Positions 1-28,617 of a stretch of 28,617 bases of DNA are shown here, piece by piece; within the stretch, counting starts at the first letter, position 1; the number at the start of each line of letters is the position of its first letter. The DNA is taken from positions 1-28,617 of IMG/VR virus record IMGVR_UViG_3300009169_000075; one strand, given 5' to 3'. The translations under genes were made by a program, and so were the position numbers. This stretch comes from a virus. Under the pieces are notes generated by a model, which saw only the letters and a program-made list of their open reading frames with translations, did not search any database and was not told the origin of the DNA.

Positions 1-2
1 AG

Positions 3-599
3 AAATACGGCGCGCTCGTGCAAATTGCACAGGAACTTGTTTCTGACGCAGGATTCAACATCACCAGTTACATCGCACAGCAGCTAGGAACCTCTCTAGG
101 TCTTCAGGCTAACTCCGTTCTAACCACAAAGCTATCCGCAGCCGCTGGCTCAGTAGTAACTGGTGGAACTGGTGTTGCTGGAGCCGCTTCATACGAGAAC
201 CTAATTGACCTTGTATACGGAATCGCTGATGGCGCTCGTGTACTTCCAGGTCTAGGTTTCCAGATGAGCAAGACTGGTATTGCAGCCGCTCGTAAGTTGA
301 AGGATGGCGCAGGAAACTACATCTGGACCAACTCAGCAGTTCCAGGTCAGCCAGCAACCTTGCTTGGCTACCCAGTGTACGAGAACCCAAATGTTGCAGC
401 AGTAGGAACAGCAGCTAAGTCGGTGCTTTTTGGGCATTTACCGAGCTTTAAGGTAAGAGTCGCAGGCGGGGTCCGAGTGGACCAGTCAACCGATTTTGCT
501 TTCAACACTGACACTGTTACATACCGCGGTCTAATCCGTCTTGACGGTGGACTAACCCACGCTACCCACATCGGGTACTTCAAGGGTGGAGCTAGCTAA
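3..599 (+). CDS. Major capsid protein, HK97-fold (5' partial)
   Basis: The reading frame is already open at the first base (KYGALVQIAQELVSDAGFN), so the gene begins upstream of the window and only about 198 C-terminal residues are seen. Wording such as QELVSDAGFNITSYIAQQLG, the loop carrying a nucleation-type Ala/Gly-rich helix, and the end of the chain (VTYRGLIRLDGGLTHATHIGYFKGG) match the C-terminal half of HK97-type phage capsid proteins (Phage_capsid family), which build the icosahedral shell. The gene is followed directly by a strong terminator and, after an inserted sugar cassette, by the head-tail connector, the usual order for a head operon. A GTG at 18 is internal and is not the start. 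The family call rests on sequence style and gene order, without a search. Confidence 0.85.
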   Translation, partial: KYGALVQIAQELVSDAGFNITSYIAQQLGTSLGLQANSVLTTKLSAAAGSVVTGGTGVAGAASYENLIDLVYGIADGARVLPGLGFQMSKTGIAAARKLKDGAGNYIWTNSAVPGQPATLLGYPVYENPNVAAVGTAAKSVLFGHLPSFKVRVAGGVRVDQSTDFAFNTDTVTYRGLIRLDGGLTHATHIGYFKGGAS

Positions 600-621
600 A
601 TCTAGCCCCGAGTAAAAAGCT

Positions 622-665
622 GGCGGGGGTCACAGAGCGTAGGACTGTGGCCCCTGCCTTTTTTT
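622..665 (+). terminator. Rho-independent terminator after capsid gene
   Basis: A 14-bp stem pairs 622-635 with 645-658, including two G-U pairs and no mismatch, around a 9-base loop. It is followed by seven T residues at 659-665. It lies 23 bases after the capsid stop codon. It should end or attenuate the capsid transcript before the sugar cassette. Confidence 0.9.
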
Positions 666-679
666 GCTATCATTCTGTT
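665..679 (+). promoter_or_regulatory. Extended -10 promoter for a leaderless transcript
   Basis: TGC-TATCAT at 665-673 is an extended -10 element. Six bases separate it from the ATG at 680, so transcription would begin at or next to the start codon. There is no Shine-Dalgarno sequence in front of that ATG. No clear -35 box is seen, and the upstream position is occupied by the terminator stem. The same element-to-ATG spacing recurs at 5122 and, on the minus strand, at 14609. Confidence 0.6.
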
Positions 680-1870
680 ATGCCTACAAATAAAGAGAAA
701 CTGACTGGAGCTGTAAGCGTCTGGTCCAATAGCTACAACGCCCCTACTGGATACGGCCAACAGGCCACAATGCTAGTTGACCGCCTAAAGCGTTCGGGCC
801 TCGATGTTGCCATGTTGTCTAACTATGGCCTTGAGGGAATCCCAAGTTCAATTCAAACGCCTTATGGCAAAGTCCCACATTACCCAAGGGGTTTAGACCA
901 ATACTCAAACGACTCAGGGCCGCTTGACCACAAACTATTTGCCAGTAAACACGATAAACCAAACCTATTTATTAGCCTTTACGATGTATGGGTAATGAAC
1001 GCAAAAGGCTATGACGAATTTCCAATAGCTGCTTGGACACCACTTGACCATGTAACACTTCCACCAAGAGTAGAGAAGTTTTTACGCAAAGAAAATGTCA
1101 CACCTATTGCTATGTCGCCTCATGGCGTTAGGCAACTAACAGCCAAAGACATCAAGTGCGAGTATGTGCCTCACGCCATAGACACGAAGGTTTACAAGCC
1201 AAACTACAAAATCGGTCAGCATGAGATAAACAAGTATCTAGGACTCAATCCTGAAACATTTATTGTCGGTGTTGTGGCTGCTAATAAAGCATCTGGATTG
1301 GTTCATCGCAAAGCCTATGGCGAGCTAATACTTGCCTTTAGTATCTTTGCTAAGGACAAGCCCGATGCAGTGCTTTACCTACACACAGACTCATTCGGTT
1401 CTAGCGGTGGCTGGAACTTGCTAAATATCCTTAGCTCACTTGGAGTAAAAAAAGAACAGGTTATCTTTCCAAACCCACTTGACTACCGATTCGGTTTAGC
1501 ACAGGCTGACCTAGCTGCTCTTTATACACGCATGGATGTCATGCTTGCACCTAGCTTCGGTGAAGGCTTTGGCGTTCCAACAGTAGAGGCACAAGCTTGT
1601 GGCACAAGGGTAATCGGTTCTAACTGGGCAGCAACACCTGACCTAGTAAGTCCTGACTCATGGCTAACTGACGGACAGCTAACTTGGGATGCTGGGCAGG
1701 ATGCCTGGTGGATGACACCTAATGTTTCTAGCCTTGTCAACGCCCTAGAAGAGTCCTACAAAGCCGAGCGTGGCCCATCACAGGTTGCCATTGACTTTGC
1801 TAGTCAGTTTGATGTTGAAAAGGTGTGGACAGAGAGCTGGTTGCCGATTCTAAGGAAGCTGCTTGTTTAA
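680..1870 (+). CDS. Glycosyltransferase, GT4-type (group 1, GT-B fold)
   Basis: A 396-residue protein that probably transfers a sugar from an activated donor. The C-terminal half carries the GT4 signature APSFGEGFGVPTVEAQACG with the E-x7-E pair at about residues 295 and 303, which binds the donor nucleotide-sugar. The N-terminal half (SNSYNAPTGYGQQATMLVDRL) looks like the acceptor domain that begins such proteins. I chose ATG 680 over the in-frame GTG at 647 because the latter lies inside the terminator stem, and because the TGCTATCAT element places the transcript start at 680. The gene overlaps the next by 8 bases and heads a four-gene cassette inserted between capsid and connector genes. 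The acceptor could be virion protein or host glycan. The family is well supported; the substrate is unknown. Confidence 0.88.
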   Translation: MPTNKEKLTGAVSVWSNSYNAPTGYGQQATMLVDRLKRSGLDVAMLSNYGLEGIPSSIQTPYGKVPHYPRGLDQYSNDSGPLDHKLFASKHDKPNLFISLYDVWVMNAKGYDEFPIAAWTPLDHVTLPPRVEKFLRKENVTPIAMSPHGVRQLTAKDIKCEYVPHAIDTKVYKPNYKIGQHEINKYLGLNPETFIVGVVAANKASGLVHRKAYGELILAFSIFAKDKPDAVLYLHTDSFGSSGGWNLLNILSSLGVKKEQVIFPNPLDYRFGLAQADLAALYTRMDVMLAPSFGEGFGVPTVEAQACGTRVIGSNWAATPDLVSPDSWLTDGQLTWDAGQDAWWMTPNVSSLVNALEESYKAERGPSQVAIDFASQFDVEKVWTESWLPILRKLLV

Positions 1871-2495
1871 GCTATCTGATTTACGGAACAGACATGCTGG
1901 AGAAACAATTTGGGTTTTAGGTTCTGGCCCATCTCTAAACTTTCTCGATAGTAACTTTTTCCAGGATAAGTTAGTTGTTTCCACAAATCATTCTGCAAGA
2001 GTTTTGGGGGTTACTCCTGCTTATGCTTTTAGTCATTATCACCAAGACGCAGATGATTTATCCAATGATTCTGGCCTTGTTGTCACCTTAGCTAAGAACT
2101 ACCTAAATAATCAGCCCTACCCAGATACTGATAATGCAAAGATTGTTTTAGCAGAGCAAGATAACTACCAACCCCCTGGTAGTGCTTGGAATCCATTTAC
2201 AAATCCACCACGCAAAGATTCTCTAGTCTTTGGGTCATCGAGCTTACATGGTGCTATGCACTTAGCTGCATTGTTAGGTGCAAGTCACATTATTCTTGTG
2301 GGTGCTGATTGTGGAACTCTTGATGGTGAAAATAGAGTAGCTGGGTATCAATCAGGTGACACTCCTTGGGCTATTTACAATGAACATCACAGGCTCATGA
2401 AAGAGTATTTGATTCAAGAATATGGCGTAACTGTTTATTCGCTAAACCCTTTTATCAATCTAAATTTAGAAGGACACACATTCAATGGCTCATAG
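1863..2495 (+). CDS. DUF115/MptE-like, sugar-transfer-associated protein
   Basis: A 210-residue protein starting at TTG 1863 inside the end of the preceding gene, with AAGGAAG (about 1853-1859) as ribosome site. The N-terminus has the nucleotide-binding-like loop ETIWVLGSGPSLNFLD (GSGPSL at 20-25). About residue 122 onward reads VFGSSSLHGAMHLAALLG, followed by an IILVGADC strand. This arrangement is typical of DUF115/MptE-like proteins, which include flagellin-glycosylation Maf proteins and sialyltransferase-like enzymes. Its place between two glycosyltransferases supports a role in sugar transfer or activation. Codon use looks more AT-rich (many TTA, ATT, TTT) than its neighbours, hinting at a separate origin. 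The exact reaction cannot be stated. Confidence 0.6.
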   Translation: MFKLSDLRNRHAGETIWVLGSGPSLNFLDSNFFQDKLVVSTNHSARVLGVTPAYAFSHYHQDADDLSNDSGLVVTLAKNYLNNQPYPDTDNAKIVLAEQDNYQPPGSAWNPFTNPPRKDSLVFGSSSLHGAMHLAALLGASHIILVGADCGTLDGENRVAGYQSGDTPWAIYNEHHRLMKEYLIQEYGVTVYSLNPFINLNLEGHTFNGS

Positions 2496-3018
2496 TCAGC
2501 AAAGAGATTTTTTTAGGGTAGTAAAAAACAATAACCCCCAAGCCTTTACAGGGGTGGAAGTTCTTGAGATTGGTAGCCTAAACATAAACGGCACAGTCCG
2601 AGATTTCTTTGACTCGACTCGATACATTGGTGCTGATGTAGCAGACGGCAGAGATGTGGATGTTGTCTGTAACGGCGAGAACCTAGATTACCCAGACAAC
2701 AGCTTTGATGTTGCTGTTTCTGCTGAGTGCTTTGAACACAACCCAGAGTGGGTAGCTACCTTTCGCAACATGTGGCGAATGAGCAAGAAGTATGTGCTTA
2801 TGACCTGTGCCTCAGAAGGCAGAGCTGAGCATGGCACAACTCGGTCAGACCCTGGCTCATCGCCTTTGACGCTTAGCTGGGATTATTACAGGAACCTAAC
2901 CGAGCAAGACTTTAGGGCAGAGTTCAATCTTGATGAGATGTTTACCGACTACTACTTTCAATACAACCCTGACTCTTGTGACCTGTACTTTTATGGCGAA
3001 AAGAAAGCCAATGCTTGA
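2485..3018 (+). CDS. SAM-dependent methyltransferase (type 11-like)
   Basis: A 177-residue class I methyltransferase. Motif I is GVEVLEIGSLNING (about 23-36), motif II follows at YIGADVADGRDVD, and the post-motif NSFDVAVSAECFEHNPEW (about 73-90) matches the Methyltransf_11 pattern of ...FDvv...vleHi. It most likely methylates a sugar or small acceptor, given that it lies between two glycosyltransferase genes; O-methylated glycans are common products of such cassettes. ATG 2485 follows AGAAGGA and overlaps the previous stop. The stop overlaps the next start by 8 bases. DNA as the substrate is less likely because no target-recognition domain or DPPY/PC motif is present. Confidence 0.75.
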   Translation: MAHSQQRDFFRVVKNNNPQAFTGVEVLEIGSLNINGTVRDFFDSTRYIGADVADGRDVDVVCNGENLDYPDNSFDVAVSAECFEHNPEWVATFRNMWRMSKKYVLMTCASEGRAEHGTTRSDPGSSPLTLSWDYYRNLTEQDFRAEFNLDEMFTDYYFQYNPDSCDLYFYGEKKANA

Positions 3019-3649
3019 AAACCTGATAGTGCCAGTGCTAAATCGCTATGACTTGCTTCAACGGATGCTAGACAGCGTAGATGTTTCGGTTGAACACTTG
3101 CTTGTGATTGATAACGGCCTAGGCTCAAACCTAACCTTCAACAAAAACTTTAAGAAAGTCACAGTTCTAGACATGCCAGCTAACTTTGGCGTATCTGGCT
3201 CTTGGAACTTAGGAATCAAGTCTTTTCCATACGCTCAGCGTTGGTTTATAGCTTCTAACGATGTTGTCTTTGAGCCTGGTGCATTAGAGCAACTGTCACA
3301 CGCTCGCAGAGATGAGATAACCCTGACTGGCGATGCTCCACACTGGCAAGCTTTTGCTTTGGGGGATGAAGCGGTAGCTGACATAGGGCTTTTTGACGAG
3401 TCTTTGTTTCCTGCTTACTTTGAAGATAACGACTACACGAGAAGGGCTGAGTTTGTAGGAGTCAACATTCGGTTGCTTGACATCAAGCTTAGGCACGACA
3501 ACAGCTCTACAATCAAGGCTGGGTACATGGACAAGAACGCTCAGACCTATTCCAGAAACGAGAGTAACTATCGGTCTAAGATTGACAGTAACGACTACAC
3601 CGCAGGTAGTTGGTCATTAGACATTAGACGAGCAAACGGCTGGGAATAA
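3011..3649 (+). CDS. Glycosyltransferase, GT2-type (GT-A fold)
   Basis: A 212-residue GT-A glycosyltransferase. It begins LIVPVLNRYDLLQRMLDS (residues 5-22), then has LLVIDNG, NFGVSGSWNLGI (58-69), and SND (82-84) in the position of the metal-binding DxD. FDESLFPAYFEDNDYTRRAE near residue 135 matches the conserved ED acid-base region of GT2 enzymes. The frame is open to an ATG at 2930, but the conserved fold begins right at ATG 3011, which overlaps the methyltransferase stop, so 3011 is chosen. It is the last gene of the cassette. The C-terminus (NNYRSKIDSNDYTAGSW) is not recognised. At about 210 residues it is short for the family but appears complete. Confidence 0.82.
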   Translation: MLENLIVPVLNRYDLLQRMLDSVDVSVEHLLVIDNGLGSNLTFNKNFKKVTVLDMPANFGVSGSWNLGIKSFPYAQRWFIASNDVVFEPGALEQLSHARRDEITLTGDAPHWQAFALGDEAVADIGLFDESLFPAYFEDNDYTRRAEFVGVNIRLLDIKLRHDNSSTIKAGYMDKNAQTYSRNESNYRSKIDSNDYTAGSWSLDIRRANGWE

Positions 3650-3675
3650 GCCTAAAGAGTATGCTTTTCGGGCGA

Positions 3676-3681
3676 TAGAAT
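3676..3681 (+). promoter_or_regulatory. Candidate -10 element before connector gene
   Basis: TAGAAT lies in the 41-base gap between the sugar cassette and the connector gene, nine bases before ATG 3691. The sequence between them, AGGAACATT, may also act as a weak ribosome site. The same TAGAATAG string recurs at 5593, after the second terminator. No -35 is evident. A promoter here would let the downstream structural genes be transcribed independently of the inserted cassette. Confidence 0.4.
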
Positions 3682-3690
3682 AGGAACATT

Positions 3691-4290
3691 ATGGCAATTA
3701 CCAATGGCTACGCCACACTTTCAGAGGTCAAAGCCTCACTTCGTATAACTGACAGCATTGACGATACTTTGCTGGAAACAGCTATTGAGTCTGCTTCTCG
3801 TATGATTGACGGCTACACAGCTCGTACTTTTTACAACGCAGGTACGGCAGTTAGAAACTATGCAGCTACTGACGCAATCAACCTAATTATTGACGATGCA
3901 ATTTCTATTTCTCAGGTATCTTCTACTGACGAAGTTGGCGACTTATACACAATCTGGGATGCAAATGACTATCAACTTGAGCCACTAAACAGTCGCTCAG
4001 ATGGACTTTACATGCCATACACAGGCATAAGAGCCGTCAACACTTACACATGGCCTGTTGTAGACCAGCAAGCTCTTTGTCGCATTACAGGAGTATGGGG
4101 CTGGGCTTCGGTTCCAATAGCAATCAAGCAAGCAACAGTAATTCAGTCTTCAAGGCTTTTCAAGCGTCTTGACTCTCCGTTAGGTATTGCTGGATTTGGT
4201 GACATGGGAGCTATTAGGGTCAACAGATACCTAGACTCAGATGTCGAGCAACTAGCTATGCCTTACAGAATTATGAGAAACTTCGGCTAA
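3691..4290 (+). CDS. Head-tail connector (gp6-like adaptor)
   Basis: A 199-residue protein. The start (ATLSEVKASLRITDSIDDTLLETAIESASRMIDGYTARTFY) is characteristic of the HK97 gp6-type connector family: two helices that pack around the portal ring, followed by a beta-rich middle (AVRNYAATDAINLIIDDAISISQV) and a final helix region. It would sit below the portal as part of the neck. Its position downstream of the capsid gene and immediately upstream of the tail terminator is the standard location. The stop overlaps the next start (TAATG). In this genome a sugar cassette separates it from the capsid gene, which is unusual. Gene order and the N-terminal pattern make the call fairly safe. Confidence 0.78.
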   Translation: MAITNGYATLSEVKASLRITDSIDDTLLETAIESASRMIDGYTARTFYNAGTAVRNYAATDAINLIIDDAISISQVSSTDEVGDLYTIWDANDYQLEPLNSRSDGLYMPYTGIRAVNTYTWPVVDQQALCRITGVWGWASVPIAIKQATVIQSSRLFKRLDSPLGIAGFGDMGAIRVNRYLDSDVEQLAMPYRIMRNFG

Positions 4291-4691
4291 TGAGCATCAG
4301 CCAAATTCGGTCAGCCCTAGCTACCAACCTTGCTACCATTTCTGGCCTACGGACTGCCGCAGAGATTCCCGACTTACCTAACCCGCCTATTGCCATTGTT
4401 AGCCTAGATTCGGTTACTTACGACCAGGCTTACGCAAAGGGCATGACAACCTACACTTTTACAATCACTGTCATTGTCGGTAGGTCTGCTGAGAGAGAAG
4501 CACAACGCAAGCTTGATGCCTACATCTCTCCAGGGGCAAACAGTGTCAAAAATGCGATAGAATCAAACAAGACTCTTGGTGGATATGCCTACGACTGCCG
4601 AGTCGTGTCAATGAACTCAGTTGGTTCAGTGACAATCAGTGATACAACATACCTCGCTGCTGACTTTACGGTCACAGTAATAGCAAACTAG
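4290..4691 (+). CDS. Tail terminator / head-tail joining protein
   Basis: A 133-residue protein. The pattern SISQIRSALATNLATISGLRTAAEIPDLPNPPIAIVSLDSVTYD, then an FTITVIVGRSAEREAQRKLDAYISPG helix and a final strand pair (YLAADFTVTVIAN), resembles the small alpha/beta tail-completion proteins that cap the tail tube and join it to the neck in actinobacterial siphoviruses. It is translationally coupled to the connector gene (TAATG) and is followed by the major tail protein after 10 bases, as expected. It could alternatively be called a head-tail stopper; gene order alone does not separate the two, but only one gene lies between connector and tail tube here. Confidence 0.65.
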   Translation: MSISQIRSALATNLATISGLRTAAEIPDLPNPPIAIVSLDSVTYDQAYAKGMTTYTFTITVIVGRSAEREAQRKLDAYISPGANSVKNAIESNKTLGGYAYDCRVVSMNSVGSVTISDTTYLAADFTVTVIAN

Positions 4692-4701
4692 GAGAAATAA
4701 A

Positions 4702-5118
4702 TTGGCTAAATTTTACGCACAAGACTACAAGGTCACATTAGGAACCGCTGTTCTAAGCAGCTCGATTGCTTCTGTTACCCTTGACATTACCACAGACGAA
4801 ATTGAAACGACCAGTTTCGGGTCATCCTATCGTACAAGACTGGGTGGGTTAAAAGACGCATCTGTATCTCTTGACTTCCACCAGGACTTCGGAGCTGGCG
4901 CTGTTGACTCTCTACTATTCCCACTTATGGGTCAGACAGTAGATGTAAAGATTGCACCGACTTCAGGTACAGTAACCGCTACAAACCCTGAGTACCGCTT
5001 CTCGGCTCTTGTTACCCAGTACCAGCCTTTCGCTGGCGCTGTTGGCGACTTGGCTACTCTTTCTGTAACTTGGCCTGTATCTGGCGAAGTTGTAAGAGGA
5101 ACTGCACCAGCCGCTTAA
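4702..5118 (+). CDS. Major tail (tube) protein
   Basis: A 138-residue protein that forms the stacked hexamer rings of the tail tube. The beta-strand pattern is that of a tail tube sandwich: AKFYAQDYKVTLGTAVLSSSIASVTLDI, then TTDEIETTSFGSSYRTRLGGL with the conserved E-x-T-x-F-G-S-x-x-R-x-x-L-x-G-L-K-D core, and finally VSLDFHQDFG. Translation starts at TTG 4702 with AGGAGA (4690-4695) six bases upstream; no in-frame ATG is available near that point. The gene lies between the terminator and chaperone genes, as in most siphoviruses. It has no C-terminal Ig-like decoration domain; the chain ends shortly after the core in an Ala/Pro-rich tail. Confidence 0.82.
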   Translation: MAKFYAQDYKVTLGTAVLSSSIASVTLDITTDEIETTSFGSSYRTRLGGLKDASVSLDFHQDFGAGAVDSLLFPLMGQTVDVKIAPTSGTVTATNPEYRFSALVTQYQPFAGAVGDLATLSVTWPVSGEVVRGTAPAA

Positions 5119-5121
5119 TAC

Positions 5122-5130
5122 TGCTAAGCT
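5122..5130 (+). promoter_or_regulatory. Extended -10 (TGC-TAAGCT), leaderless spacing
   Basis: TGCTAAGCT is followed by six bases and then ATG 5137. The arrangement is the same as at 665-679. There is no Shine-Dalgarno sequence before that ATG, so the chaperone gene could be expressed from a leaderless transcript. The -35 region is not recognisable. Confidence 0.45.
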
Positions 5131-5136
5131 AGTCGT

Positions 5137-5394
5137 ATGAAACTAAACCTACAAATACAGTTCACCGATAAGCCAAACGAGTCCAAGCTTGTTGTTTGCA
5201 ACCCATCAGACATGATTAAGTTGGAAACAAAGTTTGACATCTCGATTGCCAGTCTTGAAGCAAACATCAAGATTACTCACTTGCTTTTCCTAGCTTGGGC
5301 AAGTGAAACAAGAACCAAAGCGACTACTGCATCATTTGAAGAATGGGTGGACACTATTGAGTCCGTCAGTCCAGCAGATGAACAAAAAAAATAG
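5137..5394 (+). CDS. Tail assembly chaperone, short form (gpG-like)
   Basis: An 85-residue protein located between the major tail gene and the tape measure region, where siphoviruses encode the G/T chaperones that coat the tape measure while the tail is built. It begins KLNLQIQFTDKPNESKLVV and has a helical end (SLEANIKITHLLFLAWASETRTKATTASFEEWVDTIESV) typical of the first chaperone. The zero-frame ORF ends ADEQKK at a TAG at 5392, directly after a run of eight A residues (5384-5391). A downstream segment in the -1 frame continues the protein. The start is ATG 5137, which has no ribosome site but a -10 element six bases upstream. Confidence 0.82.
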   Translation: MKLNLQIQFTDKPNESKLVVCNPSDMIKLETKFDISIASLEANIKITHLLFLAWASETRTKATTASFEEWVDTIESVSPADEQKK

Positions 5395-5552
5395 TCGGGC
5401 TTGGTGACAGTTCTGCTCACTGGTACATTGCAACATTAGCTTGCGAAACTGGGATTAGTCCCAGAGAGCTGATGGAGTTAGATGACAGGATGCTGTGGAC
5501 TTTAGGCAGGTATCTGGTCTATAAAGCTCAGCACCAAGCGCCTCAGATTTGA
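5137..5552 (+). CDS. Tail assembly chaperone, long form by -1 frameshift (gpGT-like)
   Basis: The -1 frame is open from the slip site to TGA 5550-5552 and encodes about 53 further residues: IVGLGDSSAHWYIATLACE, then TGISPRELMELDDRMLWTLG and a basic end. The block S-P-x-E-L-M-E-L-D-x-R-M-L-W-T-L is the pattern expected of the second chaperone part, which binds the tape measure protein. It has no convincing start codon of its own, so it should be made by slipping back one base on A-AAA-AAA at 5385-5391. The fusion would be about 138 residues (5137-5391 joined to 5391-5552). A strong hairpin terminator starts at the stop codon. This arrangement is known from lambda G/GT and many actinophages; here it is inferred from frame, slip site and gene order. 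Confidence 0.82.
5385..5391 (+). promoter_or_regulatory. -1 frameshift slip site A-AAA-AAA
   Basis: Zero-frame codons AAA (5386-5388) and AAA (5389-5391) are preceded by A and followed at once by TAG. Slippage by -1 keeps both tRNAs on AAA and moves the ribosome into the frame of the second chaperone part. The stop codon directly after the slip codons should slow the ribosome and favour the shift. Confidence 0.8.
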
Positions 5553-5585
5553 GAGGACATCCTTCGGGGTGTCCTCTCTTTTTTT
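5551..5585 (+). terminator. Rho-independent terminator with UUCG loop
   Basis: A 12-bp stem (5551-5562 with 5567-5578) is closed by the very stable C(TTCG)G tetraloop at 5562-5567 and followed by seven T residues at 5579-5585. It overlaps the stop codon of the long chaperone form. It separates the chaperone genes from the gp10-like gene and tape measure, which then need the promoter at 5593. Confidence 0.92.
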
Positions 5586-5592
5586 GCTTCGG

Positions 5593-5598
5593 TAGAAT
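5593..5598 (+). promoter_or_regulatory. Candidate -10 (TAGAAT) after terminator
   Basis: TAGAAT lies eight bases after the T-run of the terminator. It is followed by a short leader with ribosome site AGGTGG (5610-5615) and a TTG start at 5625. It shares the string TAGAATAG with the element at 3676. No clear -35 box is seen. Confidence 0.4.
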
Positions 5599-5624
5599 AG
5601 ATAAAGAATAGGTGGTCTAAGACA

Positions 5625-6317
5625 TTGAAGCTTTATACAAGTGGGCAAGGAACAATTCAGGTCAGCGCCACAGATTACAAACGAGTTATTAAAGAACTAA
5701 ATAAAATTGACAAAACCTTGTCTTTGCAACTGAAAAAAGAATACAGAAAAATAGCCATTCAAGGCCAAAAGTCAGTGAAAAAAGAAATTCAGACAATGGG
5801 TAAAAACGGTCCTTTTGCTGGTTCTACAAGAAAGTCAACTGGTAAGCCAGCTAACGGAATGGCTCATGGTGGTCGAACTGGTTGGGGAACTAACTATGGA
5901 AGTGCGGGTGGCGCACTTGGAGATGCAAAAAGGTATCCTTACGACTCAGTGTTAATTGAGTCTTATACACGCGCAAAAAAGAATCAGACTGGTATTGCTC
6001 GGTTGCGAGTTAGGTCAGCGGCCACTGTTTTAACGGATTTAGCCAGAAGCTTTAGGGGTGGCGGTAAGACTAGGGCTTATCCAATTCGGTTGTTTGGTGG
6101 ACCCGTAATTATGCGTTCCCACACAAAAACATGGAAGGGTGTGGCTTACTTTATTAGAGGACTTGGTGCAATTTCAAAACCAAGCCTTAAGGGTAAGTCA
6201 AGAAATGTTTATCCTGGTTTTGATAAGTCGTATCCTGCGATGAAAAAAGAGACAGAGCTAGTGATTAAACAAGCTGTCAGAATAGTAAAAGCAAACATAG
6301 ATAGGTCTTCCAAATGA
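5625..6317 (+). CDS. HK97 gp10-like / minor tail or neck protein (tentative)
   Basis: A 230-residue basic protein starting at TTG 5625 with AGGTGG upstream. Its ends resemble the gp10-like neck family: an N-terminal helix pair (DYKRVIKELNKIDKTLSLQLKKEYRK, then AIQGQKSVKKEIQ) and a C-terminal helix (YPAMKKETELVIKQAVRIVKANID). The Gly/Lys-rich middle, about residues 60-110, is probably flexible. Such proteins normally lie next to the tail terminator, but this one lies after the chaperones, behind a strong terminator and its own candidate promoter, and it looks more AT-rich than the genes around it. It may have been moved or inserted. The stop overlaps the tape measure start (ATGA), so the two are probably co-translated. 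The role is not certain. Confidence 0.45.
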   Translation: MKLYTSGQGTIQVSATDYKRVIKELNKIDKTLSLQLKKEYRKIAIQGQKSVKKEIQTMGKNGPFAGSTRKSTGKPANGMAHGGRTGWGTNYGSAGGALGDAKRYPYDSVLIESYTRAKKNQTGIARLRVRSAATVLTDLARSFRGGGKTRAYPIRLFGGPVIMRSHTKTWKGVAYFIRGLGAISKPSLKGKSRNVYPGFDKSYPAMKKETELVIKQAVRIVKANIDRSSK

Positions 6318-8569
6318 GCAACATGTTCTTGAACATCGTCAGCACCTTCAAGGGCGATGGTATCAAGCAAGCCACAAGTCAATTAGGTGCTTTTAGTGGC
6401 AAGATGGGTGGCCTTGGCTCAGTTCTTGGCAAGGTGGGTACGGCCCTAGCCGCTTTCGGCGTTACAGCTAAAGCTATCTCTTTTACGCGAGAGTCAATTA
6501 CAGCCGCTCGTGACTTAGAGCGAAACCTCTATGGTGTTGAAACTATTTTTGGCAGTCTAGCCCCGAAGATGGTTCAGTTCACCAAAGACGCTGAGGAAAT
6601 GGGTCTTAGCCAATCTAAGGCTGCCAAGGCAACAACATTTATCGGTTCGGTTCTAAAACAATCTGGCTTTGCCATGAGCGATGTTGCAGTAGAGACACAA
6701 AAGCTTGTTGGGCTAGCTACTGACCTTTCTATCCTCTATGGCTACGATGTCCAAGAAGCCTTGCTTGGTATGACTGCTTTGTTCCGAGGTGAGTACGACC
6801 CGATTGAGAAGTTCGGTGTCGCTATGAAGCAAAACGAGATTAACTCGGAGCTTGCTGCCAGAGGACTAAACAATCTTGAGGGTGCTGCCAGAAGAAACGC
6901 CGAGCAGGTTATCCGAATGGAACTCTTGTATGAAAGAGCTGGCGATGCGATAGGAACATTTGCTGGTCAAAGCGGAACTCTATTTACCGAGCAGAAAAAA
7001 CTCGGTGCTACTTTTGAAAACTTCCAAGCAAGCCTAGGTGAAGCTGTTATACCAGCAGTTACACAGCTCAATGTACTTTTCAGAGAGCTTCTAAGCGACA
7101 TAGGCCCAGGCATGCAGTCAGCCTTTGCTTTCTTGGCAGAAGTTTTGTCGGGCGTTGTTGGGCTAATACAACAGGCGATGGACCCAACCAGCGACCTTGG
7201 GGAAAGCGTTGCAGCGTTAGGGATTCAGTTTGAGTCGTTGTTTAAAACAATCTTTGGTCAAGAGGCAACAATAGGCACTGTCTTTGAAATTGCTGGTGTA
7301 GCCCTAGGTATGTTTGTAGACCTTATGCACGACTTACTAAGAATTGTTCAAAATACAATAATTGGTTTTCAGGTTATGGGCGAACAGATTGGACTATTGC
7401 TTAGTGGCAAGTTTGCAGAATGGGCTGCTTTTGATGCCGCAGGAGAAATCCGTAAGCGTATTGACCTAAAAGACACTATTCAAGCCAACGAACTTGCTGT
7501 GAAGCAATACATTGCTGAATGGGACAAGGCACGAGAGCTAAAACTTAGTGGACACATTGGCTCAATCAACCTAACAGCAGACGCTTGGGAAAGAGCCAAC
7601 AGAGCAGCATCGCTTTACTCAAGACCAAAGGGTTTGCCAGCCTCAGCAGACGCTATCGAAAGATGGCTAGCTGTTGTTGCTCCACAAACAGAAGCCGTTG
7701 CAACATCTATTGATTCAATCGTAAGCGCTGCCACAGGCGGTTCAACAGAGGGAACAACGACACCAGCAGCGGAAACGGGTCCAACTGGATTACAAGCCTG
7801 GCTAGCTTCGGCTGCCGCAGACGCAGAAAAAGCTAAAAAGAGAATAGCTCTTATAGGTGCTGGTTTATCTGAAGCCGTTGCCGATTCCATTTTGTCTTCA
7901 ACAGACCCAATCAACGCGGCAAACGAAGCCCTTACGCTGATTGCCAGTGGTGGTACAGCGGCAATTAGAAAGCTTACTCGTGCGTTTAATAGCTCTGCTG
8001 AAGGTCAGCGTCTAGCAGCGGAAAGAGCTGAAGAAGCAAGAAGAAAAGAAAAAGAAACTCTTGAAAAACGAAAAGCAGCACTAGAAGCTTTCCAGCAATC
8101 AGTCAAAGATGTATTTGCTGGCATAAAAGATTCAATTATGTCTGCCTTTACCTTGCCTGACCTTGGAAACTCGGTCAACTCAATTACTAAGAACATACAA
8201 AGACTTCTAGCCAAGACTAGGGCTTTCGCTGCAAACATTAGCCAACTTAGTGCGCTTGGTCTAAACTCCAACCTTTTACAGCAGGTAATTCAGGCGGGAC
8301 CAGTCGCGGGTTCACAGCTAGCCGCTGCCCTTGTTGCTGGTGGAAGTAGCTTTATTGGTCAAATTAACACTTCTTTTGGGGAATTTGGTAATCTAGCTTC
8401 TACTATTGCAGGAGTCGGCACACAAGCCGCTTTTGCTAACCCTCAGACAGTCAACAATTACAGTGTTGAAGTAACTGGCGGTTTGGCTACTAGCGCAGAT
8501 GTGGGTCAAGCAGTTGTCAATGCAATTAGAAACTATGAACGCCAATCGGGTTCAGGTTGGAGGGCTTAA
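6314..8569 (+). CDS. Tape measure protein
   Basis: A 751-residue protein and the longest gene in the window. It sets tail length and is threaded through the tube. The N-terminal third shows the TP901/TMP pattern: ITAARDLERNLYGVETIFGS (about 74-93), then FTKDAEEMGLSQSKAAKATTF and DLSILYGYDVQEALLGMTALFRGE. Hydrophobic helices follow in the middle (for example VFEIAGVALGMFVDLMHDLL), with a Glu/Lys/Arg coiled coil near 570-600 (AERAEEARRKEKETLEKRKAALEAF). Using the common rule of about 0.15 nm per residue, a tail of about 110 nm is implied. ATG 6314 overlaps the previous stop. No lysozyme or peptidase domain is apparent. Confidence 0.9.
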   Translation: MSNMFLNIVSTFKGDGIKQATSQLGAFSGKMGGLGSVLGKVGTALAAFGVTAKAISFTRESITAARDLERNLYGVETIFGSLAPKMVQFTKDAEEMGLSQSKAAKATTFIGSVLKQSGFAMSDVAVETQKLVGLATDLSILYGYDVQEALLGMTALFRGEYDPIEKFGVAMKQNEINSELAARGLNNLEGAARRNAEQVIRMELLYERAGDAIGTFAGQSGTLFTEQKKLGATFENFQASLGEAVIPAVTQLNVLFRELLSDIGPGMQSAFAFLAEVLSGVVGLIQQAMDPTSDLGESVAALGIQFESLFKTIFGQEATIGTVFEIAGVALGMFVDLMHDLLRIVQNTIIGFQVMGEQIGLLLSGKFAEWAAFDAAGEIRKRIDLKDTIQANELAVKQYIAEWDKARELKLSGHIGSINLTADAWERANRAASLYSRPKGLPASADAIERWLAVVAPQTEAVATSIDSIVSAATGGSTEGTTTPAAETGPTGLQAWLASAAADAEKAKKRIALIGAGLSEAVADSILSSTDPINAANEALTLIASGGTAAIRKLTRAFNSSAEGQRLAAERAEEARRKEKETLEKRKAALEAFQQSVKDVFAGIKDSIMSAFTLPDLGNSVNSITKNIQRLLAKTRAFAANISQLSALGLNSNLLQQVIQAGPVAGSQLAAALVAGGSSFIGQINTSFGEFGNLASTIAGVGTQAAFANPQTVNNYSVEVTGGLATSADVGQAVVNAIRNYERQSGSGWRA

Positions 8570-9757
8570 TTGTCAGTAAGAGTAGAGTTCGGTTTTGCAC
8601 CTTCAGGTGAGCCTGTCGAGTATAACGACATAACTGACGATGTAATCAGCGTTTCTGTAAACCGAGGCAAAGACCCTGAAGCGGAAACTTTCAATGCTGC
8701 TTCGTGTTCTGTGCAGCTAAATAACCAAACTCGTAACTACGACCCCGACTACGGACCTAGCCCCTACCAGGGATTAATAGTGCCAACAGGTTCGTTAAGG
8801 ATTTACTCAAATGACCAGATTGTTTTTACAGGTCTTATCACAGACTGGAACTTTACCTATTCACCTAGTGGTGATTCGGTTGCAGAGATTGTGGCGACTG
8901 ATGCTTTTTGGAACCTTAGCAATCAGGCTTTGACAGAGTTCTTTCCTGGACAAAACCTTAGTAGCGCTAGACTTACAACAGTTCTTGCAAGACCAGAACT
9001 CGGTGGAACGGCAGTATGGCCATCAACCATGCGAAAAATCTCTACTGGTGTGGCAATTTTAGGCGATTACGATGTTCCAGAAGGAACTAACGCCCTAAGT
9101 TACCTTCAAGAGATTGAAAAAGCCGAGTCTGGCAGATTGTTTATTGATAAAGAGGGTCGCATAGTCTTTAGGTCAAGAAACAACGACCTTCAAAATGCAA
9201 CCTATCAATACACAAGAACAAACCTGTCTGCAAACCCAAGCTTTGAAGTCAATCTGCGTAACTGGACAGTTGCTAGTTTTACAACACTTACAAAATCAAC
9301 AGCACAAGCCTACATAGGAACTGCAAGCGGGCTTTTAACTCGTACTGACTCAAGACCTGTAATAGTAAGTCAGCTTTTTAGTAGCAAGCCTTTTGCTGAT
9401 TACACTGGTTCTGTTTATGTAAGAGCGCAGTCTGGAACAGTAGATGTTGCTTTGACTGGTCTTAGTTCAGCAGACGGCAGCTTTTTTACAAGAGTCAGTT
9501 CTGTAAGTGCAGCAATCGCTGATACTGGCTGGACTCGCATGAGTACCACCTTCAGCCCAAACAGTATATTTTCTGCCATTGAAATTTCAGCACCAAACGC
9601 TATTTTCCTGGATGCTGTGCTAATCGAAGAAACACCACTACTTGATGCTTATTTTGATGGAAGCAACGACCCAGTTTACAATTCAACTGACCCCGAAGCA
9701 CCTGATTATCAACCTGAAAGAGCCTTTGAAACCTACGACACGAGTTGGAACCTATAA
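8570..9757 (+). CDS. Tail hub / minor tail protein, N-terminal part, with CBM-like domain
   Basis: A 395-residue protein starting at TTG 8570 immediately after the tape measure stop, with a GGAGGG ribosome site. Residues 1-205 look like the N-terminal half of a siphoviral tail hub (SVRVEFGFAPSGEPVEYNDITDD, then SLRIYSNDQIVFTGLITDW and SGRLFIDKEGRIVFRSR). From about 215 it changes into a carbohydrate-binding jelly-roll pattern (TRTNLSANPSFEVNLRNWT, SGLLTRTD, GSVYVRAQ, GWTRMSTTF, ending IFLDAVLIEE and DAYFDGS) as seen in CBM4/9-like tail modules. The hub fold stops at about 205 and seems to resume in the next gene. It probably forms the tail tip and contacts cell-wall sugars. Confidence 0.75.
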   Translation: MSVRVEFGFAPSGEPVEYNDITDDVISVSVNRGKDPEAETFNAASCSVQLNNQTRNYDPDYGPSPYQGLIVPTGSLRIYSNDQIVFTGLITDWNFTYSPSGDSVAEIVATDAFWNLSNQALTEFFPGQNLSSARLTTVLARPELGGTAVWPSTMRKISTGVAILGDYDVPEGTNALSYLQEIEKAESGRLFIDKEGRIVFRSRNNDLQNATYQYTRTNLSANPSFEVNLRNWTVASFTTLTKSTAQAYIGTASGLLTRTDSRPVIVSQLFSSKPFADYTGSVYVRAQSGTVDVALTGLSSADGSFFTRVSSVSAAIADTGWTRMSTTFSPNSIFSAIEISAPNAIFLDAVLIEETPLLDAYFDGSNDPVYNSTDPEAPDYQPERAFETYDTSWNL

Positions 9758-11194
9758 ATGACTTTTGCAACCTTTAGTAGCCCAGCACCGACTACCTCGG
9801 CAACTGGCAATTTTGCTCAAAAAATAGCGGAACGGATTATTTTTCCACAGATTAGTGGAAGGGATGCCCCAGGTAAAACTGGCGTGTTTGCTCAACCCGC
9901 ACTGATTAAGCAACTTGGTATCTCTGTGGGTAAAGAAGTAACAAGCCCTGACAAAATTATATTCTTTGTCGCTGATAGCAACGGCTTTATTAATTTAGAC
10001 TTTGCAGGAGATGTGTCAGTTCCAGACAACACAACATCAATAAAAGTGTCAACGCTTAATCAACCAAAGCCCGTTTTTTCAGGTCGTGACTATTGGATTG
10101 GTTTTTTTGGCGCACTTCCTGCCAATCCCTTAAATGGTTCTACTTCTTTTCTTTGGGGACTCGTTGGTGGTACTCCAACCGCAAGACTTGACCAAACAAG
10201 TTTTAAAACTAGAGCTTTCTTTAACATTAAAAGTTCGCTCTCTGCTGGGCCAGGTTCTCTTAGCTATCAACTTTATTACAATGTTCTTCCAACACAACCG
10301 TTAAACCTAAACGCTGTTGTTTCTGGACCTTCCGATTTAGATGTCTCTCTAAGCTGGGATGCGGTTGCCTCAGATGGCGGCGAAGCGGTCACTGGATACA
10401 GGCTTCAATTTTCCACAGATAATGTCACTTGGTCAAACCTCAGTGCAAACACAGGAACTACGACTAGAAGCTATGTGGTTAACAACCTAATCCCTGGAAC
10501 TACCTACTACTTTAGGGTTGCCGCAATAAATTTAGTTGCTACTCTTTCAGGAAGCGACTACTCTGGACCATATTCTGAGGTTGCTACTGTTACTATTCCA
10601 GGTGCAACTGCTGGTAATGCTCAATCGGTTGTAACGGTTACAGTAACCAACCCAGAGCCTAACCCAGTGCGTTTTAGTGACTTTGGAGATGGTATTCCAT
10701 TTAAGAACATAGATGTCCAGTATGGCTCAGAGTTTTTATACAACGAAATCCAAGCGACAACACAGGATAGTTTTGCTGAAACTCAAATACTGGAAGCCCC
10801 TGGGTCTAAGGCACTTTACGGAACTAGAACATACGCACTGACATCCCTATTAAGTGCTACTGACGAAGAAGCTCGCTCGGTTGCGAGAGATTACCTGACC
10901 TATTACTTCCAGCCACAAAACAGAGTTCAGGGCATTGTTGTTGACTTGTTTACTTTGCCAATAGAAGAACAAGTAAGGGTTTTAGGGTTAGAAATTGACG
11001 ACTACATAACCGTAAGTTTCACACCCAACGGCATTGGTGAGCCTAAAAGCGTGGATGGTTTAGTAACTGGTATTTCACACAGAATCTCAATTACTAGCCA
11101 TGAGGTAGAATTAAGACTTAGAAACCAGCCTTTGCTATTTACCCTAGACAGCAATAGCAAGGGTATCCTAAATGTCAACCTACTAGGACCATAG
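9758..11194 (+). CDS. Minor tail protein: FnIII domain plus C-terminal part of tail hub
   Basis: A 478-residue protein whose ATG follows the previous stop with no gap. Residues 1-175 form a beta-rich jelly-roll-like domain of unknown type. Residues 178-282 are a fibronectin type III domain (PTQPLNLNAVVSGPSDLDVS, SLSWDAVASDGGEAVTGYRL, LIPGTTYYFRVAAIN). From about 303 the sequence VRFSDFGDGIPFKNIDVQYG, SEFLYNEI, then ALTSLLSATDEEARSVARDY and ISITSHEVELRLRN matches the C-terminal half of hub proteins that usually follow the GRIVFRSRN strand directly; here that strand is in the preceding gene. The two chains probably assemble into one hub. FnIII domains are common surface-attachment modules in tail proteins. 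Confidence 0.75.
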   Translation: MTFATFSSPAPTTSATGNFAQKIAERIIFPQISGRDAPGKTGVFAQPALIKQLGISVGKEVTSPDKIIFFVADSNGFINLDFAGDVSVPDNTTSIKVSTLNQPKPVFSGRDYWIGFFGALPANPLNGSTSFLWGLVGGTPTARLDQTSFKTRAFFNIKSSLSAGPGSLSYQLYYNVLPTQPLNLNAVVSGPSDLDVSLSWDAVASDGGEAVTGYRLQFSTDNVTWSNLSANTGTTTRSYVVNNLIPGTTYYFRVAAINLVATLSGSDYSGPYSEVATVTIPGATAGNAQSVVTVTVTNPEPNPVRFSDFGDGIPFKNIDVQYGSEFLYNEIQATTQDSFAETQILEAPGSKALYGTRTYALTSLLSATDEEARSVARDYLTYYFQPQNRVQGIVVDLFTLPIEEQVRVLGLEIDDYITVSFTPNGIGEPKSVDGLVTGISHRISITSHEVELRLRNQPLLFTLDSNSKGILNVNLLGP

Positions 11195-11203
11195 AAGGAA
11201 ATT

Positions 11204-11887
11204 GTGCCAAGAAAAGAATTTGTAGCATTTAATAGACTGGATGCCTCTGATGTAAACACATATCTTATGGACCAGTCTGTCATGACCTTTGGCGGGACAG
11301 CAGCTAGAGCGTCTGCTATTACTACCCCTGTAACTGGTATGTATACACATCTGACAGATTCTCCACCTCGTTTAGAGTTTTGGAATGGAACAGCTTGGCG
11401 TTCGCCATTTGGTCAAACTCTCGTGTCATCCTCAACCTTTTCAGCAGTAACTCAGATTCTTCTTGATAACATTTTTACCTCAGAATTTGACAACTACAAA
11501 ATTGTTGGTTCAATTTCTGGTACTGCTACAACTGGTGTGAACTGGCAGCTAAGAAGCGGTGGAATAAACCTTACTACCAACACCTACTTAGGTGTTGTGC
11601 TTAATGGTTACAACACAGCATCTTCAACGCAAGTTACCGCACAAGGTAATGGAGATTTTGGACTTGTAAGAAATTCAACTAGAAGGGCTATTTTTGAGGT
11701 AACGCTGACAAACCCTGCCAATACTTTTGAAACTATGGCAATATCAAATGTTTATGACCCTAGTGCCAACGGATTGGCTTATTGTAATTTTCAAAATACA
11801 AGCACTCTGGCTTATGATGGAATTAGAATTTTTGCTGCCAGCGGAACATTTACTGGAAAATTTGAAGTATATGGATTGAGGAAGTAA
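11204..11887 (+). CDS. Minor tail / receptor-binding fibre-like protein
   Basis: A 227-residue protein starting at GTG 11204 after GAAGGA. The N-terminus (PRKEFVAFNRLDASDVNTYLMDQSVMTFGGTAARASAI) and the LTDSPPRLEFWNGTAWRS segment are typical of the small attachment part of actinophage tail proteins. The second half (DNYKIVGSISGTATTGVNWQ, LRSGGINL, ending GIRIFAASGTFTGKFEVYGL) looks like an all-beta receptor-binding head domain. It would sit at the tail tip and contact the host surface. It is preceded by the hub proteins and overlaps the next gene by one base (TAATG). The receptor cannot be predicted. Confidence 0.68.
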   Translation: MPRKEFVAFNRLDASDVNTYLMDQSVMTFGGTAARASAITTPVTGMYTHLTDSPPRLEFWNGTAWRSPFGQTLVSSSTFSAVTQILLDNIFTSEFDNYKIVGSISGTATTGVNWQLRSGGINLTTNTYLGVVLNGYNTASSTQVTAQGNGDFGLVRNSTRRAIFEVTLTNPANTFETMAISNVYDPSANGLAYCNFQNTSTLAYDGIRIFAASGTFTGKFEVYGLRK

Positions 11888-12102
11888 TGCAAGACACTCC
11901 AACAACCCTAGTTTTTGACGCATCTACAAATACAGAAACCATAAGAAACCTAAGTGCCGAGGAAATAGCGGAAATTGAACAAGTCAAAGAAATCTTTGAA
12001 GCTAGACAAATAGAGTTAGAAGCAAAACAAGCAGCTCGTGAATCTGCCCTTGCCAAACTAGCTGCCCTTGGTCTTACAGAAGCGGAAATAGCGGCACTAT
12101 AA
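11887..12102 (+). CDS. Small tail-associated protein, helical C-terminus
   Basis: A 71-residue protein coupled to the fibre gene by a TAATG overlap. It has a short beta start (PTTLVFDASTNTETIRNLSA), then a long Glu/Ala helix with EEIAEIEQVKEIFEARQIEL and the end ALAKLAALGLTEAEIAAL. Small proteins with that closing phrase are common directly after tail fibre genes in phages of both Gram-positive and Gram-negative hosts and are thought to help fibre assembly or act as a minor tail component. No enzymatic motif is present. The gene call is firm; the role is inferred from position. Confidence 0.65.
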   Translation: MQDTPTTLVFDASTNTETIRNLSAEEIAEIEQVKEIFEARQIELEAKQAARESALAKLAALGLTEAEIAAL

Positions 12103-12103
12103 A

Positions 12104-12349
12104 ATGGCCGAGGAAACAACAACTGTTCGCATAACGCAAGTTGACATCTACAAGAAGCAACTTGAGCATGGCGAGATTCTTGTCAAGGTTCTTCAAAAGC
12201 TAGACCACTTAGACGATGTACCTGAGCGGATTAGAGAAGTAGAGCTTACCCTTGCCAGACTTGCTTGGATAGAGCGCATTGCTTACGCGGGACTTACAGG
12301 CTCAGCAATCGCCATCATTGGTTTACTAATAAACACGATAGGAAAATAA
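12104..12349 (+). CDS. Holin-like single-span membrane protein
   Basis: An 81-residue protein. Residues 1-57 are a charged helical region (ITQVDIYKKQLEHGEILVKV, DDVPERIREVELTLARLAWI). A single hydrophobic segment closes the chain (AYAGLTGSAIAIIGLLINTI, about 60-79), ending GK. It resembles the small one-span proteins that precede actinophage endolysins and may act as a holin or holin regulator. The start is ATG 12104, one base after the previous stop, and the stop overlaps the endolysin start (TAATG). Two further small membrane proteins lie after the lysin, so which of them makes the pore is open. Confidence 0.6.
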   Translation: MAEETTTVRITQVDIYKKQLEHGEILVKVLQKLDHLDDVPERIREVELTLARLAWIERIAYAGLTGSAIAIIGLLINTIGK

Positions 12350-13026
12350 TGTCAGCATGGATTCGTTCGGTTGAGGGCAAGATTACTCACGACTTTCAAA
12401 GACACATTACAAGGACGCCAGCATCAAAGAACCCTGGAACTGACTACGCCGTTCCAACAGGCACACCAGTCAAGGCTGTTGCCGATGGAACTATCTCTGG
12501 TATTGTGACCACTTTTACTGGCTCTGGTGGCCGCATGATTTTTCAGAGTTTTCCATCAGGTCATAACGCTGACTACCTACACCTTTCACGCATTGATGTT
12601 CAGCCAGGTCAGGCAGTAAAACAGGGTCAGGTTATTGGCCTTTCAGGTGCATCGGGTCTGGGTAAAGAAAACGGCTACGGCCCACACCTACATTTCTCGT
12701 TTAGAGTCGGTGGCAAGTCAACTATGGGCGCTGGCAACCTTGACTACGAAGTATTCCTGACTCAGCAAGGTGGCGCTCCTGCTAAACCTGCCACACCCTC
12801 AAAGCCAACTAAAGCATCTGCTGGAGCTAGGGCTTTCGGCGGTAAAGAACTAAAGCGCGGCGAGCCAGCAAGTCCAGATGTTCTGTACTTACAAAACAAG
12901 CTAGGCGTAAACCCTACTGGCCCATTCGGTCCAAAGACTTACGCTGCTGTTGTTTCGTTTCAAGCTAAACATGGACTAAAGGCTGACGGCATCGTTGGCC
13001 CTCTAACTTGGTCGAAGCTAGGATAG
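12349..13026 (+). CDS. Endolysin: M23 peptidase domain plus PG-binding domain
   Basis: A 225-residue cell-wall lytic protein. Residues 12-140 form an M23 (lysostaphin/LytM) endopeptidase: NPGTDYAVPTGTPVKAVADG (28-47), YLHLSRIDVQPGQAVKQGQV with H78, and GYGPHLHFSF with H113 and H115. Residues about 170-225 are a peptidoglycan-binding domain (SPDVLYLQNKLGVNPTGPFG, TYAAVVSFQAKHGLKADGIV, GPLTWSKLG), joined by a Pro/Lys/Ala linker. The first zinc ligand, normally His in HxGxD, is Asn28 here (N-P-G-T-D32). The frame is open upstream, but ATG 12349 overlaps the preceding stop and starts the domain correctly. No signal peptide is seen, so release should need a holin. Confidence 0.88.
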   Translation: MSAWIRSVEGKITHDFQRHITRTPASKNPGTDYAVPTGTPVKAVADGTISGIVTTFTGSGGRMIFQSFPSGHNADYLHLSRIDVQPGQAVKQGQVIGLSGASGLGKENGYGPHLHFSFRVGGKSTMGAGNLDYEVFLTQQGGAPAKPATPSKPTKASAGARAFGGKELKRGEPASPDVLYLQNKLGVNPTGPFGPKTYAAVVSFQAKHGLKADGIVGPLTWSKLG

Positions 13027-13027
13027 C

Positions 13028-13936
13028 TTGCTCAAACAATTAGCTACAACAAAAAGCCTACGGATAATCTCTGTGGGCTTTTTACTTTTCTTTATGGTCT
13101 GGCAACCTTTACCTGCTTACGCTGCACAAGCCTCAGCTATCGTCACTTGTCAAAATTCGGTTGGGGAAACTCAAGAATTTGGAATTGGATGGAACAATGA
13201 AAATAACTACTTCTTGGATAAGGGAAACATTCCCCAGCACTTTTGCGAGGGGGGTTTTGCTGGTGAGTTCACCACTTTTGTTAGCGTGGTATCTTTTGAC
13301 GGCAGTGAGCTGGATTCTGCTTTGCTTTACCATCCTGATTATGTTTCTAGTCCCACTCCAAGCCCTGAAGCTAGTCCTGAACCTTCTCCAGAGATTACGC
13401 CAAGCCCTGAGCCGACAATAGAACCAACACCAGAGTCATCGGTTGAACCTAGCCCAGAACCTTCGGTTGAACCCACACCTGAACCGACTGTCGAGCTAAC
13501 CATAGAACCGAGTCCAACTCCTAGCCCTGAACCTGTGGTTGAAGTTACACCCGCACCAACCGCCCAGCCTAGCCCTGAACCTACTGTTGAGCCTGAACCT
13601 ACGCCTGAGCCAACAGTTGAACCCACGCCAGAGCCACAACCTACTCAAATTAGCCCTGTAAGCCCCGTACAGCCGATTGAGCCTGAAATAAGCCCATCAC
13701 CTACCCCCGCCCCTACAAACACGCCTACGCCCGTTGTAGAGCCTAAACCTCAGCCAAGTTTGTTACAAAGCATCGCAAACCTACCTGCACTTGCGTTGGA
13801 ACAGGTTGCTAAACTTGTAGAGAACCTACGCTCAATCGGCTCAGACCTTACGCCTGAAGTCCGAGAACAAGCCCAGCAGGTCATCGTTGCATCGGTGATT
13901 GTGACTCAAATAGCTATGGTAGGTAGGAAACCTTGA
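13028..13936 (+). CDS. Secreted Pro/Glu/Thr/Ser-repeat protein in lysis module
   Basis: A 302-residue protein starting at TTG 13028. Residues 1-33 form a signal peptide (LRIISVGFLLFFMVWQPLPA, then YAA). A small folded segment with two Cys follows (IVTCQNSVGETQEFGIGWN to PQHFCEGGF). Residues about 105-245 are low-complexity repeats built on SPEP, TPEPTVEP and PSPTPSPEP. A helical end (SLLQSIANLPALALEQVAKL ... REQAQQVIVASVIVTQIAMV) could pack on a membrane. It lies between the endolysin and small membrane proteins, so a lysis or envelope role is plausible: a wall-spanning spacer, loosely like a spanin substitute, or a superinfection factor. No family is recognised. The next gene starts in its last codons (TTGA). 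Confidence 0.6.
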   Translation: MLKQLATTKSLRIISVGFLLFFMVWQPLPAYAAQASAIVTCQNSVGETQEFGIGWNNENNYFLDKGNIPQHFCEGGFAGEFTTFVSVVSFDGSELDSALLYHPDYVSSPTPSPEASPEPSPEITPSPEPTIEPTPESSVEPSPEPSVEPTPEPTVELTIEPSPTPSPEPVVEVTPAPTAQPSPEPTVEPEPTPEPTVEPTPEPQPTQISPVSPVQPIEPEISPSPTPAPTNTPTPVVEPKPQPSLLQSIANLPALALEQVAKLVENLRSIGSDLTPEVREQAQQVIVASVIVTQIAMVGRKP

Positions 13937-14094
13937 AGCAATTTCTAAAAGACCAGATTGAGCAGTCCTGGACTGTTGTTGGTCTGATTATCGCTTGGTT
14001 GGTCCTAGAAGGCACAGCTAAGGATGTTGTCGGTTGGCTTATCTTGGCAGCAATTACTGTCTGGACAATTACTTACCCTTTACGGAAGGACTAA
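13933..14094 (+). CDS. Small two-span membrane protein, candidate holin
   Basis: A 53-residue protein with TTG start overlapping the previous stop (TTGA). The chain is MKQFLKDQIEQSWTVVGLII, then AWLVLEGTAKDVVGWLILAA and ITVWTITYPLRKD. Two hydrophobic segments (about 13-25 and 33-48) are separated by a short charged turn, with a basic C-terminus: the shape of a class II holin. It lies two genes after the endolysin and three bases before another membrane protein. AGGAAA lies four bases upstream of the TTG as ribosome site. No homology is claimed; the reading frame, coupling and topology support it as a real gene. Confidence 0.62.
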   Translation: MKQFLKDQIEQSWTVVGLIIAWLVLEGTAKDVVGWLILAAITVWTITYPLRKD

Positions 14095-14097
14095 CTT

Positions 14098-14343
14098 ATG
14101 TGGTTAGACATTGCTCGCAGAACTCTAGCAGTTATTATTTTGAAGGTCACAGGTATCTTTGTCGGTGGGGCTGTAATCGGTCTTGAGGTTATTCAGGCCG
14201 TTGCTATGGCCGCCTTTGCTGGCATTATTGATGTATCTCAGGAGCTATCTCGCTCTTACCTTGCAGACGGCAAGATTGATGTTGACGAAATCAACAAGAG
14301 CTTCGGTAAAATTGCTGACAACTCAGGACCTAAGAAGCCCTAA
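14098..14343 (+). CDS. Small membrane protein of lysis module
   Basis: An 81-residue protein starting at ATG 14098 with GGAAGGA (14084-14090) upstream. The first part is hydrophobic (TLAVIILKVTGIFVGGAVIG, LEVIQAVAMAAFAGIID), followed by a soluble end (ELSRSYLADGKIDVDEINKSFGKIA) with a D-G-K-I-D-V-D-E-I pattern that looks like half an EF-hand, although only a single loop is present. Proteins of this shape accompany actinophage lysis genes. Its last 14 bases overlap the end of the convergent whiB-like gene. It may be a holin partner; the function is not established. Confidence 0.6.
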   Translation: MWLDIARRTLAVIILKVTGIFVGGAVIGLEVIQAVAMAAFAGIIDVSQELSRSYLADGKIDVDEINKSFGKIADNSGPKKP

Positions 14344-14602
14344 GTTTCTGCCGTTCCTCATAGGTAGTTCCACCCCAAATGCCATGCATCCCTGCTGACA
14401 GGGCATAGTCAAAGCACCTTAGCCTGACTGGGCAATCAGCACATACTTGCTTGGCTACCTCAATCATGGCTTTGCGGGATTCTGCGTCATGCTCGTCTTC
14501 GGGAAAAAACACATCTGGAAGCTCGGCACACTGTACGCCGTCATTGTTTCTTATTGCTTCTTGCAACTCAATGTATTTGCGTTCAATCTGGCGTAATGTC
14601 AT
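14330..14602 (-). CDS. WhiB-family transcription factor
   Basis: A 90-residue protein and the only gene read on the minus strand. It has the four iron-sulfur cysteines of WhiB proteins: C25, C54, C57 and C63 (VQC, then VCADCPVRLRC), followed by the G-I-W-G-G turn (74-78) and a basic end TTYEERQKLRAS. WhiB proteins bind sigma factor region 4 with a 4Fe-4S cluster and redirect transcription; phage copies can reshape host expression. The frame is open further upstream, but ATG 14602 begins at the conserved part and lies six bases after a TATGGT element, suggesting a leaderless transcript. The family is restricted to actinobacteria and their phages, which is the best host clue here. Confidence 0.92.
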   Translation of the reverse strand: MTLRQIERKYIELQEAIRNNDGVQCAELPDVFFPEDEHDAESRKAMIEVAKQVCADCPVRLRCFDYALSAGMHGIWGGTTYEERQKLRAS

Positions 14603-14608
14603 ACCTAG

Positions 14609-14638
14609 ACCATAGGGTATAACTACGACAAATAGCAA
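14609..14638 (-). promoter_or_regulatory. Promoter of whiB-like gene, leaderless
   Basis: Read on the minus strand, TTGCTA (14638-14633) lies 18 bases before TATGGT (14614-14609), and ATG follows after six bases. No ribosome site precedes the ATG. On the + strand the same stretch holds TATAACT (14618-14624), so the region may carry divergent promoters for whiB and the exonuclease operon. Confidence 0.55.
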
Positions 14639-14639
14639 A

Positions 14640-14664
14640 GCCACGCCGAGAGAGTTAGCGTGGC
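14640..14664 (+). promoter_or_regulatory. Perfect 7-bp hairpin in whiB/exonuclease intergenic region
   Basis: GCCACGC (14640-14646) pairs perfectly with GCGTGGC (14658-14664) around an 11-base loop. On the + strand it would lie in the 5' leader of the exonuclease gene; no T-run follows there. It could be a protein-binding inverted repeat or leader structure. Confidence 0.4.
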
Positions 14665-14692
14665 CTTGCGACAAGGAAAAGAGAGGGAAACC

Positions 14693-15583
14693 TTGCCAGT
14701 AAATAAATTACCAGCAGAAACAAATGAGTTACTTGAAGCTGTCCTACTAGGCGACTTTGAAAACGGCAGTCAAGAGTGGCATGACCTACGAGATGAGCCA
14801 GGCGCTATTGGTGGCTCAGACATTGCCCCAATCGCAGGATTGTCACAATGGGAATCTGCCATTACTAAGTGGGCAAAAAAGACGAAGCAGATACCTGACG
14901 AGCTGACACCAAATATGTCAATGCGACTCGGTACAAAGCTTGAAGCACCTATCCTAGAAATCTTCACAGAAGAACACCCAGAGCTAACTGTTTACGAAAC
15001 AGGAACTTGGGCAAACAAAGAAAATCCTTGGGCTAGGTCAAATCCTGACGGCTTGTATCAGACAGAAGATGGTAGCTGGGGCATTGTCGAAGTCAAGTTC
15101 TCACGCGACTACTGGACAGCACCACCACAGGCTTATCGCGCACAGGTGCTTTGGTACATGAAAGTATTTGGAATTAGACAAGCAAAGCTAGTTGCGCTTG
15201 CAGGGTCAAGCTACCAAGAGTATGACATCGAGTGGGATGAGTTTGAGGCTCAGATTCTTTGGGATGCCGCAATTCGGTTCAGAGAAGCTTGCCTAGAAAT
15301 GAAAATGCCTTACTGGGATGGAAGTAACTCCACACTTGAAACCATAAGGGCATTGTCGCCTGGCATCACAGACTCTGAAGTTGACCTTGATGAGCTAGGT
15401 ATGCACTACATAAACTCGGTCACAGAATTTGAGAAGGCTAACGTCAAAATGACAGAGCTAAAGGCTAGAGTTATACAAGCAATGGATGGCGCTAAGCGGG
15501 GACTAATCTTTGGTGAGCATTGGCTCAGTCTTCGGTCAAGACTCGGTGGAGCGCCTTACCTACACCAAGAGAAGGGAAAATAA
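14693..15583 (+). CDS. YqaJ/lambda-exonuclease-like recombination nuclease
   Basis: A 296-residue RecB-type nuclease that would resect double-strand ends to feed the annealing protein in the next gene. Visible motifs are GSQEWHDLRDEPGAIGGSDI (25-44), RLGTKLEAPI (78-87, with E84), SNPDGL (116-121, D119) and the catalytic GIVEVKF (130-136, E133 and K135). This is the D-ExK arrangement of the YqaJ family. TTG 14693 is chosen over GTG 14660 because the purine-rich GAGAGGGAAA lies just before it and residues encoded earlier are not conserved-looking. The stop is immediately followed by the annealing protein's ATG, giving a two-gene recombination pair. Confidence 0.88.
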   Translation: MPVNKLPAETNELLEAVLLGDFENGSQEWHDLRDEPGAIGGSDIAPIAGLSQWESAITKWAKKTKQIPDELTPNMSMRLGTKLEAPILEIFTEEHPELTVYETGTWANKENPWARSNPDGLYQTEDGSWGIVEVKFSRDYWTAPPQAYRAQVLWYMKVFGIRQAKLVALAGSSYQEYDIEWDEFEAQILWDAAIRFREACLEMKMPYWDGSNSTLETIRALSPGITDSEVDLDELGMHYINSVTEFEKANVKMTELKARVIQAMDGAKRGLIFGEHWLSLRSRLGGAPYLHQEKGK

Positions 15584-16111
15584 ATGGCACACTTTAACCT
15601 CAATGAATATCAAACTGTTCAAGAACGCATAGATTTGTTCTGGAAAAAGTTTCCATCAGGTCGCTTCAAGCTAGACATAGTTAGTCAAACAGATAACCAA
15701 GTAATCATCAAAGCTTCGGTTTGGACAGACAAGAACGACAAGCACCCAACAACAGTTGACTTTGCTGAGGAACGAATTGGCACATCACCTGTAAATAAAA
15801 TTAGCCATGTCGAGAACTGTGCCACAAGTGCTTTAGGTAGAGCCATAAGCGCATTAGGCGGCGAGTTTAGCCCAAAAGGTAAACGACCAAGCCGAGAGGA
15901 GATGCAAAAAGTAGCTAGAGGCAACACGCCGAAGCCAACACTTAAAGACTGGTCGGCGATGGCAGATGCACTTGGTGATGACATTGAGGGTTTACGATTG
16001 TTATACAGCGAAGCCAAAACTGGTGGAGCTACAACAGCAACACTCGACAAGATAAAGGCAATCGCTAATGGACTCGCAAGCAAGAAGGATTCTGATTCAG
16101 TCAATCCTTGA
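15584..16111 (+). CDS. Single-strand annealing protein, ERF/Rad52-like
   Basis: A 175-residue protein. The decisive block is NKISHVENCATSALGRAISALG (about 71-92), the E-N-x-x-T-S-A-x-G-R-A motif of ERF/Rad52-type annealing proteins, following a beta region (GRFKLDIVSQTDNQVIIKAS, TTVDFAEERIG). The C-terminal part (SREEMQKVARG ... TLKDWSAMADALGDDIEGL) is helical. It would coat and anneal single strands made by the exonuclease encoded directly upstream, supporting recombination-dependent replication. ATG 15584 follows the previous stop with no gap. The family call is by motif; assignment among ERF, Sak or Sak4-type groups needs a profile search. Confidence 0.8.
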   Translation: MAHFNLNEYQTVQERIDLFWKKFPSGRFKLDIVSQTDNQVIIKASVWTDKNDKHPTTVDFAEERIGTSPVNKISHVENCATSALGRAISALGGEFSPKGKRPSREEMQKVARGNTPKPTLKDWSAMADALGDDIEGLRLLYSEAKTGGATTATLDKIKAIANGLASKKDSDSVNP

Positions 16112-16283
16112 ATTACAAGAGTGCCTACAAGAACAATACAAAGAGGGTCATCTAACGAAAGTTAGTAACCTATGGGAGTTACAAAGAGATAGAGCAGAGA
16201 GGCTCAAGTATGGAAATTATTACACCAGGCCACATAGTCGAGGAATTACAAAGGCTGACAAGGGAGATGGACAAGGGAGCTAA
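16068..16283 (+). CDS. Small helical protein (uncertain gene)
   Basis: A 71-codon frame that bridges the 98-base gap between the annealing protein and the next gene, overlapping both (44 and 74 bases). The middle, ILELQECLQEQYKEGHLTKV then SNLWELQRDRAERLKYGNYY, is amphipathic helix and reads like real protein; the last part (PRRHSRG-type, KADKGDGQGS) falls in overlap with the next gene and is less convincing. There is no good ribosome site for ATG 16068. The gap has no other open frame. It may be a genuine small gene with a later non-ATG start, or chance. No function is proposed. Confidence 0.35.
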   Translation: MDSQARRILIQSILELQECLQEQYKEGHLTKVSNLWELQRDRAERLKYGNYYTRPHSRGITKADKGDGQGS

Positions 16284-16548
16284 CGCTCTTTACGACTCAG
16301 AGTGCAAGCTGGCTGATGCCGAAGCTGCCTATGACCGAGCTGTCTCACTGGCCTTTATCAATAACTCAGGAACTGTTGCCGACAGGCAAGCTGTGGCTAA
16401 GTTGCAGTCAGTAGATGAAAAGCTAAAGGCTGACCTAGCTAGGGCTGAATACAACAGGGTAAAGACCAAGATGAGGGCTTTATCTGACCAGGCGACCATG
16501 ATGGCTGTAATTAGCAAGAATGTCGAATTACAGTGGAGAAACGCCTAG
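16210..16548 (+). CDS. Small coiled-coil protein in recombination operon
   Basis: A 112-residue, almost wholly helical protein: HIVEELQRLTREMDKGANAL, then YDSECKLADAEAAYDRAVSL, ADLARAEYNRVKTKMRALSD and MMAVISKNVELQWRNA. GAGAGG lies nine bases before ATG 16210. Proteins of this size and helical pattern sit between the annealing protein and HNH-like genes in other actinophages, but their function is not known to me. A scaffold or DNA-binding partner for recombination proteins is possible. No Cys/His cluster or enzymatic motif is seen. Confidence 0.62.
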   Translation: MEIITPGHIVEELQRLTREMDKGANALYDSECKLADAEAAYDRAVSLAFINNSGTVADRQAVAKLQSVDEKLKADLARAEYNRVKTKMRALSDQATMMAVISKNVELQWRNA

Positions 16549-16564
16549 CTGGTAGCCTTATCGG

Positions 16565-16777
16565 GTGATAGCCGAATCCTGCTCCTGTGGGGCAAAAATA
16601 AAGACTGATGACGCTCAGGCAATCAAGCTTGTGCGCGAGTGGCGGCGTAAGCACATTTGTACCGACAACACCGACATAACCGACACGCCCACATCAGGAT
16701 TAGCCGACACACAAATAGCAATCGGTTTCCAACCTGCCGAAATGCCAGCTAAAGAATACGACCCCTGGGATGACTAA
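16565..16777 (+). CDS. Small zinc-finger-like protein
   Basis: A 70-residue protein from GTG 16565. The N-terminal half has C6 and C8 (ESCSCGAKI), then EWRRKHIC with His and Cys about 22 residues on, a plausible single zinc site. The second half is a Thr/Asp-rich tail (TDNTDITDTPTSGLADTQ) encoded by tandem ACCGACA repeats, ending AKEYDPWDD. The stop overlaps the next start. The repeat that encodes the tail reappears in the non-coding region near 24.0 kb. Function unknown; a DNA-associated accessory protein is a guess based on its operon. Confidence 0.55.
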   Translation: MIAESCSCGAKIKTDDAQAIKLVREWRRKHICTDNTDITDTPTSGLADTQIAIGFQPAEMPAKEYDPWDD

Positions 16778-17111
16778 AAAAGAGTTTGATAAATACTTAG
16801 CTCGTGACAGAGGTTGCTGGCACTGTGGTTCGACAAGTGACGACTTGATACCTCACCACAGACTCAATCGTGGCATGGGTAGCAAAAACAAAGTTGCTAG
16901 TCAGCCAAGCAACATAGTCGTTTTTTGCAGCCAAGCTAATCTATTACTTGAGAGTAGTGCTGAGTTTGCCGAGCTAGGTCGTAAGTATGGCTGGAAGCTT
17001 AGAAGCCACGAAACGCCGACAGAAGTTCCAATCTTCGGTCATGGTGGCTGGTGGCTACTAAATGACGACTTTACAAAAGATTTGTTAGAAAACGAACCAG
17101 AATACTTTTAA
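16770..17111 (+). CDS. HNH-like zinc protein
   Basis: A 113-residue protein with RGCWHCGSTSDDLIPHHRLN (about 14-33), then RGMGSKN and NIVVFCSQANLLLESSAEFA. The C-x-x-C followed by H-H-R-x-N-R-G-M-G and a later conserved N/C block is the arrangement of a family of HNH-like proteins found in replication regions of actinophages. The catalytic Asn/His set is not clear enough to assert nuclease activity. The C-terminus (GWKLRSHETPTEVPIFGHGG, WWLLNDDFTKD) is not part of the HNH core. It ends 146 bases before the initiator gene, with a possible structured leader between. Confidence 0.6.
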   Translation: MTKKEFDKYLARDRGCWHCGSTSDDLIPHHRLNRGMGSKNKVASQPSNIVVFCSQANLLLESSAEFAELGRKYGWKLRSHETPTEVPIFGHGGWWLLNDDFTKDLLENEPEYF

Positions 17112-17114
17112 GAG

Positions 17115-17210
17115 TGCTATGGTAAGTCCATAACTGAATAAAAAGATGCCCCCTAGAAGGCTAACTCCTAGAGGGCGTTGATAACCAACAATCGAGCTGT
17201 TGGCATCGCT
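17115..17210 (+). promoter_or_regulatory. Extended -10 and structured leader before the initiator gene
   Basis: TGC-TATGGT (17115-17123) matches the recurring extended -10. Downstream are hairpin 1 (17148-17156 with 17168-17176, eight of nine pairs) and hairpin 2 (CCAACA 17185-17190 with TGTTGG 17198-17203). GATGCC (17145-17150) can also pair with GGCATC (17202-17207), which would compete with both hairpins. Neither hairpin is followed by a T-run. A second -10-like box, TATAGT, lies at 17217. This could be a regulatory leader or a terminator of non-canonical type. Confidence 0.4.
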
Positions 17211-17256
17211 ACTAAGTATAGTGTGCCAACCCAAAATGGAAGGCACATTTAGTATT

Positions 17257-17928
17257 ATGAGTGGCGTTTACAAGATTTATCGGCATGATTCACAGCCGTT
17301 CGCGCAAGTTCCCAACAGCGCCATCAGAGACCCTGAAATAAGCCCTAACGCCTTTCGGTTACTCGCTTACCTTATGAGCCACAAAGAGGGCTACGAACTC
17401 ACCTACGGCCAGATAGAGCGCCAGACAACCCTTGGCAGGTACGCCATCAATGAAGCCATAAAGATACTTGCTAACAAAGGTTGGCTAAAGACCGAAAGAA
17501 CCAAAAAAGACAATGGACAATTCGGTCCAACTTCTTTTCACATTCTTGACCCAGATGCGGTTGATTCCAGCGCGGGTGACTCCAGCGCGGGTGATTCCAC
17601 TATGGAACAGCCAACGGACATTAAGAATACTAATTACTTAGAGAATACTAAAGATAAAGAAAAACACTTAAAGGCTTTTGATGAGTTTTGGGAACTTTAT
17701 CCTAAAAAGAAAGCTAAACCAGACGCACTAAAAGCCTGGAACAAAGCAATCAAGCGTAAATCCCCCGATGAGCTACTAAAACTGACTAAGGTTTACTCAG
17801 AAGGGAAACTACCAGACATGACTTACATTCCGTATCCAGCCTCTTGGCTAAACAAAGAACTTTACGAAGATATCGAAGAACCAAAAGAAAAAACATTAGC
17901 TAAGCCGATTTTTGGGAGAATCAAATGA
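17257..17928 (+). CDS. Replication initiator, winged-helix DNA-binding protein
   Basis: A 223-residue protein that probably binds the origin and loads the helicase encoded next. The N-terminal half is a winged helix (GVYKIYRHDSQPFAQVPNSA, EISPNAFRLLAYLMSHKEGY, ELTYGQIERQTTLGRYAINE). The C-terminal half has the loader-type block FDEFWELYPKKKAKPDALKA, with IPYPASWLNKELYED near the end, as in phage replisome organisers. In between is a low-complexity linker with repeated SSAGDS encoded by tandem DNA repeats (17563-17599). ATG 17257 is chosen since the conserved part begins at once and GGAAGG lies upstream; ATG 17236 and TTG 17200 are also in frame. The stop overlaps the helicase start. Confidence 0.78.
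   Translation: MSGVYKIYRHDSQPFAQVPNSAIRDPEISPNAFRLLAYLMSHKEGYELTYGQIERQTTLGRYAINEAIKILANKGWLKTERTKKDNGQFGPTSFHILDPDAVDSSAGDSSAGDSTMEQPTDIKNTNYLENTKDKEKHLKAFDEFWELYPKKKAKPDALKAWNKAIKRKSPDELLKLTKVYSEGKLPDMTYIPYPASWLNKELYEDIEEPKEKTLAKPIFGRIK
17563..17665 (+). repeat. Candidate replication origin inside the initiator gene
   Basis: Two copies and a partial third of a 15-base unit (GATTCCAGCGCGGGT at 17563, GACTCCAGCGCGGGT at 17578, GATTCC at 17593) are followed by an inverted repeat TTCCA-CTA-TGGAA (17596-17608). Then comes an AT-rich stretch (about 17619-17665) holding AGAATACTA twice. Iterons plus an adjacent AT-rich tract within the initiator gene is the arrangement of lambda ori in gene O. 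Confidence 0.5.
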
Positions 17929-19157
17929 CTCAGTTTGAGCAATCGGTAATCGGTGCAATCCTGCTGACTAACGGCAAGGCGCTAGAGAACCTAACGCTGA
18001 CACCAGCAGACTTTGATGACCTGCAAAACGAGCGCATCTACAAAACCATTCTGGAGATGAGGTCTAACCGCCAGCCGATAGATGTAATGACAGTCGGTGC
18101 AGCACTGCCAAAGCTATCGAGCTATCTGCACGATGTAGTCACAGCCACACCAACAGCAGCTTCGGTTAGCTTTTACGCAAACAAGGTAATCGAAGAAGCG
18201 ACACGCCGAAGGCTTGCTCAGGCTGGAACAATGATTCACAGCAAGGCTCAGCACGAGGACTTGGCTTCGGTCTTTGACTCAGCTAAAAAAGAGATTGACA
18301 ACCTAATTGACAGAAACTCAGCAGTCAAGCCAACCTATGTTGCTGACGAGATGTTGCCATACATGGATGAGTTAGACAAGCCTAAGACCTATCCAGAAAG
18401 CCCTTGGCCATCGCTAAACGAAATCATCGCTGGCTTTAGACCAGGTGCGCTTTACATTGTCGGAGCAAGACCTGGTGTTGGTAAGACTATTGTTGGTTTG
18501 CAGATTGCTTGGGAACTATCTAAGACTGGCCCTGTATCTTTCCACAGCCTTGAGATGGGTCGTAACGAGCTTTACAACAGAATCATTGCTAGCGAGGCTG
18601 AGGTCTACATCGGCAACATTGAGAAGGGAACGCTTAAGGAACATGACTGGCTAAAGATTGCTAAAGTCCGAACAAAGATTCAGTCGCACCAGCTAGCGAT
18701 ACACGACAAGTCTGGACAAAACCTTTTACAGATTCGTGCGCTCGCAAACAGCGTGAAAGGAACAGGCGACCTAAAGGCTATTGTTGTTGACTACCTTGGA
18801 TTGATTCAGGACACCGAGCGAGGTCGCAAGAGATACGAAATGATTACAGACATCAGCATCGGTCTAAAAAACTTAGCAAGAGACCTAAATGTCCCTGTCA
18901 TCGCATTGGCCCAGCTAAACCGAGGACCAGAGCAACGCAAAGACTCCGAGCCTGACATGGCTGACCTTAGAGACTCAGGTGGAATCGAGCAGGATGCAGA
19001 CGCTGTTATCTTGCTTCACAGAGTCTCGATTGCCGAAGACCAGTTCGATTGGCAAAAGAGCTGGATGGTGATGAAGGTCGCGAAGAACAGGCATGGCGCA
19101 CTCGGTCAAGTAGGACTAAAGTTTGAGGGCCACCTGTCCAGAGTTGTAGAGGGCTAA
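17925..19157 (+). CDS. dnaB: Replicative DNA helicase, DnaB-type
   Basis: A 410-residue helicase that would unwind DNA at the phage fork. The N-terminal domain starts TQFEQSVIGAILLTNGKALE and has the DnaB pattern FDDLQNERIYKTILEMRSN. The RecA-like core carries Walker A GARPGVGKT (180-188), the SLEMG motif (208-212), Walker B IVVDYLGL (286-293), PVIALAQLNR (324-333) and DLRDSGGIEQDAD (348-360), the H4-type DNA-binding loop. It is slightly shorter than bacterial DnaB. The start overlaps the initiator stop (ATGA), so loader and helicase are translationally coupled. No primase domain or primase gene is visible in the window, so host DnaG is presumably recruited. Confidence 0.95.
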   Translation: MTQFEQSVIGAILLTNGKALENLTLTPADFDDLQNERIYKTILEMRSNRQPIDVMTVGAALPKLSSYLHDVVTATPTAASVSFYANKVIEEATRRRLAQAGTMIHSKAQHEDLASVFDSAKKEIDNLIDRNSAVKPTYVADEMLPYMDELDKPKTYPESPWPSLNEIIAGFRPGALYIVGARPGVGKTIVGLQIAWELSKTGPVSFHSLEMGRNELYNRIIASEAEVYIGNIEKGTLKEHDWLKIAKVRTKIQSHQLAIHDKSGQNLLQIRALANSVKGTGDLKAIVVDYLGLIQDTERGRKRYEMITDISIGLKNLARDLNVPVIALAQLNRGPEQRKDSEPDMADLRDSGGIEQDADAVILLHRVSIAEDQFDWQKSWMVMKVAKNRHGALGQVGLKFEGHLSRVVEG

Positions 19158-19166
19158 GATTATGGA

Positions 19167-19442
19167 GTGGATGACAATGTTGCTTTGTGCTGTCGGTGTG
19201 GCACGACATGGAAGGTCAATACGCAAAAACGCAAGCGTAAAGACCTCAAGTGTCAGTCCTGCCGTATGCACCGAGCCTTGGTCATCAAGTACGGCTCTGA
19301 GAAGTGCATCCCTTGGCAGGGCGAGTTTGACAAGGAAACACTTACCATCCCGCTATTTGACGGCAAGCCAGTCTTGCCAGGCATTAGGTCTTGTGGCCAC
19401 CTTGACTGCACCAATCCCAACCATGTCATAGGCAACCACTAG
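19167..19442 (+). CDS. Small zinc protein, HNH_3-like ending
   Basis: A 91-residue protein from GTG 19167, nine bases after the helicase stop. It carries CCRCGTTWKV, then KDLKCQSCRMHRALVIKYGS: a C-x-x-C pair of zinc ligands on each side of a basic stretch. The end (CIPWQGEFDKETLTIPLFDG, IRSCGHLDCTNPNHVIGNH) has the C-G-H-x-D-C-x-N-P-x-H pattern of His-Me/HNH_3 nucleases. Similar small proteins follow the helicase gene in other actinophages. Activity is not certain; it may be only DNA-binding. A different ATG frame beginning at 19162 is the wrong frame because it lacks these motifs. Confidence 0.62.
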   Translation: MDDNVALCCRCGTTWKVNTQKRKRKDLKCQSCRMHRALVIKYGSEKCIPWQGEFDKETLTIPLFDGKPVLPGIRSCGHLDCTNPNHVIGNH

Positions 19443-19472
19443 AGTAAAAAAACCAATCGAAAGGAAAAAGAG

Positions 19473-19805
19473 ATGGCAATAATCAAGGTAAAGGGTTCAG
19501 TAACCAGAGTCTTTTATGAAGGCAAAGGTATTGAAGTTACCGAGTCTTACGAAACCAAAACAGGCGACACAATCAACAAGCGATACACAGTTTGGCTAAA
19601 GCAGCCAACCACGCTTGAAGCTGGCGATGTAGTACAGGTCGAGGGTCTCTACTCATCCGAGATTGACAACTGGACAAACAAAGAAGGCGAAGCAAAGCAG
19701 TCCATCAAGGTAAGCATCAATAACCCGTTGGTAGTGCCAGCAGAGCCTCTAAGCATCGTCAAGGGCATCTTTGAGCCAACACACTCGGAGCCAAGTCCGT
19801 TTTGA
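19473..19805 (+). CDS. SSB-like OB-fold protein
   Basis: A 110-residue protein with an OB-fold strand pattern: MAIIKVKGSVTRVFYEGKGI, EVTESYETKTGDTINKRYTV, LEAGDVVQVEGLYSSEIDNW and QSIKVSINNPLVV. The chain ends EPTHSEPSPF; a terminal Pro-Phe after acidic residues recalls the SSB C-terminal tip that recruits partner proteins, though this one is less acidic. GGAAAAAGAG lies before ATG 19473. Position between helicase and resolvase supports a single-strand DNA-binding role. The similarity is structural by eye, so a profile search against SSB families would decide. Confidence 0.6.
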   Translation: MAIIKVKGSVTRVFYEGKGIEVTESYETKTGDTINKRYTVWLKQPTTLEAGDVVQVEGLYSSEIDNWTNKEGEAKQSIKVSINNPLVVPAEPLSIVKGIFEPTHSEPSPF

Positions 19806-19969
19806 AAAATCTCCGTTGGCTAGTCCCAGCTCTCACCGCTGGCATACTAATAAACCTATCGCTTAATGAAAAGAGCGTTCTTGATGGTTTGGGACTAGCT
19901 TTCGGTATTCTTTATGCCCTGACTGCGATAATAGGAGCATGGGAACTACATGGCAGAGGTAAGCCTTAG
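19802..19969 (+). CDS. Small two-span membrane protein
   Basis: A 55-residue protein beginning at TTG 19802, overlapping the SSB-like stop (TTGA), and ending 20 bases inside the RusA gene. The chain is MKNLRWLVPALTAGILINLS, then LNEKSVLDGLGLAFGILYAL and TAIIGAWELHGRGKP. It has two hydrophobic helices with a short charged link, and basic residues at both ends. Function unknown. A membrane protein in the replication block could anchor replication complexes or exclude other phages, but this is speculation; the frame filling an otherwise empty 145-base gap is the main support. Confidence 0.55.
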   Translation: MKNLRWLVPALTAGILINLSLNEKSVLDGLGLAFGILYALTAIIGAWELHGRGKP

Positions 19970-20348
19970 CGTTACTGGCGACCCTGCTAGCCAAGGCTCT
20001 CACGCCATCATGTATGGCCGAATCGTGCAAGTAAACAGCACCAAACACAAGAAGTGGCGTAAAGCCATAGTCCAAGAAGCAATGGCCACATTACCTAGCG
20101 ACTGGGTTCCAATAGATGAACCATGTGAGCTTATAGTCAACTTCTACATGCCAAAGCCCAAGTCGGTAACTCGGTTACTACCAAGCGTGTCTCCAGACCT
20201 AGACAAGCTGATACGAGCCGTAGGCGACTCACTGACAGACTCAGGCATTGTTGTTGACGATAGCCGCATAGTTCGCATCTCAGCTCGCAAGCTTTACGCA
20301 CAAGGTATTGAGCCAGGTGCAAGCATCGTTGTCAAAACACTCGATTAG
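19950..20348 (+). CDS. rusA: RusA-like Holliday junction resolvase
   Basis: A 132-residue endonuclease that would resolve branched DNA before packaging. It has the RusA start VTGDPASQGS (8-17), the basic KHKKWRKAI segment, and the acidic catalytic block SPDLDKLIRAVGDSLTDSGI, continuing VVDDSRIV (81-108), with D83, D85, D103 and D104 as metal-ligand candidates. Length matches the family. GGAG with a following GGGAAC lies 5-12 bases before ATG 19950. It is the last gene of the recombination and replication operon; a strong promoter follows for the next operon. Confidence 0.9.
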   Translation: MAEVSLSVTGDPASQGSHAIMYGRIVQVNSTKHKKWRKAIVQEAMATLPSDWVPIDEPCELIVNFYMPKPKSVTRLLPSVSPDLDKLIRAVGDSLTDSGIVVDDSRIVRISARKLYAQGIEPGASIVVKTLD

Positions 20349-20434
20349 CGCGACACGCCGAAAAAGGCAAAAAAACAAAATTCTTGACTAAAATCCTGAA
20401 AAACTGCTATTCTGTGATTACAGCCGAAAGGTTG
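20349..20434 (+). promoter_or_regulatory. Strong promoter module 1: operator-like 14-mer, -35, extended -10, 5' hairpin
   Basis: CGCGACACGCCGAA (20349-20362) is followed by an A-rich tract, -35 TTGACT (20384-20389), an 18-base spacer and extended -10 TGC-TATTCT (20405-20413). Seven bases later, at the expected start of the RNA, is hairpin CAGCC-GAAA-GGTTG (20421-20434). The same elements with the same spacings occur at 24176-24260. Confidence 0.85.
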
Positions 20435-20453
20435 CTAAAGAAGGGATAAAAGA

Positions 20454-20624
20454 ATGACAGGTATCAAGATAGTGCTTTACTTTTTAGCTCTAACGCTCGT
20501 GCTACTTATTAGCTGGGCGATTCAAGACATCCACCTTGGCTGGGGATACACAGTAGGCATGTTGGGTATTCTTGCAGCTTACTTTGTCGCAGTCAACGCA
20601 ATAGCAAAGAAGACAAACAAATGA
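20454..20624 (+). CDS. Small two-span membrane protein, first gene of promoter-1 operon
   Basis: A 56-residue protein with ATG 20454 and ribosome site GAAGGGA (20440-20446). The chain is MTGIKIVLYFLALTLVLLIS, then WAIQDIHLGWGYTVGMLGIL and AAYFVAVNAIAKKTNK. It has two hydrophobic helices and a basic end, so it should insert in the host membrane with both ends inside. As the first gene behind a strong promoter it is probably made early and in quantity. No family is recognised. It is translationally coupled to the next gene through ATGA. Confidence 0.65.
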   Translation: MTGIKIVLYFLALTLVLLISWAIQDIHLGWGYTVGMLGILAAYFVAVNAIAKKTNK

Positions 20625-20803
20625 CAGAAACAGAACTAGCAGAACAAATTATCGAAGAAGCTCAGCGTTGGACTCAAAAGCAGTTCACACTGACACCAGG
20701 AGTGCCTGGTACAGATTCAACCTCAGAGCATGACGCAAGAGCAAGAATCGAACTAATCGAACACATCAAGCAAACCTATAAAGAAATGAGAGAAATTGCC
20801 TAA
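20621..20803 (+). CDS. Small acidic helical protein
   Basis: A 60-residue protein, coupled to the preceding gene by ATGA and overlapping the next by 8 bases. It reads MTETELAEQIIEEAQRWTQK, QFTLTPGVPGTDSTSEHDAR and ARIELIEHIKQTYKEMREIA: two charged helices joined by a Pro/Gly loop. No Cys, His cluster or enzymatic motif is present. It is not recognised. Coupling and the operon context support a real gene; a host-interaction role is only a guess. Confidence 0.6.
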   Translation: MTETELAEQIIEEAQRWTQKQFTLTPGVPGTDSTSEHDARARIELIEHIKQTYKEMREIA

Positions 20804-21038
20804 CTACAATCCAGAAGTAATCGAGTTCGCAGTAAAGGACTTCCAGCCTCACCAGTACAACTTCAGCGTGGCTAAGTCAGACGGAATCTACATGGGCCGT
20901 ATGTTGATGAAGAACGAGATACTTGCGCTCATCAAAGCTGCATACCCAACACCAACCAAAGCCATCGCAAGAATCATTGAGGTAGTAGAAGACATTGAAA
21001 TCTATGTTGACCCTCAGTACAACGACTCGGTTCGGTAA
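20796..21038 (+). CDS. Hypothetical protein, alpha/beta
   Basis: An 80-residue protein starting at TTG 20796 behind GAGAGAAA. Its start (PNYNPEVIEFAVKDFQPHQY, NFSVAKSDGIYMGRMLMKNE) is mixed; the second half is helical (EILALIKAAYPTPTKAIARI, IEVVEDIEIYVDPQYN). The phrase MLMKNEILALIK resembles a pattern repeated in the neighbour at 21038 (a helix followed by I-E-V-x-x-D-I), so the small genes here may be distant relatives. Function unknown. It overlaps both neighbours, as expected in this tightly packed operon. Confidence 0.6.
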   Translation: MPNYNPEVIEFAVKDFQPHQYNFSVAKSDGIYMGRMLMKNEILALIKAAYPTPTKAIARIIEVVEDIEIYVDPQYNDSVR

Positions 21039-21241
21039 TGGCACTAACCATTTACACAGAGGGCTTTAGGGCTGGACTTAGATACCAGCGAGAGAGCGTG
21101 TTGGACTTTATTAGAGTCCACGCCGAGCAGGGTGTCGAGATAACAGTTCAAGACATTGCTGATGAAATCAACTACCAATACAAAATGGACATGGAAGTAA
21201 AGCTGACAGAGATGAGGGGACAATGGGGCCAAAAGAGCTAG
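21038..21241 (+). CDS. Hypothetical protein, FxxGxRYQRExV type
   Basis: A 67-residue protein joined to the preceding gene by TAATG. It reads MALTIYTEGFRAGLRYQRES, VLDFIRVHAEQGVEITVQDI and ADEINYQYKMDMEVKLTEMR. The pattern G-F-x-x-G-x-x-Y-x-R-E with a following helix is seen in short phage proteins and recurs in this window at 21363 (WYSKGFEEGSAEMKDYLAEQ). It may be one of a small paralogous set. The ADEINYQY segment could be a short recognition helix. No function is assigned. Confidence 0.6.
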   Translation: MALTIYTEGFRAGLRYQRESVLDFIRVHAEQGVEITVQDIADEINYQYKMDMEVKLTEMRGQWGQKS

Positions 21242-21366
21242 ACATCAAGCTACAAGAGTTTGATGCTCGATTGACAATGATTAAGAGAGAACTAAACGAG
21301 CTAGTAAAAACAGCTAAAGACATTGAGTTTCGAGCTAAGGCAATCTTGGGTGAGGTAGACAAATGA
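21223..21366 (+). CDS. Small coiled-coil protein
   Basis: A 47-residue protein with ATG 21223 and ribosome site GAGGGGA (21214-21220). It reads MGPKELDIKLQEFDARLTMI, KRELNELVKTAKDIEFRAKA and ILGEVDK, an almost continuous heptad-like helix. It overlaps the end of the previous gene by 19 bases and the next start by ATGA, and it fills what would otherwise be a 121-base gap. Function unknown; coiled-coil pairing with another small protein of the operon is possible. Confidence 0.6.
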   Translation: MGPKELDIKLQEFDARLTMIKRELNELVKTAKDIEFRAKAILGEVDK

Positions 21367-21608
21367 TTAGCTGGAGAAAATGGATTCAGTATCAAGACAA
21401 CCGAACAGCTAGAAAAATGCTAAAAACTATTCCTTTATGGTATTCAAAGGGTTTTGAAGAAGGCTCAGCTGAAATGAAAGATTACTTAGCCGAACAAATA
21501 ATCCACTCAATCAACCAAGATGCAGTCCTAAGAATGACGGCAGATGTTGACACACTAGAGCGTGTTGTCGAAATCATTGAGGCGGTGAGGGACATTGGCA
21601 AAGCATAG
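21363..21608 (+). CDS. Hypothetical protein, GFxxG type
   Basis: An 81-residue protein coupled to the preceding gene (ATGA). It begins MISWRKWIQYQDNRTARKML and contains LWYSKGFEEGSAEMKDYLAE, QIIHSINQDAVLRMTADVDT and LERVVEIIEAVRDIGKA. The W-Y-x-K-G-F-E-E-G helix is similar in style to the protein at 21038, and the V-V-E-I-I-E-A-V-R-D-I end recalls I-E-V-V-E-D-I at 20796. Together these suggest old duplications among the small genes. No function is assigned. The next small gene starts in its last codons. Confidence 0.6.
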   Translation: MISWRKWIQYQDNRTARKMLKTIPLWYSKGFEEGSAEMKDYLAEQIIHSINQDAVLRMTADVDTLERVVEIIEAVRDIGKA

Positions 21609-21717
21609 AGCAAGCAGAGTCCCTATCAACTGGCGTATCTTGCGAGTTCACTGGGCATACAAGACACTAAGAATCAGAAGAATGATTTGGACACTGATTT
21701 ACAAAACAACCAAATAA
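21595..21717 (+). CDS. Small basic protein
   Basis: A 40-residue, strongly basic protein from TTG 21595, with ribosome site GTGAGGG six bases upstream. It reads MAKHRASRVPINWRILRVHW and AYKTLRIRRMIWTLIYKTTK: an Arg/Lys/Trp-rich amphipathic chain that could bind nucleic acid or a membrane. It overlaps the preceding gene by 14 bases and leaves 46 bases before the next. Being so short it may be a chance frame, but the ribosome site, the coupling and the otherwise empty 155-base gap argue that it is real. Confidence 0.5.
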   Translation: MAKHRASRVPINWRILRVHWAYKTLRIRRMIWTLIYKTTK

Positions 21718-21763
21718 AGCTATTTGGCTCTAAGCTTGATAGAGAGAACCGAAAGGGGCAGCA

Positions 21764-21985
21764 ATGCTAGAGGGAATGGAACCACAAAAAAGAAAAGCGC
21801 CATGCAAAGTGAGGACAGTCTTAGAGTCATTAGACGCAAAAGACCAGGTTGTTCTTGTAAACGCAGTATCCAATGAGTCATGGGGAGCTAACGCACTAGC
21901 TAGAGAGCTAACTGCTAGAGGAATAACAATTAGCGAGAGGCCAATAATGGCTCATCGCAGGAAAGCGTGTAGCTGTGCTAGATAA
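21764..21985 (+). CDS. Small putative DNA-binding protein
   Basis: A 73-residue protein with ATG 21764 and ribosome site AAAGGGG. The sequence KAPCKVRTVLESLDAKDQVV, LVNAVSNESWGANALARELT and ARGITISERPIMAHRRKACS has the shape of a helix-turn-helix: WGANALARELTARGITISER would be helix, turn and recognition helix, followed by a basic end with Cys. Comparable short proteins precede metallophosphoesterase genes in other actinophages. It overlaps the next gene by 11 bases. DNA binding is inferred from the pattern only. Confidence 0.6.
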   Translation: MLEGMEPQKRKAPCKVRTVLESLDAKDQVVLVNAVSNESWGANALARELTARGITISERPIMAHRRKACSCAR

Positions 21986-23123
21986 CTTAGAACCCGCACC
22001 AAAGGTGACACCGCCTAAAGACTGGCGACCTGCTGTTCAGTTTGACGGCACAACTGGTGAGGCAACTACTCCACCAACCACAGGCAACCAGCCTAACTTT
22101 GACGAGTTTCTAATCGAGCAAGGCTTTGACCCTGACAAGATTGAGATTTACGGCCCAATCAGAACTAGCCGTTGGCAACAGCGTGAGGGTGGCGATTGGT
22201 TAGTTAGCTGGCGCTTCAACTTCAGAACACGCTCTGAAGTCGAGATTGACTTACCAACTCTTTACTCACAAGCTCGCAAAAGCATCAAGATTGCAAAGCC
22301 AAAAGAACAGACAGAAAAAGCTGTTGTTGTTTGCTGGTCAGACACCCAAACAGGTAAGGCTGGCGACATCAGAGGTGGCACACCTGAGCTGATTGAGCGT
22401 ATTGCCGAGAAGCAAGCCAAGCTTGCAGATTACTTAAAAAAAGAAAAACCAGATGTTATTTATTTTCTAAATGTTGGTGACAGCATCGAAGGCTTTGAAT
22501 CTGGTGGCAACCCTATGAGAACTAATGACCTTAGTTTGATGCAACAGGTTGACCTTGAGGCAACTTTTGAGTGGGAGACTTTGAAGCTCATGGCTAACTA
22601 CGCGCCTATTGTTGCTGCTTCGGTTGGCTCCAACCATTGTGCTTGGAGAGCTGGAAGACAGAAACTCGGTACAGCAACGGATGACTGGGGCTTACACATC
22701 CAGCGCCAGCTTGCCAGACTTGCACAGGAAACAGACTTACCAGTCAAGTTCTACGAGCCACAGCCTAACGATGAATCTTTGGCTCTAGATGTTTGGGGAG
22801 ACAACGAGATGATTCTAGGTCTAGTGCATGGACACCAAGCTAGCCGACCTGATGGGATTGTCCAATGGTGGCGTAATCAGTCACACGGCAACCAACCAGT
22901 AAAAGACGCAGACATTCTCATTCATGGCCACTTCCACCACCTAACTGTAAAAGAGTCAGGCAGAAGAAACGACCATAGCCGATGGGTTATTCAATGTCCA
23001 ACTCTTGACGCTGGCTCAAGCTGGTATCGAACAGGCATGGGTGGAGATGACAGCGACCCAGGTTTACTTGTCTTCCCGCTAACCAAGGGCGAGAACTTCC
23101 AAGGAACAGTGCATAAGCTCTAA
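21975..23123 (+). CDS. Metallophosphoesterase / SbcD-like nuclease
   Basis: A 382-residue protein of the calcineurin-type metallophosphoesterase fold. The metal-binding motifs appear in order: WSDTQTGK (121-128, D123 and probably Q125 where most have H), NVGDS (166-170), GSNH (218-221), LVHGHQ (283-288) and LIHGHFHH (315-322). The first 110 residues (EFLIEQGFDPDKIEIYGPIR, then a Trp-rich strand pair) form an extra N-terminal domain common to this phage family. It could process DNA ends during recombination, like SbcD, or hydrolyse a small phosphodiester. It starts at GTG 21975 and overlaps both neighbours. The replacement of the usual D-x-H by D-T-Q in motif I deserves checking. Confidence 0.82.
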   Translation: MLDNLEPAPKVTPPKDWRPAVQFDGTTGEATTPPTTGNQPNFDEFLIEQGFDPDKIEIYGPIRTSRWQQREGGDWLVSWRFNFRTRSEVEIDLPTLYSQARKSIKIAKPKEQTEKAVVVCWSDTQTGKAGDIRGGTPELIERIAEKQAKLADYLKKEKPDVIYFLNVGDSIEGFESGGNPMRTNDLSLMQQVDLEATFEWETLKLMANYAPIVAASVGSNHCAWRAGRQKLGTATDDWGLHIQRQLARLAQETDLPVKFYEPQPNDESLALDVWGDNEMILGLVHGHQASRPDGIVQWWRNQSHGNQPVKDADILIHGHFHHLTVKESGRRNDHSRWVIQCPTLDAGSSWYRTGMGGDDSDPGLLVFPLTKGENFQGTVHKL

Positions 23124-23305
23124 TGCCAATCTACGACTACAAGTGCAACACCTGTGACCTAAAGATGACACTCATAAGGAAAATAACCGAACCAGCGCCG
23201 ATTCCATTGTGCGCTAACTGCGTAAAAGACTTAGTTAGGGTCTATGACGCACCTGGAGTCAGCTTCAAAGGCACAGGTTGGGCTGGCAAAGAAAATAAAA
23301 AATGA
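23123..23305 (+). CDS. FmdB-like zinc-ribbon protein
   Basis: A 60-residue zinc ribbon. It begins MPIYDYKCNTCDLKMTLIRK with C8 and C11, and has a second C-x-x-C at C30 and C33 (IPLCANCVKDLVRVYDAPGV); the end SFKGTGWAGKENKK matches the closing F-K-G-x-G-W of the FmdB/putative regulatory protein family. Such proteins are small and common in actinobacteria and their phages; their role is poorly known, perhaps transcriptional. It is coupled to the preceding gene by TAATG. Confidence 0.82.
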   Translation: MPIYDYKCNTCDLKMTLIRKITEPAPIPLCANCVKDLVRVYDAPGVSFKGTGWAGKENKK

Positions 23306-23362
23306 GGGGGGGGTATGCTCAAAGCATGTCCTACAAGAAATTAAAAAAATCGGGGGGCCGCA

Positions 23363-23698
23363 ATGCCTAAAATGCCCTGCCTAGTTTGCAAAAAACTAAC
23401 AGACGGAAACTCAAGATGTGATGCCCACCAGAAGATGTGGGATGACGAAGCCGATGCCAAACGGCGAGCGCGTAAGCAAGCCACTGGCCAATACTCAGGT
23501 GACTACAAGGCAAGAGCAAGGATGGTTCGAGAGAACGCCTATGTCTGCCATCTCTGCAACGAAGGCCCAAGACTCAATGACCCTTGGCAAGCAGACCACA
23601 TCAATCCTGGCGACCCTTACAGCCCACTAGCCGCAGCTCATCGGTCATGCAACGCAAGCCGAGGCAACAAGCCACTAAAAGATTCGGTCAAAGACTAA
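23363..23698 (+). CDS. HNH endonuclease
   Basis: A 111-residue HNH nuclease. After an N-terminal zinc pair (CLVCK, then RCDAH) and a charged helix (DDEADAKRRARKQATGQY), the core reads VRENAYVCHLCNEGPR (C62, C65), QADHINPGDPYSPLA (H79) and AAHRSCNASRGNKPL (H93, C96, N97), matching the C-x-x-C...DH...H-x-x-C-N-x-x-R-G pattern. HNH proteins next to terminase genes aid packaging, but no terminase is near in this window, so a free nuclease or homing function remains possible. The end of the gene runs into the GATTCGGT array; its last codons include the first repeat. A G-run (23352-23357) lies just before the start. Confidence 0.88.
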   Translation: MPKMPCLVCKKLTDGNSRCDAHQKMWDDEADAKRRARKQATGQYSGDYKARARMVRENAYVCHLCNEGPRLNDPWQADHINPGDPYSPLAAAHRSCNASRGNKPLKDSVKD

Positions 23699-23813
23699 GA
23701 CTCAAGACTCGGTTCGGATTCGGTTCAACTGACACAGAGCGAGAGCTTCCGATTCGGTCAAGATTCGGTTGAAAAACTTAAAGATTCGGTTCAAAAATTC
23801 GGTCAGATTCGGT
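23681..23813 (+). repeat. GATTCGGT repeat array
   Basis: Six exact copies of GATTCGGT (23681, 23717, 23751, 23762, 23783, 23806) and at least two close variants (23707, 23796) occur within 133 bases, all in the same orientation. The intervals are about 36, 34, 11, 21 and 23 bases, with the variant at 13 and 10, close to whole turns of the helix. Most copies continue with T/C-A/G-A. The array begins in the last codons of the HNH gene and is otherwise non-coding. Confidence 0.85.
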
Positions 23814-23881
23814 TGAAAATTCTGACAGACTGACCCAAAAAGGCATTAGAACACTTGTACGAAACATTTGTTCGAAAGCCT

Positions 23882-24170
23882 GAAACCCTGCCACCGATAC
23901 AGGCAACCCGAAACCCTGCCAGATTGAAGCGCCGAAACACACACCGCGACAGGGTAAGAGTAAGCCCCGCGGATACACGCACACACAAACAAACCGACAA
24001 CACCGACAACACCGACAGACCGCAACCCGCGACAGGGTAAAGACACCCGCCACAAACCCGCAACAGGCAAGCAAGGCGAAACCCTGCCAAGGGTAGCCAA
24101 AGGCAACATATAAAGAGGTGAAACCGCCCGAAACAGACCAAACACCGCAACAGGGCAAAACAGGGCAAAA
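23882..24170. repeat. CCCTG / CAGGG interspersed repeats
   Basis: GAAACCCTGCCA occurs three times (23882, 23910, 24078) and GCGACAGGGTAA twice (23946, 24029). ACCCTG and CAGGGT are complementary, so the copies could pair with each other in RNA or bind a protein in either orientation. CAGGGCAAAA occurs twice near 24151 and 24161. ACCGACAAC occurs in tandem at 23993-24017. Confidence 0.7.
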
Positions 24171-24175
24171 ACACC

Positions 24176-24260
24176 CGCGACACGCCGAAGACAAAAAAAG
24201 ACAAAAAAACTTGAAAAAAACCAAAAATTCTGCTATTCTCTAAACATAGCCAAACGGCTA
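24176..24260 (+). promoter_or_regulatory. Strong promoter module 2
   Basis: CGCGACACGCCGAA (24176-24189), -35 TTGAAA (24211-24216), a 17-base spacer, extended -10 TGC-TATTCT (24231-24239), then hairpin TAGCC-AAAC-GGCTA (24247-24260) after seven bases. The 14-mer lies 35 bases before the -35 box, exactly as in module 1. It drives the right-arm operon. Confidence 0.85.
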
Positions 24261-24279
24261 CAAAGGGAAAGGGCAACAG

Positions 24280-24495
24280 ATGAACGAAGCAATCAAGATT
24301 CTAAAAATTGAGCAAGTAGCACTAGATAGACAATATGAAGAAACAAACGAAAGGCTACGCTTAGCAAAAAAGTTTGGAAAGGCCAGCGAGCTTGAAGACC
24401 TAAGACGAGACGAGGCCGTCTCTTGGGTACGCCTTAGCCTAATAATCAAACTAATCGAAAAGCTAGAGCACGCTTACCAAATGGCGGGCAACTAA
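24280..24495 (+). CDS. Small coiled-coil protein, first gene of right-arm operon
   Basis: A 71-residue helical protein: MNEAIKILKIEQVALDRQYE, ETNERLRLAKKFGKASELED and LRRDEAVSWVRLSLIIKLIE. Ribosome site AAAGGGAAAGGG lies 7-18 bases before the ATG. As first gene behind promoter module 2 it is likely to be expressed early and strongly. No family is recognised; coiled-coil pairing is suggested by the heptad spacing. The stop overlaps the next start (TAATG). Confidence 0.65.
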   Translation: MNEAIKILKIEQVALDRQYEETNERLRLAKKFGKASELEDLRRDEAVSWVRLSLIIKLIEKLEHAYQMAGN

Positions 24496-24806
24496 TGAAC
24501 AAGCTACAAGACAAAGCGCGGGAACTTGTCGCGCTAGGCCAAAGCTACGGACTAGACCCAAGGATTGAAGGCCAAAGTGATTGGGTTGTTTATGTTGATT
24601 ACACCAACAACATCACTAGCCTTGTTTACTTTACCGATACGGAAAAAGTGCGTGTAGAAACTTGGGATTATCACGGCGGAAGAAGAAAAGAAAAGATAGC
24701 CTTTAGAAATTTAGAGCAGACCTTGGAATATGTCGCCAAAGATATCAAAGACCGCGAAGCGAGAGCAAAGGAACGCGAAGCAAGAAAGTTTAGAGCGCTG
24801 ATATGA
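24495..24806 (+). CDS. Hypothetical protein with beta core and charged helix
   Basis: A 103-residue protein. It starts with a helix (MNKLQDKARELVALGQSYGL), then a strand pair rich in aromatic residues (DWVVYVDYTNNITSLVYFTD, KVRVETWDYHGG), and ends in a Glu/Lys/Arg helix (DIKDREARAKEREARKFRAL). It is coupled to both neighbours by overlaps. Codons GCG and CGC are more frequent than in genes left of 23.7 kb. No function is recognised. Confidence 0.62.
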   Translation: MNKLQDKARELVALGQSYGLDPRIEGQSDWVVYVDYTNNITSLVYFTDTEKVRVETWDYHGGRRKEKIAFRNLEQTLEYVAKDIKDREARAKEREARKFRALI

Positions 24807-24931
24807 ACGACAGATACACGCACGAACTAAACCGCTTACTTGGAAAGCTAGTTATTGTTTTGGCAACCGCTAGCGCCGTAATACTTACCCCGCCAATTCT
24901 GGCAGGGCTTGAGCTACTAGGAAAGGGCTAA
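24803..24931 (+). CDS. Small single-span membrane protein
   Basis: A 42-residue protein: MNDRYTHELNRLLGKLVIVL, then ATASAVILTPPILAGLELLG and KG. A charged N-terminus is followed by one hydrophobic segment (about 16-35) broken by Pro-Pro. It overlaps the preceding gene by ATGA and is followed by the next ATG after three bases. The short length makes chance possible, but coupling and the filled 128-base gap support it. No function is assigned. Confidence 0.55.
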   Translation: MNDRYTHELNRLLGKLVIVLATASAVILTPPILAGLELLGKG

Positions 24932-24934
24932 ACA

Positions 24935-25114
24935 ATGATTAGATGCCAGATGGCAGGTTGCGTTGAAATGGCGGGTGTTTTTGCCACCTATGAAGACGAA
25001 GTTTACGGAAAACAAATGCGTGATTTTTGCGAAAGTTGCGCGGAATACTTAGCCGATGACCCCGCTAAAGACCTAAAATTTACACCTTACGCAAACAAAG
25101 GGCTAACAAAATGA
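24935..25114 (+). CDS. Small zinc-ribbon-like protein
   Basis: A 59-residue protein: MIRCQMAGCVEMAGVFATYE, then DEVYGKQMRDFCESCAEYLA and DDPAKDLKFTPYANKGLTK. Cysteines at 4 and 9, and at 32 and 35, form a plausible zinc site (C-x4-C then C-x2-C). It is coupled to the next gene (ATGA), which is also a Cys-rich protein. It could be a transcription-modifying or RNA-binding knuckle. No family is recognised with confidence. Confidence 0.58.
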   Translation: MIRCQMAGCVEMAGVFATYEDEVYGKQMRDFCESCAEYLADDPAKDLKFTPYANKGLTK

Positions 25115-25269
25115 ACAAGCCAAGACTAGAAACTAAATGTTATGAGTGTCAAACACCTATCAAGATTACGCGGAAGCGCTTGGAACAGGTTGGCAATTAT
25201 CCGCAATGCGAAAAACACACCCAAGATTTTTACGCTTGGGTTGGCAACTTATACAGACAACAAAACTAA
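25111..25269 (+). CDS. Small zinc-ribbon-like protein
   Basis: A 52-residue protein: MNKPRLETKCYECQTPIKIT, RKRLEQVGNYPQCEKHTQDF, YAWVGNLYRQQN. The ligands C10 and C13, then C33 and H36, give a C-x2-C...C-x2-H zinc knuckle with a basic stretch between. It starts in the stop codon of the preceding Cys-rich gene, so the two may be made and act together. No function is assigned. Confidence 0.58.
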   Translation: MNKPRLETKCYECQTPIKITRKRLEQVGNYPQCEKHTQDFYAWVGNLYRQQN

Positions 25270-25287
25270 CGAAAGGGAACTAACAAA

Positions 25288-25614
25288 ATGACAACACAAA
25301 AATTTTTTGATTTATGCGATACAGCGCCAAAGTACGCGGAAGACACCGCTCACCTGTTTAGTTGGTGCGAAGGTAATTATGATTTCCCCGCGCCGTCTAG
25401 TTTATTTCTTGACTTAGTTGGATACAGCGAGGAACAACACGGATATAACCTATGCGCGGAGAAAATGCCAAGCCTTGGATATCTTGAAATAGATATGTTA
25501 GCCAAGGCACTTACGGAATACGCCACACGGCCAAACGATGTTAGCAATTTTGTTGAAAAGCTAATGAACGCCTATCTAAACGAAGAAGAAGACGAAGAAG
25601 GAGAAGAAGACTAA
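25288..25614 (+). CDS. Acidic hypothetical protein
   Basis: A 108-residue protein with ATG 25288 and ribosome site GAAAGGGA. It begins TTQKFFDLCDTAPKYAEDTA and has SLFLDLVGYSEEQHGYNLCA, MLAKALTEYATRPNDVSNFV; the last ten residues are almost all acidic (EEEDEEGEED). Such an acidic, helical protein could mimic DNA or bind a basic host factor, a common theme among phage early proteins, but nothing here proves it. It overlaps the next start (TAATG). Confidence 0.6.
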   Translation: MTTQKFFDLCDTAPKYAEDTAHLFSWCEGNYDFPAPSSLFLDLVGYSEEQHGYNLCAEKMPSLGYLEIDMLAKALTEYATRPNDVSNFVEKLMNAYLNEEEDEEGEED

Positions 25615-26042
25615 TGGAAACGACAGAAAAAGAAACGCCGCAACTTTACTGGTCAGAGCTGGCAGAGCTAACGCATATTAGCCAAGTTGAAACTTTTGGA
25701 TTTTGCACTTGTGAAGACGGCGACAAGGTATATGACGATTGCACACAAGACGGACAATATCCCGAAAACCCAAAACATAAAACAACGAAAGACTACACAC
25801 TAAACACTTATGCGAACGGGTACGGAGTGTGGCACAGTGAAATTCATTTTTCTTCACCAATGGGAAACACTGGAGAAGCGCAAAGAATAATCTCTAACGC
25901 AATAAGAAACGCAAAACGACAGATTAGAGAAGCAATACAGGAAAGAATGAGAAGCAAGACCAAGCGCCTAGCCTATGAAATAGCTAACAGTATGGGAATT
26001 GGAACAAACCAAATTGTTTGTTTGACAATCAAAGAAAAATAA
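25614..26042 (+). CDS. Hypothetical protein, 142 residues
   Basis: The largest gene of the right arm. It begins METTEKETPQLYWSELAELT and has a Cys/Asp segment (FGFCTCEDGDKVYDDCTQDG), an aromatic middle (LNTYANGYGVWHSEIHFSSP), then a long basic helix (AIRNAKRQIREAIQERMRSK) and a hydrophobic end (NQIVCLTIKEK). The Cys and Asp residues might bind metal. No family is recognised. It is followed by a 30-base A-rich gap with GAAAAGGGAAAAG as ribosome site for the next gene. Confidence 0.6.
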   Translation: METTEKETPQLYWSELAELTHISQVETFGFCTCEDGDKVYDDCTQDGQYPENPKHKTTKDYTLNTYANGYGVWHSEIHFSSPMGNTGEAQRIISNAIRNAKRQIREAIQERMRSKTKRLAYEIANSMGIGTNQIVCLTIKEK

Positions 26043-26072
26043 AACAACAAAAAGAAAAGGGAAAAGAAAAAA

Positions 26073-26453
26073 ATGGGACAGTATCACAAACTAATAAACC
26101 TTGACAAGCGCGAACAGGTAAACCCTTATCCGCTAGACCTAGGCGCTAAGCAATACGAACAAACAGGAACAGCGGGAGATTTTGGGGACGCGTTATATCT
26201 TCTCTTGATGACCTCACCGAATAGAGGAGGGGGCGACTGGGATTATTTTCCTAGTCTGTCGGGCCGTTGGGTTGGAGACCGCGTAATTGTTTTAGGCGAT
26301 TACACCGAAGACGGCGACCTGCCGAATTACCCTAACGCAAGCAAGCTATACAGCGAAAGCAAAAACTGGGCTGATATCTCTGATGAGATAGCGCAAGCGT
26401 TAGACAAAGTTTACAAACGGCTAGATAACTTACTTACAATTACAAACAACTAA
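26073..26453 (+). CDS. Hypothetical protein of MGQYxxLxNLDKxE type
   Basis: A 126-residue protein. The start MGQYHKLINLDKREQVNPYP and the middle block LSGRWVGDRVIVLGDYTEDG resemble a family of uncharacterised proteins found in phages and bacteria that begin MGQYY.x.NLDK and carry a G-R-W-x-G-D-R-x-x-x-x-G-D-Y signature. A helix closes the chain (ISDEIAQALDKVYKRLDNLL). The conserved start suggests the N-terminus is functional. To my knowledge the biochemical role is unknown. The ribosome site is AAAAGGGAAAAG, followed by an A-rich spacer. Confidence 0.65.
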   Translation: MGQYHKLINLDKREQVNPYPLDLGAKQYEQTGTAGDFGDALYLLLMTSPNRGGGDWDYFPSLSGRWVGDRVIVLGDYTEDGDLPNYPNASKLYSESKNWADISDEIAQALDKVYKRLDNLLTITNN

Positions 26454-26479
26454 ACAACAAACAGAAAAGGGAAAACAAA

Positions 26480-26728
26480 ATGAACGAAACAATCACAATC
26501 AACAAAGCAACCGCCGAAACAATTTTGTTCTTTATGACGGACTACTTGTATTACGTGGACAGCCTAGACAAAGAAACGCGCAACCAAATTAGGGCGCTTG
26601 ATGAACTAATCACAGCGCTAGATTATGAAGACGAATATCGCGCCAAGGTTGAAGAAATACAAAACGCCAATATCAAAATGAACGCGGAATTTCACGCAAA
26701 GCAAGCGGAAAAGGCGGCGAACGAATGA
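26480..26728 (+). CDS. Hypothetical helical protein
   Basis: An 82-residue protein: MNETITINKATAETILFFMT, DYLYYVDSLDKETRNQIRAL, then a long charged helix (EYRAKVEEIQNANIKMNAEF, HAKQAEKAANE). AAAAGGGAAAA lies before the ATG, in an intergenic stretch very like the one before 26073, so the two leaders may be duplicates. The stop overlaps the next gene (ATGA). It is not recognised. Confidence 0.62.
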   Translation: MNETITINKATAETILFFMTDYLYYVDSLDKETRNQIRALDELITALDYEDEYRAKVEEIQNANIKMNAEFHAKQAEKAANE

Positions 26729-26892
26729 CAACAGACACAAAGGAAACACCCGCCGTCTATTCTGTGTGGGTTGGAAGTGTAGAGATAAACGATTATTACC
26801 TGACCTATGAAAAGGCGCGAAGAATTGCTCAAGCCTGGATTGATGACGGATACAAAGAAACAAACATTAGACAAGAAATAGAGGTGAAATAA
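26725..26892 (+). CDS. Small hypothetical protein, alpha/beta
   Basis: A 55-residue protein: MTTDTKETPAVYSVWVGSVE, INDYYLTYEKARRIAQAWID, DGYKETNIRQEIEVK. The pattern of strand (VYSVWVGSVEINDYYL), helix (YEKARRIAQAWIDDGY) and strand (NIRQEIEV) is that of the small proteins with W-x-D-x-G-Y-x-x-x-x-I often found in phages. It overlaps the preceding stop (ATGA). Function unknown. Confidence 0.6.
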   Translation: MTTDTKETPAVYSVWVGSVEINDYYLTYEKARRIAQAWIDDGYKETNIRQEIEVK

Positions 26893-26893
26893 A

Positions 26894-27148
26894 TTGGGAG
26901 CAATGAAAAGAGAACTAGAAAGATTAGCAGATATTGTTATCTACGGAAACGAGGAAACAATAGAACGCGAGTTTACAAAGGTTGAACAGCTAGGCGGAAG
27001 CCTTGCGATACTCGCGCAAGCAATAGAAATGGCGCGCTTGATGTCGCCAATGTGCGAGTGTGGCGCAGATTATCACGGGGGATTGGCTGAACGCTTCCCG
27101 CAATGGATAGCAGACACAAACGAGCAGAGCGAGGGCGCGACAAAATGA
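26894..27148 (+). CDS. Hypothetical helical protein with Cys pair
   Basis: An 84-residue protein from TTG 26894 with AGGTGA upstream; ATG 26903 is an alternative start. It reads MGAMKRELERLADIVIYGNE, ETIEREFTKVEQLGGSLAIL, AQAIEMARLMSPMCECGADY, then HGGLAERFPQWIADTNEQSE. The C-x-C and the following His might bind metal, but the rest is helical. The end overlaps the next start (ATGA). No function is recognised. Confidence 0.58.
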   Translation: MGAMKRELERLADIVIYGNEETIEREFTKVEQLGGSLAILAQAIEMARLMSPMCECGADYHGGLAERFPQWIADTNEQSEGATK

Positions 27149-27363
27149 CAGAGTGGAGAATACAAAGACCCGCGACTATCTGGATACAGACAAAGGTAAA
27201 CGCGGAAACACTAGAAGACGCGCTAGAGATAGCAGATACAGAATTTAGCAATGGCGAATATACAGAAGACGAGGAAAGTTTCTCGATTGACGATAGCCGA
27301 TATTACGCAATAGACGAATATAAAAACCTATTCGTAAAAGAAAGCGAGAGCAACAAAAAATGA
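27145..27363 (+). CDS. Small hypothetical protein, alpha/beta
   Basis: A 72-residue protein with ATG 27145 overlapping the previous stop; the frame is open further upstream but those codons lie within the preceding gene. It reads MTEWRIQRPATIWIQTKVNA, ETLEDALEIADTEFSNGEYT and EDEESFSIDDSRYYAIDEYK. The strand-helix-strand start resembles the W-x-V-x-x-x-x-T-x-x-x-A-x-x-x-A-x-x type of short phage proteins also seen at 26725. It is acidic and unrecognised. Confidence 0.58.
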   Translation: MTEWRIQRPATIWIQTKVNAETLEDALEIADTEFSNGEYTEDEESFSIDDSRYYAIDEYKNLFVKESESNKK

Positions 27364-27551
27364 CAACGACTAAAGGGCTAAAGATTACAGAAACAGATTA
27401 CGGCCTATACCTACAAATGAAGCGGGGTAAGTGTACATATGGTCAGGGATACGATACCAAAGACAGGGAATACGCAACCCAACGATTCCTGCAAATGGTA
27501 GACGCTTTCCGAACCAAAGGCGCTTGGGCCGTAATGAGTGGCAACTTTTGA
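27360..27551 (+). CDS. Small hypothetical protein
   Basis: A 63-residue basic protein coupled to the preceding gene (ATGA): MTTTKGLKITETDYGLYLQM, KRGKCTYGQGYDTKDREYAT, QRFLQMVDAFRTKGAWAVMS. It has a beta start and a helical end; one Cys. Function unknown. Its stop overlaps the start of a very short Cys-rich gene. Confidence 0.55.
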   Translation: MTTTKGLKITETDYGLYLQMKRGKCTYGQGYDTKDREYATQRFLQMVDAFRTKGAWAVMSGNF

Positions 27552-27652
27552 GCGCCCTATTTTGTTTTAGTTGCGTAATGCCAACACTAGATGAGCAACA
27601 AACAAGTTTTGTTTGTGAGTATTGCGAAACAGAAAACGAGGTATACAGGTGA
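27548..27652 (+). CDS. Very small zinc-ribbon-like protein
   Basis: A 34-residue protein from TTG 27548, overlapping the previous stop (TTGA). It reads MSALFCFSCVMPTLDEQQTS, FVCEYCETENEVYR. Two C-x2-C pairs 14-17 residues apart are exactly the ligand set of a zinc ribbon. The frame is also open upstream within another gene, and ATG 27578 is a possible later start but would lose the first Cys pair. The next gene starts in its stop (GTGA). The Cys spacing is what makes so short a frame credible. Confidence 0.52.
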   Translation: MSALFCFSCVMPTLDEQQTSFVCEYCETENEVYR

Positions 27653-27819
27653 AGAACAAACTAAAAACAAATTATGTTTTTATTTTTGACTGTATTGGTT
27701 GCTACCAGTTTTACGGCGAACAAATGCTAAACGAAAAAGGCGAACTGTTATGCCCTAATTGCGAAGCACCCGAAAGAATAGACAGCCCGTTTGTCGAAAG
27801 AATGAAGGTAAGCAAGTGA
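27649..27819 (+). CDS. Small zinc-ribbon-like protein
   Basis: A 56-residue protein from GTG 27649, overlapping the previous stop (GTGA). It reads MKNKLKTNYVFIFDCIGCYQ, FYGEQMLNEKGELLCPNCEA, PERIDSPFVERMKVSK. C15 and C18 with C35 and C38 form a zinc ribbon with a 16-residue finger between. It and its neighbour may be diverged duplicates, since both are ribbon-type and adjacent. Function unknown. Confidence 0.6.
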   Translation: MKNKLKTNYVFIFDCIGCYQFYGEQMLNEKGELLCPNCEAPERIDSPFVERMKVSK

Positions 27820-28091
27820 ACCCAAACAGAACCCGCGCAATCCTAGCAACGCAAAAACTAAGGCTAAAGACAGACCCGCAACCAACAGCCGAAGCGCCGA
27901 AGCTAACAGCGGAACAAAGAAAAGAAATGTACGCCCCGAAATCCGCGCTAGCAATTATTCCAAAGCGCCCGCCAATGCCAGTAAGAGTGGCAAAGACAAC
28001 CGCAAAGACCAGTGGCGTATTGCTAGCAATGCTGACCGCAATAACCGCAGGGGTAATGATAGGAGAAACAAAGAAAGGGCTGAGAAGCTAG
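27816..28091 (+). CDS. Membrane-anchored basic protein, last gene of right-arm operon
   Basis: A 91-residue protein from GTG 27816, overlapping the previous stop (GTGA). The first 65 residues are basic and Pro-rich (NPNRTRAILATQKLRLKTDP, APKLTAEQRKEMYAPKSALA, IIPKRPPMPVRVAKTT), then one hydrophobic helix (GVLLAMLTAITAGVMIGE, about 69-86) and a basic end. It is probably inserted in the host membrane. It ends the operon; a hairpin follows 18 bases on. No family is recognised. Confidence 0.6.
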   Translation: MNPNRTRAILATQKLRLKTDPQPTAEAPKLTAEQRKEMYAPKSALAIIPKRPPMPVRVAKTTAKTSGVLLAMLTAITAGVMIGETKKGLRS

Positions 28092-28108
28092 ACACACACG
28101 CAACGAAG

Positions 28109-28142
28109 GCAACCCGCTTAGGCTACGGCTTAGGCGGGTTGC
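28109..28142 (+). terminator. Candidate terminator of right-arm operon
   Basis: GCAACCCGC (28109-28117) and GCGGGTTGC (28134-28142) pair perfectly over 9 bp around a 16-base loop, 18 bases after the last stop codon. Only a weak T-rich tail (TTCATATT) follows, so termination is likely but not certain. The loop contains two direct copies of GCTTAGG overlapping the stem edge. Confidence 0.6.
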
Positions 28143-28160
28143 TTCATATTCTAGACGGCA

Positions 28161-28576
28161 GGGGTACGCCCTAGACAACCGCAACACAAACACGCAACCA
28201 ATACAGCAAGGGACACCCGCCCCCGCCCTGCCCGCTTGATACAAGAAACAAAGCAACAAGGCGGAAGAAAAGAAAAGGAAAGACCCAGACAGGGCAGACA
28301 GGTAAGCAACGCAACAGCCTAAGAGCTAAGCCCTAACCCGCGCCCTATGCCTAGCCCCTGCCCCTGCTACTAGCAAGCAACGACAACCCCTAACCTAAGA
28401 GCTTGAAGCAATAAAGAAACAAACTAAACAGGCACTAGCTAGACGGCGCTACACGCCTTATACAAGCCATAAGCAACTAAACAAACAAAACACTATAAAC
28501 CTATTTTGTTATGCCTTGTAGGTGGCACACAGCCCCGCAAAACTAACCGCAACTGCTACCCCCTAGGCGTACCCGT
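28161..28576. repeat. Inverted repeat pair flanking the right-end gap
   Basis: GGGTACGCCCTAG (28162-28174) and CTAGGCGTACCC (28563-28574) are inverse copies apart from one missing base. The right copy lies inside a further hairpin-like stretch (CCCCTA paired with TAGGGG). They bracket about 400 bases of non-coding DNA. Confidence 0.5.
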
Positions 28577-28617
28577 AGGGGTGGGGCAATTCTTAGCCAA
28601 CAGCGACCCACCGACAC

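Follow-up and report, generated by a model that had tools for sequence, protein, structure and literature searches.

Two matched promoter modules in a phage genome join a probable WhiA-type box to a 5′ hairpin conserved in shape

What keeps two promoters of a single phage genome alike, from a box far upstream of the -35 element down to the first nucleotides of the predicted transcript? The question arises in a linear virus record of 28.6 kb (the window, i.e., the whole stretch of DNA analyzed here), whose gene order is phage-like, with capsid and tail genes followed by replication genes and small genes. We find that the modules are real and conserved, and that they probably combine a WhiA-type box with a hairpin conserved in shape, parts that are each of a known kind.

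Two promoter modules in the window

The initial annotation of this DNA described two matched modules, and its coordinates were re-read exactly in the sequence (Table 1). Both modules carry the 14-mer CGCGACACGCCGAA, located, as had been claimed, 35 bp ahead of the -35 element when measured start to start. The extended -10 element and the hairpin that follows it after seven bases are likewise present in both. Between the -35 and -10 elements, module 1 has a spacer of 18 bp and module 2 one of 17 bp, which makes the distance from box to -10 differ by one. Pairs of -35 and -10 hexamers of such quality occur in the window at chance level (22 found versus 20.8 expected); what is unusual about the modules is the combination of elements, not the hexamer pair by itself. 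A search of both strands for TAnnnT, six bases, an A, and a stem of at least five pairs matches the window only at 20408 and 24234, with no third copy of the module by this pattern. The exact 14-mer is also confined, within the window, to the two module sites, and a copy with one mismatch at 18197, within a dnaB-like gene, is probably due to chance. The fold energies are -6.3 kcal/mol (z -2.2) for hairpin 1 and -6.1 kcal/mol (z -1.8) for hairpin 2; an Rfam search of the window returned no match.

Table 1. Coordinates of the promoter modules and associated genes in the window.
Feature	Coordinates	Strand	Remark
WhiA-type box (probable), module 1 (14-mer)	20349..20362	+	conserved core CGACACGCC at 20351-20359; immediately after RusA stop codon
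-35 element TTGACT, module 1	20384..20389	+	degenerate in many relatives
Extended -10 TGC-TATTCT, module 1	20405..20413	+
Predicted start A 20420 and 5′-terminal hairpin CAGCC-GAAA-GGTTG 20421-20434, module 1	20420..20434	+	start predicted only
First gene after module 1, 56 aa	20454..20624	+	slot differing between relatives
WhiA-type box (probable), module 2 (14-mer)	24176..24189	+	core CGACACGCC at 24178-24186
-35 element TTGAAA, module 2	24211..24216	+
Extended -10 TGC-TATTCT, module 2	24231..24239	+
Predicted start A 24246 and 5′-terminal hairpin TAGCC-AAAC-GGCTA 24247-24260, module 2	24246..24260	+	start predicted only
First gene after module 2, 71 aa	24280..24495	+
WhiB-family protein (PF02467)	14330..14674	-	putative partner protein for host WhiA

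The upstream box and its likeness to WhiA sites

Relatives were sought in two ways: by the 14-mer and promoter pattern and, independently of any motif, by homology of the protein encoded at 21975-23123, which matches a phage exonuclease family. The comparison of related phages that the initial annotation had proposed favors both box and hairpin. In the motif-free set, whose members share descent and therefore do not count as independent trials, CGACACGCC lies behind the RusA gene in 28 of 29 distinct close relatives (L164 lacks it, and for L171 the box is seen in the contig of L045); the hairpins, too, are retained, and their changes are compensatory. The conserved core is CGACACGCC, mostly followed by GA, i.e., CGACACGCC(GA), and conservation does not extend to the first two bases, CG, of the 14-mer. 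The 14-mer had been put forward as an operator or activator site; this is supported, and the site can be named as WhiA-type, but the conserved unit is about 11 nt rather than 14.

The distance from box to -10 element is 56-60 bp in 41 of 42 phage matches. When 88 loci chosen by homology were scanned for structure only, with an A required at the expected start, 36 modules with A-rich upstream DNA were obtained, and GACAC is found at -54 to -60 from the -10 in 31 of them. Across 23 phage records, CGACACGCC occurs 24 times, versus three times for a reversed control word. Homologues of module 2 exist too (L268, L273). In more distant relatives (L242, L244) the last RusA codons, ahead of the stop, contain the box; a grouping of L238, L242, L244, and L246 as box-less was rejected, the box being inside the RusA end in at least L242 and L244. 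L226, L227, and L241 keep promoter and hairpin and have no box. An exact 14-mer scan of IMG/VR returned mostly unrelated matches, with promoter context in a handful only; a scan of genome contigs stayed at chance level, and comparison of the promoter region with phage isolates gave no convincing DNA relative. The nearest isolate by the 21975-23123 protein is phiPsal1, which infects Pontimonas and carries CGCGACACGCCG upstream of the homologous gene, but its promoter spacing is not the same.

In both modules and most relatives, the box core includes GACACGCC, an exact fit to GAYACRCY. This is the core of the WhiA sites that precede rpsJ operons in bacteria with whiA, and EMSA has shown WhiA to bind its Mycoplasma version (PMC11701221). 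GACACGCC also contains GACAC, the Streptomyces WhiA motif (PMC3781837), and is often present in actinomycete rpsJ leaders. GACAC is in itself short and common. A host-side comparison was made in 61 genomes of 1.2-2.2 Mb from an actinobacterial order, possibly the freshwater Nanopelagicales, which may not be the order of the phage host. All 61 encode WhiA, and one example aligns nearly full length with the WhiA chains of entries 8dy7 and 8dy9, which also hold a WhiB chain. Upstream of nrdR, where WhiA has been footprinted in S. venezuelae (PMC3781837), GACACGCC is present in 30 of 32 sequences of this order, versus one for a control word, and the GAYACRCY core runs forward in 31 and backward in one. 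Of 27 nrdR sites, 21 lie 57-59 bp and five lie 42 bp from the -10, and most of these host sites match the phage geometry. In the 61 genomes, GCGACACGCCGA occurs 23 times, versus seven control words, largely upstream of recurrent genes (rpsL, DUF4193-like, hemolysin III-like, and nrdR, the names being assigned by eye from translations). The upstream region of whiA itself is without the box in seven of eight loci of this order. By this resemblance, the phage box is probably a WhiA-type site.

If so, WhiA could act there as an activator or as a brake. In 21 of the 36 structure-only modules the -35 element does not outscore shuffled sequence, while box and -10 are kept, and a recognizable -35 is missing in many relatives; this loss of the -35 points to a promoter that would be activator-dependent. 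Alternatively, host WhiA could repress the modules until infection changes WhiA or the phage WhiB displaces it. Such a role has precedents: target genes go up and down in similar numbers in an S. venezuelae whiA mutant (PMC3781837), rpsJ is repressed by Mycoplasma WhiA (PMC11701221), and the WhiB of TM4, named in one survey as the only phage whose WhiB has been studied for function in infection, acts on host whiB2 as a dominant negative regulator (PMC8612146). Repression is nevertheless unlikely, since a box retained where the -35 is lost better fits an activator, and the box precedes the core promoter instead of overlapping it. Less probable still is that another factor, phage- or host-encoded and with a similar motif, binds in place of WhiA. 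The conserved stretch spans only about 9-11 nt, which leaves room for such a factor, but its fit to the published 8-nt WhiA core is exact, and that core recurs at nrdR, rpsJ, and rpsL in actinobacteria at phage-like spacing.

The 5′ hairpin as an RNA structure

In a scan that did not require an A, the seventh base after the -10, where transcription is expected to start, is A in nearly all modules. The stem begins one base after this predicted start or one later. With the start that the -10 predicts, 0-1 unpaired nucleotides would precede the stem. Among relatives, the arms covary (CAGCC/GGTTG, TAGCC/GGCTA, TGACC/GGTCA, TGACCC/GGGTCA, TGGCTC/GAGCCA, TCAGCTC/GAGCTGG, and more), and the loop varies from 3 to 6 nt. 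These arms support the earlier proposal that the hairpins, unlike in letters and alike in structure, reflect selection on RNA shape. Differing lengths of stem and loop threw a MAFFT alignment of all leaders out of register, and pairs were therefore counted on 14 in-register hairpins. Their covariation score, 0.524, was reached by none of 500 shuffles, which score 0.275. Changes on both sides occur in four of six pairs, and 96% of cells pair, a percentage biased by choosing the 14 among hairpin-bearing sequences, so that the two-sided changes are the useful measure; slid controls gave no two-sided change. By this covariation, structure rather than sequence is conserved. A motif-free stability test on the RusA-downstream regions gave a mean z of -2.0, which is moderate only.

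The hairpin is best read as RNA rather than as a DNA operator because G-U pairs occur (one in module 1), the loop length varies, and the two copies of one genome differ in letters. What an RNA structure may do at this position is suggested by DrrS of M. tuberculosis, in which great stability is conferred on the RNA by a short 5′ stem-loop whose first base is A, two or more added 5′ nucleotides destabilize the RNA, and the stem-loop lifted a reporter three-fold (PMC5360333). B. subtilis RppH, in turn, requires at least two unpaired 5′ nucleotides (PMC3997798). With one unpaired A in most cases, the phage hairpin would, by its predicted start, fall inside the DrrS range, and we infer a protection of the mRNA for which DrrS is the actinobacterial precedent.

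Instead of protecting the end, the hairpin could serve as a recognized RNA signal, for example as an antitermination element akin to boxB/nut or put, or as a site to which a protein binds. A stem of 5-6 pairs with a purine-rich loop of 4-5 nt near the operon start would suit this role, as would the AAGGG loop that is common in one lineage. Given that stem and loop letters differ freely among relatives and even, within one genome, from one copy to the other, and that the position of the hairpin is fixed relative to the predicted start, we assign this reading a low probability. It is very unlikely that the inverted repeat is a DNA operator for a dimeric repressor; a location over +1 is typical of operators, but the G-U pairs break DNA symmetry, the variable loop shifts the center of the repeat, and the two modules of one genome have different dyad sequences. 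That the modules are merely a recent duplication, alike without functional message, is scarcely credible: a 45-nt stretch from the box onward is 73% alike in the two copies, but the box stays fixed among relatives while flanks, -35, and hairpin letters diverge, and the hairpin changes are compensatory.

A proposed working of the cassette and its comparison with known systems

WhiA binding, the sign of regulation, the role of WhiB, the start sites, the early timing of the operons, and the stabilization are all inferred, and for the whole we favor, with some confidence, the following explanation. Each module would be a sigma-A promoter in which a WhiA-type box (core CGACACGCC) precedes the -10 by 56-60 bp, and host WhiA would bind this box, at about -68 to -60. 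The phage WhiB would probably help by bridging to sigma-A region 4, as has been suggested for WhiA and WhiB in Streptomyces (PMC6282962); a PF02467 WhiB is encoded in 21 of 23 phage records, the window included. WhiA on the box would control RNA polymerase, recruiting being more likely than blocking, at promoters that often have a weak -35. The transcript would begin at the A with the hairpin immediately after, leaving about one unpaired 5′ nucleotide, and the mRNA would thereby be shielded from 5′-end-dependent decay. Weighing against this explanation are the shortness and frequency of GACAC, the three relatives with promoter and hairpin but no box, the seven of eight whiA loci whose upstream region is without it, and the different promoter spacing in phiPsal1.

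The gene slot behind the modules is fast-changing, with 21 protein clusters of the first gene in 46 modules, suggesting that any small gene inserted there would be served by the cassette. It is a tentative generalization that one actinophage family possesses a standard cassette, composed of a host WhiA box at host spacing, an extended -10, an A start, and a shape-selected hairpin, which host WhiA and a phage WhiB would drive together and which would express fast-changing tiny genes.

WhiB-like proteins are common in actinophages, but for few of them are a DNA target and a function known; the modules offer defined, testable DNA targets for such regulators. They further suggest that WhiA, with its ties to ribosomal genes and to genes of nucleotide metabolism, is a regulator that phages exploit. 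In the open-licence papers searched, phage promoters were nowhere linked to WhiA, and the combination of a WhiA-type box and a 5′ hairpin in phages was not found either. The 5′ mRNA hairpin retains its shape throughout a natural family of phages, a design otherwise known, to our knowledge, from single transcripts.

Among actinophages, the SAS elements of cluster K mycobacteriophages, including the WhiB-encoding TM4, are also repeated conserved elements near genes. Unlike the box of the phage modules, SAS elements sit at translation starts, not upstream of a -35. Closer to the box are the sigma-A promoters controlled by WhiA and WhiB in Streptomyces (PMC3781837, PMC4850268; 8dy7, 8dy9), which have the GACAC core in common with the modules, and the WhiA sites of rpsJ promoters (PMC11701221), which share GAYACRCY. 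A candidate WhiB-family partner is encoded here as well, but by the phage, and WhiA binding is a prediction for the phage box. The WhiA-type sites of nrdR have one orientation, as in the phages, and the same spacing to the -10, measured in a related order. A 5′ hairpin after the predicted start is seen in the phages and is absent from all 25 host nrdR promoters examined.

For the hairpin, lambda boxB/nut and HK022 put offer a likeness, a short hairpin with a purine-rich loop near the start of a phage operon. The modules differ from both in that no boxA is seen, the letters are not conserved, and the hairpin runs from the predicted +2. DrrS (PMC5360333) has a small stem-loop within about one nucleotide of a 5′ end that begins with A, as the phage modules do by their predicted start, and the hairpin may be likened to the stabilizing 5′ stem-loops of the ompA, papA, and aprE leaders (cited in PMC3997798). 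In contrast to all four, the phage hairpin is a standard part of a promoter family, its shape kept while its letters change.

The gene slot behind the modules

The slot occupied by the first gene behind the promoter modules, filled behind module 1 by a gene for a 56-residue protein, is hypervariable across the window and the equivalent place in relatives. The first genes behind 46 modules in relatives fall into 21 protein clusters, with products mostly of 53–101 residues. The loci L158 and L166 have a promoter in common but different hairpins and genes.

Repeats upstream of module 2

In the DNA separating the HNH gene from module 2 lies a stretch that is strongly depleted in thymine, reaching the minimum for the window, and that abounds in repeats of CGACA and ACACCGACA. 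A small ORF elsewhere in the window contains ACCGACAACACCGACATAACCGACACGCC, which belongs to the same repeat family and terminates in a further CGACACGCC copy.

Positions of the features described
Feature	Record	Position	Note
ORF segment with ACCGACAACACCGACATAACCGACACGCC	window	16661-16689	
First gene, module 1	window	20454-20624 (+)	56 aa
T-poor stretch	window	23876-24225	
T minimum	window	23926-24225	3.7% T
LexA-box-like region	L213	~7224-7340	
Terminator-like sequence and CGCGACACGCCG	L214	28829-28873	

Related sequences in another phage and in actinobacteria

In phiPsal1 (L214), a phage infecting Pontimonas, an intrinsic-terminator-like sequence (GGCCCCGCTTCGGCGGGGCTTTT) is followed immediately by CGCGACACGCCG, which lies 5' of gp52-gp53. 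In L213, a lake actinobacterial MAG, CGACACGCCGAA and its inverted copy GAACGGCGTGTCGG bracket a LexA-box-like palindrome located 5' of a promoter-like sequence. L346, L350, L368, and further host nrdR loci carry an additional GACACGCC that adjoins the ribosome-binding site and immediately precedes the start codon of nrdR, as in AAGGGAGACACGCCGAGATG. The actinomycete rpsJ leaders (L284, L289, L292, L300, and L304) read GACACGCCCGACC-N-GGGGGTCGG, in which a hairpin-forming sequence directly continues the WhiA-type core.
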